Assembly (NCBI RefSeq): GCF_014873145.1
Contig: NZ_JADBEK010000001.1
Coordinates: 4,774,001 to 4,838,000 of the forward strand
Source of the DNA: Nonomuraea angiospora
Lineage (GTDB): Bacteria > Actinomycetota > Actinomycetes > Streptosporangiales > Streptosporangiaceae
DNA length: 64,000 nucleotides
Reading direction: 5' to 3'
Both the position numbers and the translations under genes were made by a program. The notes beneath the pieces are model-generated. The model searched no databases, was not told the origin of the DNA, and saw nothing but the letters and a program-made list of their open reading frames with translations. Below, in pieces: positions 1-64,000 of the stretch; position 1 is the first letter of the stretch; each line of letters starts with the position of its first letter.

Positions 1-516
1 GCCGCCTGGGCCAACGAGCACCTCTTCGGCCGCTCGGTGTTCCTGGTCAGCGGCGAGTACACCGACGGGCTGGAGGCCGGGTTCTGGGGGCACGTGGTCG
101 ACCGGCTGCAGCACCTGATCCTGCCGACGGTCTCGCTGTCGGTGGGGCTCATCGCGGTCTTCAGCCGCTACCAGCGCAACATGATGCTCGACGTGCAGGG
201 CGCCGACTTCGTCCGCACCGCCCTGGCCAAGGGGCTGAGCAGGCGCCAGGCGCTCGTCAAGCACGCGCTGCGGACCGCGCTCATCCCGGTCGTGACCTAT
301 TTCGCGTTCACGTTCGGGGCGCTGCTGACGGGGGCGACGTTCACCGAGAAGATCTTCGGCTGGCACGGGCTGGGCGAGCAGCTGATCAACTCCATCTTCA
401 GCAACGACGTCAACACCGTCGCGGCCATCTCCCTCCTCGCCGCCGTCGCCGTGCTGTGCTCCGCGCTGGCCTCCGACCTGCTGCACGCGGCGCTCGATCC
501 GAGGGTGCGCGCGTGA
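1..516 (+). CDS. Peptide ABC transporter permease, DppB/OppB type (5' end cut by window)
   Basis: This is the C-terminal 171 residues of an inner-membrane permease of the peptide/nickel importer family (BPD_transp_1); the reading frame is open from base 1. The cytoplasmic EAA-type loop that docks the ATPase is visible as DFVRTALAKGLSRRQALVKH, followed by two hydrophobic spans (TYFAFTFGALLTG and AAISLLAAVAVLCSAL). The stop codon overlaps the ATG of the next permease (ATGA), so the two are translationally coupled in one operon with the ATPase and binding protein. The substrate is probably di- or oligopeptides, but the sequence cannot say which. The missing N-terminus lies outside the window. 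Confidence 0.9.
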   Translation, partial: AAWANEHLFGRSVFLVSGEYTDGLEAGFWGHVVDRLQHLILPTVSLSVGLIAVFSRYQRNMMLDVQGADFVRTALAKGLSRRQALVKHALRTALIPVVTYFAFTFGALLTGATFTEKIFGWHGLGEQLINSIFSNDVNTVAAISLLAAVAVLCSALASDLLHAALDPRVRA

Positions 517-1426
517 TGACGCTTTCCGACGAGGAGCTCGCCGAAGAACTCACCGACGGCACAGCGGCCACGGCGCCCTCCCGGCTGCGGGTGGTGGCCG
601 GACGGTTCTTCCGCTCCCCGCGGGGGCGGCTCGGGTTCGCGGTGCTGGCCGCGATGTTCCTGCTGGCGTTCGCCGGGCCGATCTTCTCCAGGTGGACCTA
701 CACCGACAAGGACTTCACCGCGTTCATGCAGCCGCCGTCGGCCACCCACTGGTTCGGAACGCTCCAGACCGGGGCCGACGTCTACGCGGTCACGCTGCGC
801 GGCATGCAGAAGTCGCTGGTCGTGGGGCTGCTCGCGGCCCTGATCTCCACGGCATTGTCGGCCGTGGTGGGCGCGTTCGGGGGCTACTTCCTCGGGTGGA
901 CGGACCGGACGCTGAGCTGGGTGACCGACCTGCTGCTCGTGCTGCCCGGCTTCCTCATCCTGGCGATCATGTCGCCGCTGTTCGAGGCCGGGCAGTGGCC
1001 GCTGTTCGTGGTCATGCTGGCGTTGTTCCTGTGGATGGTCACCTCGAAGATCGTCAGGGGGATGACGATCTCGCTGAAGGAGCGGGAGTTCATCCAGGCC
1101 GCCCGCTACATGGGCGTGTCCCCCGTACGGATCATCTTCCGCCACGTGATCCCCAACCTGTCGTCGCTGCTGATCGTGGACGCCACGCTCAACGTCAGCA
1201 GCGCGATCCTCACCGAGACCTCGCTGTCGTACTTCGGGTTCGGCATCCAGCCGCCCGACGTGTCGTTCGGGACGCTCATCGCCGACGGGTCCAGGACGGC
1301 GGTCTACGCGCCGTGGACGTTCTGGTTCGTGGCGGGGCTGCTGGTGGTCACCGTGCTCGCGGTCAACCTCATGGGCGACGCGCTGCGTGACGCGTTCGAC
1401 CCCACGGCCTCGCGGAGGAGGCGGCG

Positions 1427-1430
<4 letters not shown>
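516..1430 (+). CDS. Peptide ABC transporter permease, DppC/OppC type
   Basis: This is the second membrane subunit of the importer, 304 residues. It starts at the ATG that overlaps the stop of the upstream permease; a longer in-frame reading from 456 would overlap that gene much more. A first transmembrane span lies at about residues 40-60 ([19 protein letters not shown]), with five further hydrophobic spans. The EAA loop is [20 protein letters not shown] at about residues 190-210. DppC-type subunits typically carry this N-terminal extension (OppC_N). The gene overlaps the ATPase start by four bases (ATGA), which suggests coupled translation. Confidence 0.92.
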
Positions 1431-3439
<2,009 letters not shown>

Positions 3440-3441
3440 AC

Positions 3442-3469
3442 CTCGCTCAGACCAGCTCGCTCAGACCAG
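3442..3469. repeat. Perfect 14-bp tandem duplication after the ATPase stop codon
   Basis: CTCGCTCAGACCAG occurs twice in direct succession at 3442-3455 and 3456-3469. It fills nearly all of the spacer between the ATPase stop (TAG 3437-3439) and the AGGAGG ribosome binding site (3468-3473) of the lipoprotein gene; the last two bases of the second copy belong to that site. Confidence 0.9.
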
Positions 3470-3483
3470 GAGGAATTCGCTCG

Positions 3484-5175
3484 ATGAAAGCATCACGTCT
3501 TGTCGTGGCCGCCGTTGTCGCGGCCTCGCTGTGCCTGGCGGGCTGCGGCAAGGGCACGGGGGGCGGGCCGGGCCGGGAGAGCGGCGGTGACGAACGTACG
3601 ATCAAGGCCTACGACATCAACCCGCAGCCGCGCGACAAGGTCAAGGACGGCGGGACGCTGCGGTGGGGCATCAACGAGTTCCCCGCGCAGTGGAACAGGA
3701 ACCACGTCGACGGCAACCTGGCCATGGCCGCCGTCGTCAGCAACGCGCTGCTGCCCTCGCCGTTCCATTCCGACGAGAAGGCGGAGATCTCGGTCGACCG
3801 CGACTACGTGCTCGACGCCGAGGTGACCGACCAGCGGCCCAAGCAGGTGGTCACGTACAAGCTGAACCCGAAGGCCAAGTGGTCCGACGGGAAGCCGATC
3901 ACCTGGGCCGACTACGAGGCCCAATGGCACGCGCTGAACGGGCGCAATCCGGCCTTCCACATCGCCTCCTCCACCGGCTACCAGGACATCGAGCAGGTGG
4001 CGCGGGGGAAGGACGACTTCGAGGTGGTGGTGACGTTCGACAAGCCGTTCGGCGACTGGCAGGCGCTGTTCGGGCCGCTGCTGCCCGCCGCCACGAACCG
4101 GACGCCCGAGGCCTTCGACAACGCCTGGCTGAACAAGATCCCGATGACGGCCGGGCCGTTCAAGTTCGGGGGGTTCGACCAGACGGCCAAGACGATCACG
4201 ATCGTGCGGGACGACTCGTGGTGGGGGAACCGGGCGAAGCTCGACAAGATCATCTATCGGTCGTCGGAGCAGGACTCGCTGATCTCGGCGTTCAGCAACG
4301 GGGAGCTCGACCTCATCGACGTGGGGCCGTCGGCGCCCGACTACGCGCGGGCGAAGGGCACGCCGGGGGCGCAGGTACGGCAGGCCGCAGGCCCCGATTT
4401 CCGGCATTTCACCTTTAACGGGTCCAGCGAGCTGCTCAAGGACCGCAACGTCCGCCAGGCCGTCCAACTCGGCATCAGCCGCCAGGCCATCGCGCAGTCG
4501 GACCTGCAGGGCCTCGACTGGCCGATCGCCCTGCTGAACAACCACTTCTTCATGAACACCCAGGAGGGCTACCAGGACAACGCCGGCAAGCTCGGGGCGT
4601 ACGACCCCGGCCAGGCGCGGCGGCTGCTGGACGCGGCCGGGTGGAAGCTGAGCGGCTCGTTCAGGCAGAAGAACGGCAAGGTGCTCGACCTGCGGTTCGT
4701 GGTGCCGTCGGGGGTCCAGATCAGCAAGGCGGAGGGGGAGCTGGCGCAGACCATGCTCGCCCAGATCGGCGTGAAGCTGACCCTTCAGGCCGTGCCCAGC
4801 GATGACTTCTTCACCAAGTACGTCATCCCCGGCAACTTCGACATCACGCCCTTCGCGTACATCGGGACGCCTTTCCCGGTTTCCAGCAGTTTCGGGATCT
4901 ATGCCAATTCCCCCGACGGCAAGACCTGGAACGCCAATTTCGGCCGTACCGGGTCGCCCGCCATCGACCAGGCCATGAACCGCGCCGCCCAGAACCTCGA
5001 CCCGGTGCGGGCGCGCGCCGCGGCCAACGAGGCGGACGCGCTCATCTGGCAGGAGGTCAACGTACTGCCGCTCTACCAGCGCCCGCAGAACGTCGCCACC
5101 CGCCAGACGCTGGCCAACGTGGGGGCGCGCGGCTTCTACGACCTGCGCTACGAGGACATCGGCTTCACCGGCTGA
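3484..5175 (+). CDS. Peptide-binding lipoprotein of ABC importer (SBP_bac_5 family)
   Basis: This is the extracytoplasmic substrate-binding protein of the importer encoded upstream, 563 residues. The N-terminus is a lipoprotein signal: MKAS-R, a hydrophobic stretch, then the lipobox LAGC with the lipidated Cys at residue 21. The body shows family features such as GGTLRWGINEFP near the mature start and the YKLNPKAKWSDGKPITWADY block. The start is fixed by the strong AGGAGG at 3468-3473, eleven bases upstream. The gene is last in the operon and the spacing is short enough for cotranscription. The length fits family 5 solute-binding proteins. Ligand unknown. Confidence 0.93.
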   Translation: MKASRLVVAAVVAASLCLAGCGKGTGGGPGRESGGDERTIKAYDINPQPRDKVKDGGTLRWGINEFPAQWNRNHVDGNLAMAAVVSNALLPSPFHSDEKAEISVDRDYVLDAEVTDQRPKQVVTYKLNPKAKWSDGKPITWADYEAQWHALNGRNPAFHIASSTGYQDIEQVARGKDDFEVVVTFDKPFGDWQALFGPLLPAATNRTPEAFDNAWLNKIPMTAGPFKFGGFDQTAKTITIVRDDSWWGNRAKLDKIIYRSSEQDSLISAFSNGELDLIDVGPSAPDYARAKGTPGAQVRQAAGPDFRHFTFNGSSELLKDRNVRQAVQLGISRQAIAQSDLQGLDWPIALLNNHFFMNTQEGYQDNAGKLGAYDPGQARRLLDAAGWKLSGSFRQKNGKVLDLRFVVPSGVQISKAEGELAQTMLAQIGVKLTLQAVPSDDFFTKYVIPGNFDITPFAYIGTPFPVSSSFGIYANSPDGKTWNANFGRTGSPAIDQAMNRAAQNLDPVRARAAANEADALIWQEVNVLPLYQRPQNVATRQTLANVGARGFYDLRYEDIGFTG

Positions 5176-5216
5176 CCTCGTCGGAAGTGTCGGTGGCCGG
5201 GTGTAGAAGTGGACGC

Positions 5217-6320
5217 GTGACTACCAAGCTCACCTGGCCACAGATCCTGGCGTGGCGCCTGCGCAGACAGTTCGTGAGCGAGCCGGACGCGCCCGATCCC
5301 GTGGCGGTCGCCCGGCGGCTGTGCGGCGTCCAGACGCAGGTCGCCTCCTCGGCCCAGCTCGCGGTGGCGCTCCGGAGCGACAAGCCCGACCCGGGCGGGA
5401 TCGACCAGGCCCTGTGGGGCGACCGCACGATGGCCAAGACGTGGATCATGCGCGGCACCCTGCACCTCGTCCCCTCCGACGAGCTGGCCGACTTCTGCGC
5501 GGCCCTGGGCACGTTGCGCTTCTGGGAGAAGGGCTCGTGGCAGCGCGGCCACGGGGTCACCGCCGACGAGATCGCGGCGATCATCGACGCGGTGCCCCAT
5601 GCTCTGGCTCAGAGTGCGTCGGGAGCGGCGCTGACCAGGGAGGAGCTCGTCGACGCCGTGGTGGCGGTGACCGGGGAGGCCCATCTGCGGGAGGCGCTGA
5701 CTTCTGGCTGGGGCGCCCTGCTCAAGCCGCTGAGTCGCCTGGGCGAGCTCTGTTACGGCCCGCCCCGCGACGGCAGGGTCACCTTCACCTCCCCGCGCAC
5801 CTGGTTTCCCGGATGGCCCGCCGCGCTGCCGCCGCACGAGGAGGCAGGTGTACGGGTGGCGCGCGCCTTCCTGGGGGCGCACGGGCCGGCCACGCCGGAG
5901 ATGTTCGACACGTGGCTGTTCGGCGGCGTGGCGAAGAAGACGGTGCTGAAGGGGTGGTTCCGCGACCTGGCGCCCGAGCTGAGCGAGGTGGAGACTGGCG
6001 ACGGCCCGCCGCTGCTGGCCCTGACCGAGCACCTCGACGACCTCGCCGCCACCCGCCCGTCGACCGAGGTGCACCTGTTGCCGGGCTTCGACCAATACAT
6101 CCTCGGCGCCCCACGCGGCCTCGCCCCGCTGATCCCGCCGCCCCTCAAGCCCAAGGTGAGCCGTCAGGCGGGGTGGATCTCCCCTGTGGTCGTCCATGAG
6201 GGGCGGGTCGCGGGCGTCTGGGAGGCCAAGAACGGCCACATCACCGTCGACCTCGCCGCCCCGGTCCCCCAGGGTCCTCTCGAGGAGGCCATCGCCCGCG
6301 TCCGCGCCCTGCTCCCGTAA
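5217..6320 (+). CDS. Winged-helix (HTH_42/AlkZ-like) protein, candidate DNA glycosylase
   Basis: This 367-residue protein belongs to the HTH_42 family, which includes AlkZ of Streptomyces sahachiroi and E. coli YcaQ, monofunctional glycosylases that remove bulky alkyl adducts and unhook crosslinks. The catalytic QxQ motif of AlkZ corresponds to Q39-T40-Q41 in RRLCGVQTQ. The conserved C-terminal block LLPGFDQYILG is also present. I place the start at the GTG at 5217, giving VTTKLTWPQ. It lies 7 nt after TAGAAG (5204-5209), a weak match to an actinomycete -10 box, so the mRNA may be leaderless. A GTG at 5187 would add ten residues with no family resemblance. Whether it acts on DNA is inferred from the family. 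Confidence 0.75.
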   Translation: MTTKLTWPQILAWRLRRQFVSEPDAPDPVAVARRLCGVQTQVASSAQLAVALRSDKPDPGGIDQALWGDRTMAKTWIMRGTLHLVPSDELADFCAALGTLRFWEKGSWQRGHGVTADEIAAIIDAVPHALAQSASGAALTREELVDAVVAVTGEAHLREALTSGWGALLKPLSRLGELCYGPPRDGRVTFTSPRTWFPGWPAALPPHEEAGVRVARAFLGAHGPATPEMFDTWLFGGVAKKTVLKGWFRDLAPELSEVETGDGPPLLALTEHLDDLAATRPSTEVHLLPGFDQYILGAPRGLAPLIPPPLKPKVSRQAGWISPVVVHEGRVAGVWEAKNGHITVDLAAPVPQGPLEEAIARVRALLP

Positions 6321-6324
6321 AGGG

Positions 6325-6576
6325 TCAGGAGCCGGTGGTGGCCATGATGCGGTCGACGAGGCCCTGGCTGCCCTCCTGACGCGCACAATGCGCACAGCAG
6401 TACCAGTGCTCGCCCGACTGCACCCCATGCCCGATGACCTTGGTGCCACAGTGCTCGCAGATGGGCGCCATCCCCTCGATCGCACACTGGAAGCAGTCGA
6501 AGGTGTGCACAGCCCCCTGCGCATGCACCTCGAACGCCATGTCGTAGTCGTTGCCGCAGGTCTCGCAGACAGCCAT
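6325..6576 (-). CDS. Small Cys-rich zinc-ribbon/metallothionein-like protein
   Basis: This 83-residue protein has four CxxC-type metal pairs: C4/C7, C28/C31, C40/C43 and C60-C61/C64, plus His residues nearby (H24, H42, H50, H63). It starts MAVCETCGNDYDMAFEVHAQ. Proteins of this shape are widespread in actinomycetes and are often labelled prokaryotic metallothionein; the pairing suggests structural zinc binding rather than proven metal storage. The gene converges on the HTH_42 gene with only four bases between stops. Its start is preceded by the purine-rich run GGGGGGATC. Function unknown beyond predicted metal binding. Confidence 0.75.
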   Translation of the reverse strand: MAVCETCGNDYDMAFEVHAQGAVHTFDCFQCAIEGMAPICEHCGTKVIGHGVQSGEHWYCCAHCARQEGSQGLVDRIMATTGS

Positions 6577-6677
6577 GGTGATCCCCCCTATAGTCCATTC
6601 CGCCGGGGGAATACCCGGTTCTATGGCCTCTCTTCCTCAAAGGCCCACCAATTTCCCTAAATGTCCCTCGAAATCGG

Positions 6678-7766
6678 TCAGGAACGGGCGAAGCGGGCCA
6701 CCAATGGCAGGCCCAGCAGGCCGAGGAGGGCCAGGGCGGAGGGCAGGCCGAGCCAGCCGCTCAGAACCGCGACGAGCAGCGGGCTGATCACGAACCCCGC
6801 GTACGAGATCGTCGACACCCCCCACACCAGCGTCCCGCTCGGGTCGTCGGCGGCGGCCCGGCTGAGGAGGGCGGGCACCAGCGGGCCCAGCGCCAGCCCG
6901 GTCACCGCGAAGCCCGCCATGGAGGCGAGCACGGTGCCGCCCAGCCCCGCCAGGATGATGCCCGCGCCGCCGCCCACCCCCGCCACCAGGTACAACGCCC
7001 GCAGCGGCACCCGGGGCAGCGCCTGCACGACGAGGCGACCGGCCGTCAGCGCCGCCATGTAGACGGAGGGCGCGGCGCTCGACACCAGGGGCGCGGCCCC
7101 CCGGTGCTCCTCCAGCAGCAGCACCGACCACTGCTCGACCGAGTTCTCGATGACCAGGACGCAGGCCGCCAGAGCCCCCACCACGACCGCGGCGCCCCAC
7201 AGCCCGCGCCTGTCCGAGCCGCCGGACGCGGCGGACGTTCGCTCGCCCACAGGCAGCGCCAGCGCCGTCAAGGACGTGGCGATCACGATCACGGCGATGA
7301 TCACGAGGACCGTGCCGACGCTCAGGCCCAGGGATCGGGCCAGGCCGGTGGCGGGAGACGCCGCTATGACGGCGACCGGGAAGGCCGCGTGGACGGGCTG
7401 GAAGAGGCGGCGGCCGGTCTCGCGCTCGGCGCGCCCCGTGGCCAGGTTCAGGGCGATGTCGAGCGCCCCGCTGGTCGCCCCCACGAGCAGCAGCGACAGC
7501 GCGAGCTGCCAGGGCGTGGCCACCAGCCCGATCCCGGCCACGCTGAGCCCGAACAGCGCCGTCGTCACCAGCAGCGCGGTCCGCTCACGCCCCCGTGCCA
7601 GCCGCCCGGTCAGCGCCATCGCGGGCAGAGCCCCCACCGGTACGGCGCTCAGCGCCAGCCCCAGGTCCCCCGCCGAGATACCGAGCTCCAGCTTGACGGC
7701 AGGCAGGAGGGCCGACCAGGAGCCCCAGAACACGGCCCAGGCCGCGCACACCGCGATAAGCGGCAT
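6678..7766 (-). CDS. Major facilitator superfamily transporter
   Basis: This 362-residue membrane protein has about twelve hydrophobic segments, short for an MFS carrier but typical of the compact YbjJ/FucP-like members. The loop between TM2 and TM3 reads GRLARGRERTALL, the usual MFS basic motif. No cytoplasmic extension or binding domain is visible, and the substrate cannot be inferred. An AAGGGG run lies about nine bases before the ATG. It is transcribed away from the SapA-like gene and stands alone. Confidence 0.8.
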   Translation of the reverse strand: MPLIAVCAAWAVFWGSWSALLPAVKLELGISAGDLGLALSAVPVGALPAMALTGRLARGRERTALLVTTALFGLSVAGIGLVATPWQLALSLLLVGATSGALDIALNLATGRAERETGRRLFQPVHAAFPVAVIAASPATGLARSLGLSVGTVLVIIAVIVIATSLTALALPVGERTSAASGGSDRRGLWGAAVVVGALAACVLVIENSVEQWSVLLLEEHRGAAPLVSSAAPSVYMAALTAGRLVVQALPRVPLRALYLVAGVGGGAGIILAGLGGTVLASMAGFAVTGLALGPLVPALLSRAAADDPSGTLVWGVSTISYAGFVISPLLVAVLSGWLGLPSALALLGLLGLPLVARFARS

Positions 7767-7847
7767 TTACCACAACCCCTTGAAATTTCGGTCAAGGCAC
7801 AGTAAAGATCGACGTTGTCCTTATTACCCCCTGCTGAAGGGAAGCTC

Positions 7848-8297
7848 GTGCTCACCCGAACGGTCATCGCGACGGCCTTGGTCGCGGCCGGGATCGCCGC
7901 CACCCCCTCCGCCGCGTACGCGGCCACGGCCGGCTTCACCCCCGAACGCGTCTGCGGCGCCGGCTTCCACCGGGTCAAGGACGGCCACCGGGCGATGAAG
8001 ACCCGCGAGGGCGCGACGTTCGGACACGTCTACCTGATGTACAACCAGCGCAGCGGCAAGAACTGCGTGGCCGCCATCAAGACCGCGTACACGGGCACCC
8101 GCACGGTCACCGGCGCCTACCTGGAGGTCAGGGGCGGCGGCAGGGCGGAGGACGTGCAGAAGTACCGCTTCTACGCCGAGACCGGCCACATCGACGGCAA
8201 GTGGAAGTGCGTGAAGTACGCCGGCTGGACCCGTGACCCGGACAACCGCGTCGAGGCCTGGGGCGGCCGCAAGACCTGGGGCAACTGCAAGGGCTGA
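7848..8297 (+). CDS. Exported small protein related to spore-associated protein A (SapA)
   Basis: The GTG start at 7848 follows GAAGGGAAG at a usable distance and gives 149 residues. The first 25 form a clean Sec signal peptide (VLTRTVIATALVAAGIAATP, then cleavage at AYA|AT). The mature part of about 124 residues has four cysteines (RVCGAG, GKNCVA, KWKCVK, GNCKG), likely two disulfides. The layout CGxGF, VYLMYN, GKNCV resembles SapA of Streptomyces coelicolor, found on spores; the assignment rests on this remembered pattern. An upstream in-frame start at 7815 would put eleven residues before the signal and is less likely. Confidence 0.7.
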   Translation: MLTRTVIATALVAAGIAATPSAAYAATAGFTPERVCGAGFHRVKDGHRAMKTREGATFGHVYLMYNQRSGKNCVAAIKTAYTGTRTVTGAYLEVRGGGRAEDVQKYRFYAETGHIDGKWKCVKYAGWTRDPDNRVEAWGGRKTWGNCKG

Positions 8298-8501
8298 GGC
8301 TCGCCGCCGTCGCGCTAGGGGTAGACGTCCCGGTACGGCGCACCGCCCAGGTACCGGCCCACTCGGCGGCCGATCCCCTATGCGCTGGGGGTCCCCCGCT
8401 CTCAGCGCCTCCATGGCGGGTTAGATGTCACTTTCTTCGCGGAAGTTGTCACAACTGGACGGCCTGCCCCGTCCTCCTGGCAACGAACTGAGGAGGAACA
8501 C
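8298..8501. other. Intergenic spacer with an inverted repeat and a short protein-like remnant
   Basis: No intact gene is visible. GCGCTG at 8382-8387 pairs with CAGCGC at 8403-8408 around a GGGGGTCCCCC core, forming a strong hairpin. On the minus strand the stretch 8318-8377 reads GIGRRVGRYLGGAPYRDVYP then stop, preceded at once by another stop; it looks like the C-terminal end of a lost gene. The 3' part (GAGGAGGAAC at 8490-8499) is the ribosome binding site of the AhpD-like gene. Confidence 0.4.
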
Positions 8502-8945
8502 ATGACCCAGCGGATCAACGTCGCACAGCAGGTTCCGCAGGCCTACCACCATTTCCTGGCCGTGGAGAAGCTGCTGCACGAGAGCGAGCTGCCGACCACC
8601 ACCCTTGGGCTGGTCAAGCTGCGCGCCAGCCAGATCAACGGCTGCGGCTACTGCGTGGACATGCACAGCCGCGACCTGAAGAAGGCCGGTGAGAGCGACG
8701 AGCGCCTCTGGTCGGTGGCCGCCTGGCGGGAGGCGACCGTCTACACGCCGGCCGAGCGGGCCGCGCTCGCGCTGGCGGAGGAGGCGACCAGGCTGGCCGA
8801 CGGCACGGGGGTGCCGGACGCGGTCTGGGAGGAGGCCGCCCAGCACTACAGCGAGAAGCAGCTGGGACTGCTCATCGTGGGGCTGGCCATGATCAACGCG
8901 TGGAACCGGATCGGTGTCACGGCCCGGCTCACGCCCGGGGCATGA
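8502..8945 (+). CDS. Carboxymuconolactone decarboxylase/AhpD-family protein
   Basis: This 147-residue protein has the AhpD-like active site CGYC at residues 48-51 with His55 (CGYCVDMH), the CxxCxxxH thiol pair used for peroxide reduction. The best-known member, mycobacterial AhpD, reduces AhpC; most short relatives are uncharacterised peroxidase-like proteins. The start is well supported by GAGGAGGAAC eight bases upstream. It seems monocistronic. Likely cytoplasmic, acting in peroxide or organic hydroperoxide detoxification; the partner reductant is not encoded nearby. Confidence 0.88.
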   Translation: MTQRINVAQQVPQAYHHFLAVEKLLHESELPTTTLGLVKLRASQINGCGYCVDMHSRDLKKAGESDERLWSVAAWREATVYTPAERAALALAEEATRLADGTGVPDAVWEEAAQHYSEKQLGLLIVGLAMINAWNRIGVTARLTPGA

Positions 8946-8961
8946 CATTCGTAGAAATGCA

Positions 8962-8998
8962 TTGAGAGGGCCGGTGGTGGCCCGTTAGGTTGGCGCGC
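8962..8998 (+). promoter_or_regulatory. Promoter of the tiny-ORF cluster, with an inverted repeat in the spacer
   Basis: A -35 TTGAGA (8962-8967) and a -10 TAGGTT (8986-8991) are separated by 18 bp. Transcription would start about 7 nt further on, at the ATG of the 16-codon ORF. The spacer contains GGGCC-6-GGCCC (8968-8983), which could be an operator. Confidence 0.6.
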
Positions 8999-9049
8999 AT
9001 GGCGGGTGACAGGCGCCCGTCATGCCGCCGCCCAAGGGGGAGGCCATGA
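8999..9049 (+). CDS. Leaderless 16-codon upstream ORF, coupled to the next small ORF
   Basis: The ORF reads MAGDRRPSCRRPRGRP. Its ATG lies exactly 7 nt after the TAGGTT box, so it would be translated from a leaderless transcript. Its stop TGA (9047-9049) overlaps the ATG of the 33-codon ORF (ATGA), which would couple the two. The peptide is Arg/Pro-rich and could itself be functional or serve only to feed ribosomes into the next ORF. Nothing similar is known to me. Confidence 0.4.
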   Translation: MAGDRRPSCRRPRGRP

Positions 9050-9147
9050 AACGCGTCAGAGTCACCAAGTCGACGACCAAACGGATCCCGAAGCCGACCG
9101 TGGAGCTGGACCTGCGGACTCCGGCGGGCCGTACGCTCCCCTACTGA
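9046..9147 (+). CDS. Small basic peptide gene, 33 residues, unknown function
   Basis: Begins MKRVRVTKSTTKRIPKP and ends VELDLRTPAGRTLPY. A strong AAGGGGGAGG ribosome binding site lies just upstream, and the start overlaps the stop of the leaderless 16-codon ORF. The peptide is very basic in its first half, with no signal sequence or Cys. The segment ELDLRTPAGR resembles IDLRAYTGR in the next small ORF, which also starts MKR, so the two may be diverged copies. The role is unknown; a RiPP precursor, a ribosome- or RNA-binding peptide and a regulatory leader are all conceivable. Confidence 0.5.
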   Translation: MKRVRVTKSTTKRIPKPTVELDLRTPAGRTLPY

Positions 9148-9223
9148 CCTGCTCTCTTTACGCGGTATTTATCAGTCCTTCTGTAGATAACTAGGTAACA
9201 AAGTCATCACGGGGGGGCTCACG

Positions 9224-9391
9224 ATGAAGAGGCTTGTGGTGGTGCCGCCACACATCGCCAGGCACAAGGTCCGCGAGATTCATCCGGCCGACCGCCGCAA
9301 GCAGCCTGCCGATCCCAAGGTGATCGACCTGCGGGCCTACACCGGCCGCAACGTCATCCGTTTTCCGGGCGGTCCCACCTCCGCCGCCTGA
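9224..9391 (+). CDS. Small basic peptide gene, 55 residues, possible paralogue of its neighbour
   Basis: Begins MKRLVVVPPHIARHKVREIH and ends RNVIRFPGGPTSAA. It follows a GGGGGGGCTC purine-rich site and an AT-rich stretch (9157-9210, including CTGTAGATAACTAGGTAAC) that is unusual in this DNA and may hold its own promoter. It shares the MKR start and the motif VIDLRAYTGR with ELDLRTPAGR of the 33-residue peptide upstream. There is no membrane span, signal or Cys. The stop lies 42 bp from the convergent PPOX gene. Not a family I recognise. Confidence 0.5.
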   Translation: MKRLVVVPPHIARHKVREIHPADRRKQPADPKVIDLRAYTGRNVIRFPGGPTSAA

Positions 9392-9433
9392 AAGAACGCC
9401 GCCCGGCCCTGGGCCGAGCGGCGCGCTTCGCGG

Positions 9434-10054
9434 TCAGCCGTACAGGCGCTCGGCGTAGGACTTGCCGTAGTAGCTCTCGAGCTGTTCGAGGCTCTCCTCC
9501 ACTTTCTGCACGTCCTTGACGAGCCTCGCGTGCGAGGGCAGGACCTCGGGCTCCCAGCTGTCCGGCTTCCACAGCGAGGAGCGCAGGAACGCCTTGGCGC
9601 AGTGGAAGAAGATCTGCTCGATCTCCACCACGAGCGCGAGGTGCGGGCGGTGGCCCTTCACGATCATCTCGTCGAAGAACGGGGCGTCGCGCAGGAGCCT
9701 GGCCCGGCCGTTGATGCGCAGGGTCTCGTTGCGGCCGGGGATCAGGAAGATGAGCCCGACGTGCGGGTTCCTCAGGACGTTGAGGAATCCGTCGGCCCTG
9801 CGGTTGCCCGGCCGGTCCGGGATGGCGATCGTGGTGTCGTCGATGACGTGGACGAACCCGGCCGGGTCGCCCTTGGGCGAGACGTCGCAGGCGCCCGCGG
9901 CGTCCGACGTGGCGATCAGGCAGAACGGGGAGGCCGCCAGCCACTCCCGGTCACGCTCGTGCAGCCGTACGCGCTCCTTGGTCGCCGCCCTCGGCATGAC
10001 CTCGCCGAGCAATTCGCGGAGTTCAGCCTCGGACCCGATCTCCACCCAGCTCAT
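9434..10054 (-). CDS. PPOX-class FMN-dependent enzyme, DR_2398-like family
   Basis: This 206-residue protein has the split-barrel flavin fold of the pyridoxamine phosphate oxidase superfamily. Typical blocks are FCLIATSDAAGACDVSPKGD (residues about 44-63), ADGFLNVLRNPHVGLIFLIPG and ETLRINGRARL. The pattern matches the subgroup annotated as probable FMN-dependent, DR_2398 family. Substrate unknown; members of the superfamily reduce or oxidise small molecules with FMN. Start at the ATG after AAGGGAGAGC. It is convergent with the tiny-ORF cluster. Confidence 0.8.
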   Translation of the reverse strand: MSWVEIGSEAELRELLGEVMPRAATKERVRLHERDREWLAASPFCLIATSDAAGACDVSPKGDPAGFVHVIDDTTIAIPDRPGNRRADGFLNVLRNPHVGLIFLIPGRNETLRINGRARLLRDAPFFDEMIVKGHRPHLALVVEIEQIFFHCAKAFLRSSLWKPDSWEPEVLPSHARLVKDVQKVEESLEQLESYYGKSYAERLYG

Positions 10055-10102
10055 CTGCTCTCCCTTCGAGGATTCACCCCATTTTGACAGGGAGCGCGCG
10101 GA

Positions 10103-11176
10103 TCACCAGCGGCGGGCGTTCGCCATCATGCCGAGATGCGCGTCGCGTTCCACGGCGAAGCGGACCGGGTCCATGCCCTGGCGCTCGGCCCGCAGGTGCA
10201 GCATGGTCAGCTCCGTCGCCGCCTGCTGGTAGTCGCTCATGGCCCGGCCCAGCCCGGCGCCCCTGGCCCACTTGCGGGCCGCCTTGCGGCCGGACAGCGT
10301 GCTGAGCATCCTGACGTCGGCCTCCGTGATCAGCCCGGTCTGCTGGTAACCGGGCAGGTAGAGGCCCATCCTGGTGACGAGCTGGCGGCGTTCGACGACG
10401 GTCACGGTGATCAGCAGGATGAGCGCCCCCATGATCACGAGGTACGCGGCGGCCACCCAGGCCAGGGAGCCCGTGGTGGCGGAGCCGTTCCAGAGGCCGT
10501 GCAGGAAGACCGCGCCCAGGTAGCCGAGCGGGATCGCGGCGAACCTGGCCACGGTGCGCCTGGTCAGGGCGTAGGCGACGCCGAGGCCGATCATGGAGGT
10601 GTAGATGGGGTGGCCGAGCGGGTCGATGAGGCCCCTGATCACGAACAGTTGCAGCGCCCCGCCGGCCCCGTCCTCGTTGTACGCGAGCAGGTAGTAGCCG
10701 ACGTTCTCCACGGCCGCGAAGCCCAGGCCGGCCATGGAGGCGTACACGATGCCGTCGGTCAGCCCGTCGATCTCCTGCCGCCGGCGCAGGAGCAGCAGCA
10801 GCGCCGCGCCCTTGAGCGCCTCCTCGATCACGGGGGCCAGCAGGACGGTGCCCACGTCGTCGACGACCGCCTCACCGAGCCCGGCCCTGGTGAACAGCGC
10901 CTCCCCCACGAACGACAGCGCGAGGCCCAGCACGATCGCCACCCCCGCGCCCCACGCGAAGGCGAACGCCAGGTTCAGCTTCGGCTCGGGCTCCAGCCTG
11001 TCGAGCGAGAGCACGGCGGCCAGCAGCACCGGCAGCGGGGCCACGCCCAGCAGCGCGGACAGCGCGAACCCCACGGGCCCGCCCGACAGCAGCATGAAGG
11101 TCAGCACGATCAACGCCAGGGCGCTGGACACGACCAGGCCGATCAAGAGGGCCTTGCTGGGACGCTGGACTGGCAT
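10103..11176 (-). CDS. PrsW-family intramembrane metalloprotease
   Basis: This 357-residue protein has about eight transmembrane segments and the PrsW signatures: E118-E119 in PVIEEALKG, E157 in FAAVENVGY, H189 in LGHPIYT and H226 in LHGLWN, the presumed zinc ligands and catalytic glutamate. In Bacillus subtilis PrsW cleaves the anti-sigma factor RsiW at site 1; actinobacterial members mostly have unknown targets. A hydrophilic tail of about 90 residues follows the last span. Start ATG after GGAAGG. The sigma/anti-sigma pair at 50477-52208 is a conceivable but untested client system. Confidence 0.87.
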   Translation of the reverse strand: MPVQRPSKALLIGLVVSSALALIVLTFMLLSGGPVGFALSALLGVAPLPVLLAAVLSLDRLEPEPKLNLAFAFAWGAGVAIVLGLALSFVGEALFTRAGLGEAVVDDVGTVLLAPVIEEALKGAALLLLLRRRQEIDGLTDGIVYASMAGLGFAAVENVGYYLLAYNEDGAGGALQLFVIRGLIDPLGHPIYTSMIGLGVAYALTRRTVARFAAIPLGYLGAVFLHGLWNGSATTGSLAWVAAAYLVIMGALILLITVTVVERRQLVTRMGLYLPGYQQTGLITEADVRMLSTLSGRKAARKWARGAGLGRAMSDYQQAATELTMLHLRAERQGMDPVRFAVERDAHLGMMANARRW

Positions 11177-11233
11177 CGTGGCGCCTTCCTTTCGCTGGTC
11201 CGACCACTATGCGCGGCCCGCATCTACAGCCGC

Positions 11234-12445
11234 TTAACGGTCACTTGATTCCCGGTAATACGGATCCGCCACGACGGCCTCGCCGTCGGCGTAGGTGTAC
11301 ACCTCCCTGCCGGAGACGAACACCCGCAGCGCCCGGCTCATGACGTCCAGCGGGTCCCCCGACCAGATCACGACGTCGGCGTCGAGCCCGGGGCGGAGCG
11401 CGCCCACCCGGTCGTCGATCCCCATGATCCGGGCCGGGTTCAGCGTGATCGAGCGCAGCGCCTCGGCCGGGTCCAGGCCCTCCTTCACCGCCAGCGTGGC
11501 CTGGTGGACGAGGAAGTGGATCGGCACGACGGGGTGGTCGGTGGTGATGGCCAGCCGCACCCCCGCCCGCGCCAGGATGCCCGGGTTGCGCAGCGAGCGC
11601 CGGCGCAGCTCGACCTTCGACCGGCTGGTGAAGAGGGGACCGATGATGACGGGGACGTCCCGGTCGGCCAGGGTGTCGGCCAGCAGGTGGCCGTCGGTGC
11701 CGTGGTTGATGATCAGGCGGTAGCCGAACTCGTCCGCCAGCCTGAGCGCGGTGGAGATGTCGTCGGCCCGGTGCGTGTGCTGGCACCAGGGCAGCTCGCC
11801 GTCCAGCACCCGGACCAGGATCTCCAGCGTGCCGTCCCGGTCGAACGGCTTGCCCTCGTCGGCGGCGGCCGCCCGCTTGGCCTTGTAATCCTGCGCCTTC
11901 ATGAACGCGTCCCGGATCACGGCGGCCACGCCCTGCCGGGTTGACGGCAGCTTCTTCTGGTCGCCGTACACGCGCTTGGGGTTCTCGCCGAGCGCGCTCT
12001 TGACGCTGGCCGGCTCCTTGACCAGCATCTCGTCCACCGACCTGCCCCAGCACTTGATCGCGACCGTCTGGCCGCCGATCGGGTTGCCGGAGCCGGGCTT
12101 GATCACCGCGGTCGTCACGCCGCCGGACAGCGCGTCGGCGAAGGCCAGGTCGGCGGGGTTGATGGCGTCGAGGGCGCGCAGGCGGGCGCCGTTCGGGTCG
12201 GTCATCTCGTTGGTGTCCTGGCCGGCCCAGCCCTCGGCCTCCTCGTACACGCCGAGGTGCCCGTGGGCCTCGACGAAGCCCGGCAGCACCCAGCCGCCCG
12301 CGGCGTCCACGACGGGGGTCCCCTCCGGCACGGCCACGTCCCGGCCGACGGCGGCGATCTTCCCGTCCTGGACGAGTACGGTGCCGCCGTCGATGGGGTC
12401 GCCGTCGATCGGCACAACGTATCCGCTGGTAATAGCAAAATTCAT
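11234..12445 (-). CDS. Amidohydrolase family protein (imidazolonepropionase-like)
   Basis: This 403-residue metal-dependent hydrolase has the amidohydrolase blocks GFVEAHGHLG (HxH metal ligands), QHTHRADDI (His), INHGTDG (His) and TTDHPVVP (Asp). The C-terminal NPARIMGIDDRVGALRPGLDADVVIW is the usual return of the small beta domain. Such proteins hydrolyse cyclic amides, ureas or peptides; the substrate is not evident. The ATG lies 7 nt after TAGGTT on the minus strand (12453-12458), so translation is probably leaderless. It is divergent from the PPOX gene at 12559. Confidence 0.85.
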   Translation of the reverse strand: MNFAITSGYVVPIDGDPIDGGTVLVQDGKIAAVGRDVAVPEGTPVVDAAGGWVLPGFVEAHGHLGVYEEAEGWAGQDTNEMTDPNGARLRALDAINPADLAFADALSGGVTTAVIKPGSGNPIGGQTVAIKCWGRSVDEMLVKEPASVKSALGENPKRVYGDQKKLPSTRQGVAAVIRDAFMKAQDYKAKRAAAADEGKPFDRDGTLEILVRVLDGELPWCQHTHRADDISTALRLADEFGYRLIINHGTDGHLLADTLADRDVPVIIGPLFTSRSKVELRRRSLRNPGILARAGVRLAITTDHPVVPIHFLVHQATLAVKEGLDPAEALRSITLNPARIMGIDDRVGALRPGLDADVVIWSGDPLDVMSRALRVFVSGREVYTYADGEAVVADPYYRESSDR

Positions 12446-12452
12446 GACTCGT

Positions 12453-12496
12453 AACCTACCGGTGGGCGGGTCGCCGGGCCCGGACGCACCGGGCCC
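12453..12496. promoter_or_regulatory. Divergent promoter region: minus-strand -10 box and GC hairpin
   Basis: TAGGTT on the minus strand (12453-12458) lies 7 nt from the amidohydrolase ATG. Beside it GGGCCCGG (12476-12483) pairs with CCGGGCCC (12489-12496) across a five-base loop. The hairpin may be an operator or chance in GC-rich DNA. Confidence 0.4.
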
Positions 12497-12558
12497 TCAA
12501 GGGCCAGGCGCTGTGGGGATAGGCTGATATTTCGGGATATACACGAGGGAGAAGATGC

Positions 12559-13023
12559 ATGTCGCAAACGTACGGGCCAGGCGCGGGCCCGGCCCCCCAG
12601 TCCCTCGGCGACGAGGAGCTCTCGCAGCTGCTGGCCGGACAGCGCTTCGGCGCGCTGGCGACGAACAAGAGCAGCGGCCACCCCCACCTGTCCACCGTCC
12701 TGTACACCTGGGAACCGGACCAGCGCGTGGTGCGGATCTCCACCATCGACGACCGGCTGAAGGTCCGCCAGCTCCACAAGGACCCCCGCTGCGCCCTCTA
12801 CGTGGCCAGCGACGACTTCTGGTCCTACGCCGTCGCCGAGGGCCAGGCGGAGCTGTCGCCGGTGAGCACCGAGCCGGGCGACGAGGTGGGCATGGAACTC
12901 CTCGCCATGCAGCAGAACATGGACGACCCGTACGCCTTCCTGCGGCAGATGGTCGAGGATCGGCGGCTGGTGATCAGGATCCGCGTCTCGCGTTTGTACG
13001 GGACCGCGCTCCCCGTTTCGTGA
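12559..13023 (+). CDS. PPOX-class flavin/F420-dependent oxidoreductase, Rv1155-like
   Basis: This 154-residue split-barrel protein reads FGALATNKSSGHPHLSTVLY (residues about 30-49), then RISTIDDRLKVRQLHKDPRC and a C-terminal VIRIRVSRLYG. The layout is that of actinobacterial Rv1155-type enzymes, which use F420 or flavin; F420 use is inferred. ATG after GAGGGAGAAG. Its last 50 bp overlap the end of the convergent MFS gene, so the two transcripts would be complementary at their ends. Confidence 0.8.
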   Translation: MSQTYGPGAGPAPQSLGDEELSQLLAGQRFGALATNKSSGHPHLSTVLYTWEPDQRVVRISTIDDRLKVRQLHKDPRCALYVASDDFWSYAVAEGQAELSPVSTEPGDEVGMELLAMQQNMDDPYAFLRQMVEDRRLVIRIRVSRLYGTALPVS

Positions 13024-14383
13024 CGACGGCGCGGTGGCGGTTGTAGGCCACCGACGCGATCACGACGAGGACGAGCCCCAGGTCGATGCCCGCCGACCAG
13101 CGCATGGCGGCGACGTGGTGCCCCCCTTCCGCCACCGCGAAGAAGACCGCGCCGATCACCGCCACGCCGCCCGCGCCCGCGAACTGCTGCGCCGTGCTGA
13201 GGATGCCCGACCCGATGCCGGCCTGGTGCGGGGTGACCTCCACCAGCGCCGCGCCGATGAGCTGCGGCAGGACCAGCCCGTTGCCCGAGCCGACGAGCAT
13301 GAGCGCGGCCATGATGTACGGCAGGCCCAGCCCCGCCCCCACCACCATCAGGGCCAGTCCGAGCCCGATGATCACGCCGCCGATCACGACGACGATCAGC
13401 CCGTACCTTCTGACCAGTCGCGTCCCCAGGATCGACGTGACCGAGAACAGCACCCCCATCGGCGCGAACGCCAGCCCCGCCTGGAAGGCCGTCAGCCCCA
13501 GCCCGCCCTGCAGCAGCAGCGTCAGCGTGAACATGAACGAGGCGAAATACGCCATGAACGCGACGATCGAGCCCACGCCCGCCAGGTAGGAGTGGACCTT
13601 GAGCAGCGCCAGGTCGAGCACCGGCTGCCCGCCGCGCGCCCCGAGCGCCTGCTGCCACCGCCAGGTCAGCACGAACACGGGCACCGCGGCCCCCATGCTG
13701 ATCCACATCCAGACGGGCCAGCCCAGGCTGTTGCCCAGGCCGAGCGGCACCAGCACCAGAGCCAGCCCGGCGGCCAGGCCCGCCGCGCCCGGGACGTCAA
13801 GCCTGGCCCGCCGGGCGGTCTCGACCTCGGGCAGCAGCCAGACGGCCAGCGGCACCACGATCAGGCCGACGGGCAGGTTGATCAGGAAGATGACCCGCCA
13901 GCCCAGCCCCAGCGTGTCGGCGGTCAGCAGCAGGCCGCCGAGCACCTGGCCCGCGATCGAGCCCAGGCCGCCCGCGACGCCGTACCAGCCGAGGGCGTGC
14001 GCCCGCTCCGACGGCGAGTAGACCGCGGAGATCGTGGCCAGCACCTGCGGGACCATCGCCGCGCCCGCCAGGCCCTGGAGCAGGCGGGCGGCCACGAGCT
14101 GGGCCGGGTTCGCGGCGATCCCGCACAGCACGGAGGCGATCGTGAACGCGACCACGCCCCAGATGAACAGCCGCCGGTAGCCGTAGCGGTCGCCGAGCCG
14201 GCCTCCGGTGATCATGCCGGCCGCGTAGGTGAAGGCGTATCCGCCGACGATCAGCTCGAGGGCGGCCGGGCCCGCGTGCAGGTCGCGTTCGATGGAGGGA
14301 GCGGCCACGTTGACCACGAAGAAGTCGAACTGGGCCATGAACCAGGCCGCCAGGAGTACGGCCAGCATCCCACCAAGCTTCAC
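12974..14383 (-). CDS. MFS drug efflux transporter, DHA2 (14-TM) family
   Basis: This 469-residue protein starts MKLGGMLAVLLAAWFMAQFD. It has about fourteen hydrophobic segments and the signature blocks GGRLGDRYGYRRLF (motif A, loop 2-3) and motif C-like GVAGGLGSIAGQVLGG. It probably exports drugs or metabolites by proton antiport. The GTG start (14383) lies 7 nt after TAGCCT on the minus strand (14391-14396), suggesting a leaderless mRNA. The tail is very basic and lies inside the 50-bp overlap with the PPOX gene. Confidence 0.87.
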   Translation of the reverse strand: MKLGGMLAVLLAAWFMAQFDFFVVNVAAPSIERDLHAGPAALELIVGGYAFTYAAGMITGGRLGDRYGYRRLFIWGVVAFTIASVLCGIAANPAQLVAARLLQGLAGAAMVPQVLATISAVYSPSERAHALGWYGVAGGLGSIAGQVLGGLLLTADTLGLGWRVIFLINLPVGLIVVPLAVWLLPEVETARRARLDVPGAAGLAAGLALVLVPLGLGNSLGWPVWMWISMGAAVPVFVLTWRWQQALGARGGQPVLDLALLKVHSYLAGVGSIVAFMAYFASFMFTLTLLLQGGLGLTAFQAGLAFAPMGVLFSVTSILGTRLVRRYGLIVVVIGGVIIGLGLALMVVGAGLGLPYIMAALMLVGSGNGLVLPQLIGAALVEVTPHQAGIGSGILSTAQQFAGAGGVAVIGAVFFAVAEGGHHVAAMRWSAGIDLGLVLVVIASVAYNRHRAVVTKRGARSRTNARRGS

Positions 14384-14541
14384 GACATTCAGGCTAGAAC
14401 TCCATGATTCACCCCTCCGGCACGGGGGTCATGTGTCGAATGCTCACCGGCCGGGCATCGGGCGGCTACTCTGCCATCAACTGGCAGTCACGAGCCCTTG
14501 TCACCGTCGAGTCGACTGTCTCTCCCCACCCGAGGAGACCC

Positions 14542-15360
14542 ATGTTCAGGCGACTCGCCGTCATGATCGCGATCTCGTCCACCCTCCTGACGACCCCCGC
14601 CGAGGCGGCCACCGCCGTCGTCGACGTCGCGCACCGGGGCGCCTCCGCGTACGCGCCCGAGAACACCATCGCCGCCTTCGAACTGGCCGCCAAGCAGCGG
14701 GCCGACGTGTTCGAGCTCGACGTCCAGGAGACCAAGGACCACGAACTGGTCCTGATGCACGACACGACCCTGGCCCGCACCACCGACGTCGAGCGGGTCT
14801 TCCCCGGTCACGCGCCGTGGCGGGTCGGCGATCTCACGCTCGCCCAGATCCGCAGGCTCGACGCGGGCTCGTGGTTCTCCGACGAGTACGAGGACGAGCG
14901 GGTGCCCACGCTCGACGAGACGCTCAGCGAGATGAGCGGCTCGGGGCTGGACCTGCTGCTGGAGATCAAGGCTCCGGAGCTCTACCCCGGCATCGAGGCC
15001 CGCGTCGCCGCCGAGCTGCGCCGCCATCCCGGCTGGCTCGCGCAGGGGCGGCTGGTGGTGCAGTCGTTCAGCTGGGCGTCGATGCGGACCTTCCACCGCC
15101 TGCTGCCCGACGTGCCGATCGGGCTGCTCGGCACGCCGTCCACCGCCGACCTGTCGTCGCTGGCCAGGTTCGCCGACCAGATCAACCCGCCGTACACCTC
15201 GTTGTCGGCCTCGTACGTACGGCGCGTACACGCCCTCGGCATGCAGGTGCTCGCCTGGACGGTGGACAACCCGGACACCATGCGCCGGATGCTGGACTAC
15301 GAGGTGGACGGCATCATCACCAACAAGCCGGACGTCCTGGACGAGCTGCTGAGAGGCTGA
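14542..15360 (+). CDS. Secreted glycerophosphodiester phosphodiesterase
   Basis: This 272-residue GDPD-family enzyme hydrolyses glycerophosphodiesters to glycerol 3-phosphate and an alcohol. The N-terminus is a Sec signal (MFRRLAVMIAISSTLLTTPA then EAA). Catalytic blocks: VAHRGASAYAPENT (His and Glu), FELDVQETKD (metal Glu/Asp), LVLMHDTTLARTT (His), LLLEIK and a C-terminal VLAWTVDNP. The start at 14542 follows GAGGAG; the frame extends upstream but without a signal peptide at its end. It lies at the edge of a decayed region. Confidence 0.88.
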   Translation: MFRRLAVMIAISSTLLTTPAEAATAVVDVAHRGASAYAPENTIAAFELAAKQRADVFELDVQETKDHELVLMHDTTLARTTDVERVFPGHAPWRVGDLTLAQIRRLDAGSWFSDEYEDERVPTLDETLSEMSGSGLDLLLEIKAPELYPGIEARVAAELRRHPGWLAQGRLVVQSFSWASMRTFHRLLPDVPIGLLGTPSTADLSSLARFADQINPPYTSLSASYVRRVHALGMQVLAWTVDNPDTMRRMLDYEVDGIITNKPDVLDELLRG

Positions 15361-15368
15361 GGCGGCCG

Positions 15369-15747
15369 CTAGGCGATGTGGTAACCGACTCCGGGCGCCG
15401 TCGCGAACGGCGGTGCGGCGGACCGGGTCCAGTTCGATCCCGGCCGCGCGCAGCGTCCGGGGCCGCGCATCGGGCTTGCGGCGGGCCAGAGCGTGGATGC
15501 GCAGGACGAGCTCCGGGAAGTGGAAGGGCTTGGCGAGGTAGTCATCCGCGCCGGGGGTCAGCCCGCTGACCCGGTGGCCGGGCGCGCTCGCCGCGGTCAG
15601 CATCAGCACCATCGTCCGGATCGCCCGATCGGTGACCATCTGGGACACGGTGTCACCGTGCAGGCCGGACAGGTCCCGGTCCAGGACCACCACGTCGTAC
15701 GGGGTGAGGTCGAGCTTGGCCGCGGCGGCCAGCCCGTCGTGGGCTGC
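15369..15747 (-). pseudogene. Remnant of an OmpR-family response regulator
   Basis: On the minus strand one can read the middle of a receiver domain: HDGLAAAAKL, DVVVLDRDLSG (phosphoacceptor Asp), TVLMLTAASA-like VLMLTAASAPGHR, GADDYLAKPFHFPELVLRIH (Lys). The first 40 or so residues are missing. After LDPVRRTAVRDG the winged-helix DNA-binding domain is gone, and in another frame only the typical last residues APGVGYHIA plus stop remain (15369-15398). So there are at least two deletions, one at the 5' end and one internal with a frameshift. It probably once sat with a kinase and an ABC exporter. Confidence 0.75.
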
Positions 15748-16201
15748 CAACGCCCTCCTGCGCGGGCTGCCGATCGAGCTGGTCGCCGTGCTCATCGTCG
15801 CGGCCCGCCACGGCGCCCGCACAGCCCGCCGGCCACGGTCCCGGCGAGTGATCGCCGCCCGGGCGGCGATCCTCGCCTTCGGACTCGGCCTGCGGCTACG
15901 CCACGGCTGGACAGCGATCCTCGTCGGAGTGTCGCTGATCGCCCTGCCCTACACGGTCGCCACGCTCCCGCTGCTGCCCGACCCCGTCTCGATGTGGCTG
16001 CTGCGGCTCACCCTCGCCGCCGAACTCGCCGTGCAGCAGACGATGACCGAGTATCCGCAGGTGACCGCGCACTACGCGCCGTCGGCCGGCTATTTCCCGT
16101 TGCCCTGGTGGGCCGGGCTCGCCCTGCTCGGCGCCTACACAGTGATCGTCATGTGGATCGCCGTCGGCCGGAAACCCGTCGCGGACACCGACGGACGCTG
16201 A
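15743..16201 (+). pseudogene. C-terminal fragment of an ABC-2-type membrane permease
   Basis: From about 15743 the plus strand reads LLRGLPIELVAVL and then several hydrophobic spans, ending with EYPQVTAHYAPSAGYFPLPW, a transmembrane span and a stop at 16201. The PQV...GYFPLPWWAG pattern followed by one last span is what I recall from the ends of actinomycete ABC-2 permeases. There is no start codon with a ribosome site; the frame runs backwards straight into the antisense of the regulator remnant. The 8-mer GGGCTGCC flanks the junction (15741-15748 and 15764-15771). Family assignment is moderate. Confidence 0.5.
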
Positions 16202-16203
16202 TG

Positions 16204-16234
16204 GCCGGTGCGGGGCAACAGGCCCCGCACCGGC
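16204..16234. terminator. Strong hairpin after the permease remnant
   Basis: GCCGGTGCGGGGC (16204-16216) and its exact complement (16222-16234) form a 13-bp stem with loop AACAG, three bases after the stop. There is no T tract, as is common for actinomycete terminators. The rest of the spacer to 16366 shows no gene. Confidence 0.7.
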
Positions 16235-16366
16235 CCAATCTCCACAGGGCGGCTACGCCGTCCGCGTCACGCGGCGTCCACGACCAGGGTCGCAGACCGG
16301 TCGCGCGGCGCCGCTGACGGAGCTCGTCCGAGACGGCCGTCCGGACGGCAGATCACTGCTCTGTGC

Positions 16367-16476
16367 GCTGCAGCCGCTGGTGGAGCCAGCTGCAACCGCT
16401 GGAGAAGCCAGCCGCAACCGCTGGAGAAGCCAGCCGCAACCGCTGGAGGAGTCAGCTGCAACCGCTGGTGGAGCCG
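16367..16476. repeat. Five 22-bp tandem repeats spanning the nrdJ stop codon
   Basis: Units begin at 16367, 16389, 16411, 16433 and 16455, each close to GCTGCAACCGCTGGAGAAGC plus CA. The unit at 16455-16476 encodes the last seven codons of nrdJ (GSTSGCS). The unit at 16433-16454 contains the stop, and three more lie downstream. The second and third units include GCTGG-AGAAG-CCAGC, so tandem small hairpins can form in the mRNA. Confidence 0.9.
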
Positions 16477-19292
16477 CAGCCCTCACAGACGTAGCAGCTC
16501 CCCGCCGGCCGCATCTTGGTGCCGCAGGTCATGCAGAGCGGCGCGTCGGCCGTGAAGCGCTGGTGGCTCTCCAGCGTCAGCTCCTTGACCACCGGCGACT
16601 GCTCGGCGACCTCCGCCTTCGGCTTCTCCTCGATGGGTGCCGACTGGGCCAGCGCCTCGCGGTCCACCGTCTCCTGCAGCGCCGCCGGGTCCTCGCCGCG
16701 CTGCTGCGCGGCGCGCTCGGCCGCCGAGAAGATGCCCAGGGCCGCCCGCTCGTCGTAGGGCAGGTGGTCGAGGGCCAGGCGGCGGAAGATGTAGTCCATC
16801 ACCGACGTCGCCATCCGGATGTCCGGGTCGTCCGTCATCCCGGCCGGCTCGAACCGCATGTTGACGAACTTGCTCATGTACGTCTCGAGCGGCACGCCGT
16901 ACTGCAGGCCGATGGAGATCGCGACGGAGAAGGCGTCCATGACGCCCGCCAGCGTCGAGCCCTGCTTGGACATCTTGAGGAAGACCTCGCCGAGCCCGTC
17001 GTCAGGGTAGGACGAAGCGGTCATGTAGCCCTTGGCGCCGCCCACCGTGAAGCGGGTGGTCATGCTCGGCCGCTGGTTGGGCATGCGCCGCCGGGTCGGC
17101 CGGTTGACCTCGATGACCTTGACCTCGGGCTCCGCCTTGACGGCGTCGTCCTTCTTGGCCGCCTCGTCCTTCTTGGCGCCGTTGCCGACCGACAGCGGCT
17201 GGCCGACCTTGCAGTTGTCGCGGTAGACGGCCAGGGCCTTGAGCCCCAGCTTCCAGCCCTCCTGGTAGACCTGCTCGATGTCGTCGATCGTGGCCGACTC
17301 GGGCAGGTTGACCGTCTTGGAGATGGCCCCCGACAGGAACGGCTGGGTGGCCGCCATCATGCGCACGTGGCCCATCGGCGCGATCGCCCGCTCGCCCATC
17401 GCGCAGTCGAACACCTCGTAGTGCTCCTGGCGCAGGCCGGGCGCGTCGACGACGTGGCCGTGCTCGGCGATGTACTCGACGATGGCCTCGATCTGCTCCT
17501 GCTGGTAGCCGAGCTGCTTGAGCGCCCGCGGGATCGTCTGGTTGACGATCTGCATGGAGCCGCCGCCGACGAGCTTCTTGAACTTGACCAGCGCCAGGTC
17601 CGGCTCGATGCCGGTGGTGTCGCAGTCCATCATCAGGCCGATGGTGCCCGTGGGGGCCAGCAGGCTGGCCTGGGCGTTGCGGTAGCCGTTCTTCTCGCCG
17701 AGCTTGAGGCACTCCGACCACTGACGAGACGCCTCGGAGTGGATCTTCGCGTCCATGGAGCCGACGGTGCGCAGGTCGTCGTTGGCCGCCGCGTGCTTGC
17801 GCATGACGCGCTTGTGCGGCTCCGCGTTCCTGGCATATCCGTCGTACGGGCCGACCACCGCGGCCAGCTCGGCACTGCGGCGGTAGGACACGCCGGTCAT
17901 CAGGGACGTGATCGCCCCCGCCACAGCGCGGCCGCCGTCGGAGTCGTAGGCGTGGCCCGTCGCCATGAGCAGCGCGCCGAGGTTGGCGTAGCCGATGCCG
18001 AGCTGACGGTACGCCCGCGAGGTCTCGCCGATCTTCTCGGTCGGGAAGTCCGCGAACGTGATCGAGATGTCCATCGCGGTGATGATCAGCTCGGTCAGCT
18101 TGACGAAGTTGGGGACGTCGAAGGTGTTGTCGTCCTTCAGGAACTTCAGCAGGTTGATGCTGGCCAGGTTGCAGGAGGAGTTGTCCAGGTGGACGTACTC
18201 GGAGCACGGGTTGCTGGCCGTGATCCGCCCCGTCTCGGGGGTGGTGTGCCAGTCGTTGATCGTGTCGTCGTACTGCACGCCCGGGTCGGCGCACTCCCAG
18301 GCGGCCTTGGCCATCTTGCGGAACAGCTCGCGGGCGTCGACCGTCTCGATGACCTCACCGGTCAGGCGGGCGCGCAGGCCGAACCGCTCGCCCTTCTCCA
18401 CCGCGCGCATGAACTCGTCGGAGACGCGCACGGAGTTGTTGGCGTTCTGGTACTGGACGGAGACGATGTCCTTGCCGCCCAGGTCCATGTCGAAACCGGC
18501 GTCACGCAGCGCGCGGACCTTGTCCTCTTCGCGCGCCTTGGTCTCGATGAACTCCTCGATGTCGGGGTGGTCGACGTCGAGCACGACCATCTTGGCCGCC
18601 CGGCGGGTCGCGCCACCGGACTTGATCGTCCCCGCGGACGCGTCGGCGCCGCGCATGAAGCTCACCGGGCCGCTGGCCGTGCCGCCGCTCGACAGCAGCT
18701 CCTTCGAGGAGCGGATGCGGGACAGGTTGACACCCGAGCCCGAGCCGCCCTTGAAGATCACACCCTCTTCCTTGTACCACTCGAGGATCGACTCCATCTG
18801 GTCGTCCACCGAGAGGATGAAGCAAGCGCTCACCTGCTGGGGCGACTTGGTGCCCACGTTGAACCAGACCGGCGAGTTGAACGCGAACACCTGGTGCGCC
18901 AGCGCGTGCTTGAGCTCGTGATCGAAGATCTCGGCGTCCTCGTCACTGGCGAAGTAGCCGTGCTCGATCCCGGTGCTGGTGTAGACGCCGACGACCCGGT
19001 CGATCAGCTGCTTCAGGCTCCACTCGCGCTGCGGGGTGCCCACGGCGCCGCGGAAGTACTTGGTCGTCACGATGTTGGCCGCGTTGACCGACCAGAACTC
19101 GGGAAACTCGACCCCCCGCTGCTCAAAATTGACCGAGCCGTCGCGCCAGTTCGTCATGACGACGTCGCGGCGCTCCCACTGGATCTCGTCATACGGGTGC
19201 ACGCCGGGCTTGGTGAAGATCCGCTTCATCTTCAGCCCCTTACGCGGACGCTTCCCCCCGCGCGCGACTGAACCGCTGGCCGTCTCCGTCAT
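16452..19292 (-). CDS. nrdJ: Vitamin B12-dependent (class II) ribonucleotide reductase
   Basis: This 946-residue adenosylcobalamin-dependent enzyme makes deoxyribonucleotides with or without oxygen. Key blocks: [10 protein letters not shown] and VSACFILSV (first redox Cys), [15 protein letters not shown] (substrate loop), [20 protein letters not shown] (radical Cys, Glu and partner Cys), [13 protein letters not shown], and the C-terminal Cys-rich tail [20 protein letters not shown] that recycles electrons. The ATG at 19292 overlaps the nrdR stop (ATGA), so the pair is coupled. An in-frame extension to 19646 would run through nrdR and is rejected. A tandem repeat derived from the last codons follows. 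Confidence 0.97.
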
Positions 19293-19744
19293 GACTCCCC
19301 CTTCTCCGCCTTCAACTGTGAGATCTCGGCCTCGAAGTCCGCCAGGCTCTCGAAACCGCGATATACCGATGCGAACCGCAGGTAGGCCACCTCGTCGAGG
19401 TCCCGCAACGGGCCCAGGATGGCCAGCCCCACCTCGTTGGAGGGGATCTCGGCCGCGCCCTTGGCCCTGATGGCCTCCTCCACCCGCTGCCCGAGCTGCG
19501 CCAGCGAATCCTCGCCCACCGGTCTGCCCTGACAGGCCCGCCGCACGCCCGCGACGACCTTGTCCCTCGAGAACGGCTCTGTCACTCCGCTGCGCTTGCT
19601 CACCATCAGCAGTACGGTCTCCTGCGTGGTGAACCTGCGCCCGCACTCGGGACAGGTGCGGCGCCGCCTGATGGCCGCGCCGTCGTCCGTGGAGCGGCTG
19701 TCGATGACCCTCGTGTCAGGGTGGCGACAGAACGGACAGTGCAC
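19289..19744 (-). CDS. nrdR: Transcriptional repressor NrdR
   Basis: This 151-residue protein has an N-terminal zinc ribbon (C3-PF-C6 and C31-PE-C34) and an ATP-cone domain (about residues 46-136; [20 protein letters not shown]). NrdR senses ATP/dATP and represses ribonucleotide reductase genes. It is first in an operon with nrdJ, and two NrdR boxes lie about 100-145 bp upstream, so it should repress its own operon. Length and motifs are standard for the family. Confidence 0.97.
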
Positions 19745-19814
19745 GCTTTTCGCCTCCTAGACCTGCGGCCACCACACGCCGCGGAACCGCCGTCGCGGGA
19801 CGCTCGCGCACACT

Positions 19815-19830
19815 CCACGGCTAGCCGTGG
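19815..19830. promoter_or_regulatory. Perfect 16-bp palindrome in the nrdR leader
   Basis: CCACGGCTAGCCGTGG is its own reverse complement. It lies between the NrdR boxes and the nrdR start and would form a hairpin in the 5' UTR or serve as a protein site. Confidence 0.5.
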
Positions 19831-19843
19831 AGCGGTACATAAA

Positions 19844-19890
19844 ACACAAGGTGTGGTGAACTACATCGGTGTAACTACTAGATGTTGTGG
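19844..19890. promoter_or_regulatory. Two NrdR boxes 31 bp apart upstream of nrdR-nrdJ
   Basis: ACACAAGGTGTGGTGA (19844-19859) and CTACTAGATGTTGTGG (19875-19890) both fit the NrdR box consensus acaCwAtATaTwGtgt. The second matches at all core positions except two. Start-to-start spacing is 31 bp, three helical turns, as is known for paired NrdR sites. Confidence 0.85.
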
Positions 19891-20459
19891 TCCAACCGTA
19901 GAAGCGAGCGACCATGAACGCAAGTTGAGCAACGCCATCGAACCGAAGTCGCTGATCAGCCCGCCGTCACCACCGAGACTCGGGCGTGTCGCCCATCTAA
20001 GTGATCTTTCCGCTGCTGGAGGCGCCACAGGGGTTACTTACGCACCCATACGTGAACAAATCTCACAACGATACCCAACCCCACAACTCCGCCCACCAGC
20101 CCCACGCTGGCGGCGCGTGGGCCTGGTCGTCGAGCCTCGCGGTGACGTGGGGCGCCATCGTCAAGCGCCACCCCACCAAGGCGCACAACCGCCGTCCGTG
20201 GTCCAACTACACGTGGCGCCCACCCAACGCGACCACCCTCCCACCGCATCGCCGACCCCACGGGACACCCAACCGCGCCCGACCGCCAGCCGAGGCCCCC
20301 CAGCCCGAACCGCTTCATAAAACGGACAACCTCGCACCGCCGACCCTCCTACGGGAGGAACCGGCCCCATGACACGAACCGGCGCCACCCTCCGGCAATT
20401 CCGCCCCATGCGACACACCACCAGCCAGCCCCACCCCTGACAGGCTGACGACCCGCGGT
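19891..20459. other. Intergenic region without recognisable genes
   Basis: This 570-bp stretch is C/A-rich on the plus strand. Open frames here have low-complexity Pro/Arg/Thr composition in every frame and no ribosome site, so I call none. It lies upstream of nrdR and leads into the 17-bp repeat tract. Confidence 0.5.
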
Positions 20460-20935
20460 CCACACGTGGACTCGGGCGTCCGAACGGCCTCGCGTGTCCG
20501 AGCGGGCGCCCAGCCCAGGCGGACTCGCAACCTGAGCACACCACGGCCCGAGCGCACCACCGCCCGAGCGGATTGGCCGGCCAGCCGAACTGGCGGCCCG
20601 GGCGCACTCGCGAGCCCAGCAAACTCGAGGCACGAGCGGACTGGCGGCCCACGCGCACTCACGAACTGAACAGCCTGGTGGCCCCGGCAGACTCACAGTC
20701 GGAGCGAACCCGCAGCCCGAGCGAACCCGCAGCCCGAGCGAACCGACACCCGGGCGGACCGCAGCCTGCGCCGACCAGCAGCCTGAGCGGACTACGGGCC
20801 AGTCGAACCGGTGGGCCAGCCGGCCTCGCGAGCCGAGCGAACTCACAACCTGTGCAGGCCGACGGGACACGCCCATCGCGGGGCGGACGCACTCCCGACG
20901 CGGCGCCCTAGCCTGGCCGTCCCGCGTGGGCCTGG
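20460..20935. repeat. Degenerate 16-17-bp repeat tract
   Basis: From about 20.52 kb the DNA has a clear 17-bp period. Units starting at 20602, 20619, 20636, 20653, 20670, 20687, 20704 and 20721 share the pattern GCGNACTCGCGAGCCCA with many substitutions; those at 20704 and 20721 are identical. Left of 20568 the period slips to 16. The tract leads into the regular array at 20936 and appears to be its decayed continuation. Confidence 0.7.
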
Positions 20936-21088
20936 CCCACTCAGGGACCGGGCCCACTCACGGACCGGGCCCACTCACGGACCGGGCCCACTCACGGACC
21001 GGGCCCACTCACGGACCGGGCCCACTCACGGACCGGGCCCACTCACGGACCGGACTCACTCACGGGCCAGGCTCACTCACGGGTCTGG
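20936..21088. repeat. Nine tandem 17-bp repeats next to the LysM gene stop codon
   Basis: Units of CCCACTCACGGACCGGG run head to tail: 20936, 20953, 20970, 20987, 21004, 21021, 21038, 21055 and 21072. Units 2-6 are identical; unit 1 differs by one base and unit 7 by its last base; the two nearest the gene diverge more. The array ends three bases before the minus-strand stop (21092-21094). The GGGCCC at each junction is self-complementary, so neighbouring units can pair as hairpins. Confidence 0.9.
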
Positions 21089-21091
21089 CGA

Positions 21092-22912
21092 TCAGCGTAA
21101 GGCGGCGGTGTCGCTCGGGACGTACAGGCGGGTGCCGGGGTGAATGAGTGAGCAGGACAGGCCGTTCAGACGCTTGATCTCCTCCATCACAGGGCCGGGA
21201 TCGTCCCCCTGGGAGAGCGCCTCCCCGATGGCCCAGAGCGTGTCACCCTCGCGCACCTCCACCCACGGGAACCCCGCATGGCTGGTCACGACGACCTGCA
21301 CGTCCGCGTGCCCCACCGCCTGCGTACCGAGCCAGAACCCGCCGAGCGACAGCAACGCCACGACGGCCACCAGCACGACCCGCCCGCGCCGGGTCAGCCG
21401 CAACGGCGGAGCGGACCGCCGACGCACGCGAGCCAACGCCCGCCGCTCGCGCCACCTCGCCACCCGACGGCCCCACCGCCGGGATCCCCAGCGCCCGCCG
21501 CCTGCGTCACGCCGAGAGCGTCCAGCCCGGACGGCGCCTCCCCGCGCAGCCCGGTCACCCCCGCGACCACCTGCGACAGCACCCCGAACGCCCTTCCCGA
21601 CGCCCCGGACACCCCCACTCCGAACGCCACGGACGCCTCCACCAGCCCCCTCGGCAACACGCCGAGCACCCCGAGCGTCGTCTCCGCCCGCGCCCGGGAC
21701 ACCACTCCGGAACTCACGGACGCCTCCACCAGCACCCTGGGCACCGCCCCGGGCGCTCCAAGCGTCTCCGTCAGCGCCCCTGGCACCGCCCGGGGCGCCC
21801 CAAGCATCTCCCTCAGCGTCCCTGACACCACCCCCGAGACCATGAACATCTTCCCTCGCAACCTGCACGGGGAGCCGAGCGTCGCGATCACCACCCTGGG
21901 GATTCCGGACACTGCCCTTGGGACCGCGAGCGCCTTTCCCAGCACCCCGGGCACCACCCAGGGGGCCGCGAACGCCCTCCCCAGCACCCCGGGCACCGCC
22001 CAGGGGACCACGAACGCCCTCCCCAGCACCCCGGGCACCGCCCAGGGGACCACGAACGCCCTCCCCAGCGCCCTGGGCGGCACGTCGAACGCCGCGAGCG
22101 CCCTTTCCGGCGCCTCGGTCATCACCCCCGGGACCGAAGTCCCTTCGCCCAGCGCTTCGGGCACCATCCCTAGGGCCGAGGATCTTGCCGACCGCTTTCC
22201 GGACGCCACCCCTGGGACCAAAGATCTTTCCCACGGCGCTCCGGGCGGGGCCCCGGGGGCTGCGCGCGCCTTCCCCAGTGCTCCGGGCCAGGCCCCGGGC
22301 ACCGCGAACGCCTTCCCCGGAGCCCCGGACCCCACCCCCGAGACCTAGAACCTCTCCCTCAGCACCACCCCGAGCACCGTCAACGTCTCTTCCCGCGACC
22401 AGCGCGGAGCGCCGAGTGCCGCGTGTGCCTCCCTCGGCGGACCGGACGCCATCTCGAGGGCCGGCGGCGGCGCCTCCTGCTCCTCTCGTCCCTGAGCCTC
22501 CCGGTCCGCGCGCCCGCGAGCGCGCGTCGCCCGCAGGGGCGCGTGCCCCCCGATCGTTCACCCTCGTCCCCCGCCCAGCGTCGGCGCCCCCGCCCGAGCG
22601 CCGTTGATCTCTGTCCACGCCGGATCCCCGGCCGGCCGCCGTTTCGCCGCCCTCGTCCGCACGGGCTCCTCCCCTGCCCGGCAGTACGGTGGCGTCCGCG
22701 TCAGAACCTGCACGCGGGGGCGGCACCAATCGCAAATGGGGCCTTCCACCATGAGTCGTGCGGGGCCCCAACCTCTTCCCCGAATTCCCGCGGGAACCGG
22801 CCTCAGTCCGCGTATTGTCTCCCCGTCGATCGTTACCCTGCGTGGCGTCGGCGATGAGTGTGAGTCGTTTGGCGTCTTGGCTGGTCATGTCGGTATTTGT
22901 GGGCGTTCGCAT
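21092..22912 (-). CDS. LysM-domain membrane protein with expanded Gly/Arg/Ala linker
   Basis: The C-terminal 110 residues are sound: a transmembrane span (GRVVLVAVVALLSLGGFWLG) and an extracytoplasmic LysM domain (VREGDTLWAIGEALSQG...LIHPGTRLYVPSD) that binds peptidoglycan. A LysM protein at this place between lexA and nrdR is common in actinobacteria, but is usually short. Here a frame of about 450 residues, rich in GARGAGEGVRGPLGGAR-like repeats, lies between an N-terminus with RPHLRLVPPPRAG and the membrane span. All frames are open in this low-complexity stretch, so the true start is uncertain: the ATGs at 22912 or 22888, or an unseen GTG further in. The domain calls are firm, the full length is not. 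Confidence 0.65.
   Translation of the reverse strand: MRTPTNTDMTSQDAKRLTLIADATQGNDRRGDNTRTEAGSRGNSGKRLGPRTTHGGRPHLRLVPPPRAGSDADATVLPGRGGARADEGGETAAGRGSGVDRDQRRSGGGADAGRGTRVNDRGARAPAGDARSRARGPGGSGTRGAGGAAAGPRDGVRSAEGGTRGTRRSALVAGRDVDGARGGAEGEVLGLGGGVRGSGEGVRGARGLARSTGEGARSPRGPARSAVGKIFGPRGGVRKAVGKILGPRDGARSAGRRDFGPGGDDRGAGKGARGVRRAAQGAGEGVRGPLGGARGAGEGVRGPLGGARGAGEGVRGPLGGARGAGKGARGPKGSVRNPQGGDRDARLPVQVAREDVHGLGGGVRDAEGDAWGAPGGARGADGDAWSARGGAQGAGGGVREFRSGVPGAGGDDARGARRVAEGAGGGVRGVRSGGVRGVGKGVRGAVAGGRGGDRAARGGAVRAGRSRRDAGGGRWGSRRWGRRVARWRERRALARVRRRSAPPLRLTRRGRVVLVAVVALLSLGGFWLGTQAVGHADVQVVVTSHAGFPWVEVREGDTLWAIGEALSQGDDPGPVMEEIKRLNGLSCSLIHPGTRLYVPSDTAALR
21938..22105. repeat. 42-bp tandem repeats inside the LysM gene linker
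   Basis: Units at 21938, 21980 and 22022 (42 bp each) are nearly identical; a fourth at 22064 is diverged. On the gene strand each encodes 14 residues, GAGEGVRGPLGGAR. The unit is a multiple of three, so copy changes keep the frame. Weaker copies of the pattern extend over about 21.5-22.5 kb. Confidence 0.85.
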
Positions 22913-22981
22913 GGTTGACCTCCTGCCGTGCGGCCCGAGGAAAAGGCCAAATAAAGATCAGCAAATCGAACACGGTGTCGA

Positions 22982-22997
22982 TCGAACTCCCGTACGA
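22982..22997. promoter_or_regulatory. LexA (SOS) box, distal
   Basis: TCGAACTCCCGTACGA differs at one position from the actinobacterial SOS box TCGAAC-N4-GTTCGA. A weaker match, TCGAACACGGTGTCGA, lies just before it at 22966-22981. Confidence 0.7.
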
Positions 22998-23034
22998 TGT
23001 TGTACACCACGCTGGCGACAATTTCGAGGAAGAC

Positions 23035-23050
23035 TCGAACAATTGTTTGA
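23035..23050. promoter_or_regulatory. LexA (SOS) box, proximal to lexA
   Basis: TCGAACAATTGTTTGA matches TCGAAC-N4-GTTCGA with one change. It lies 100 bp before the lexA start in the divergent lexA/LysM spacer, as expected for LexA autoregulation. Confidence 0.85.
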
Positions 23051-23149
23051 AGATGATCTTCAACAGCGATACGGTCGCTGTGTGCGACATTGGGACCACA
23101 GACCGGGAGGTGCGCCGGTGAGGCGGGCCGCCAGGCGAGGAGGAAGAGC

Positions 23150-23857
23150 ATGAGCGAGCAGGATGGTGCAAACGGGGTCAGCGACCTCGCGGTGCGCCGG
23201 CGCGACTCTCTGGGCCTGACGCCCAGGCAGCGCAAGATCCTTGAAGTCATCCGCGACTCGGTGCAGCAGCGAGGCTATCCGCCCTCCATGCGCGAGATCG
23301 GCGAGGCGGTCCAGCTGACCAGCACGTCGAGCGTGTCGCACCAGTTGACGGCGCTTCAGCGCAAGGGTTACCTGCGTCGCGACCCGCACCGGCCGCGCGC
23401 GCTCGAAGTGCGCCTCCCGGGCGAGCCAGTGCTGTGGGTGGACCCTGACGCGAGCGACGAAGAGCCCACGATCAACCGCCCCACGGCGGCCTATGTCCCG
23501 CTCGTCGGCCGCATCGCCGCCGGTGGCCCGATCCTGGCCGAGGAGAGCGTGGAGGACGTCTTCGCGCTGCCCAAGCAGCTCGTCGGCGAGGGCACGCTGT
23601 TCCTCCTGCAGGTCGCCGGTGACTCGATGATCGAGGCCGCCATCGCCGACGGCGACTGGGTGGTCGTCCGCCAGCAGCCGGTGGCGGAGAGCGGCGACAT
23701 CGTGGCCGCCATGATCGAGGGCGAGGCCACCGTCAAGACCTTCAAGCGTAAGGACGGCCATGTTTGGCTCGTCCCCCACAACCCCAACTACGAGCCCATC
23801 CCCGGCGACGAGGCCAGCGTCCTGGGCAAGGTCGTGGCGGTCCTGCGCCGGCTCTAG
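23150..23857 (+). CDS. lexA: SOS response repressor LexA
   Basis: This 235-residue protein has an N-terminal winged-helix DNA-binding domain ([15 protein letters not shown], then [15 protein letters not shown] and [18 protein letters not shown]). The self-cleavage site is the Ala-Gly in GRIAAGGPI. The Ser-Lys dyad is visible in [11 protein letters not shown] (Ser) and [10 protein letters not shown] (Lys). LexA represses DNA repair genes and is cleaved when RecA filaments form. The start at 23150 has a strong GAGGAGGAAGAG site. Two SOS boxes upstream indicate self-regulation. Confidence 0.97.
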
Positions 23858-24046
23858 CAGCGGCCAGGGCCGGCTCGAAAGGGTCTCGGGCGCGCGTCAT
23901 ACCGCTCGCGCCGCGTTCCGGCGCGCGCCGAAACAACACCTGTCCGTCCATGGGGCACGTACGGGTCCAGCTCCGTCTCACCCCTGAGGCCCTGAGGCCG
24001 ATGCCCCATCACGACCCGACCTGACCCGACCCGGAGGAGGGACACC
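23858..24046. other. Spacer downstream of lexA
   Basis: Under 200 bp with no recognisable gene or clear terminator. It ends with GGAGGAGGG, the ribosome site of a tiny ORF. Confidence 0.4.
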
Positions 24047-24112
24047 ATGGCCATCGGGACTGAGCTGTCCGAGGTCGCCATGCAGTCCCATGTCGTCTGG
24101 TCGCGCACCTAA
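24047..24112 (+). CDS. Possible 21-residue peptide with strong ribosome site
   Basis: The ORF starts MAIGTELSEVAMQSH and ends in VVWSRT; GGAGGAGGG lies eight bases before its ATG. Unlike the surrounding low-complexity DNA it has a balanced composition. It could be a real small peptide, or the surviving first codons of a lost gene whose body has decayed into the repeat-rich spacer that follows. No family recognised. Confidence 0.3.
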   Translation: MAIGTELSEVAMQSHVVWSRT

Positions 24113-24908
24113 GGCCATCGAACGCCGCCGCCGAACGTGGTCGCGGCATCACACCATGTCGCCACCTGGCCATGGGATGTTGTCGATGACACTGGCGGCG
24201 AGCTCGGTCTCGGTGTCTCGCGTGTCGCCACCACCACCCCGCCCTTCGCCGCACCCGCAGTGCCCGGAAGTCGCCGCCTCCATGACGCCTGACGAAGCAG
24301 CCCCAGTGCCTACAAGCCGCCCGCTCGACTGGATCAAGGGTCCCCATGGGGAGGGGCGTCCAGACCGCACCGCCTTCAGCAACACCCGATGATGTAACAC
24401 CACGCCGAAAGCGGGCACCGTCGCGCCGCACAAACAGCCGCCCGGATGCGCGCGCTTGGCACGGCCCGACCAGCACGGCGTGACCAGCACGACGCGGCCA
24501 GCACGACGCGGCCAGCACGACGCGGCCAGCACGACGCGGCCAGCACGGCCTGACCAGCGCCACCCGACCAGCGCCACCCGACCAGCGCGACGTGACCAGC
24601 GCGGCCCGACCAGCACGACGTGACCAGCGTGCCTTCAGCGGGGGCCGGGTGCAGGGAGTCCCCGCATCACCGATCGGGCGGAGCGAGCGCGACGGTCGCG
24701 ACGGCGACGAGCAGGGCCACGGGGGGCCGGCAAGACGCTTCGGGGTGTACGCATCCAGTGGCCCTCCGCGGCGTTAGCGTTAGCAACGCACCGCGCGTGG
24801 GGTGGCTCGGTGATCGGCGTTCGCGCGTATTCGTATCCCGAGGGCGGAACGGCGTCCATGCCCGGCGACCCTAGTTGCAGTCTGCGTGCCGTTCCGGCTC
24901 CGGGGCTT
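24113..24908. other. Repeat-rich intergenic region
   Basis: Apart from the 14-bp array described separately I see no supported gene. Open frames have Arg/Pro/Ala-rich low-complexity translations. A minus-strand frame at 24660-24776 (MRTPRSVLPAPRGPARRRRD and on) follows GGAGG but is so Arg-rich that I do not call it. Confidence 0.5.
24471..24624. repeat. Eleven 14-bp tandem repeats
   Basis: Units of CAGCACGACGCGGC in exact 14-bp phase start at 24471 and end at 24624. Units 2-5 (24485-24540) are identical. The later ones alternate between CAGCGCCACCCGAC and CAGCGCGACGTGAC types. There are no spacers between units, so it is not a CRISPR array. Confidence 0.9.
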
Positions 24909-25754
24909 CTAACGGGCGGCGTACAGCTCGTGCGCGGCCTTGATCGCCTGGTCGGCGAAGGCGAGTACGTCGCGCCGCCGTTCGAACGGCGAGCCGTACA
25001 GGGACTTCCGGGGTGTGCCGAAGTGCTCGCTCAGCCCGCTGACCGCGCCCGAGAGCGTCGGCAGCGCGGTTTCGTCCTCCTCGCGCAGGCGCAGCGCCTC
25101 GTTCACCACCCGGTGCCAGCGCTCGGGGAACACCGCCAGCGCGTACTGCCCGGCCCCCGACTTGGAGGTGATCTCGCCGGTCGCCAGCGTGTAGTGCAGC
25201 CGGGCGACGCCCGTGACGACCCAGACCGTGTTGTAGCCACCGAGACAGGCCAGCCCCCAGGGGGAGGCCAGGTGGGAGGCCCTGGCCACCAGGCGGCGCC
25301 AGTAGCGGTCGAGGTTGCCGTCGGTCCAGGCCGCGAGGGCGGCTGGATCGTGCCAGATCTCGAGCTCGTCCGGCTTGGGACCGCGGCAGGTCAGGCCGTT
25401 CTGGGCCAGTGTGTGCCAGGTGACCGGGTTGAGGCCGCCCCTGGGGTTGATCTTCCCCGCGTGCGCCCGGGGACGTGTCCCCAGCTCGGCGGGGTCCCTG
25501 CTGAGGTCGTCCCACGTGAGGTAGCAGCCCTCGAACGGGTACGCGCCCAACCGGGCGTGAATGCGTTCCACCACCCCGGACGGCGCCTCCGAGGCCGTCA
25601 CCGCGACGAAGTCCACGTCACTCGCGCCGGGCCGGTAGTCGCCCAGCGCCGCCGAGCCCTCCAGATAGAGACCCTCCACGAGCCCGGGAGCCTCCGCGTC
25701 GGCCACCGACAGGTAGGTCTCGACAATGGCATCGACCTTGGGGTTAGACATCAT
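24909..25754 (-). CDS. Nucleotidyltransferase with DUF4111-like C-terminal domain
   Basis: This protein of about 281 residues has the polymerase-beta-type nucleotidyltransferase signature LYLEGSAALGDYRPGASDVD (G-S, then DxD), and a helical C-terminal half like that of streptomycin/spectinomycin adenylyltransferases. It may modify an aminoglycoside or another small molecule; nothing shows that it confers resistance. I choose the ATG at 25754 because GGGAGG lies ten bases upstream; the frame is open to 25832, but that would overlap the divergent aminotransferase start. Confidence 0.75.
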   Translation of the reverse strand: MMSNPKVDAIVETYLSVADAEAPGLVEGLYLEGSAALGDYRPGASDVDFVAVTASEAPSGVVERIHARLGAYPFEGCYLTWDDLSRDPAELGTRPRAHAGKINPRGGLNPVTWHTLAQNGLTCRGPKPDELEIWHDPAALAAWTDGNLDRYWRRLVARASHLASPWGLACLGGYNTVWVVTGVARLHYTLATGEITSKSGAGQYALAVFPERWHRVVNEALRLREEDETALPTLSGAVSGLSEHFGTPRKSLYGSPFERRRDVLAFADQAIKAAHELYAAR

Positions 25755-25807
25755 CGCCGTCCAGCCTCCCATAAGCGGCCTCGCCACCTCATCACAATCG
25801 ATAATCC

Positions 25808-25813
25808 TAGAAT
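25808..25813 (+). promoter_or_regulatory. -10 box for a leaderless aminotransferase transcript
   Basis: TAGAAT lies exactly 6 nt before the GTG start at 25820. No convincing -35 is visible. It lies inside the 65-bp divergent spacer. Confidence 0.5.
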
Positions 25814-25819
25814 TGCTGC

Positions 25820-26929
25820 GTGAATGAGGCATATACCCCTGAAGACCTCAAGGCATCCCACGATGGCATCAAGTGGTCAGAAGTCGCACCAGGCGTCATC
25901 CCCGCCTGGGTGGCCGACATGGATCTGTCCACCGCTCCCGAGGTGATCGAGGCGCTGCGGCGGCGGGCCGCCGGCGACCTGGGCTACCCGACCTGGCTCG
26001 ACCAGCCCCCAGCCGGGCCGCTGGCCGAGGCGTTCGCCGAACGCATGGCGAACCGGTACGGCTGGCAGGCCGACCCCTCGATCGTGCGCTCGTTCAACGA
26101 CATCAACCAGGCGCTCCAGGTCCTCCTCCAAGTCTGGACCCGGCCGGGCGACGGGGTCGCGTTGCACACTCCGGCCTACCATCCGTTCCTGGAGACGTTG
26201 AAGGTCATGGAACGGCCCCTTCATCCGATCCAGCTGGAGCCCGACGGGGACTCCTGGCGCTTCGAGGTGCCCGACCTGTCGGGCTGCCGGGTGCTCCTGC
26301 TCGTCAACCCGCACAACCCGACCGGCCGCTCGTTCACCCGCGAGGAGCTGATGGAGCTGGCCGAGCACGTCGAACGCCACGACCTGCTGGTCATCGCGGA
26401 CGAGATCCACGCGGACCTCACGTACGAGCCGCACCGGCACATCCCGTTCGCCACGATCCTCCCCGAACGCACCGTCACGCTCACCTCCGCCACGAAGGCG
26501 TTCAACCTGGGCGGCATCCGCTGCTCGGTGGCCCACCTGGGACACGCGGGCGTCCGCAAGGCCCTGGAGGCGCAGCCGCCCTTCGTGTACGGCTCGGCGA
26601 ACCTCTTCGGCGTCGAGGCCACCGTGGCGGCATGGCGGCACGGGGACGCCTGGCTGGAGTCGACCCGCGCCCTGCTGGACCGCAACCGCCGCACGATCGC
26701 CTCCCGGCTGCCGGCGTCCGTCGGCTATCGGGTTCCTGAGGCCACGTACCTGGCGTGGCTGAACGTGGGGCGGCCGGGCACGGCGGAGGTGTACGAGCGG
26801 GAGGCCAGGGTGCGCCTGGTCGACGGCGCGGTCTTCGGGCCTGGCGGCGAGCACTACGTCCGGCTGAACTTCGCCACCACGGAGGCGATCCTGGCCGAGA
26901 TCCTCGACCGGCTGACCCAGACGCCCTGA
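25820..26929 (+). CDS. PLP-dependent aminotransferase, MalY/PatB type (C-S lyase-like)
   Basis: This 369-residue fold-type I enzyme shows the MalY/PatB N-terminus KWSEVAPGVIPAWVADMDL, the NPHNPTGRSF block, the cofactor Asp in ADEIHADL, and the Schiff-base Lys in TSATKAFNLGG. MalY/PatB proteins are cystathionine beta-lyases that also act on other cysteine conjugates; the exact substrate is open. The GTG start appears leaderless (TAGAAT 6 nt upstream). It is divergent from the nucleotidyltransferase gene. A 10-bp-stem hairpin follows the stop. Confidence 0.87.
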   Translation: MNEAYTPEDLKASHDGIKWSEVAPGVIPAWVADMDLSTAPEVIEALRRRAAGDLGYPTWLDQPPAGPLAEAFAERMANRYGWQADPSIVRSFNDINQALQVLLQVWTRPGDGVALHTPAYHPFLETLKVMERPLHPIQLEPDGDSWRFEVPDLSGCRVLLLVNPHNPTGRSFTREELMELAEHVERHDLLVIADEIHADLTYEPHRHIPFATILPERTVTLTSATKAFNLGGIRCSVAHLGHAGVRKALEAQPPFVYGSANLFGVEATVAAWRHGDAWLESTRALLDRNRRTIASRLPASVGYRVPEATYLAWLNVGRPGTAEVYEREARVRLVDGAVFGPGGEHYVRLNFATTEAILAEILDRLTQTP

Positions 26930-26946
26930 CCCGGGTCTCCCCAAGG

Positions 26947-26971
26947 GGCGTGGCGGCACTCCCGCCACGCC
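26947..26971. terminator. Terminator hairpin after the aminotransferase gene
   Basis: GGCGTGGCGG (26947-26956) pairs perfectly with CCGCCACGCC (26962-26971) around the loop CACTC, 17 bp after the stop. No T tract. Confidence 0.75.
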
Positions 26972-27643
26972 GTCCAGGTGGATAGCAAGGGGCCCACACA
27001 CCGGACCACGGGGACGCCCAGGCAAGCATCCGTCCGTCTCACTGGGCGCAGGATGGTGCAGCGCACGAGGTAACACGGCATGCGTCGCACGGGGATAGGA
27101 GCGTCGCGGAGGCGCGGGCGGCGCCCAGTGGCGTGGCGTGCCGGCGTCAAAGGTGCACGGCGCGGCGGCTGCCAGCGGCCGGATGCGCGAGTGGCGGGGC
27201 GGGGCAGCGGGGCAGCGGGGCAGGGTGGCGGGGCGGCGCAATGGGGCGGCGCAATGGGGCGGCGCAATGGGGCGCAAGGCGGCGTGACTGCGGAGGCTGG
27301 CAAGGGGTGCGGCCCGGCACCGGAGGTGGGCGGGGCGGTTGAAACGCTCGGGGCGCGCGGCACGTCGGCATGGGCAACGCTCGGCGCGCGGCATGTCGGT
27401 ATGGACAGGGGCGCAGGGCGTGGGCCCGACGGCGAGGCCGGTGGCCAGGTGCCCGTCGGAACGGCGAATGGGCACCGATGGCAGGCAGGTGGCCAGGTGC
27501 TGGTCGGAACGGCGAATGGGCTCCGACGGCGAGGCAGGTGGCCGGGTGGCGAATGGGGGGTGAGGGGGCAGAGGCCCCGACGGCGAGGCTGGCGGCCAGG
27601 TGCCGGTCGGGGCGGTGGGTGAGGAGGTGAGTGGGGGGTTACC
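26972..27643. other. Repeat-rich intergenic region, no gene supported
   Basis: This 670-bp stretch is G-rich on the plus strand and built of several small repeat families: three 8-bp GGGGCAGC-type units (27201-27224), three 13-bp GGGGCGGCGCAAT units (27230-27268), a duplicated segment of roughly 33 bp with GGCGCGCGGCA (about 27344-27400), and three degenerate units of about 48 bp starting with GTGGCCAGGTG (27441, 27489, 27538). Frames in it translate to low-complexity Gly/Arg sequence. Confidence 0.6.
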
Positions 27644-27690
27644 GCAGCGGCGTCACTGCAGCGGCGTCACTGTGCTGGCGTCACTGCAGC
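27644..27690. repeat. 14-bp tandem repeats spanning the tricorn-like gene stop codon
   Basis: GCAGCGGCGTCACT at 27644-27657 and 27658-27671, then GTGCTGGCGTCACT at 27672-27685, then GCAGC at 27686. The stop (27681-27683 on the minus strand) lies in the third unit. The start of the fourth unit encodes the last residues PLQ, so the gene tail seems to have been copied outwards. Confidence 0.85.
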
Positions 27691-30600
27691 GGCGGGAGGT
27701 CCGGCGGCGTCGCGGGCGCGTGTTCGTCGAGGGCGGCCAGCGCCAGCTCGATCGCCTTCTCGAGCTGCGGGTCCCGCCCCGCCACCCGGTCCTGCGGCGT
27801 GATCACCACCTCGATGTCCGGCTCCACCCCGTAGTTCTCCACGCCCCAGCCGTGCCCTTCGAGCCAGAACGAGTACCGGGGCTGCGTGACGCGCGTCCCG
27901 TCGACGAGCGAGTACCGGGAGTCGATGCCGATCACCCCGCCCCACGTCCGCGTCCCCACCAGCGGGCCGATGCCGCGGTTCTTGATCCCGGCGCTGACGA
28001 TGTCCCCGTCCGAGCCCGCGAACTCGTCCGTGATCGTCACGATCGGCCCCCGGGGCGAGTCCTCCGGGTAGCGCATCGGCTCGTAGCCGCGCGCCCGCGC
28101 CCACCCCGTGACCTTGCGGGACAGCTTCTCCAGCACGAGCTCCGACAGGTGCCCGCCGCCGTTCTCGCGCACGTCCACGACCAGCCCGTCGAAGGCCATC
28201 TCGGTACGCAGGTCGCGGTGGAACTGCGCCCACCCCGTCGCCACCATGTCGGGCACGTGAAGGTATCCGAGCCTGCCGCCGGAGGCCTCCCGGACGCGGG
28301 CGCGGCGGCTCTCCACCCAGTCGTGGTAGCGCAGCCGGGTGTCCTCGGCGATCGGGCTGACGACGACGCGGCGGGTGTCCCCGCCGGCGGCGGGCCGTAC
28401 GGTCAGCTCGGTGGGCTGGCCGGCGGTGCCCGCCAGGAGGGCCAGCGGGCCGCGTACCGGGTCCACGGGACGCCCGCCCACCGCGACGATCGCGTCGCCG
28501 GGACGGACGGCCACCCCGGGCGCGAGCAGCGGGGAGCGCGCGTCGTGGTCGGAGGACTCGCCGGGCAGGATGCGTACGACCCGCCACACGCCCTCGTCGT
28601 CCCTGGCGAGGTCCGCGCCCAGGAGTCCCTGGCGGCGGCGCGGGTCGACGCCGGCGCCGTTGGCGGTCGCGTACGCGTGGGAGGTGCCCAGCTCGCCCTG
28701 CGTCTCCCAGAGCAGGTCGATCAGCTCGGAGTGGGCGCCGATGCGCTCCACCAGGGGCTCGTAGCGGTCGAGCACGCCCTGCCAGTCGACGCCGTTCATG
28801 TCCTCGCGCCAGAAGTGGTCGCGCATGAGGCGGCCGGCCTCGCGGAAGCCCTGCCGCCACTCGGCGATCGGGTCGATCTCCACGGCGATCCGGTCGAGGT
28901 CGATGGAGACGACCTCGTCGCCCTCGGTGGCGGCGCGGGTCTGCAGGCCGTTCTTGCCGTTGATGACGAGCCTGCCGCCGTCGCCGCTGACCTCGAACGA
29001 ACGCACGTCCTTGCCCAGCTCGGCCTTGGCGCGCTTCTTGAGGTCGTAGCGTTCGAGCACGATCTCGGTGACCGGCTCGGTGCCGTCGCCGAGCTGCCCG
29101 GCGAGGGGGTGGCGCAGCCAGAGCAGGGCGTCCTTGGCGGTACGCAGGTTGCCGTAGCGGCCCGCGGGCACCGGCACCGGCACCACGCGCGAGGGGAGCC
29201 CGTCGGGATCGACCTCGGTGCGCGGCGCGGCATCGTCCTTCTTGTCGTCCTTGGCGGGTTTGTCGTCCTCGCCGTTGAACCCGCGGCCCTGCAGGGAGGG
29301 GTCGAACGGCGACGGCGTGGTGGCCTGGAGGGGCACGATGTACGGCTTGCACCCGCCATGGAATGACATGTCGAAGACGTGCGCGTCGTACACCGGGTCG
29401 AAGGTCCGCACCGACAGGAACGCCAGGTGCTTCCCGTCCTTGGTGAACACCGGGTCGAAGTCGGTGAACCGCATCGACGTCACGTCGATCACCGACGTCC
29501 CGTCGACCCGCCCGATCTTGATCTGCGACAGCGGCTCGTGGTGCGGGTGGACCCAGGCCAGCCATCCCGAGTCGGGCGAGAACGTGAGCCCGCTGACGTC
29601 TCCCTGCGTGGTCCGGTCGAGCTGCCGGATATTTCCGGACTCGACGTCGACGACCAGCAGCCGGCCGTCATGCGTGGCGACCGCCAGGTGCTTGCCGTCG
29701 GGCGCGACCTCCAGTTCGAGCACCCGTCCGAGCTCCCCGGTGGCCAGCGTCCTGATCTCGCCGCCCGGCGTGCCGATCTCCAGCCCGTCCTCGCCGCTCG
29801 CGTCCGACACCCAGACGGCCCGGCCGTCGGCGTCGAGCACCTGCGGCAGCCGTACCCGGACGCCCGGCTGCGCCCGCAGCACGCCCGCGGGCCCGTCGCG
29901 GTGGGTCACCCAGTGGGCGGTGCCGCGGATCTCCACGGCGCTGGCCCGCCCGCTCGCGTCCGGCGAGAACGTGCCGACCCGCAGCGGCGCGGGGCGCCTG
30001 GCCCGCCCCGGCCGCGGCCCGCCCAGCGTCACATCCAGCCGGTACGGCTCCGCGTCCAGGCTCTCCAGCAGCCACAGGTCCCCGGCGTGGCTGTAGATGA
30101 GCCGCTCCCCGTCGCCGGTGGCGTGGCGGGCGTAGAACTCCTGGTGATCACTGTGCCGGCGCAGGTCGGACCCGTCGGGCAGGGCGGAGTAGACGTTGCC
30201 GACGCCGTCGACGTCGGACAGGAAGACGAGCCGGTCCCCCACCCAGTTGACCGCCCAGTACTGGGCGATGCTGTCGGCGAACAGGCGGGCGAACTCCCCG
30301 TCGCCCTGGGCGTCGACCCAGATCTTGCCGGCCGTGCCGCCCCGGTACCGCTTCCACTGCGACGGCTCGCGCCACATCGGCGACACGGTGGCCACCCGCG
30401 CACCGCTGACGGCCACGTCGCTGACCCACCCGTACGGCAGGCGCGTGGCGGGGCCGCCGTCGAGCGGCACCGCGTACGCCCAGGTCCGGCCCCGCTCGCT
30501 CTGCTCGGCCGCGGTGATCGCCAGCACGTCGCCCTCGCCCGTCCAGCCGCGTACGCCGGTCGTGGCGCTACCCCAGTAGGTCAGCCGCTCGCCCTCGGGG

Positions 30601-30827
30601 CCGTCGATCCCGGCCGCGAACACCTCCGGCGCCCCCTCCTTGCCGCTCGTCCACGCGATGCGCGTGCCGTCGGGCGAGAATCTCGGGTGCGACACCGGTA
30701 CGCGGTCGGCGGTGAACCGCCATGCCCTGCCTCCGGACAGGGGAGCCAGCCAGACATCGTCGTCAGCGACGAAGGTGACCATGTCACCGTGGATATGCGG
30801 GTATCTGAGGTATGCGCCAGTTGTCAC
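27681..30827 (-). CDS. Tricorn-like S41 family protease
   Basis: This 1048-residue cytoplasmic protease resembles archaeal tricorn. Order: beta-propeller repeats (about 1-650, with WLAPLSGGRAWRFT and FSPDGTRIAW motifs), a helical core carrying the His (GTSHAY), a PDZ domain (GDAIVAVGGRPVD), and a C-terminal S41 serine protease domain with nucleophile Ser in FAGSDGDIVSAG. Tricorn trims peptides from the proteasome; actinobacteria with proteasomes often have such a protein. The GTG start lies 6 nt after TAATGT (minus strand, 30834-30839), so it is probably leaderless. A hydrophilic Asp/Lys insert (KPAKDDKKDDAAP) lies near residue 525. Confidence 0.93.
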   Translation of the reverse strand: MTTGAYLRYPHIHGDMVTFVADDDVWLAPLSGGRAWRFTADRVPVSHPRFSPDGTRIAWTSGKEGAPEVFAAGIDGPEGERLTYWGSATTGVRGWTGEGDVLAITAAEQSERGRTWAYAVPLDGGPATRLPYGWVSDVAVSGARVATVSPMWREPSQWKRYRGGTAGKIWVDAQGDGEFARLFADSIAQYWAVNWVGDRLVFLSDVDGVGNVYSALPDGSDLRRHSDHQEFYARHATGDGERLIYSHAGDLWLLESLDAEPYRLDVTLGGPRPGRARRPAPLRVGTFSPDASGRASAVEIRGTAHWVTHRDGPAGVLRAQPGVRVRLPQVLDADGRAVWVSDASGEDGLEIGTPGGEIRTLATGELGRVLELEVAPDGKHLAVATHDGRLLVVDVESGNIRQLDRTTQGDVSGLTFSPDSGWLAWVHPHHEPLSQIKIGRVDGTSVIDVTSMRFTDFDPVFTKDGKHLAFLSVRTFDPVYDAHVFDMSFHGGCKPYIVPLQATTPSPFDPSLQGRGFNGEDDKPAKDDKKDDAAPRTEVDPDGLPSRVVPVPVPAGRYGNLRTAKDALLWLRHPLAGQLGDGTEPVTEIVLERYDLKKRAKAELGKDVRSFEVSGDGGRLVINGKNGLQTRAATEGDEVVSIDLDRIAVEIDPIAEWRQGFREAGRLMRDHFWREDMNGVDWQGVLDRYEPLVERIGAHSELIDLLWETQGELGTSHAYATANGAGVDPRRRQGLLGADLARDDEGVWRVVRILPGESSDHDARSPLLAPGVAVRPGDAIVAVGGRPVDPVRGPLALLAGTAGQPTELTVRPAAGGDTRRVVVSPIAEDTRLRYHDWVESRRARVREASGGRLGYLHVPDMVATGWAQFHRDLRTEMAFDGLVVDVRENGGGHLSELVLEKLSRKVTGWARARGYEPMRYPEDSPRGPIVTITDEFAGSDGDIVSAGIKNRGIGPLVGTRTWGGVIGIDSRYSLVDGTRVTQPRYSFWLEGHGWGVENYGVEPDIEVVITPQDRVAGRDPQLEKAIELALAALDEHAPATPPDLPPLQ

Positions 30828-30947
30828 ATGTGCACATTAATGCCAGATGCCAAGGTCAGCCCAAGAATTCTCCCCCGAACGGGCCTGCCACGTCCCGCGA
30901 ACTGTCAAGTAGGGGATGTGCGTGAAATGCCGGGAAGGGGGAGACCT

Positions 30948-31370
30948 ATGAGATTTTGCGCCCGTCCACACCAGTTCCCGCCCCGCCTGGCAGCCGCGGC
31001 CGTCATCCTCAACTCCGGGCTCAGCAAGGTCCACGCCGACGAGCAGACCGCGGCCGGCCTGCACGGCATGGCCGCGAACACGTACCCGTTCCTGCGTGAC
31101 ATGGACCCGGTGACCTTCACCAAGCTGCTCTCCAGGAGCGAGATCGCGCTCGGGACCGCGCTGCTCGTGCCGGTCGTGCCGTCGCTGCTGGCGGGGGCCG
31201 CTCTGACCGGGTTCGCGGCGGGGCTGGTCGGCCTGTATCTCAGGACGCCGGGGATGCGGCAGGAGGGCAGCCTGCGCCCGTCCGAGCAGGGCATCGGGCT
31301 GGTCAAGGACATCTGGCTGCTCGGCATCGGCGTCGGGCTGGTGATGGAGGAGCTCCAGTCCGCCGACTAA
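30948..31370 (+). CDS. Small DoxX-like membrane protein
   Basis: This 140-residue protein has about three to four hydrophobic segments (LAAAAVILNSG, IALGTALLVPVVPSLLAGAA, FAAGLVGLYL, DIWLLGIGVGLVM). Conserved-looking blocks include LNSGLSKVHADEQTAAGLHG and LRTPGMRQEGSLRPSEQG. This is a recurring actinomycete family of unknown function related to DoxX/DoxD. ATG after GGAAGGGGGAG. Divergent from the tricorn-like gene, 29 bp before the F420 enzyme and possibly cotranscribed with it. Confidence 0.75.
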   Translation: MRFCARPHQFPPRLAAAAVILNSGLSKVHADEQTAAGLHGMAANTYPFLRDMDPVTFTKLLSRSEIALGTALLVPVVPSLLAGAALTGFAAGLVGLYLRTPGMRQEGSLRPSEQGIGLVKDIWLLGIGVGLVMEELQSAD

Positions 31371-31399
31371 GACCGACAAACCCGGGTACGCGGCACAAT

Positions 31400-32368
31400 A
31401 TGGTGCAAATCGGCTACACCTTGATGTCCGAGCAGACCCCCGCCCGGGAGCTGGTCGATTACGCCGCGGTGGCCGAGCGGATCGGCTTCGACTACGCGGT
31501 AATCTCCGATCACTACTTCCCGTGGATCGAGGAGATGGGGCACTCACCGTACTGCTGGTCGGTGCTCGGCGCGGCGGCCCAGGTCACCCGGCGCCTGCCG
31601 CTCATGACGTACGTGACCTGCCCGATCATGCGCTACCACCCGGCCGTGGTGGCCCAGAAGGCGGCGACCATGGGCGTGCTGAGCGAGGGCAGGTTCACGC
31701 TGGGCCTCGGGTCGGGCGAGAACCTGAACGAGCACGTCATCGGCGAGGGCTGGCCGCCCGTGGACACCCGGCACCGGATGTTCGCCGAGGCGATCCAGAT
31801 CATCAAGCTGCTGTTCGGCGGGGACTACGTCACGTACCAGGGCGAGTTCTTCGACGTGGACTCGGCCAAGCTCTACGACCTGCCGGAGCGGCCGGTCCCG
31901 CTCGCCATCGCCGCCTCGGGCGGCCAGTCCGCGGAGATCGCGGCCGAGTACGGCGACGTGCTGGTGGTCAACGAGCCGCTGCCGGACGTGGTCAGGCAGT
32001 TCAACGCCGCCGGCGGGCAGGGCAGGCCCGTGTACGGGCAGCTGCCCATCGCGTACGACACCGATCCCGAGGCCGCCAAGGATCGGGCACACCGCCTGTG
32101 GCGCTGGGCGGCCGCCGGCGGCTGGAAGGTCATGGCCGAGCTGCCCGGCCCGGTGAACTTCGCCGCCGCGACCGGCACCGTGCGCCCCGAGGACGTGGCC
32201 CAGTCCGTGCCGTGCGGGAACGACGTGGACGCGGTGGTGCAGAGCGTCAGGCAGTTCGCCGACGCCGGCTACACCCACGTCGCGCTCGTCCAGATCGGGC
32301 ACGACCAGCAGCAGCCGTTCTTCGACTGGGCGGAGAAGGAGCTGCTGCCGGCCCTGCGCGAGCTCTGA
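31400..32368 (+). CDS. F420-dependent LLM-class oxidoreductase (TIGR03557-like)
   Basis: This 322-residue TIM-barrel protein of the luciferase-like family resembles F420-dependent glucose-6-phosphate dehydrogenase. Blocks: VAERIGFDYAVISDHYFPW (residues about 23-41), MTYVTCPIMRYHPAVVAQKA, GRFTLGLGSGENLNEHV and PLAIAASGGQSAEIAAEYGD. Cofactor F420 is inferred from the subfamily; the substrate is unknown. No strong ribosome site is seen before the ATG. It converges on leuS with six bases between stops. Confidence 0.87.
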   Translation: MVQIGYTLMSEQTPARELVDYAAVAERIGFDYAVISDHYFPWIEEMGHSPYCWSVLGAAAQVTRRLPLMTYVTCPIMRYHPAVVAQKAATMGVLSEGRFTLGLGSGENLNEHVIGEGWPPVDTRHRMFAEAIQIIKLLFGGDYVTYQGEFFDVDSAKLYDLPERPVPLAIAASGGQSAEIAAEYGDVLVVNEPLPDVVRQFNAAGGQGRPVYGQLPIAYDTDPEAAKDRAHRLWRWAAAGGWKVMAELPGPVNFAAATGTVRPEDVAQSVPCGNDVDAVVQSVRQFADAGYTHVALVQIGHDQQQPFFDWAEKELLPALREL

Positions 32369-32374
32369 CCGTGG

Positions 32375-34825
<2,451 letters not shown>

Positions 34826-34864
34826 GGCTACTGTCCTTCTGGCTTGATTCGGACCCATAAGAAA

Positions 34865-34889
34865 ACCCCCCGTGCACACAACGAGGGGT
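34865..34889 (-). terminator. Intrinsic terminator in the leuS leader
   Basis: A 9-bp stem with one G-U pair and a 7-nt loop is followed directly by TTTTCTT on the minus strand. It lies 40 nt upstream of the leuS GTG, where a terminator makes sense only as an attenuator. Confidence 0.75.
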
Positions 34890-34909
34890 AGCCGCGACGG
34901 CGAGAATCT

Positions 34910-34954
34910 TCAGGGCCGTCGCGGCCCGCTAAGAAGCAGGGTCGCGGAACGCAT
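34910..34954 (-). CDS. leuS leader peptide with three consecutive Leu codons
   Basis: The 14-residue ORF MRSATLLLSGPRRP has codons CTG-CTT-CTT for Leu in a row; CTT is rare in this DNA. The ATG is 6 nt after the -10 box TAGGCT, so ribosomes would start on a leaderless RNA. Its end codes for the 5' arm of the hairpin that follows, so a ribosome at the stop codon would mask that arm. Confidence 0.6.
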   Translation of the reverse strand: MRSATLLLSGPRRP

Positions 34955-35245
34955 GTGTCAAGCCTAGCGCACGTCTTCGGCTGAATGCAGATACTCGATC
35001 GAGGTCCGCAGGCACAATGGACCCTTCAGGTCCAGCGAGACCTGATGGTGATGTATCCGTTGTGACCTCATTCGTCCCCTATGAATACCCTTGTCACCGT
35101 GGTGTACCCAGTTGAGCCCGAGCGACCGGAGGCCGGCCTGCCCATGCAGGACCCGCCGACGGATCCGCATGGCTTCGCTCGTTTCGCTGCGGAACCACCT
35201 GTATCTCCTGGAAAATCCCATGAGATCATGCCTGGTACGTCAAAT

Positions 35246-35267
35246 CCGGATATAACGGGCTATCCGG
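35246..35267. promoter_or_regulatory. Inverted repeat before the Trp-Pro-rich protein gene
   Basis: CCGGATA (35246-35252), eight bases, then TATCCGG (35261-35267). The left arm runs into TATAAC, a possible -10, so a protein bound here could block transcription. It lies 11 bp before the AGGAGG ribosome site. Confidence 0.5.
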
Positions 35268-35293
35268 ACAGATCTTCAGGAGGGCCGGCAGCA

Positions 35294-37255
35294 ATGGCAA
35301 CGGAGAATTCCGGACCACACCTGCCACCGTCCTGGCCAGACGCACCGCGCCGCGACGCGCCCGGCTCCCCCGCAACGGAGGTCCCCATGTCCTGGCCCGA
35401 GGCCCCGAGGTCCGCTCAGCAGGACCCGGCGTGGCCCGAGCCGCCACGCAAGGACGACTCCTGGCCGGAGCCGCCGCGCCGGGCCCGCCCCGAGCCCGGC
35501 CGTTCCGAGGCCGGGGGCCCGCAGTCGTGGCCGGACCTGCCGCCCCAGGGCGCCACCGGACCCTCCTGGCCGGCCCCGCCGGCCCGCGACGCCACCGGAC
35601 CGTCCTGGCCCGAGCCCTCCCCGCAGGGCGCCTCCGGACCGACCTCCTGGCCGGACGTGCCACCCCCGAGCGCGGCGGGCCCGTCCTCCTGGCCCGACTC
35701 GTCCCCGCAGAGCGCCGGACCGACCTCCTGGCCGGAGGCGTCGCCGCAGAGCGCGCCGACCGCCTGGCCCGACTCCCCTCAGAACGGCCCCTCCTCCTGG
35801 CCCGACTCCCCGCAGAACGGGGCGTCCTCCTGGTCCGACTCGCCGCCGCAGAACGGCCCGTCGTCCTGGCCGGACGCCGCGCCGCAGAGCGGGCGCTCCA
35901 CCCGGTCCGACCTTCCACTCCCCGGCGGGCCGTCCTCATGGCAGGACGGGCCGCCTCAGCAGGGCAGCGCCGGGCCGTCCTCCTGGCCCGAGTCGCAGGC
36001 GCGGGGCGGCCCGGAGTTCGGCTCGCGGGGCGAGGATCGCCCGGTGCCGGACCCGATCCCGGCCTGGGAGCAGCCGCCCCCGTCCGCCGACTCCTGGTCG
36101 AACCTCTCCTCCCCCGCCCCCTGGCCCCCCGCTGAGCGGGACAAGGCCGGCTTCCCGGAGCAGGCGACGGCGATGTACCAGGTCGACGACCTCCCGCAGG
36201 GCGCGCACGCGCCACCGCGGCAGGCACACCCCTCCGAAGAGCGGACGATGACGTACGCCCAGCACACGGAGAACCTGCTCAACGACCGCGCCGCCCCCTC
36301 CACCCCGAACATGGACCCGTCGAACATCAGCGCCACGCCCCCCGCCGAGGACACCGACGCCCCGCGCCCCGGCTCGAACCTGAACCGCGACCCCTCGGAC
36401 CCCGACCGCCCGTTCGTGACCGCAGGCCAGATCAGCGGCTCCCGCACACCGCCGCCCGAGCGCCAGCAGGAGCTCTGGAACACCGTCTTCGGCGACAACT
36501 ACCAGGCCATGGATGACCAGGACCTGGAGGAGGAGAGCCAGGGCAGGCCCATCTGGATCTACGCGCTCGGCGGCTCCGTGGCGATCGCGCTGGTCGCGGC
36601 GCTGCTGTGGGCGTTCCTCGCCGGCCCGCTGGCCAGTGACGACCCGGCGACCTCCAACGCCGTGGCCGAGAAGCCCACGACCCCGCCGAAGCCGAGCACC
36701 ACGAGGTCCTCGACCACGATCGGCGCGCTGCCGAGATACCCGGGCAAGGCCGCCCCGGTCATCGGCAGGGTGCCCGACGCCGCCGCCGGGATCTCGCTCC
36801 CGCGCCTGGGCGGCACCTGGCGGCTGGACACGCGCACCACCGTCAAGGCCACCTACAACTACGACACCCGCCAGTTCGTCCCGATCACGCAGGACACGAG
36901 CGCCCAGCTCATGTCGGGCCCGCTGCCGCAGAAGCTGGCCTCGTACTACGAGAAGGACAACCTGGAGCCGGTCATCAAGCAGGTGGTGCTGGACGCGCGC
37001 AAGCGCTTCTTCCCCACCGGCAACCAGGTCCGCAAGATCGCCCAGCAGCCGATCAAGGTGGGCGACAACACGGGACGGCTGATCGCGTACTCGCTGACGT
37101 CGGAGAGCGAGAAGGCCACGATCGTGACGATGGCCGTCAACACCGGCGGCAACCTCCCGGCGATCGTCTACATGTCGATCCCGGCGGACAGCAAGCAGCT
37201 CCTGCCCGACATCCGCACGGTCATGAACCAGCTGAGGATCGGCGCCCAGGGCTGA
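35294..37255 (+). CDS. Trp-Pro-rich single-pass membrane protein of unknown function
   Basis: Residues 1 to about 420 of this 653-residue protein are disordered, dominated by Ser-Trp-Pro repeats (GPSSWPDSPQN, GPTSWPEASPQS and the like, some 20 SWP/TWP/AWP units). One transmembrane span follows (WIYALGGSVAIALVAALLWA), then a Thr/Pro stalk and an extracytoplasmic domain of about 190 residues (ISLPRLGGTWRLDTRTTVKA to MNQLRIGAQG). The start is set by AGGAGG at 35278-35283; an ATG at 35081 would add 71 residues without a ribosome site. The long cytosolic Trp-Pro tail suggests a docking role. The stop abuts the P450 stop (TGATCA). Confidence 0.8.
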   Translation: MATENSGPHLPPSWPDAPRRDAPGSPATEVPMSWPEAPRSAQQDPAWPEPPRKDDSWPEPPRRARPEPGRSEAGGPQSWPDLPPQGATGPSWPAPPARDATGPSWPEPSPQGASGPTSWPDVPPPSAAGPSSWPDSSPQSAGPTSWPEASPQSAPTAWPDSPQNGPSSWPDSPQNGASSWSDSPPQNGPSSWPDAAPQSGRSTRSDLPLPGGPSSWQDGPPQQGSAGPSSWPESQARGGPEFGSRGEDRPVPDPIPAWEQPPPSADSWSNLSSPAPWPPAERDKAGFPEQATAMYQVDDLPQGAHAPPRQAHPSEERTMTYAQHTENLLNDRAAPSTPNMDPSNISATPPAEDTDAPRPGSNLNRDPSDPDRPFVTAGQISGSRTPPPERQQELWNTVFGDNYQAMDDQDLEEESQGRPIWIYALGGSVAIALVAALLWAFLAGPLASDDPATSNAVAEKPTTPPKPSTTRSSTTIGALPRYPGKAAPVIGRVPDAAAGISLPRLGGTWRLDTRTTVKATYNYDTRQFVPITQDTSAQLMSGPLPQKLASYYEKDNLEPVIKQVVLDARKRFFPTGNQVRKIAQQPIKVGDNTGRLIAYSLTSESEKATIVTMAVNTGGNLPAIVYMSIPADSKQLLPDIRTVMNQLRIGAQG

Positions 37256-38497
37256 TCAGAAGTCGCACTCCATGTGCTTGATCCCGTTGATGAACATGGA
37301 GTGCAGCCGGTCGGGCCGGCCGCCCTCGATCCGCGGCACGCGGCGCAGCAGCTCGCGGAACATCACCGTGATCTCCCGCCTGGCCAGGTGCGCGCCCAGG
37401 CAGAAGTGAGGGCCGGGCCCGCCGAAGCCGACGTGCGGGTTGGGCTGCCGGGTGATGTCGAAGCGGTGCGGGTCGGCGAAGACGCTCTCGTCCCTGTTCG
37501 CCGACCAGTAGAACAGGACCGCCTTCTCGCCCTTGCGGTAGAGGTGCCCGTTCATCTCGTGGTCCCTGGTGACCTTGCGGCGCATGAAGTTCACCGGGGA
37601 GGCCAGCCGGACGATCTCCTCCACGGCGCCGGGCGCGTGCCCGTCGATGTCCTCCAGCCAGAGCGCGCGCTGGCCGGGGTTGTCGGTGAGCAGGCGCAGC
37701 CCGTACGAGATGGCGTTCCTGGTGGTCTCGTTGCCCGCCACCACCAGCAGGATGAAGAACGAGCCCAGCTCCTGCAGCGTCAGCCGCTCACCGTCGATGT
37801 TGGCGTTGACCAGGGACGACGTCAGGTCGTCCGTGGGGTTCTCGGTGCGGTGGGCGGCGAGGTCCTGCACGAGCTGCTGCAGCTCCATGCCGGCGGTGAG
37901 CAGGCGCTCGGCGAGCTGGTCGAGGTCGGCGCCGCCGTATTCGGGGTCGAAGCCGCCGAGGATGACGTTCGAGTGCTCGAAGACGAACCGGTGGTCCCGC
38001 TCGGGGATGCCCATCATGTCGCAGATGATCTTCAACGGGAGGCGCGCGGCGACCTCGGTGACGAAGTCGCAGCCCGGCCCCTTCGCCAGCAGGTCGTCCA
38101 CGATGGCGACGGCCGCCGCCTCCACGTCCGCCTCGAACTGCTTGATCATCTTGGGCGTGAACGCGCGGGAGACGATCCTGCGCAGCCTGGCGTGGCGCGG
38201 GTCGTCCATGTTGATCATCGAGCCGAAGTACTCGGCGAACTCGGCGGGCATGTCGGGGATGTTCGTCGCGCCGCCGTCGCCGGAGGAGAAAACCTCGGGG
38301 TTACGGCTGGCCTCGAGGATGTCGGCGTGCTTGACCAGGGCGTGGTAGCCGGGGCCCCTGGGCGCGAAGTCGATCTCCATCTCCTGGAAGAAGGCGGGGG
38401 CCTCCAGCGCGCGCAGCCGTTCGAACGCCTCCTCGCGCTCACTCATGGGCCTGGCCCAGAAGTCGCGATCCGACAGATCGAAGTCAAGGACGCTCAT
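37256..38497 (-). CDS. Cytochrome P450 (CYP125/124/142-like)
   Basis: This 413-residue P450 has the I-helix block LLVVAGNETTRNAI, the ExxR of the K helix in VEEIVRLASP (R in the following MRR context), and the heme loop HVGFGGPGPHFCLGAHLARRE with the thiolate Cys. The FGGPGPHFCLG form and the INGIKHMECDF tail are like actinobacterial CYP124/125/142 enzymes, which hydroxylate terminal methyls of sterols or branched lipids; the substrate here is inferred only. It is a close paralogue of the P450 at 40681-41934. ATG at 38497 chosen over 38524 to match its paralogue. Confidence 0.9.
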   Translation of the reverse strand: MSVLDFDLSDRDFWARPMSEREEAFERLRALEAPAFFQEMEIDFAPRGPGYHALVKHADILEASRNPEVFSSGDGGATNIPDMPAEFAEYFGSMINMDDPRHARLRRIVSRAFTPKMIKQFEADVEAAAVAIVDDLLAKGPGCDFVTEVAARLPLKIICDMMGIPERDHRFVFEHSNVILGGFDPEYGGADLDQLAERLLTAGMELQQLVQDLAAHRTENPTDDLTSSLVNANIDGERLTLQELGSFFILLVVAGNETTRNAISYGLRLLTDNPGQRALWLEDIDGHAPGAVEEIVRLASPVNFMRRKVTRDHEMNGHLYRKGEKAVLFYWSANRDESVFADPHRFDITRQPNPHVGFGGPGPHFCLGAHLARREITVMFRELLRRVPRIEGGRPDRLHSMFINGIKHMECDF

Positions 38498-38514
38498 AAG
38501 CCCATCTTTTGTGA

Positions 38515-38533
38515 AAGTAACCACTTACGTCAA
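38515..38533. promoter_or_regulatory. 19-bp motif shared by both P450 promoters, copy 1
   Basis: AAGTAACCACTTACGTCAA lies 18 nt before the P450 start. It is 18/19 identical to the copy at 41953-41971 at nearly the same distance from the paralogous gene. AAGT/ACTT arms make it operator-like; on the gene strand it begins TTGACG, a possible -35. Confidence 0.65.
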
Positions 38534-38569
38534 TCGGAAAACCAGTGGATCCCGGTGGCGGGCGGGTCC

Positions 38570-38677
38570 TAACCTGGCGCGCATGACGTTCTTCTTCCAC
38601 CTCCGGTAGCGATCCGCCGGCGGGCCGCGGACGACCCCACCGCCGGCGATGCGGGACGGCTGAGCGAGCGCCGTCCC
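38570..38677 (+). promoter_or_regulatory. Candidate attenuator: Phe-rich leaderless mini-ORF plus two hairpins
   Basis: -10 TAACCT (38570-38575), then ATG 7 nt later (38583) starting MTFFFHLR with three TTC Phe codons, stop at 38609. Then a perfect 9-bp stem CGCCGGCGG/CCGCCGGCG (38615-38623 with 38640-38648) and a perfect 8-bp stem GGGACGGC/GCCGTCCC (38653-38660 with 38670-38677). No T tract. The ribosome site of the methyltransferase follows 13 bp later. Confidence 0.5.
38583..38609 (+). CDS. Eight-codon leaderless mini-ORF MTFFFHLR
   Basis: The ORF holds three consecutive Phe codons and starts 7 nt after a TANNNT box. It could be a leader peptide sensing Phe-tRNA supply, or a chance ORF at the transcription start. 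The downstream gene is a methyltransferase with no obvious link to phenylalanine. Confidence 0.4.
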   Translation: MTFFFHLR

Positions 38678-38702
38678 GGGTCGCGACGTGGGAGAAGGAC
38701 AC

Positions 38703-39752
38703 GTGCATACCTTTGCCGTGGCCAGGGCGGTGCATGGCATCGAGCCCCTGGTGGCCACGGAGATTCGACGTTCCCGGCTGGGCGTGGTGCGCGGGGTGCG
38801 CCATCGCGAGGTGTGGTTCGAGGCCGCGCCGGGGGCCGACCTGACGGGCCTGCGGACCGCGGACGACGTGCTGCTGGCCGCCGCCGTGGTGGACGGGATC
38901 GGCCACGGCCGCTCAGCGCTGCGCCGGCTGGCCCTCGCGGCCCGCTCCGTGGACCTGGGAGGGCTGACGGGCAGCGGGGTGGAGGTGTCGGCGTCGTTCG
39001 TCGGGCGGCGCAACTACACCCGGTTCGAGATCGAGGACGCGGTCGGGGCCGAGCTGGCGCGGCCGCTGCGGCTGCCGTACCACTCCAGGAGGGACGGGGC
39101 GCGGCCGCCGCGGGAGGCGATGTCGTGGCGGGTCACGATCGAAGGCGACCGGGCGCTCATCGCGCTGCGGCTGGCGGACCGGCCGCTGCACCGGCGGGCG
39201 TACAAGACGGACTCGATCCGGGGCACGCTGCACCCGCCGGTGGCCGCCGCCATGGCGGCGCTGGGCCGCCTCGGGGGCGCGGGGACGGTGCTCGACCCGT
39301 GCTGCGGCGCGGGCACGACGCTCATCGAGGCCCGCGCGCTGGCCCCGGGGGCGCGTCTCCTGGGCTTCGACCACGACCCGGCCGCACTCCGCGCGGCGAC
39401 CGCCAACGCACGGGCCGATACGCGGCAGGCCGGGGTCGGGGGCGGGGCGGCGTTCGGGTGGGGTGTGGCGGACGGCGGACGGATCCCTGTGGCCGGCGGA
39501 AGCGTGGACCGGGTGCTGGTGAACCCGCCCTGGGGGCGTCAGGTGCCGCCCCGCGGGCTGCTCGCGCGGGACCTCGGCCCGCTGTGGCGGGAGGTCCGGC
39601 GGGTGCTGGCCGGCGACGGGCTCGCCGTGGCGCTGGTGCACGACGGGATCCCGCGCGGGTTCGCGCTGGAGGAGGCGGTCCGGGTCAGCCTCTCGGGGCG
39701 GCATCCGGTGATCGCGGTCCTCAGGAAGGAGGGCGGCCCCGTCAGGAGGTGA
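38703..39752 (+). CDS. SAM-dependent methyltransferase, THUMP/TRM11-like (UPF0020)
   Basis: The C-terminal half of this 349-residue protein is a Rossmann methyltransferase: motif I VLDPCCGAGTTLIEA, acidic loop LLGFDHDPAALRAA, and catalytic motif IV LVNPPWG (NPPW, typical of N-methylation of a base). The N-terminal 150 residues (FAVARAVHGIEPLVATEIRR) resemble the THUMP-containing region of the tRNA guanine methyltransferases TRM11/TrmN. A tRNA guanine-N2 target is likely but not proven. The GTG at 38703 has GGAGAAGGAC upstream. The end overlaps the convergent hydrolase gene by 11 bp. Confidence 0.85.
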   Translation: MHTFAVARAVHGIEPLVATEIRRSRLGVVRGVRHREVWFEAAPGADLTGLRTADDVLLAAAVVDGIGHGRSALRRLALAARSVDLGGLTGSGVEVSASFVGRRNYTRFEIEDAVGAELARPLRLPYHSRRDGARPPREAMSWRVTIEGDRALIALRLADRPLHRRAYKTDSIRGTLHPPVAAAMAALGRLGGAGTVLDPCCGAGTTLIEARALAPGARLLGFDHDPAALRAATANARADTRQAGVGGGAAFGWGVADGGRIPVAGGSVDRVLVNPPWGRQVPPRGLLARDLGPLWREVRRVLAGDGLAVALVHDGIPRGFALEEAVRVSLSGRHPVIAVLRKEGGPVRR

Positions 39753-40623
39753 ACCCCCGCGGGCGGACCTGGGTCAGCTCGGCCGCGGACGGCGAGCCGA
39801 GCCAGTCCAGGATCAGCCGGTTGACCTCGGCCGGGCGCTCCAGGTGGAGGAAGTGCCCGGCGCCCGCCACCAGTTCGGCCCGCGACCCCGGGGGCAGGTG
39901 GCTCATCGCGTTCTTGGCCAGCTCGGCGCTCAGGCATCCGTCCTGGGCGCCGTGCAGGTAGAGGACGGGGGCGGTGATCCCGCCCTCCAGGGCCGGGTAG
40001 CGGCCGGACGGAGGCGTGGTGCCGAGCATGGCCCGGTAGTAGCCGAGGGCGGCGCTCAGGTTGGCGGGCTCGCCGATGCTGCGCCGTACGAACTCCAGGT
40101 CCTCGCGCGCGTCGTAGCCGGGCGACCACTCGTGCCAGAGGTTCTCGAGGAAGCCGGGGCTCGCGGCGGCCGCCTCGCCCACTGCCGTCTGGAAGAGGAA
40201 GACGTAGAAGGACCGCTTGAGATGCTCGTACTCCAGGAACCCGGCGCCGAGCGAGCCGGGCGGCGGCACCGCGAGCGTGACGGCGCGCCGGAAACGTCCT
40301 GCCAGGTGGTACGTGGGGAAGGCGCCCCAGTCGTGACCGATGACGACCGCGTCCTCGTCGCCCCCGAGTTCCTCGTGCAGCGCGCGGACGTCGGCGACCA
40401 GCGCGGCGTCCTCGTACGCGCCGTCGGCGGGCACCTCGGTGGGCGCGTATCCCCGCATGAACGGCGCGACCGCGCGGTAGCCGCGCTGGGCCAGCGCGGG
40501 CATCAGGTGCCGCCAGGTGTGCGCGGAGTCGGGGAAGCCGTGCAGGCACAGCGCCAGCGGCCCCTCACCCAACGACAGATACGCGAACTCCACTCCGTTG
40601 GCGTGGATAGTCCTGATCTCCAT
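39742..40623 (-). CDS. Alpha/beta hydrolase, epoxide hydrolase-like
   Basis: This protein of about 293 residues has HGFPDSAHTWR (oxyanion region), nucleophile Asp in IGHDWGAF, and catalytic His in GAGHFLHLERP. HGFP with GHDWG is the epoxide hydrolase/dehalogenase pattern; haloalkane dehalogenase activity cannot be excluded. It lies between the two P450 genes on the same strand, so it may open an epoxide made by one of them. The ATG at 40623 lies 8 nt after TAGGTT, likely leaderless; an in-frame ATG at 40641 lies upstream of that box. Confidence 0.85.
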   Translation of the reverse strand: MEIRTIHANGVEFAYLSLGEGPLALCLHGFPDSAHTWRHLMPALAQRGYRAVAPFMRGYAPTEVPADGAYEDAALVADVRALHEELGGDEDAVVIGHDWGAFPTYHLAGRFRRAVTLAVPPPGSLGAGFLEYEHLKRSFYVFLFQTAVGEAAAASPGFLENLWHEWSPGYDAREDLEFVRRSIGEPANLSAALGYYRAMLGTTPPSGRYPALEGGITAPVLYLHGAQDGCLSAELAKNAMSHLPPGSRAELVAGAGHFLHLERPAEVNRLILDWLGSPSAAELTQVRPRGFTS

Positions 40624-40680
40624 GACTGCGAAACCTAGCATTCGGCCCGCCTCAGGAGTACCACTACTCCCAGGGACCGG

Positions 40681-41934
40681 TCAGAAGGTGTAGCTCATGT
40701 GCTTGATGCCGTTGATGAAGTTGGACAGCAGGTGGTCGGGCTCGCCCACGGCCCTGATGTGCGGCATCCGGGTGAACAGCTCGCGGAACATCACGGTCAT
40801 CTCCCTGCGCGCCAGGTGCGCGCCCAGGCAGTAGTGCGGCCCGGGCCCGCCGAAGCCGACGTGCGGGTTGGGGTCGCGGGTGATGTCGAAGGTGTCGGGG
40901 TCGGCGAAGACGGCCTCGTCGCGGTTGGCGGAGTTGTAGAAGAGCAGCACCTTGTCGCCCTTCTTGTACCGCATGCCGTTCATCTCGTGGTCGCGCGTCA
41001 GCGTGCGGCGGAACTGGATCACCGGCGTGGCGTAGCGGATGATCTCGTCGCACGCGGTGACGATGTGGCCGTCGAAGTTGTTGAGCAGGATCGCGCGCTG
41101 GTCGGGGTGCTCGGTGAAGAGCTTGAGGCCGTGCGCGATGGCGTTGCGGGTGGTCTCGCTGCCCGCCACCACGAGCAGGATGAAGAACGACCCGAGCTGC
41201 TGCGGGCTGAGCCGCTCCTCGCCGTTGACCAGCAGGCTGACCAGGTCGCCCGTGGGGCGCTTGCGCCGCTCGTCGCCCAGGCGGGCGGCCAGCCGGTTGA
41301 GGGAGTAGCCGGCGCGCAGCAGCTTGGCCAGGCCCTTGGCGACGTTGCGGCGGGTGAGGTCGGTGCCGACGCCGGTGTATTCGGGGTCGGCGTTGCCGAG
41401 GATGACGTTGGTCTGCTGCAGCACCATGTCATGGAACTCGGCCGGGATCCCCATCATGTCGCAGATGACGCGTACGGGGAGCTTGGCGGCCACCTGCGCG
41501 ACGAAGTCGCCCGGGCCCTGCTCGATCGCCTCGCCCACGATCTCGGCGGCGGCCGTGGCGAGGTCCTCCTCCATCTTCGCCAGGATGCGCGGCGTGAACG
41601 CCCTGGAGACGACCCGCCGTAACTGCGCGTGCTTGGGGTCGTCCATGTTGATCATGGAGCCGAAGTACACGCTCAGCCAGCGGGGCATGTCGGGGATGCT
41701 GTTGGAGCAGGGCTCGCTGCTGAACACGGCCGCGTTCCTGCTGGCCTCGGTCACGTCGGCGTGGCGCACCAGGGCGTAGAAGCCGGGGCCGCCGCCGATG
41801 AAGGGCAGGATCTGCTCCCGCATGAAGACCGGGCGGTCGATCTGTCTGAGCCTGCGGAAGGCCTCGTTACGCTCGGACTGCGGCAGGCCCCAGAACGGGA
41901 TCTGCGACAGGTCCGGGTCAGCGGACAGTGTCAT
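40681..41934 (-). CDS. Cytochrome P450, paralogue of the gene at 37256
   Basis: This 417-residue P450 has the I-helix block LLVVAGSETTRNAI and the heme loop HVGFGGPGPHYCLGAHLARRE. The tail NFINGIKHMSYTF matches its paralogue, and identity is high throughout (for example INMDDPKHAQLRRVVSRAFT against INMDDPRHARLRRIVSRAFT). The two probably arose by duplication and took different substrates. ATG at 41934 with AGAAGG ten bases upstream. The 19-bp promoter motif is shared with the paralogue. No ferredoxin or reductase gene is in the window. Confidence 0.92.
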   Translation of the reverse strand: MTLSADPDLSQIPFWGLPQSERNEAFRRLRQIDRPVFMREQILPFIGGGPGFYALVRHADVTEASRNAAVFSSEPCSNSIPDMPRWLSVYFGSMINMDDPKHAQLRRVVSRAFTPRILAKMEEDLATAAAEIVGEAIEQGPGDFVAQVAAKLPVRVICDMMGIPAEFHDMVLQQTNVILGNADPEYTGVGTDLTRRNVAKGLAKLLRAGYSLNRLAARLGDERRKRPTGDLVSLLVNGEERLSPQQLGSFFILLVVAGSETTRNAIAHGLKLFTEHPDQRAILLNNFDGHIVTACDEIIRYATPVIQFRRTLTRDHEMNGMRYKKGDKVLLFYNSANRDEAVFADPDTFDITRDPNPHVGFGGPGPHYCLGAHLARREMTVMFRELFTRMPHIRAVGEPDHLLSNFINGIKHMSYTF

Positions 41935-41952
41935 ATCACACAAGCCTTCTGC

Positions 41953-41971
41953 AAGTACCCACTTACGTCAA
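41953..41971. promoter_or_regulatory. 19-bp motif shared by both P450 promoters, copy 2
   Basis: AAGTACCCACTTACGTCAA, one base different from copy 1 at 38515-38533, lies 19 nt before the P450 start. It is also only 8 bp from the end of the GMC oxidoreductase gene. Confidence 0.65.
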
Positions 41972-41978
41972 GGGGCGC

Positions 41979-43523
41979 TCACCGGTGCTTCCCGATCAGA
42001 TCGGCTGCCTTTTCGCCGATCATGATAGCCGGGGCATGGGTGTGACCGCGGATCAACGTCGGCATCACCGACACGTCGGCGACCCTGAGCCCCTCGACTC
42101 CGCGTACGCGCAGGGAGGGGTCGACCACGGAGGCGTCGTCCGTCCCCATGCGGCAGGTGCCGACCGGGTGGTAGAGCGTCTCGCCGCGCTCGCGCACCCA
42201 CCGCGCGAGCTCCTCGTCGCTCTCCGGCCCCCAGTACGGCGCCATCGGCCCGCCCGCCCACGGCTTCATCGCGGCCGTGGCGAAGACCTGCTTGGCCGTC
42301 TTCAGCCCTGCGACCAGGCGTTTGACGTCGGCCTCCGCGCTCAGGTAGGCGGGGTCGATGACCACGTCCCGGCCGTTGAGCCCGACCCTGCCGCGGCTCT
42401 CCGGCTGCAGCAGCACGACCCCGACGGTGAGCCCGTGGCCGGTCGGCGGGGTGAGGCCGTGGTCGACGAACGGCCCGGGCGCGAAGATCAGCTCGATGTC
42501 GGGAGCGGGCTCCTCGGCCGAGGTCCTGATGAACGCGACCGCCTCGCCCACGTTCGTGGTGAGCATGCCGGAGCGCAGCACAATGTAACGCAGCAGGTTG
42601 CTGATCGACTCCGCCTTGGTCAGCGTCACCGGCTGCTTGCACTCGACGAACACGCCGCTCGAAAGGTGGTCCTGGAGATTCTTGCCGACCTCGGGCAGTT
42701 CGCGCACGACCGTGACCCCGGCGTCGCGCAGTTCGTCGGGGGCGCCCACGCCGGAGCGCATCAGCAGGTACGGGGACCCGATCGCGCCCGCGGACAGGAT
42801 GACCTCGCCCTTGGCCCTGACCTGGGCCCCGCCACCGTACTCGATGCCGATCGCGCGCCGGCCCTCGAACACCACCCGGTCCACGGTGGCCCCGGTGACC
42901 ACGTGGAGGTTGGGCCGGCCCTTGGCCGGGCGCAGGTAGGCGTCGGCCGAGCTCCACCTTCGGCCCCGGTTCTGGGTGACCGGGGTGGGGCAGTAGCCCT
43001 CGTTGGAGGGGCCGTTCAGCTCGCTGAGCCGGGTGAGCCCGAGCTCCTCGCACGCCTGGAGGAAGGCGGCGGTGGTGACGTTGGGGCTGCGCAGCTCGGA
43101 GATGTAGAGGGGCCCGGAGGTGCCGTAGACGCCGCCCTCGTTGCTGCCGAGGCGGTGCTCGGCCCTGGTGAAGTACGGCAGGACCTCGCGGTACGACCAG
43201 CCGGGGACGCCCCACTGGTCGTAGTCGCGCTCGCAGCCGCGCACCCACATCTGGGCGTTGAGCGAGGACGAGCCGCCGATCACGCGGCCCCGGGGCCAGT
43301 AGAGCTCGCGGCCCGACATCTCGCCCTGCTTGGCCGTGGTGTAGTTCCAGTCGTAGTCGGTCTTGAACAGCTTGGCGAAGCCCGCGGGCATGCGGATCTC
43401 CAGCTTGTCGTCCTGGCCGCCCGCCTCGACCAGCGCGACCGTCACGCCGGGATCGGCCGAGAGCCTGTTGGCCAGCACGCACCCGGCGGATCCCGCCCCG
43501 ACGATCACGTAGTCGTACTCCAT
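41979..43523 (-). CDS. GMC-family FAD-dependent alcohol oxidoreductase
   Basis: This 514-residue glucose-methanol-choline oxidoreductase has the FAD-binding fold DYVIVGAGSAGCVLANRL at the N-terminus, PRGRVIGGSSSLNAQMWVRG (GMC signature 1), GAIGSPYLLMRSGVG (signature 2) and LYHPVGTCRMGTDD with the active-site His. It is choline dehydrogenase-like in pattern. In this setting it may oxidise an alcohol made by a neighbouring P450. ATG at 43523 after GGAGG (minus strand of the CTCC at 43527). It is upstream of the second P450 on the same strand. Confidence 0.9.
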   Translation of the reverse strand: MEYDYVIVGAGSAGCVLANRLSADPGVTVALVEAGGQDDKLEIRMPAGFAKLFKTDYDWNYTTAKQGEMSGRELYWPRGRVIGGSSSLNAQMWVRGCERDYDQWGVPGWSYREVLPYFTRAEHRLGSNEGGVYGTSGPLYISELRSPNVTTAAFLQACEELGLTRLSELNGPSNEGYCPTPVTQNRGRRWSSADAYLRPAKGRPNLHVVTGATVDRVVFEGRRAIGIEYGGGAQVRAKGEVILSAGAIGSPYLLMRSGVGAPDELRDAGVTVVRELPEVGKNLQDHLSSGVFVECKQPVTLTKAESISNLLRYIVLRSGMLTTNVGEAVAFIRTSAEEPAPDIELIFAPGPFVDHGLTPPTGHGLTVGVVLLQPESRGRVGLNGRDVVIDPAYLSAEADVKRLVAGLKTAKQVFATAAMKPWAGGPMAPYWGPESDEELARWVRERGETLYHPVGTCRMGTDDASVVDPSLRVRGVEGLRVADVSVMPTLIRGHTHAPAIMIGEKAADLIGKHR

Positions 43524-43532
43524 GACTCCTCC

Positions 43533-43548
43533 AAGTAACTTGGTACTT
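43533..43548. promoter_or_regulatory. Inverted repeat before the GMC oxidoreductase gene
   Basis: AAGTA-ACTTGG-TACTT has perfect 5-bp arms. The half-site AAGTA recurs in the P450 promoter motifs, so a common regulator is possible. Confidence 0.5.
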
Positions 43549-43597
43549 GCTTACTCCAGGCGGGGGCACACGTCCATATGGAGTTGTGACCTGGGTT

Positions 43598-43611
43598 ACC
43601 TACCAGTCGGT
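43598..43611. promoter_or_regulatory. TetR-type operator-like site before the acyl-CoA ligase gene
   Basis: ACCTACCAGTCGGT is an imperfect palindrome (10 of 14 positions symmetric) of the ACC-N-AC..GT-N-GGT type seen in TetR-family operators of lipid genes. Confidence 0.45.
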
Positions 43612-43664
43612 ATGCCGTCCTGCGAGGATGGCGCGCAAGCCCCGGCTTTGAGGAGGAAGGCGTC

Positions 43665-45200
43665 ATGCTCAACCTGTCGACCGTCCTGGAGGACAGCGCC
43701 AGGAACACCCCTGACGGCACCGCCATCGTCTTCGGCGACATGCGGCTGCCGTACTCCATGATCGACACCGTCGCCAACCAGGTCGCGAACCTCCTGGTCG
43801 CCCGAGGGGTCGGCAAGGGGGACAAGGTGGCGCTGGCGTGCCCCAACCTGCCGTACTTCCCGTTCGTCTACTTCGGCATCCTGAAGGTCGGCGCCACGGT
43901 GGTGCCGCTCAACGTGCTGCTGCAGTCGCGGGAGATCACCTACCATCTCGGCGACAGCGACGCCAAGGCCTTCTTCTGCTTCGAGGGCACCGCCGAGCTG
44001 CCGCTGGGCGAGCGCGGCAAGGCGGGCTTCGAGGCCGCGGAGGGCTGCGAGCACTTCTTCGTGCTGCCCGCGACCCCGCTGGCGACCGAGTCCGAGCACG
44101 GCGAGTCGATCTGGGCGGCGCTGGGCGGCATGGCGGGCGAGTTCGAGACCGTGCAGACGGCGCCGGACGACACCGCCGTGATCCTCTACACCTCGGGCAC
44201 CACGGGCCAGCCCAAGGGCGCCGAGCTCAGCCACCAGAACATGCTGCTCAACGCCATGGTCTCCGACAAGATGTTCCCCCGCTCGGACGAGCACGACACG
44301 TACCTGGCGGTCCTGCCGCTGTTCCACTCCTTCGGCCAGACCGTGGTCATGAACACCGGCTTCCTGCGCGGCGCCACCGTCGTGCTGCTGCCGCGCTTCG
44401 ACCCCGGCGACGCGCTCGCGCTCATGGCCAAGGAGGGCGTCACGTTCTTCGCCGGGGTGCCGACGATGTACTGGGGCATGCTCACCAAGATCCACGCGGA
44501 CGGCGTGGAGGTGCCCCGCTCCCTGCGCGTCGCCGTCGCGGGCGGCGCGTCCTCGCCGGTGGAGGTGCTCAAGGACTTCGAGCGCACCTTCGGCATCGGC
44601 ATCCTGGAGGGGTACGGCCTGTCGGAGACCTCGCCGGTGGCCAGCTTCAACCAGCTCGGCCGCCCCACCAAGCCCGGCACCATCGGCACCCCGATCTGGG
44701 GCGTGGAGATGAAGCTGGTCGATGGCGACTGGAAGACCATCGAGGGCGAGGGCCCCGGCGAGATCGCCGTCCGCGGCCACAACGTCATGAAGGGCTACTA
44801 CGGCCGCCCGGAGGCGACGGCCGAGGTGATGAACGACGGCTGGTTCCGCACGGGCGACATCGCGACCCGTGACGCGGACGGCTACTATTCCATCATCGAC
44901 CGAGCCAAGGACATGATCATCCGGGGCGGCTTCAACGTCTATCCGCGGGAGCTCGAAGAGGTCCTGATGACCCACGAGGCCGTGTCGCTGGCCGCCGTGG
45001 TGGGGGTCGCGCACGAGTCCCACGGCGAGGAGATCAAGGCGTACGTCATCCCCGCGCCGGGCTCGACGATCACCGAGGACGAGCTGATCGCCTGGGCCAA
45101 GGACAACATGGCGGCCTACAAGTACCCCCGGATCGTCGAGTTCCGCGACTCCCTGCCGATGACGGCCACGGGCAAGATCCTCAAGCGCGAGCTGCGGTAA
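43665..45200 (+). CDS. Long-chain acyl-CoA ligase (ANL superfamily)
   Basis: This 511-residue adenylating enzyme activates a carboxylic acid to its CoA thioester. Motifs: P-loop YTSGTTGQPKGAELSH (A3), EGYGLSET (A5), GWFRTGDIATRDADGYYSIIDR (A7/A8), IIRGGFNVYPRELEE, and C-terminal TATGKILKRELR with the catalytic Lys. The substrate is probably a fatty acid or an oxidised hydrophobic acid. The start follows GAGGAGGAAGG. It is divergent from the GMC oxidoreductase and may use the product of the P450/GMC steps. A strong terminator follows. Confidence 0.92.
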   Translation: MLNLSTVLEDSARNTPDGTAIVFGDMRLPYSMIDTVANQVANLLVARGVGKGDKVALACPNLPYFPFVYFGILKVGATVVPLNVLLQSREITYHLGDSDAKAFFCFEGTAELPLGERGKAGFEAAEGCEHFFVLPATPLATESEHGESIWAALGGMAGEFETVQTAPDDTAVILYTSGTTGQPKGAELSHQNMLLNAMVSDKMFPRSDEHDTYLAVLPLFHSFGQTVVMNTGFLRGATVVLLPRFDPGDALALMAKEGVTFFAGVPTMYWGMLTKIHADGVEVPRSLRVAVAGGASSPVEVLKDFERTFGIGILEGYGLSETSPVASFNQLGRPTKPGTIGTPIWGVEMKLVDGDWKTIEGEGPGEIAVRGHNVMKGYYGRPEATAEVMNDGWFRTGDIATRDADGYYSIIDRAKDMIIRGGFNVYPRELEEVLMTHEAVSLAAVVGVAHESHGEEIKAYVIPAPGSTITEDELIAWAKDNMAAYKYPRIVEFRDSLPMTATGKILKRELR

Positions 45201-45220
45201 CCGGTCGACTCCTTTCCCTC

Positions 45221-45254
45221 AAGGCGCGGGCACTCTGCCCGCGCCTTTGTCTTT
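45221..45254. terminator. Intrinsic terminator after the acyl-CoA ligase gene
   Basis: AAGGCGCGGGCA (45221-45232) pairs with TGCCCGCGCCTT (45236-45247) as a 12-bp stem with loop CTC, then TTTGTCTTT-like T-rich sequence up to 45254. The next gene's ribosome site lies at once after it. Confidence 0.9.
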
Positions 45255-45265
45255 GCGGAGGTCTC

Positions 45266-45814
45266 GTGGCGGACGGATACGTCGTCATCACCGGAGGGCC
45301 GGGCGCCGGGAAGAGCACCCTGGCCGAGCACCTCGCCTCGCTGGGGTTCCGGCTGCAGCCGGAGGCCGGGCGGGCGATCATCCGGGACCAGGTGGCGATC
45401 TCGGGGCCGGCGCTGCCGTGGCTGGACCCGGGGCTGTTCGCCGAGCTGATGCTGTCGTGGGACCTGCGGTCCTACCACGCCGCCTCGGGGGCGGGGCCCG
45501 TGGTCTTCGATCGGGGACTGGTCGACACGATCGGATATCTGCGCATGCTGGGGCGTACGGTGCCGCCGCACCTGCACAACGCGGCGCGGGCGTACCGCTA
45601 TCACCGGCGCGTGTTCGCCGCGCCGCCGTGGCCGGAGATCTACGAGCACGACAGCGAGCGGAGGCAGAGCCTCGGGGAGGCCGAGCGGACGTACGACGCG
45701 GTCGTGCGGGCCTACGCGGACTACGGCTATTCGGTGGTCACGCTGCCCCGGGCACCGGTCGAGGAGCGGGCCGCGTTCCTCATCCGCGCGGCCGGCTGGC
45801 CGGCACGTACCTGA
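45266..45814 (+). CDS. Small AAA-type ATPase/kinase-like NTPase
   Basis: This 182-residue P-loop protein has Walker A ITGGPGAGKSTLAEHL (residues about 8-23), a Walker B-like stretch PVVFDRGLVDTIGYL, and a C-terminal LPRAPVEERAAFLI. The arrangement fits the AAA_28/predicted ATPase group, similar to small-molecule kinases. Substrate unknown. The GTG start has GGAGG close upstream. The last 35 bp overlap the convergent SnoaL-like gene. Confidence 0.8.
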   Translation: MADGYVVITGGPGAGKSTLAEHLASLGFRLQPEAGRAIIRDQVAISGPALPWLDPGLFAELMLSWDLRSYHAASGAGPVVFDRGLVDTIGYLRMLGRTVPPHLHNAARAYRYHRRVFAAPPWPEIYEHDSERRQSLGEAERTYDAVVRAYADYGYSVVTLPRAPVEERAAFLIRAAGWPART

Positions 45815-46208
45815 ACGACACCGCCTCCATCAGCGGCCGGCGCCGGGTGTTGTGGAAGGACGCGATGCGCCACCTGCCGTCGGCCTCGCGGACCAGCGTG
45901 TACGTCTGCACCTTGGTCAGCTTGGCGGGGCGCTTCCTGGCCACGTCTCCCCTGCCGGTGACCACGGCGGCACCGGGGCCGTAGAAGCGCACCTCCGTGA
46001 TCTCGTTGAACATCTGCGTGCCCTTGAGCACCCTGTCGAAGAGGGCCTGGTGCCCGGCGGCCACGTCGTCACGGCCGTGGTAGACGGTGCCGACGAAGGT
46101 GGTGTAGCTGGCGTCCTGCGTGAAGCAGGCCCCGTAGGCGACGCCGTCGCCGCGGTTCCAGGCGTCCTCCAGCTCGGCGAACAGGCTCTGGATCTCGCTG
46201 GTGATCAT
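45780..46208 (-). CDS. SnoaL/NTF2-like protein, SgcJ/EcaC family
   Basis: This 142-residue cone-fold protein has EIQSLFAELEDAWNRGDGVA at the N-terminus, then YGACFTQDASYTTFVGTVYH and the C-terminal VREADGRWRIASFHNTRR. The pattern is that of the SgcJ/EcaC oxidoreductase-annotated family, whose real chemistry is mostly unknown. ATG at 46208 follows GAGGGAGCGG; an ATG at 46256 has none and lies in the operator region. Divergent from a MarR gene that probably controls it. Confidence 0.82.
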   Translation of the reverse strand: MITSEIQSLFAELEDAWNRGDGVAYGACFTQDASYTTFVGTVYHGRDDVAAGHQALFDRVLKGTQMFNEITEVRFYGPGAAVVTGRGDVARKRPAKLTKVQTYTLVREADGRWRIASFHNTRRRPLMEAVSFRYVPASRPRG

Positions 46209-46220
46209 TTCCGCTCCCTC

Positions 46221-46266
46221 TGATATTATTTGCATTAGGTAAGTCTCTGCTCTCATGCAGATATCA
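46221..46266. promoter_or_regulatory. Interrupted inverted repeat between SnoaL-like and marR genes
   Basis: TGATAT (46221) and TGCAT (46231) mirror ATGCA (46255) and ATATCA (46261-46266). This AT-rich stretch in a divergent spacer is a good candidate operator for the MarR protein. Confidence 0.55.
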
Positions 46267-46281
46267 ACTTAAGGAAGAGGA

Positions 46282-46734
46282 GTGGGCTTGTCAACCGATC
46301 CGAGCGCCGTCTTCCGGCGCTACCTGAGCGCGATCGTGCTCAACAGCCTGGCCGCCGCCGAGGCCGCCGGACTCAACGCCACCGACTACTACGCGCTCAA
46401 CCTGCTCGACCTCACCGGCCCGCTCACCTCCGGCGAGCTGGCCGCCCAGACGGGGCTGACCACCGGCGCCACGACGCGGCTCATCGACCGCCTGGAGCAG
46501 GGCGGGTACGCACGCCGCGCGCCGGACCCCAACGACCGGCGCAAGGTGATGGTCGAGTCGGCCGGCCGGCCGGAGCGGCTCGACGAGGTGCTGGCGGGGA
46601 CCAGGGCCCGGCTGGCCGAACTGCTGCAGGGCTATCCGGAGGCGGAGCGGGCCACGTTGTTCGACTACTTCGAGCGGGCGGCGACGGCCTACCGGTCGGC
46701 CACCGACGAGCTCATCGCGAGGCGGAACGCATGA
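46282..46734 (+). CDS. MarR-family transcriptional regulator
   Basis: This 150-residue winged-helix protein shows the recognition region LTSGELAAQTGLTTGATTRLIDRLEQGGYARRAPDPNDRRKV, with the usual DR-RK wing. Helices at both ends form the dimer interface. GTG at 46282 after AAGGAAGAGGA; a TTG six bases on is possible. It probably represses the divergent SnoaL-like gene in response to a small ligand. The stop overlaps the HAD gene start (ATGA). Confidence 0.88.
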   Translation: MGLSTDPSAVFRRYLSAIVLNSLAAAEAAGLNATDYYALNLLDLTGPLTSGELAAQTGLTTGATTRLIDRLEQGGYARRAPDPNDRRKVMVESAGRPERLDEVLAGTRARLAELLQGYPEAERATLFDYFERAATAYRSATDELIARRNA

Positions 46735-47378
46735 CGCGCCCCCTGGCCCTCTTCGACCTGGACAACACGCTGGTCGACCGGCTGGCCGCCTTCGAGCTGT
46801 GGGCCGCCGAGTTCGCCGCCGAGCGGGGGCTCGGCGAGGGGGCGGGGGCGTGGATGGTGGCGGCGGACGCGGACGGGTCCCTGCCCATGGACGCGTTCTT
46901 CCGGCTGGTACGCGAGCGGTTCGGGCTGGCCGAGCCGGCCGACGAGCTGTGGGCGGCGTACCGGGCCCGGCTGCCGCACCTGGTCCGCTGCCCCGGCGAG
47001 GTGCTCGACGGGCTCGACCGGCTGCGGGCGGCCGGATGGGCGGTGGGCATCGTGACGAACGGGATGGCCGACAACCAGACCGGCAAGATCGAGCGTACGG
47101 GGCTCGCGACCCGCGTGGACGGCTGGGCGATCTCCGGGGCGGAGGGCGTGCGGAAGCCCGACGTACGGCTGTTCGAGATCGCGGCCCGGAGGTGCGGCGC
47201 GTCGCTGGGGCCCCTCGGCTGGGTCATCGGCGACGACCCCGACAAGGACGTCGCGGGCGGCCGCCGGGCGGGGCTGCGGACGATCTGGATCGACCGGGGA
47301 GTCACCGGCGGGGTCGTGGCCGATCACACGGTGACCGACGCGCTCTCCGCCATCGAGCTGCTTATCCGGCTGAACTGA
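46731..47378 (+). CDS. HAD-family hydrolase
   Basis: This 215-residue haloacid dehalogenase-like phosphatase has motif I LFDLDNTLVD (two Asp), motif II GIVTNG, motif III with Lys in GVRKPD, and motif IV WVIGDDPDKDVAG. The helical C1 cap fits phosphoglycolate phosphatase-like members. Substrate unknown. It is coupled to the MarR gene by an ATGA overlap, so the two share a transcript. Confidence 0.88.
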   Translation: MTRPLALFDLDNTLVDRLAAFELWAAEFAAERGLGEGAGAWMVAADADGSLPMDAFFRLVRERFGLAEPADELWAAYRARLPHLVRCPGEVLDGLDRLRAAGWAVGIVTNGMADNQTGKIERTGLATRVDGWAISGAEGVRKPDVRLFEIAARRCGASLGPLGWVIGDDPDKDVAGGRRAGLRTIWIDRGVTGGVVADHTVTDALSAIELLIRLN

Positions 47379-47392
47379 ACCGCCCGGATCGG

Positions 47393-47398
47393 TAGCGT
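47393..47398 (+). promoter_or_regulatory. -10 box for leaderless phosphotransferase mRNA
   Basis: TAGCGT lies exactly 6 nt before the ATG at 47405; no ribosome site is present. Confidence 0.5.
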
Positions 47399-47404
47399 GG
47401 CCGG

Positions 47405-48337
47405 ATGCGGGACAGGCCGGATTCGTTCGACGAGGGATTGCTGCTGCCCGCGCTCGGCGCGTGGGGCATCGGGGCGCGCACGCTGGACTACGCGCCGGTC
47501 GGCTTCGGCGACTACCACTGGATCGCCGACGGGCGCTGGTTCGTCACGGTCGCGGACGTGCGGCGGCGCGGCTTCGACGGGCTCCGGTCGGCCATGGACA
47601 CGGCCGCGGCGCTGCGGGCCGAGGCGGGGCTCGACTTCGTGGTGGCACCGCTGCGCACCACCGACGGCGCGACCCTCCTGCGGCTCGACCGCCACCGGTG
47701 GGCGATGAGCGTCTTCCCCTACACGAACGGTCTCGCCGGCGAGTTCGGCGAGGAGCAGCCGGCCGGAGACCGTGCCGCGATCATCGACCTGCTCGCCGCC
47801 CTCCACGCCACGCCGCCGCCGCTGTCCACTCCCCCGCGCCCCCTGGAGCTCTCGGGCCGGGCCGTCCTGGAGCAGGCGCTCCAGGACACGCGCCTGCCCT
47901 GGCCGGGCGGCCCGTACGCGGAGCCCGCCAGGGAGGTGATCGCCGACCACGCCGGCGTGCTGCGGCGCAGGCTCGCGGAGTTCGACCGGACGGCGGCCGG
48001 CACCGGCGAGCCCGTCGTGACGCACGGCGAGCCGCACCCGGGCAACCTGCTGCGGTCCGGCGGGCGGTGGCTGCTGGTCGACTGGGACACGGTGGGGCTG
48101 GCGGTGCCCGAACGCGACCTGTGGCTGGTCGCCAGGGACGCCGACGACCTGGCCCGCTACGCCGACGCCACCGGCCGCACGCCCGACCCGGCGGCGCTGG
48201 AGCTCTACCGGCTGCGGTGGGCCCTCGACGACGTGGCCGAGTTCGTGGAGTGGTTCCGCTCGCCGCACGGGCGCACGCCGGACGCCGGACAGAGCTGGGA
48301 CGCCCTGACCGGCACCCTCAAGGGCCTGGCGTCCTGA
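47405..48337 (+). CDS. Aminoglycoside phosphotransferase-family kinase (APH)
   Basis: This 310-residue protein has the APH catalytic loop VVTHGEPHPGNLLR (Brenner motif HGEPHPGN) and the metal-binding LLVDWDTVGLA. The nucleotide-binding first half (YAPVGFGDYHWIADGRWFVTV) is short of the canonical Lys pattern but present. Many such proteins in soil actinomycetes phosphorylate unknown small molecules or homoserine-like metabolites; resistance is not implied. Translation looks leaderless. A second APH gene follows one base later. Confidence 0.82.
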   Translation: MRDRPDSFDEGLLLPALGAWGIGARTLDYAPVGFGDYHWIADGRWFVTVADVRRRGFDGLRSAMDTAAALRAEAGLDFVVAPLRTTDGATLLRLDRHRWAMSVFPYTNGLAGEFGEEQPAGDRAAIIDLLAALHATPPPLSTPPRPLELSGRAVLEQALQDTRLPWPGGPYAEPAREVIADHAGVLRRRLAEFDRTAAGTGEPVVTHGEPHPGNLLRSGGRWLLVDWDTVGLAVPERDLWLVARDADDLARYADATGRTPDPAALELYRLRWALDDVAEFVEWFRSPHGRTPDAGQSWDALTGTLKGLAS

Positions 48338-48338
48338 G

Positions 48339-49160
48339 GTGACGGCCGGCCGATCCACCACGCACGACATCGAGATCCGCGACGACATCGTGATCAAGCG
48401 ATACCGCTCGTGGGACCGTGGCGAACACCGCCGCGAATGGGCCGCGCTCAACGTGCTGGCTGAGCACGCCCCGGGCCTCGCACCCGCTCCGGTGCGCGCC
48501 GACCTCGACGGATCCCCGCCCACGGTGGTCATGAGCCGCCTGCCCGGCACCCCGCTCCGCGGCCTCCCCACCGGGCCCGAGCAGGTCCGCGCCCTCGCCA
48601 CCGCCCTCACCCACCTCCACCACGCCATCCCCGGGACAGGCTCGCTCGAACCCGCCGCCTGGCACCCGGCCGCGGCCGTCGCGCACGTGCGTGCCCTCGC
48701 CGCCGCCCACCCCGACCTGGGCGATTCCCCCTGCGCCCGGCGGGCCTTCGCCCTCGGGACGGCTTGGTTGTCCGGCCCGTCCCTCGACCGGCTGCCGATC
48801 AACCCGTTCCCGCCCGTGCTCGGCATGGCCGACGGCAACCTCGCCAACTATCTCTGGGACGCCGCCACCGCCCGCGTCCGCATCATCGACTGGGAGGACT
48901 CCGGTCTCGCCGACCGCGCCTTCGAACTCGCCGAGGTCGCCGAGCACATCTCCCACGTCGACGGCGACCTGGACAGCGACCTGCTCCTGGCCCATCTCGA
49001 CCTGACCTCGGCGGAGGCGGCCCGCGTCCACGACTTCCGGCGGCTGCTCGCCCTCGGCTGGCTCCTCATGCTCGGCCCCGGCGGCCCCGCCACCCGCCGC
49101 AATCCCCCCGGCACCCTCGACCGTCAGGCCGAACGCGTGCTCGCCCTCCTGGATTCGTGA
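48339..49160 (+). CDS. Second phosphotransferase-family protein
   Basis: This 273-residue APH/choline kinase-like protein has KRYRSWDRGEHRREWAALNVL (Lys and Glu of the N-lobe), a modified catalytic loop MADGNLANYLWD (DGNLANYL instead of HGDxHxxN), and RIIDWEDSGLADRAFELAEV for metal binding. The His normally seen before the catalytic Asp is replaced by Ala-Asp, so activity may differ. The GTG at 48339 starts one base after the stop of the upstream APH gene, giving an operon of two unlike kinases. Confidence 0.78.
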   Translation: MTAGRSTTHDIEIRDDIVIKRYRSWDRGEHRREWAALNVLAEHAPGLAPAPVRADLDGSPPTVVMSRLPGTPLRGLPTGPEQVRALATALTHLHHAIPGTGSLEPAAWHPAAAVAHVRALAAAHPDLGDSPCARRAFALGTAWLSGPSLDRLPINPFPPVLGMADGNLANYLWDAATARVRIIDWEDSGLADRAFELAEVAEHISHVDGDLDSDLLLAHLDLTSAEAARVHDFRRLLALGWLLMLGPGGPATRRNPPGTLDRQAERVLALLDS

Positions 49161-49163
49161 ATC

Positions 49164-49209
49164 TTACTCTTGCTTCAATACATACTGTAGCCATAAAGTT
49201 ACTCTTAGC
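49164..49209 (+). promoter_or_regulatory. Direct repeat in the AT-rich promoter region of a small gene
   Basis: TTACTCTTGC (49164-49173) and TTACTCTTAGC (49199-49209) lie 35 bp apart in an AT-rich stretch that stands out from its surroundings, upstream of the 41-residue peptide gene. Confidence 0.45.
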
Positions 49210-49234
49210 AATGACGTTCGCCAAAGGAGATCAC

Positions 49235-49360
49235 GTGGGCAGGCACGCCAAGCCCCATAGTCCCAAGGACGAGCTACCAGAGCCCCAAGAGGACTCCACC
49301 GAGGACGAAATCCACACCAGTCGCGGAAAACACGCCAAGGACCGGCAGCCGTCACAGTAG
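49235..49360 (+). CDS. Small hydrophilic protein, 41 residues, unknown
   Basis: Starts VGRHAKPHSPKDELPEPQED from GTG at 49235, with AAAGGAGAT eight bases upstream, and ends TSRGKHAKDRQPSQ. It is highly charged, without Cys, signal or membrane span, and the GRHAK motif near the start recurs as GKHAK near the end. Its composition and strong ribosome site argue for a real gene. An ATG at 49211 in frame would add eight residues. I do not recognise the family. Confidence 0.6.
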   Translation: MGRHAKPHSPKDELPEPQEDSTEDEIHTSRGKHAKDRQPSQ

Positions 49361-49430
49361 GCGCGCACCGCTCCCCGCCAGGGGACGGTGCGCCGCCGCT
49401 CCGCGCCCGCCATCCCGCCGGATATTTGCA

Positions 49431-49484
49431 CACTGAAATAAGTCCGGATAGTCTCCCACTAAATCTTCCAGCACTGAACTAAGT
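49431..49484 (+). promoter_or_regulatory. Direct repeats upstream of the YceI gene
   Basis: CACTGAAATAAGT (49431-49443) and CACTGAACTAAGT (49472-49484) match at 12 of 13 bases with 41-bp spacing, four helical turns. They sit just before the YceI ribosome site and look like a regulator's paired sites. Confidence 0.55.
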
Positions 49485-49503
49485 ATGGAACGGGAGCACC
49501 GGC

Positions 49504-50049
49504 ATGTACCCCAGCGACCTCACCGGCACCTACACCCTCGACCCCGCGCACACCCGGTTCGGCTTCGTGGCCCGCCACGCGATGGTCACCAAGGTTCGCG
49601 GCAGCATCCCCGTCAAGGAGGCCACAGCCTCCCTGGACGCGGACGACCCGGCCGCCTCCACCGTTCACGTGGTGCTCGACGTGGCCGGCATCCAGACCGG
49701 CAACCAGCACCGCGACGACCACCTGCGCACCGGCGACTTCCTGGACGCCGCCGCGCACCCGTACATCACCTTCGACGCCACCGACGTCAAGCACATCGGC
49801 GGCGACAGCTTCGAGGTCACCGGCGAGCTGACCATCCGGGGCGTGACCCGGCGGATCACCGTCCCCCTCGACTACACCGGCACCGCGCTCGACGCCCAGG
49901 GCCTGACCCGGGTCGGCTTCGAGGGCAGCACCGTGATCAACCGCAAGGACTTCGGCATCACGTACAACGCGGTCCTGGAGACCGGCGGCGTGATGATCTC
50001 CGAGAAGGTGACGCTCGAGTTCGACCTGTCCGCCGTCAAGGACGCCTGA
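49504..50049 (+). CDS. YceI-family lipocalin-like protein
   Basis: This 181-residue protein shows the YceI order YTLDPAHTRFGFVARHAMVT, VRGSIPVKEATASLD, RDDHLRTGDFLDAAAHPYIT, GELTIRGVTRRITVPLDY and RKDFGITYNAVLETGG. Family members bind isoprenoid-like lipids or polyprenyl chains in a beta barrel. No signal peptide is visible, so it is probably cytoplasmic, as in other actinomycetes. ATG after GGAACGGGAGC. Paired direct repeats upstream suggest regulation. Confidence 0.92.
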   Translation: MYPSDLTGTYTLDPAHTRFGFVARHAMVTKVRGSIPVKEATASLDADDPAASTVHVVLDVAGIQTGNQHRDDHLRTGDFLDAAAHPYITFDATDVKHIGGDSFEVTGELTIRGVTRRITVPLDYTGTALDAQGLTRVGFEGSTVINRKDFGITYNAVLETGGVMISEKVTLEFDLSAVKDA

Positions 50050-50108
50050 TCACAAAGCGACAGCGTCATGCGTGACGTCACCATCCCGCCCTCCAGACCC
50101 TACGAGCG

Positions 50109-50480
50109 TCACCGGGTCGAGCAGCACCCCGCCCGCAGTACCAGCACTAATCCGGCCGTGTAGGCGAGGGCGTACCAGAGAGGCAGCGGGGCCCCGGTCA
50201 CCGCGGCGGCGACGCTGAGGGCGCCGACCAGGGCCAGCAGTGTCGCGGCCACGGCCGTCGCGGAGCAGGCCGTGGCCGCGACCGCGAGCCCCCCGAGCAC
50301 GCCCACGGCGGCGAGCAGGTCGGCGAGCAACCAGACGTCCAGCAGCCCCGCCTCCGTGACCAGGCGTAGCAAGGGCGTAGGGAGTGACGGCGTCCAGATC
50401 CACGTCGGGCCGCCGCCGGCCAGGTTGGCGGCGGTCGGGATCGCGAGGAGCACCAGCAGGACGCCTGCCGGGGACCTCAA
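50109..50480 (-). CDS. Small membrane protein (DoxX/MauE-like) coupled to the anti-sigma gene
   Basis: This 123-residue protein has about four hydrophobic segments (AGVLLVLLAIPTAANLAGG, LLDVWLLADLLAAVGVLGGL, ATAVAATLLALVGALSVAAA, LWYALAYTAGLVLVL). The TTG start (50480) overlaps the stop of the preceding gene (TTGA), which suggests translational coupling. It resembles small DoxX or MauE membrane proteins, but no diagnostic residue is seen. Likely third gene of the sigma factor operon. Confidence 0.6.
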   Translation of the reverse strand: MRSPAGVLLVLLAIPTAANLAGGGPTWIWTPSLPTPLLRLVTEAGLLDVWLLADLLAAVGVLGGLAVAATACSATAVAATLLALVGALSVAAAVTGAPLPLWYALAYTAGLVLVLRAGCCSTR

Positions 50481-51724
50481 CGGAGGTTGGCCAGGCGGTA
50501 GCCGTCACCGGACCTCCACAGCAGCCAGTCGCCCGCCGCCAGGACGACGTCCGGGCTCTTGAACCGCCGGCCGGTGACCGGATCGAGCACGAACGAGGTG
50601 GCCCCGGTGTTGTAGGTGATGAGCCGGTTGCCCGCCGTCATCCAGGGGGAGACGCCCTTCTTCGGCGTCGGAACTCCATGCAGCACCGACACCGCCCCCC
50701 AGGTGTCGCGCGGCGTCCACCGCAGCGTGTTGCCGGCCACCCAGGCGAACCACTTCCCGGACGCCGCCGCGTACCACTTCTGGTCCGGATCGCCCATGCG
50801 CTGCGCTCGGACGCCTTCCGGCAGCGGATGCTCGGCCGTCACCCTGCCCGTCTCGACGTCGACGACGCGCAGCACCTTGTCGTTCGCCCGCTCGGCGGTG
50901 AACAGGTCGGGGTAGGAGAACGCCACCGCCACCCCGCTCGCCGGTTCCCCGGACTTGACGACCGTACCCACCTGCGCACATCCCTTGGCCATCCAGGGCT
51001 GCCGCATGACGTCGTTGCCGACGACCACGCCGCCGTCCACCCAGACCCGCCCCCGGGAGTCCGTGCCCTGCGGGCTGATCGTGCGCGTGGTCCCGTCCGC
51101 CGTGCGGCACCGTTGGTCGGCCGCCGAGCCGTTCACTTCCGTCCAGGTACGGAAGTCCGCGGCCGTCCCCAGCCCCGACCGCGCCCGGAAGCCGAGCTCC
51201 TTGGGCGTGCCGCCGCCGTCCACCTCCGCCGCCTGCCCGTCGGGCGTCGTGCCCAGGACCGTCCCGTCGCTGCCCAGCGCCGCGGGCACGAACGGCTCGC
51301 CTTTCGCCGTGCGGCCCTCGACGTCCACGACGCTCGTCACGTTCATGAGCTGGCCCAGCGCCTGTTCGAGGCGGACCCCGGCCGGGAGATGGACGTCCGT
51401 CCGGTCGGGAGTGGCCGTCACCGTCCTGGTCGCGCTCGGTTCGGGCGACCCGGACGCTGTCACGGCCGGCTCGGAAGGTGCGGTGGAGGCGGGGGTCGGG
51501 CTCAAGGTCACCGTCGTCGCGGCGTCGCCGTTCCCACCGCGTACGGCCAGGGGCACGCCCACCAGCACCGCCGTCGCCCCCGCCGCGACGGCCAGTACCG
51601 AGGCCCGCCTGTTCCTGCGGCGCGTGGCCACGGCCCGGTGGATCCGGTCGGCCAGGCCGGGCGGCGGATCGTCCGGCGAAGGCTCGCTGAGCAGCGCGGC
51701 GAGGCGGCGTTCCAGGTCATCCAT
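50477..51724 (-). CDS. Membrane anti-sigma-like protein with extracytoplasmic sensor region
   Basis: This 415-residue protein has a cytoplasmic N-terminus (MDDLERRLAALLSEPSPDD, about 40 residues), one transmembrane span (SVLAVAAGATAVLVGVPLAV), a Thr/Pro/Ser stalk, and an extracytoplasmic domain of roughly 320 residues with repeated short strands (VVDVEGRTAKGEPF, VLRVVDVETGRVTAEHPLPE), probably a beta-propeller-like fold. Its start overlaps the sigma gene end by eight bases. Position and topology mark it as the regulator of the SigE-family factor, although no classic zinc anti-sigma motif is visible. Confidence 0.75.
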   Translation of the reverse strand: MDDLERRLAALLSEPSPDDPPPGLADRIHRAVATRRRNRRASVLAVAAGATAVLVGVPLAVRGGNGDAATTVTLSPTPASTAPSEPAVTASGSPEPSATRTVTATPDRTDVHLPAGVRLEQALGQLMNVTSVVDVEGRTAKGEPFVPAALGSDGTVLGTTPDGQAAEVDGGGTPKELGFRARSGLGTAADFRTWTEVNGSAADQRCRTADGTTRTISPQGTDSRGRVWVDGGVVVGNDVMRQPWMAKGCAQVGTVVKSGEPASGVAVAFSYPDLFTAERANDKVLRVVDVETGRVTAEHPLPEGVRAQRMGDPDQKWYAAASGKWFAWVAGNTLRWTPRDTWGAVSVLHGVPTPKKGVSPWMTAGNRLITYNTGATSFVLDPVTGRRFKSPDVVLAAGDWLLWRSGDGYRLANLR

Positions 51725-52208
51725 GCTCGATCTCCTCGGTCTTGACGGCCTCACGCAGCCGGGCGAGCCCCCGCGACACCTGGCTCTTGACGGTCCCGCG
51801 GCTGCAGCCGAGCAGCCGGGCGATCTCCTCGTCTCCGCGTTCCTCGACATAACGCAGCACCAGTACGGCCCGCATACGTGGAGGCAGCTCGGCGATCCTG
51901 GCGCGGAGGCCGTCGTCCAGCAGGCGTTCCAGCCCCGCGTCCTCCGTCGCGGGCTCGGGCGGATCCGGCACGCTCACCTCACGCTTCGGCCGCCGCCAGC
52001 GGTTGGCCATGATGCGGACCATGGCCGTGCGGACGTACCCTTCCGGGTCGTCCTTGCGCCTGATCGCCTTCCACCGCAGGCCGGTACGGGTCAGCGCTTC
52101 CTGCACCAGGTCCTCGGCGTCATGCCTGTTCTGGGTCAGGACCATGGCGTAGCGATAGAGCGCCGGCAGCCGCTGCTCCGCGAATCTCTCAAACGTCGGA
52201 TCGTCCAC
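51717..52208 (-). CDS. ECF RNA polymerase sigma factor, SigE (ECF41-unrelated) family
   Basis: This protein of about 163 residues has sigma region 2 (YRYAMVLTQNRHDAEDLVQEALTRT) and region 4 (LPPRMRAVLVLRYVEERGDEE with GCSRGTVKSQVSRGLARLRE). It lacks regions 1 and 3, as ECF factors do, and fits the actinomycete SigE-family (TIGR02983-like) group. I prefer the GTG at 52208 with GGAGG five bases upstream; an ATG at 52223 lacks a ribosome site. It heads an operon with the anti-sigma-like and small membrane proteins. Confidence 0.87.
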   Translation of the reverse strand: MDDPTFERFAEQRLPALYRYAMVLTQNRHDAEDLVQEALTRTGLRWKAIRRKDDPEGYVRTAMVRIMANRWRRPKREVSVPDPPEPATEDAGLERLLDDGLRARIAELPPRMRAVLVLRYVEERGDEEIARLLGCSRGTVKSQVSRGLARLREAVKTEEIEHG

Positions 52209-52347
52209 TCCTACCTCCGGCATCCAAGGACACTTCAGCCGGCCGGATGGTTGAGTGGCGACGGAAAAAAGCCGCAGACAGCACTCGGACCGGGAGCCTC
52301 CGTCACGACTGCTCGTACGCGCGCCGTCGCCGAGGGCAGTGGGGTCG

Positions 52348-52824
52348 TCACTGCGGGGCGGTTTCGGTCGCCTCCCTGATGTGCGCGTTACGCAGCAGGA
52401 TCAGCCTGGTCATGTAACGCCGCAGGACGAGAGCATCGGCGAGAGTGCCCAGCGGACCGGCGGGCGCGGCGAAGTCGACGATGTCTTTCATGAGGGTCGC
52501 CTCGACGCCGCTGCCGCCGACATGTGCCGGTTCGAAGGTGTGCTCGTGGCGCCAATACCGGAACGGGCCGCTCACCTGTTCGTCGACGAAGTACGAGGGG
52601 CGGAGGTGGGCGCTGATCGTCGAGGTCAGGTGCCAGGTGAAGCCGAAGTGCCGCGCTCGCCAGGTGACGTGGTCGCCCAGGGAGAGCTGTCCGGAAGTGA
52701 CCCCTGCGACCGCTTGCTCGCGCGAGCCGCGCATGGAGGAGGCGTGCAGCTCGACCGACAAGGACGCGTCGAAGACGACCGGCGGCGGCGCGAGGACCAG
52801 GGTGGCCACCTCGAAACGGGACAT
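52348..52824 (-). CDS. SRPBCC (START-like) superfamily protein
   Basis: This 158-residue helix-grip protein shows the usual N-terminal APPPVVFDASLSVELH, a central ITWRAR-like VTWRARHFGFTWHLT strand pair, WRHEHTFEPAHVGGSGVEAT and DIVDFAAPAGPLGTLADALV near the C-terminus. This is the layout of cyclase/dehydrase-like cell-division inhibitor SulA-annotated proteins. It binds a hydrophobic ligand; role unknown. The ATG lies 6 nt after TAAGAT on the minus strand, so the mRNA may be leaderless. Confidence 0.8.
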   Translation of the reverse strand: MSRFEVATLVLAPPPVVFDASLSVELHASSMRGSREQAVAGVTSGQLSLGDHVTWRARHFGFTWHLTSTISAHLRPSYFVDEQVSGPFRYWRHEHTFEPAHVGGSGVEATLMKDIVDFAAPAGPLGTLADALVLRRYMTRLILLRNAHIREATETAPQ

Positions 52825-52848
52825 GCGCGGATCTTAGTGGCGGAGCCC

Positions 52849-52888
52849 CCTTGGGAGGCGCCGGCTGAGCGCTTGGCGCCTCCCAAGG
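52849..52888. terminator. Terminator hairpin after the 10-methyl fatty acid operon
   Basis: CCTTGGGAGGCGCC (52849-52862) and GGCGCCTCCCAAGG (52875-52888) form a perfect 14-bp stem with a 12-nt loop, just downstream of the methyltransferase stop. Confidence 0.85.
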
Positions 52889-52901
52889 CGAAGGCTATGT
52901 C

Positions 52902-54161
52902 TCAGGGCCAGTCGAGGGACGGCCGGAGGGGGACGCCGGAGCGGCCGTTCTTGTCGAGCTTGACGCCCAGCACCTGGTGGAGCTGGACCTTGTTGCGCTC
53001 GAAGCCCACGATGCAACCCGCCATGTACAGGGCCCACACCCGGGCCGTGCCCATGCCGACCTCCTCGACCGCGTCGGACCAGTTGGCGTCGAGGTTGTCG
53101 CACCAGTGGCGCAGCGTCTTGGCGTAGTGCTCCCGCAGGTTCTCCTCGTGGCGGATCTCGAAGCCGGTGTCCTCCATCTGCCGGACCAGCCAGCCGACCG
53201 ACTCCAGCTCGCCGTCGGGGAAGACGTACCGGTTGATGAAGCCGCCCTTGTTGAACGTCTTCTCCTTGCCGGTCGGCCGCGTGATGCAGTGGTTGAGGAT
53301 CCGGCCGCCCGGCTTGAGCTTGCCGTACAGGAACTCGAAGTACGACGGGACGTTGGCCTTGCCGATGTGCTCGGTGAGGCCGATGGAGCTGACCGCGTCG
53401 AAGTTCGACTCCTTGACGTCGCGGTAGTCCATGAAGCGGACCTCCGCCAGGTCCTGCAGGCCGGCGTCCGCGATGGCCTTCTGGGCCCACTCGGCCTGCT
53501 GGCGGCTCAGCGTCACGCCGAGGGCCTTGACGCCGTAGTGCTTGGCGGCGTGCATGACCATCCCGCCCCAGCCGCAGCCGACGTCCAGCAGGCGCATGCC
53601 CGGCTTGAGGTCGAGCTTGCGGGCCACCAGGTCGAACTTGGCGTACTGGGCCTCCTCGAGCGTCGACTCCTCCGAGGGGAAGACGGCGCACGTGTAGGCC
53701 ATGGACGGCCCCAGGACCCACTCGTAGAAGCGGTTGGAGACGTCGTAGTGATGGTGGATGGCCTCGGCGTCACGCTGCTTGGCGTGGCGGGAGCCCAGCT
53801 TGGCCAGCGCGCTCTGACGCATCTCCTGTGGTGGTGGTGGAACCCGCATGAGGAGTGGTTTGACGCCCAGGGCGCGGACGGCGGCGATCTTCTCCTGGGT
53901 GGTCAGGTCGTTGGTGGTGATGTTCCACATGCGGTCGAGCAGTGCGTACATGTCGCCGTGTACGTCGATGTGGCCGGAGATGTACGCCCTTGCCAGGCCC
54001 AGCTCGCCGGGTGCCTGCGCCAGATAGGCGACCGCGATCGGCGACTTGACCTCGATGCTCAGGTCGGACCCGTCCGGACCTGCCTTGCTGCCGTCGTACG
54101 CCTGGAACGCGACGTTCGCTTCCGTGCCGACGATTTTCTCAAAGATGGTTGCCAGCGCCAC
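52902..54161 (-). CDS. tmsB: Fatty acyl phospholipid methyltransferase for 10-methyl fatty acids (BfaB/TmsB type)
   Basis: This 419-residue SAM enzyme of the cyclopropane synthase family has the SAM motif LLDVGCGWGGMVMHAAKHYG, the substrate motif HHHYDVSNRFYEWVLGPSMAYT, and GVTLSRQQAEWAQ. With the FAD oxidoreductase next to it, it fits the TmsB/BfaB enzyme that adds a methylene group to oleoyl phospholipids on the way to tuberculostearic acid; 10-methyl acids are common in Streptosporangiaceae. The pairing is the main reason for choosing this over cyclopropane synthase. GTG start three bases after the reductase stop, with AAGGTGA overlapping that stop. Confidence 0.88.
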   Translation of the reverse strand: MALATIFEKIVGTEANVAFQAYDGSKAGPDGSDLSIEVKSPIAVAYLAQAPGELGLARAYISGHIDVHGDMYALLDRMWNITTNDLTTQEKIAAVRALGVKPLLMRVPPPPQEMRQSALAKLGSRHAKQRDAEAIHHHYDVSNRFYEWVLGPSMAYTCAVFPSEESTLEEAQYAKFDLVARKLDLKPGMRLLDVGCGWGGMVMHAAKHYGVKALGVTLSRQQAEWAQKAIADAGLQDLAEVRFMDYRDVKESNFDAVSSIGLTEHIGKANVPSYFEFLYGKLKPGGRILNHCITRPTGKEKTFNKGGFINRYVFPDGELESVGWLVRQMEDTGFEIRHEENLREHYAKTLRHWCDNLDANWSDAVEEVGMGTARVWALYMAGCIVGFERNKVQLHQVLGVKLDKNGRSGVPLRPSLDWP

Positions 54162-54164
54162 AGC

Positions 54165-55526
54165 TCACCTTCCCGCTACACATTTTTCGTAGAGGTCAAG
54201 CAGGCGACCGTTCGGGTCGTATTCCCGCTTGACAGGCCAGTAGGCGTCGCCGTTGTACAGCTGCCAGAACTGTTCGCGCGCGTAGAACGAGGTCGAGTAG
54301 AGCGACTTGTGACCGTCGAGCTCGTGCACTTCGCGCTCGATCAGCCGGTTGTAGTAGCCGTCGAACTGCCCCCGCGGCAACGGCACCATGCCCCAGAATC
54401 CGAAGTTGACGTAGAGCCTGCCCGGCTCCAGAGGGTAGAGCGGCCAGCGCGAGTTCGCACGCAGCGGGCACATCCACACCGGTGTCATGCCCACCTTGTC
54501 GTGGAAGAACTCCAGGAACTCCGCCCCCCGCTCGACCGGAGCCTCGACGTCCTGGATCACGGACTCCTGCACGGGCTGGTCGCGCCACCTGTCGATGCGC
54601 GCGGTGACCCCGTACTTCCTGTCCAGCGCCACCAGGCGGCGGTAGACGTCGGAGCGCATCCAGCGGCGCGGCATGAGGGAGCGCACGACGGGCTGCTGCA
54701 CGCCGAACGCCCGCGAGCACCAGAACCAGTCGGTGTCCCAGCGCCACAGGTAGTCGCGGATGGTCAGCCAGTCGCGGTTGCGCTGCCTGATCGACTGGTA
54801 GTAGATGCGCATCCCCGTGTAGTCCGAGACATAAGGGGCACGCTCGGCGAACCGGCCGACCGTGATGTACATCTCCCCCGGATGGAAGTAGACGCCGTCG
54901 ACGAAGTCGACGCTCTCCCCGTCGTGCACCATGCTGTCGCAGATCTCCTGCAGGGCCAGCATGCACTTGGCCGCGTCCGTGAACTTGACGTGCGTGAGCC
55001 GCACGTACGGCTGGACCTTGCGGAGCTTGATCCGGATGCGCAGCGCGTAGCCCAGCGTGCCGTAGGAGTTGGGGAACGAGCGGAAGAGCTCCCGGTGCTC
55101 GTTGTCGTCGCGGGCCACGACGACGCGCCCGTCACCGGTGAGGATCTCGAGCTCCTCCACCGACTCGTGCGGCAGGCCGTCCCGGAAGCTCGTGGACTCG
55201 ATGCCGAGCCCGGTCACGGCGCCGCCCAGCGTGATCGTCTTGAGCTGCGGCACCACGTACGGCATGAGCCCGTACGGCAAGGTGGCGTCCACCAGGTGCT
55301 CGTACGTCGTCATGCCCTGGACCTCGGCCGTCATGGTCTCGGGGTCGACGCTGATGACCTCGTCGAGATCCCTCGCCGAGAGCTTGGCCGTCCTGCCGCC
55401 GTCGCGGAACCTGAAGAGGTTGGACGTGGACTTGGCCAGGCGAGGGGCGGCACCGCCCGGGATCTCGGCGTACGACTGCCGGATCTGCTCTACTGCCCGT
55501 TGGTGTGTCGACATCTTCGTCGGCAC
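54165..55526 (-). CDS. tmsA: FAD-binding oxidoreductase, 10-methylene acyl reductase (BfaA/TmsA type)
   Basis: This protein of about 453 residues has a PCMH-type FAD domain (VQGMTTYEHLVDATLPYGLM, TITLGGAVTGLGIESTS, HESVEELEILTGDGRVVVA) like DHCR24 sterol reductases, and a C-terminal half rich in aromatic residues (GRLYVNFGFWGMVPLPRGQF). With the adjacent methyltransferase it should reduce the 10-methylene intermediate to the 10-methyl fatty acid using NADPH. I choose the GTG at 55526 because AAGGGGG lies eight bases upstream and the length matches mycobacterial Rv0449c; the frame is open to an ATG at 55628 without a ribosome site. Confidence 0.87.
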   Translation of the reverse strand: MPTKMSTHQRAVEQIRQSYAEIPGGAAPRLAKSTSNLFRFRDGGRTAKLSARDLDEVISVDPETMTAEVQGMTTYEHLVDATLPYGLMPYVVPQLKTITLGGAVTGLGIESTSFRDGLPHESVEELEILTGDGRVVVARDDNEHRELFRSFPNSYGTLGYALRIRIKLRKVQPYVRLTHVKFTDAAKCMLALQEICDSMVHDGESVDFVDGVYFHPGEMYITVGRFAERAPYVSDYTGMRIYYQSIRQRNRDWLTIRDYLWRWDTDWFWCSRAFGVQQPVVRSLMPRRWMRSDVYRRLVALDRKYGVTARIDRWRDQPVQESVIQDVEAPVERGAEFLEFFHDKVGMTPVWMCPLRANSRWPLYPLEPGRLYVNFGFWGMVPLPRGQFDGYYNRLIEREVHELDGHKSLYSTSFYAREQFWQLYNGDAYWPVKREYDPNGRLLDLYEKCVAGR

Positions 55527-55645
55527 GGCAAGCACCCCCTTGAGCTGGTAGAGATCGTCCGTAAGACGGTATCTCCCGCGGGCGACCTCGAATAGACCGG
55601 GGTCGTTAAAGACACGAAAACTGTTCATAGTGACAGGTGAAATGC

Positions 55646-56629
55646 CTACGTGGTAGGCGATTGCGTAAACTTTCTGCAGATCGTGGAGCTTACGCCGTTA
55701 AGCACGTTATGCACCTTGCGGCCCCCGATTGCGGCGGTGAGGTTGTCCAGAGTCGCCGTGAGCAGACGGCCGGTGGCCTCGGGCGTGACGCCCGCGACGT
55801 GCGGCGACAGCAGGACATTCGGGAGGCCCCGCAGCGGGTCGTCCGCCGGCAGGGGCTCCACGTCGAACACGTCGAGCGCCGCGCCGCCCAGATGCCCCTC
55901 GCGCAGGGCCGTGACGAGCGCCCGCTGGTCCACGACGCCGCCCCGCGCGGCGTTGACGAGCAGCGCGCCCTGCTTCATGCGGCCGGGGTCGACGAGGCCG
56001 CGGGTCTCTTCGGACAGCGCGATCACCACGACGAGCACGTCGCTGGAGGAGATCAGCTCCGGCAGGTCCGCGAAGCCGGGGTCCTCGCGGGGCGTGCGGG
56101 TCCAGTAGGAGACGTGGCAGCCGAGGGCGCGGAACATCTCCGCGCAGGACGCGCCGATCGGCCCGTACCCGACGATGCCGACGCGGCGCCCGCGCAGCTC
56201 GTACGGCTGCAGGCCCTGCTGCGGCCACTCACCCGCGCGTACGGCGGCGTCGGCCGCGGCCAGCTTGCGCGACAGCGAGAGCGTGGCCGCCAGGCACCAC
56301 TCCGAGACCGCCACCGCGCTGACGCCCGGCGTGTTGGCCAGCGGCACCCCGACCGCCGCCAGGGCGTCGAGGTCGTGGCCGTCCACGCCCACGGACGGCT
56401 GCTGCACGAACGCCAGCAGGGGCGCGGCCTTGACCGCCTCGGCGTCCATCGCGAGCGTGCCCGTCCAGTCGCCGAGCACGATCTCCGCCTCCGGCAGCGC
56501 GGCCAGGAGCGCGTCCCTGTCGCGGGCCGCGGGCACGCGCACGGTCACCTGGTCGCCCAGCGGGGCGAGCAGGTGGCGCATGAGCTCTTCGGGGAGCGGG
56601 GGCAGAGCGAGCAGGTTCCAGGGGCTCAT
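55646..56629 (-). CDS. D-2-hydroxyacid dehydrogenase family protein
   Basis: This 327-residue NAD-dependent dehydrogenase has the Rossmann motif VGIVGYGPIGASCAEMF (residues about 148-164), catalytic Arg in LVNAARGGVVD, Glu in DVFDVEPLP and His in LLSPHVAG. Substrate is open (glyoxylate/hydroxypyruvate or a branched 2-keto acid). Its ATG overlaps the stop of the kinase gene (ATGA), so the two are coupled. It lies 17-120 bp upstream of the 10-methyl fatty acid genes on the same strand and may be cotranscribed with them. Confidence 0.88.
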   Translation of the reverse strand: MSPWNLLALPPLPEELMRHLLAPLGDQVTVRVPAARDRDALLAALPEAEIVLGDWTGTLAMDAEAVKAAPLLAFVQQPSVGVDGHDLDALAAVGVPLANTPGVSAVAVSEWCLAATLSLSRKLAAADAAVRAGEWPQQGLQPYELRGRRVGIVGYGPIGASCAEMFRALGCHVSYWTRTPREDPGFADLPELISSSDVLVVVIALSEETRGLVDPGRMKQGALLVNAARGGVVDQRALVTALREGHLGGAALDVFDVEPLPADDPLRGLPNVLLSPHVAGVTPEATGRLLTATLDNLTAAIGGRKVHNVLNGVSSTICRKFTQSPTT

Positions 56630-58167
56630 GCCCCCACAGTAAAGCTGCTGATCACCTGCCGCATCAGTTGCCTGTTACGCGTCCACTGGGCCTCGTTGAC
56701 CGTCCAGGACAGGATGTACGCCGTGTCGCCGATCGCGACGGCCCGGCGCACCTCGTGGTACCGGGTGCCCGGCGTGGCCCACGGGGTGTCGCCCCCGGTG
56801 CCCGCGGTCCAGGAGAACTCCCACTCCACGGCCTTCGTGCCCTGGTGCACGACGACCCTGCGGCCGCGGTTGACGACGTTCTGGGCGTTCTGCGTGACGG
56901 TCTCCTGCGCGTCGCGCAGGAGCTGGTACGGGTCGACGGAGGAGTAGACGGCCTCCACCCCGAGATGCGCGTTCCGGTCCTGGCGCGTCCACTCGGTGTA
57001 GGCCTCCTTGAGGGCGCCGCGCCAGCCGGTGGGCCGCATGATGGACCAGCCGGCACGCGACTTCCACGCGCGCACGACCGGGACTGCCCTCGTCACGCTG
57101 GGCGTCGGGGTGGGCGTCGCGCTCGGCTCCGGCGTGTCCGTGGCCGCCGGTGTGAGCGGGCGGGTCGCGGCGGCGGGCTGAGCGGTCTGCCGCGGGGCCC
57201 CCTCCGCCGGGGACGCGAGCTTGAAGTACGCCACCGAGCCGCCCGCGATCACCAGGACCGCCGCCGCGGCCGCCGCGAGCACGGCACGGCCCCGGCCGCC
57301 GCCGCCCGGTTTGCGCTCCGGCACGTCCCGGTCGTCGCTCGCGGGCTTGGCCTGGAGGATGGCCTGGAGCAGCCGATCGGCCTCCGCGGCGTCGACCCGC
57401 TGCTCCGGCTCCTTCTGCAGCAGCCCGCGCAGGATCGGGTGCATGATCGGCGGGATCCTGCGGTAGTCGGGCTCCTCGTTGAGCAGCGCGTTGAGCGTCG
57501 CCATGGGGTCGCCCCGCTCGAACGGCGAGCGGCCCACCATGCACGCGTACAGGGTGGCGCCGAGCGACCACAGGTCTGAGGGCGGTCCCGCGTGCTCGGC
57601 GCGCACCCGCTCGGGAGCCAGGAAGCTCGGCGAGCCCGTGACCATGCCGGTCTTGGTGAGCGACGCGTCGCCCTCGGCGGTGGCGATGCCGAAGTCCATG
57701 AGCACGACCCGGCCGTCCTCGGCCATCAGGATGTTGCTCGGCTTGACGTCGCGGTGCAGGATGCCCACCTCGTGGGCGGACCGCAGCGCGGACAGCACCT
57801 GCCGGCCCAGCTCGGCCGCCTCCCGCACCGGGAGCGCGCCGGAGGTGAGCACGACCTCCTCCACCGTCGGATGGCGCAGCAGCTCCATCACGATCCACGG
57901 ACGGCCGCCCTCCTCGACGACGTCGTAGATCGCGACGACGGACGGATGGCTCAGCTTGGCCGCGGTGCGGGCCTCACGGGCGGTCCTTAAAAGCTGGCGC
58001 TCCTGCTCGCCCGGCGACAGCCCGTCGGGCAGCAGCACCTCCTTTATGGCGACCTGCCGGTTGAGCAGGGTGTCCTGCCCCTCCCAGACGACGCCCATGC
58101 CCCCGCGGCCCAGTTCGCGTACTAACTGGTAGCGTCCCGCGATGAGCCGGTTGCTATCCGAAACCAT
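56626..58167 (-). CDS. Transmembrane Ser/Thr protein kinase (PknB-like)
   Basis: This 513-residue Hanks-type kinase has the glycine loop ELGRGGMGVVWEG, VAIKEVLLP (Lys), catalytic LHRDVKPSNILM, DFG in VVLMDFGIAT and the activation segment TGMVTGSPSFLAPERV. A single membrane span (AVLAAAAAAVLVIAGGSVAY) lies near residue 300, then a Pro/Thr stalk and an extracytoplasmic domain of about 130 residues (GWSIMRPTGWRGALKEAYTE to VISSFTVGA), unlike PASTA repeats. It is coupled to the 2-hydroxyacid dehydrogenase gene. Substrates unknown. Confidence 0.92.
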   Translation of the reverse strand: MVSDSNRLIAGRYQLVRELGRGGMGVVWEGQDTLLNRQVAIKEVLLPDGLSPGEQERQLLRTAREARTAAKLSHPSVVAIYDVVEEGGRPWIVMELLRHPTVEEVVLTSGALPVREAAELGRQVLSALRSAHEVGILHRDVKPSNILMAEDGRVVLMDFGIATAEGDASLTKTGMVTGSPSFLAPERVRAEHAGPPSDLWSLGATLYACMVGRSPFERGDPMATLNALLNEEPDYRRIPPIMHPILRGLLQKEPEQRVDAAEADRLLQAILQAKPASDDRDVPERKPGGGGRGRAVLAAAAAAVLVIAGGSVAYFKLASPAEGAPRQTAQPAAATRPLTPAATDTPEPSATPTPTPSVTRAVPVVRAWKSRAGWSIMRPTGWRGALKEAYTEWTRQDRNAHLGVEAVYSSVDPYQLLRDAQETVTQNAQNVVNRGRRVVVHQGTKAVEWEFSWTAGTGGDTPWATPGTRYHEVRRAVAIGDTAYILSWTVNEAQWTRNRQLMRQVISSFTVGA

Positions 58168-58285
58168 GTCCTACCCCTGTTGACCACCCGAACACAGTGG
58201 GCAAGTTTCCCATACCTCCCACCTCTTCGCCGGAAGTCGCGAAGGCCGCTTGCGATAGATCACCGAAGGTTGTTCTACTGGGGAG

Positions 58286-59407
58286 ATGCCTGACGTTCGC
58301 AGCGGCCCGCTCGCCGGGGTACGCGTACTGGAGCTGGCAGGGCTCGCACCTGGGCCGTTCGCCGGGATGATGCTGTCCGACCACGGCGCCGAGGTGCTGC
58401 GCGTGGACCGCGTCAAGGCGGTCTCCGACCGGCCGCGCGGCGATGTCATGGATCGCGGCAAGCGCACGATCGGGCTGGACCTGAAGTCCCCCGAGGGCGT
58501 GGCCGCGTTCAAGGAGCTGGCGCGGCACGCCGACGTCGTGATCGAGGTGTTCCGCCCGGGGGTGGCCGAGCGGCTCGGCATCGGCCCCGGCGACCTCCAC
58601 GCGGTGAACGAGCGCCTGATCTACGGCCGGATGACCGGCTGGGGCCAGGACGGGCCGCTCGCGCCCACCGCCGGCCACGACATCGACTACGTGGCCATCT
58701 CCGGCGTGCTGTCGATGCTGGGGCGCGAGGGCGGCCCGCCGACCCCGCCGATCAACATCCTCGGCGACTTCGCCGGCGGCGGGCTGATGCTGGCGTACGG
58801 GGTGCTGCTGGCCCTGTTCGAACGCGAGCGCACCGGCAAGGGGCGGGTGATCGACGCGGCCATGGTGGACGGGGCGGCGATCCTGTTCTCGATGTTCTAC
58901 CAGGCGGCGCAGAGCGGCTACTGGGGGCCGCGCGGCACCAACCTGCTCGACACCGGCGCCCCGCAGTACGACACGTACGAGACGGCCGACGGCGAGTTCG
59001 TGGCCGTGGGCTCGCTGGAGCCGCAGTTCTGGGATGCGATGGTGGGCCTGATGGAGCTGGCCGACCTGCCCGACAGGAACGACAGGGCGCAGTGGCCCGC
59101 GCTGAAGGCCCGCCTGGCCGAGGAGTTCAGGAAGCGCACGCGGGCCGAGTGGGAGGCGCTCTTCGAGGGCTCGGACGCGTGCGTCTCGCCGGTCCTGTCC
59201 ATGGCCGAGGCCCCCCACCACCCGCACAACGCCGCCCGCGGCTCCTTCGTCGAGGTCGGCGGCGTCACCCAGCCGATGCCCGCGCCCCGCCTGCTCGGCG
59301 CGCCCCGGCCGGACCTCTCCCCCGCCACCCGCCTCACCGACCTTTCGGAGTGGGGGCTGTCTCAGGAGGAAGCGGACAAACTCCGCGGCCAGGGCGTGCT
59401 CGCGTAG
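58286..59407 (+). CDS. CaiB/BaiF CoA-transferase family, alpha-methylacyl-CoA racemase-like
   Basis: This 373-residue protein carries the class III CoA-transferase fold (VRVLELAGLAPGPFAGMMLSD, VEVFRPGVAERLG-like IEVFRPGVAERLGIG). GHDIDYVAISG and NILGDFAGGG match the His and Asp region of alpha-methylacyl-CoA racemase, which flips 2-methyl acyl-CoA so that branched fatty acids or sterol side chains can be beta-oxidised. Transferase activity is an alternative. ATG after GGGGAG. Its last 46 bp overlap the convergent monooxygenase gene. Confidence 0.87.
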   Translation: MPDVRSGPLAGVRVLELAGLAPGPFAGMMLSDHGAEVLRVDRVKAVSDRPRGDVMDRGKRTIGLDLKSPEGVAAFKELARHADVVIEVFRPGVAERLGIGPGDLHAVNERLIYGRMTGWGQDGPLAPTAGHDIDYVAISGVLSMLGREGGPPTPPINILGDFAGGGLMLAYGVLLALFERERTGKGRVIDAAMVDGAAILFSMFYQAAQSGYWGPRGTNLLDTGAPQYDTYETADGEFVAVGSLEPQFWDAMVGLMELADLPDRNDRAQWPALKARLAEEFRKRTRAEWEALFEGSDACVSPVLSMAEAPHHPHNAARGSFVEVGGVTQPMPAPRLLGAPRPDLSPATRLTDLSEWGLSQEEADKLRGQGVLA

Positions 59408-60609
59408 TCCTTCAGCACGATCGAGTCGTGCAGCCGCACGCCCTTGCTGCTGATCTTGGCGGCCGCCGTGGTGAGCGCGACCGGCAGGTGGTTGATCAGG
59501 CGCACCGTCGCGGCCAGCGCCCAGAGGTCGAACCGGCCGCCGGGGACGATCTTCTTGGCCGCGTTGACGGCGAACGTCCGGCTGCGGCGCACGTACTCGC
59601 CGATCTCGGCCTCGTAGGCGGGGAAGGCCCGCGTGTGGTCGCCGCCGTGGGCCGCGAGCTCGCCCGCCAGGATGTACGCCCCGACGACCGCCAGGCTCGT
59701 GCTCCCGCCGACGGCGGGACCGGGGCAGTACCCGGCGTCGCCCACGAGCGTCACCCGGCCGCGTGACCAGGTGTCCATGCGGAGCTGCGTGATCGAGTCG
59801 AAGTAGAAGGCGGGCGTGCGGTCCAGCTCCGCCAGCAGCCGCGGCACCTCCCAGCCCATCCCCTCGAAGTGCTCGCGCAGCAGCTCCTTCTGCCGGGGGA
59901 CGTCGCGGTGGTGGTAGTCGAGCTGCCGTGGCGTCCTGAACAGGAACAGCGCCCGTGCCTCGCCCGTGTCCACGGTACCGACCCCGGCCATCCGGCCCGC
60001 CCCCGCGATGACCTCCGTCCGGCCGTCGATCGCGAGGTGGGCGGGCACCGAGGCGACGGCCAGATAGGCGCCGATCCACGTGGCGTAGTCCGACTCGGGG
60101 CCGAAGACCAGGCGGCGGACGTTCGAGTGCAGGCCGTCGGCGCCGATGACCAGGTCGAACCTGTCCGTCCTGCCGCTGTCGAAGGTGACCTCGCCGTCGC
60201 CGTCGCCGTCGCCATCGTCGGAGATCGAGGCGATGGAGTCGCCGAAGACGTAGTCGACGTCGTGCCTGGTGGCGTCGTAGATGATCTCGCTCAGGTCGTC
60301 GCGCATGATCTCGACGTGCCGGTCGGAGACGGCGCTCATCACGCGGCGCAGCTCCAGCTCGATGGGCCGCGACCGGCCCTCCCGGTGCATCGTGAGCCGC
60401 TCGATGCCGGTCTTCTTCGCCATGACCTGCTCCAGCAGGCCCATCTTCTCGACGATGTCCATCGCCGGCCTGAACAGGTCGACGGCGTGGCCGCCGGTCT
60501 TCCTGAGCGCCGGGGCCCGTTCCACGACGGTGACGGTGAAGCCGTGCCTGGTGAGCCAGTACGCGAGCGCCGGACCCGCGACGCTCGCTCCCGAGATGAG
60601 GATCCGCAT
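59362..60609 (-). CDS. FAD-dependent monooxygenase (PHBH/TetX-like)
   Basis: This 415-residue aromatic hydroxylase-type flavoprotein has FAD motif ILISGASVAGPALAYWLTRHG at the N-terminus, the DG motif DLVIGADGLHSNVRRLVF, and GD motif VTLVGDAGYCPGPAVGGSTS. An odd run of Asp-Gly repeats (DDGDGDGDGE) lies near residue 140, encoded by a short microsatellite. Members hydroxylate aromatics or inactivate drugs such as tetracycline or rifampicin; the substrate is unknown. AAGGGGG precedes the ATG. It is controlled by the divergent TetR gene. Confidence 0.87.
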   Translation of the reverse strand: MRILISGASVAGPALAYWLTRHGFTVTVVERAPALRKTGGHAVDLFRPAMDIVEKMGLLEQVMAKKTGIERLTMHREGRSRPIELELRRVMSAVSDRHVEIMRDDLSEIIYDATRHDVDYVFGDSIASISDDGDGDGDGEVTFDSGRTDRFDLVIGADGLHSNVRRLVFGPESDYATWIGAYLAVASVPAHLAIDGRTEVIAGAGRMAGVGTVDTGEARALFLFRTPRQLDYHHRDVPRQKELLREHFEGMGWEVPRLLAELDRTPAFYFDSITQLRMDTWSRGRVTLVGDAGYCPGPAVGGSTSLAVVGAYILAGELAAHGGDHTRAFPAYEAEIGEYVRRSRTFAVNAAKKIVPGGRFDLWALAATVRLINHLPVALTTAAAKISSKGVRLHDSIVLKDYASTPWPRSLSASS

Positions 60610-60618
60610 GACCGCCCC

Positions 60619-60672
60619 CTTACTTAACGGTTGGTAAGTGCCAGGCTAGCAGCTTACTTAACGATAGGTAAG
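60619..60672. promoter_or_regulatory. Two copies of a TetR operator between monooxygenase and tetR
   Basis: CTTACTTAACGGTTGGTAAG (60619-60638) and CTTACTTAACGATAGGTAAG (60653-60672) agree at 17 of 20 bases and have CTTAC/GTAAG arms. The first lies just downstream of the monooxygenase -10 (TAGCCT, 60643-60648, minus strand); the second lies just upstream of the tetR -10. One repressor can thus close both promoters. Confidence 0.85.
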
Positions 60673-60687
60673 GGGTATTCTTCAGCC

Positions 60688-61206
60688 ATGCCCAGTGACA
60701 CGAGGACGCGCATCCAGGAGGTGGCCCGCGAGCTGTTCGTCTCCCAGGGCGTTCAGAACACGAGCCTGCGCCAGATCTCAGACCGGCTGGGCATCACCAA
60801 GCCCGCGCTCTACTACCACTTCGCCTCGCGCGACGACCTCGTACGCAGCATCGTGCAGCCGATGGTGGACGACATCGAGCGGTTCGTCGCGACGCGCCGG
60901 CCCGGCGACGCCCGGCAGCTGCTCGACGACTACTTCGAGCTGATCTGGCGGCACCGCGAGGTGACCATGATGATGGTGCGGGAGCTGTCCGTGCTGGGCT
61001 TCCTCGACCTGGGCACCCGCATGTTCGACTGGCGGCGGCGGATCATCGCGCTGCTGCTGGGCCCGGAGCTCACACAGGCGCAGCACATCCGGGCGACGGT
61101 GGCGCTGGGCGGCATGTCCGACTGCTCGGTCGAATACGCGAACCTGCCGGTCGAGGAGGTCAAGCCGGCGGCCGTCGAGGCGGCGGCCGCCGCGCTCGGT
61201 CTCTAG
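60688..61206 (+). CDS. TetR-family transcriptional repressor
   Basis: This 172-residue protein has the N-terminal TetR HTH TRIQEVARELFVSQGVQNTSLRQISDRLGITKPALYYHFASRDDL (residues about 7-50) and a ligand-binding helical domain. The ATG at 60688 lies 6 nt after TATTCT (60676-60681), a leaderless start; an in-frame GTG or ATG upstream would fall in the operator. It should repress itself and the divergent monooxygenase until an inducer, perhaps the monooxygenase substrate, binds. Its stop overlaps the convergent GyrI-like stop in CTAG. Confidence 0.92.
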   Translation: MPSDTRTRIQEVARELFVSQGVQNTSLRQISDRLGITKPALYYHFASRDDLVRSIVQPMVDDIERFVATRRPGDARQLLDDYFELIWRHREVTMMMVRELSVLGFLDLGTRMFDWRRRIIALLLGPELTQAQHIRATVALGGMSDCSVEYANLPVEEVKPAAVEAAAAALGL

Positions 61207-61655
61207 ATGGCCAGGTAGAGGTCCACGCCGTCCGGGTGGTGGACCTCGAGGTCAGTGGTGAACGCGCGCGACGGCGTACCCCCTGACTCGGTGTGCTTCC
61301 ACACCTGCTGCCACGTGTCCACCAGGGCCTGCGGCATCGGGCCGCGTACCTCCAGCCGCATGGACGGGCCCGCCGGCACGCGCACGGCCACCATGCCCTC
61401 CGGCAGGCGCGGCACGGTGCGCACGCCGGTGCCGACGATCTGCGTGTAGGCGCCGTGGTGGTCGCTCTCGTAGTCGGTCAGCACCGCGTACAGGTTCTCG
61501 TCCACGCGACCCGGCACGTGCGCGAAGGCCCCCGGAGCACCGGCCCGCTGCCACAGCACGGGCAGCTTCGCCCGCGACGGATCCATCTCGTCCGCGTTGG
61601 TGGTGCGTACGGCGAAACCGACCACGATCAATTCACCCCGTTCGGTCACGTCCAC
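61203..61655 (-). CDS. GyrI-like effector-binding domain protein
   Basis: This protein of about 150 residues is a stand-alone small-molecule-binding domain related to the effector part of AraC/MerR activators (GyrI-like, Cass2). Blocks: ELIVVGFAVRTTNADEMDPS at the N-terminus, YAVLTDYESDHHGAYTQIVG, and the C-terminal DLEVHHPDGVDLYLAI. GTG at 61655 with GGGAGGG upstream; the frame is open to 61706. It may bind drugs or dyes; no DNA-binding part is present. Confidence 0.82.
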   Translation of the reverse strand: MDVTERGELIVVGFAVRTTNADEMDPSRAKLPVLWQRAGAPGAFAHVPGRVDENLYAVLTDYESDHHGAYTQIVGTGVRTVPRLPEGMVAVRVPAGPSMRLEVRGPMPQALVDTWQQVWKHTESGGTPSRAFTTDLEVHHPDGVDLYLAI

Positions 61656-61746
61656 AGGGCCCTCCCTCCCCCAAAGGTGTCCCGGCCGATCATAAGCCCC
61701 CGCCAAAGGCGGAAACCCCTCAATCTGCGGTCACCGCATAAGATGA

Positions 61747-63192
<1,446 letters not shown>

Positions 63193-63198
63193 CCTGTT

Positions 63199-63954
63199 TC
63201 AGCTTCTGCGCCAGCCGCCGGCGGCGTGGATGCCGCCGTCCACGTGCAGCGTCGCCCCCGTGACGAACCTGGCCAGATCGCTGGCCAGGAACACGGCCGC
63301 GCCGGCGGCCTCCTCCGGGCCGCCCAGCCGGCCGAGCGGCGGGACGCGTACCGGCTCGTAGGGCAGGGGGCGGGCCAGCATGCGCTCGCGCACGCCGGAC
63401 TCGCCCTCGGTCCGCAGGGCGTCGGGCGCGATCGCGTTCACCCGGATGCCCCGGGGAGCCAGCTCCAGGGCGAGCGTCTTCGTCAGGCTCTCCAGACCGG
63501 CCTTCATCGCCGCGTACACCGCGAACCCCGGGGCCGCCTGATGGGCCTCGCTGGAGGTCACGTTGATGATCGACGAGCCCGGCGACATCATCGGCAGCAG
63601 CCGCCTGATCATGCCGGTGACCTGGGTGAAGTTCTCCTCGACGAGGATCTGCTCGCCGCGGGGCGAGGTGTCGGCGAACGCCGCGTGGAAGGTGCCGCCC
63701 GCGTTGTTGACCAGGATGTCCACGCGGCCCCACCGCTCACGGACGGCCTGGGCGAAGATCTCCACCGCCACGGGGTCGCGTACGTCGAGCTTCATCGCCA
63801 GCTCGGCCCGCGGCTTGTCGCGGTCGCACACCGCGACATGAGCGCCGAACGCCGCGAACGTCTCCGCGATCGCCAGCCCGATGCCCCTGGCCGCCCCGGT
63901 GACCACGGCGACGCGCCCGGTGAGCAAGATCGCGTCCGGAGAAGGGGCGGTCAT
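63199..63954 (-). CDS. Short-chain dehydrogenase/reductase (SDR)
   Basis: This 251-residue classical SDR has the cofactor loop VVTGAARGIGLAIAE, DILVNNAGG, catalytic Ser in INVTSSEAHQ, and YAAMK (YxxxK). A C-terminal LGGPEEAAGAAVFLASDLARFVTGATLHVDGG is typical of 3-ketoacyl reductase-like members. The cofactor Asp in CDRDK after the second strand suggests NAD(H). The ATG lies 8 nt after TATCGT on the minus strand. It converges on guaB1 with six bases between stops. Substrate unknown. Confidence 0.92.
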   Translation of the reverse strand: MTAPSPDAILLTGRVAVVTGAARGIGLAIAETFAAFGAHVAVCDRDKPRAELAMKLDVRDPVAVEIFAQAVRERWGRVDILVNNAGGTFHAAFADTSPRGEQILVEENFTQVTGMIRRLLPMMSPGSSIINVTSSEAHQAAPGFAVYAAMKAGLESLTKTLALELAPRGIRVNAIAPDALRTEGESGVRERMLARPLPYEPVRVPPLGRLGGPEEAAGAAVFLASDLARFVTGATLHVDGGIHAAGGWRRS

Positions 63955-64000
63955 GAACGATGACGATATCCCGACCGCATAGAGTCGTCGGGTCTCATTG

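Follow-up and report, generated by a model that had tools for sequence, protein, structure and literature searches.

The analysed window, a 64,000-nucleotide stretch of Nonomuraea angiospora contig NZ_JADBEK010000001.1 (positions 4,774,001 to 4,838,000), carries on its minus strand the leucyl-tRNA synthetase gene leuS (34825-32375), starting with a GTG at 34825. Its product scored 936 bits against the NCBIfam model TIGR00396 leuS_bact (cut-off 548), and the nearest named LeuS was that of Nonomuraea jabiensis, with 98% identity. An ATG at 34858-34856 (minus strand) is in frame with leuS upstream of the GTG and is unlikely to be the true start; the GTG was preferred because one extra G in L002 and L062 shifts the upstream ATG (34858) out of the leuS frame. 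Upstream on the same strand, a -10 box read from the sequence as TAGGCT (TANNNT type, 34966-34961) is separated by a 6-nt spacer, TGACAC, from the ATG at 34954 that opens a leader peptide gene (34954-34910, minus strand; codons ATG CGT TCC GCG ACC CTG CTT CTT AGC ... TGA) encoding MRSATLLLSGPRRP. The regulatory Leu codons CTG CTT CTT (34939-34931, minus strand) are kept in aligned leuS leaders. Five nucleotides past the last of them begins an 11-bp hairpin, h1, drawn from sequence and covariation, with its 5' arm (34925-34915) inside the leader ORF and its 3' arm at 34901-34891 on the minus strand. An intrinsic terminator (34889-34857, minus strand), recognized from sequence, folding and covariation, follows at a distance of 1 nt, with the stem ACCCCTCGT / ACGGGGGGT and then TTTCTTAT; its arms (34889-34881 and 34873-34865) form 9 bp, one of which is a T-G pair.

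An initial annotation of the region had listed the TAGGCT box, the 6-nt spacer, the ATG, the three Leu codons, a hairpin, the terminator and the leuS GTG, and all were confirmed in the sequence. It was also right on the 9-bp terminator stem, counting the T-G pair, and in placing the 5' arm of the first hairpin in the codons past the Leu run; that hairpin, given there as 10 bp, is 11 bp long. Transcription of the leader is probably leaderless, with a start at or next to the ATG at 34954, as suggested by the sequence and by the reported leaderless counterpart in Streptomyces lividans (PMC8079986, accessible part). An Rfam scan of 34000-36000 gave no T-box match, even at E 10, and the only two Rfam matches in this interval were far under the gathering score and judged to be chance.

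The combined leader pattern (TANNNT, 5-7 nt, ATG or GTG opening up to 21 codons that include LLL, and a terminator after them) had a single occurrence in the window, whereas 100 dinucleotide shuffles gave none. In the transcript from the ATG, h1 and the terminator folded together at -54.2 kcal/mol (z -1.78), and 10 of 200 shuffles folded as well, so that folding energy alone is weak evidence. An alignment was considered separately, comprising 43 distinct leuS leaders from loci with a script-found leader and terminator (45 were listed, and two long ones, L055 and L095, were left out), whose rows are related by descent and had been preselected for LL and for TANNNT 5-8 nt ahead of the start. Cells of h1 and the terminator were paired in 96.3% of cases, where shuffles gave 84.6% and slid controls 38-57%, and 11 of the 18 pairs had changed on both sides. 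Pairing reached 94.8% for h1 alone, with both-side changes in 8/11 pairs, and 98.7% for the terminator alone, with such changes in 3/7 pairs. Three Leu codons were kept in 40 of the 43 rows and two in three rows, with synonymous changes in each position, in a set preselected for LL; the TANNNT-to-start spacing was 6 nt in 41 rows and 7 nt in two, within the preselected range of 5-8 nt. Conserved Leu codons and covarying stems, which the initial annotation had proposed to look for in relatives, are thus both present. At the level of sequence the observation was confirmed as real, conservation being the deciding evidence.

Among 80 named LeuS loci, 64 had the -10 box, the Leu leader and the terminator in the right places according to the script; a 65th match, L068, was judged spurious. 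Four further loci were recognized by eye as variants: L086 with split Leu codons, L108 with LVL, and L093 and L102 with a single CTA Leu codon. The leaders of the latter two (Arthrobacter sp. NIO-1057 and Glutamicibacter) read MHPKRNLV and MNSQHNLA, each then ending at a stop codon, and keep the terminator. The 12 loci without a leader belonged to Nocardiopsis/Thermobifida (six), a Nanopelagicales bin (one) and Microbispora/Planotetraspora (five). Of the 68 named loci that have a leader, 65 showed a strict terminator; among the 12 lacking a leader only one did, and its hairpin was a different one. In the five Microbispora/Planotetraspora loci (L049, L054, L059, L068 and L084) the leuS leader looks decayed by eye, with no in-frame start codon, a Leu run down to two codons and no clear U tract, and the script found no strict terminator in them. 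Three Nonomuraea loci (L042, L019 and L024) have about 120 extra bases between the terminator and the leuS start, placing the leader ATG at -247 or -248, vs about -127 in other Nonomuraea.

A covariance model built from leuS leaders only, R1, matched 188 of 296 genomes of the class and 13 of 149 phylum-sample genomes (eight of the same class, own genome included, and five others), under stricter filters with which weak matches are lost. The downstream gene was established for all 71 matches examined, a non-random set of the 30 best-scoring, 40 picked among the other matches listed and a second site in the own genome: LeuS in 39, CimA in 16, IlvB in 14, and LeuA and LeuC in one each. All 30 best-scoring matches precede LeuS. 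Family models confirmed eight of the nine lower-scoring LeuS, the LeuA, the LeuC, one CimA and one IlvB; the ninth LeuS, L156, has masked bases and matched only to itself, and its label rests on reading by eye. The matches to the leuA and leuC leaders were weak. Leu runs characterize the leuS leaders, and the cimA and ilvB leaders have Ile/Val-containing runs, for example VLIIV, III and LII in cimA and ILVL, ILVV and LLV in ilvB. The best evidence for the codons as the sensor is that a model trained only on leuS picks up other genes, each with codons of its own. A TANNNT box opened the R1 match in just 4 of 14 ilvB and 1 of 16 cimA rows, so that the leaderless layout was established from sequence for leuS alone.

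The second site in the own genome lies ahead of a citramalate synthase gene (L141:1501-1611, contig C1 5978985-5979095, minus strand), where a leader encoding MFYGLLIIGRRAG up to its stop codon, h1 and a terminator are laid out as at leuS; no TANNNT box opens the R1 match at this site. A limited literature search found no paper on a cimA leader. Leucine attenuation of leuS appears to reach well past Streptomyces, and one layout is common to leuS, ilvB and cimA leaders.

Spacing within this layout was fairly constant. The distance from the last regulatory codon to h1 was 4-6 nt in 51 of 58 parsed leuS rows, 4-7 nt in 11 of 14 parsed ilvB rows and 4-6 nt in 10 of 14 parsed cimA rows; in the remaining four cimA rows a trailing Val codon was counted, and h1 lies 4 nt from the last Ile. 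The spacing script failed on nine leuS and two cimA rows and on the leuA and leuC rows, and misread one ilvB row. A gap of 0-1 nt between h1 and the terminator was found in 55/58 leuS, 14/14 ilvB and 13/14 cimA parsed rows, a closeness that is partly built in because the script looked for h1 no farther than 5 nt from the terminator. Other dimensions of the parsed leuS rows were variable, the stop codon falling 0-27 nt past the run and h1 measuring 24-121 nt in length. A hairpin 5 nt beyond the A-site codon is located roughly at the ribosomal mRNA entry site. With the foot of h1 in about this position, a stall on any regulatory codon should therefore leave h1 closed, and moving on should open it.

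Attenuators of leuS were predicted in S. avermitilis and S. coelicolor in 2005 (PMC1262725), and in S. lividans TK24 the leader LeuL2 (MRAVRLLLSEPR) ahead of leuS was reported in 2021 to be transcribed leaderless, with a hairpin and a U stretch (PMC8079986), according to the accessible parts of both papers. Contrary to the initial annotation, neither a leader peptide for leuS nor a leaderless one is therefore new. Its interpretation stood as far as a conserved and covarying Leu-codon leader with a leaderless-looking start and a terminator before leuS is concerned; the novelty and the proposed antiterminator, discussed below, did not. Here, as in the accessible descriptions of the Streptomyces attenuators, a short ORF with a Leu run lies upstream of leuS, followed by a hairpin and, between leader and leuS, an intrinsic terminator with a U run. 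The start is leaderless in S. lividans leuL2-leuS, per the accessible text, and leaderless-looking here, whereas the lineage and the peptide after the Leu run differ. The LeuL2 sequence was found as the leader in two R1-matched genomes (L123 and L128), and the profile is common to both in that R1 matches genomes whose leader upstream of LeuS equals that of S. lividans. The locus joins the already described Streptomyces-type leuS attenuators, and no difference of kind was found.

Related leaders precede other genes. As far as the accessible parts of the papers go, the C. glutamicum ilvBNC leader (PMC11857589; ilvB-II motif, PMC10272879) is similar in its branched-chain codons and in a hairpin adjoining the terminator; that its leader begins one base away from where transcription starts is counted as another likeness to the leuS leader. 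Described for it in addition are a shared GCC and one more hairpin, an anti-antiterminator, whereas no conserved shared base was seen in the leuS leaders. The M. tuberculosis ilvB1NC leader has branched-chain codons (LVVI), a terminator and a ribosome-mediated model, differs in its gene, ilvB rather than leuS, and gave a low and unresponsive reporter upon codon replacement (PMC13236596, accessible part). The LEU element of actinobacterial leuA shares a leader with a Leu run and is described, in the accessible part of PMC1262725, as a pseudoknot in which the Leu run pairs with the Shine-Dalgarno sequence.

By sequence and analogy, the leuS leader is very likely a leucine-responsive, ribosome-mediated transcription attenuator, because h1 and the terminator covary, R1 reaches widely, and the examined matches precede leuS, cimA, ilvB, leuA or leuC with fitting codon runs. 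Several readings of how the terminator is controlled were weighed. In the model of the initial annotation, h1 extended outward by AGCGG/CCCCT takes the terminator 5' arm as a true, mutually exclusive antiterminator. The window contains four of these five pairs, AGCGG could stay unoccupied while the ribosome is on the first Leu codon, and in nascent RNA without the terminator 3' arm h1 was extended by a different short helix, AGCG/CGUU (MFE -26.5 kcal/mol, inner pairs included, compared to -23.9 kcal/mol for the h1 pairs alone). Across the 43 leuS leaders, however, 52.1% of the AGCGG/CCCCT cells were paired, a rate that matches the shuffle mean; there was no both-side change, and C-C stood at its centre in every row. 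When a ribosome is positioned on the first Leu codon, AGCGG/CCCCT adds 0.7 kcal/mol to h1 in the window RNA downstream, where the terminator adds 14.4, and its pair probability in competition with the terminator was 0.0, making this model highly unlikely. A classical trp-type attenuator, in which a stall would free the h1 3' arm or another unrecognised region to pair with the terminator 5' arm, has general precedent, and antiterminators are marked for Streptomyces leuS in the accessible part of the 2005 paper (PMC1262725). Against it, the h1 3' arm folded with the terminator 5' arm and loop no better than shuffles (mean z +0.47, 43 leaders), and no helix of at least 4 columns joined the terminator 5' arm to the upstream region, with at least 75% paired in leuS or at least 80% in ilvB or cimA. 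The mutually exclusive antiterminator and terminator of the classical trp/his type did not emerge from these conserved-helix searches, and this reading seems rather unlikely.

Competition at the edge, as in the 'fast' attenuator of C. glutamicum ilvBNC, where adjoining antiterminator and terminator hairpins vie for a few shared base pairs, is suggested by the similar adjoining layout and has published mutational support in C. glutamicum (PMC11857589, accessible part). In leuS, the stems are nevertheless at least 1 nt apart in 20 of 58 parsed rows, and no conserved shared base was seen in the 43 leaders; a rather low probability was given to this explanation. In another reading, h1 would do no more than pause RNA polymerase or assist the terminator, and control would be exerted by translation or Rho. 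This would fit the position of h1, where a pause hairpin could act, and the failure to find an antiterminator. Yet leader and conserved terminator occur, or are missing, as a pair, a sign that control acts at the terminator, and this reading was rated quite unlikely.

Two other pairings were considered in the search for an antiterminator. The leuS leader (columns 27-30) could pair with the terminator 3' arm in 88.4% of cells, which equals shuffles (88.3%), with no both-side change, and it was rejected; the complementarity occurs in leuS and ilvB, was not seen in cimA, and was judged to arise because CU-rich leader bases face a G-rich arm. Four pairs between the start-codon region and the h1 5' arm were formed in 89.0% of cells vs 87.6% in shuffles, one pair having changed on both sides in three rows. 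A 7-nt match of CGGCUAC in the h1 3' arm to GUAGCCG at the leuS start was noticed by eye in the window and is absent in L016. A conserved antiterminator was not found in leuS, ilvB or cimA by sequence comparison; a weak or lineage-specific one may exist.

Since no conserved antiterminator was found, the reading proposed here is ribosome-mediated attenuation in which position would matter and a closed h1 would block the terminator foot. For the transcription start, the stalling, the direction of the response and the opposition of h1 and terminator, we infer the following course. RNA polymerase would start on the leader ATG or right beside it; a ribosome would load directly on the 5' end, reading MRSATLLL. 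With charged tRNA-Leu short, it would stall on the Leu codons and h1 would stay closed, adjoining the terminator and keeping its foot from closing inside RNA polymerase, with read-through and leuS on; a ribosome past the Leu codons would open the foot of h1, so that the terminator foot closes, transcription terminates and leuS is off. The opposition is an assumption because h1 and the terminator, as folding indicates, are compatible and coexist in free RNA. Taken by itself, the step in which the ribosome position relative to the h1 foot sets the terminator is put forward only tentatively. Changing the start codon of the C. glutamicum ilvBNC leader is reported to cut expression by 80% (earlier work cited in the accessible part of PMC11857589), which speaks against the simple closed-h1 model because that model predicts read-through without translation, although the C. 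glutamicum leader has its further hairpin. It is conceivable, if doubtful, that a single attenuator class without alternative base pairing unites the leuS, ilvB and cimA leaders of actinomycetes; in it, a hairpin abutting the terminator and left intact by a stalled ribosome (or the ribosome docked on this hairpin) would physically block the terminator foot, and the hairpin would be opened once the regulatory codons are passed. A brief literature search on steric hairpin effects on termination gave nothing plainly on point. Because the searches revealed no conserved antiterminator, leaders of this layout lend themselves to asking in vitro, in a simple way, whether hairpin position alone is enough for attenuation.

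Two minor observations concern other loci. The own genome has two T-box matches (contig C1, 12069311-12069528 on the plus strand and 11906150-11906317 on the minus strand), scoring 71.9 and 44.9 bits, under the gathering score of 93 set by Rfam. Genome G036 has two kinds of LeuS-like frame, 894 and 991 codons long and next to each other on contig C124 (22515-27871); genome G030 likewise has two, of 817 and 1001 codons, on contigs C9 and C2.
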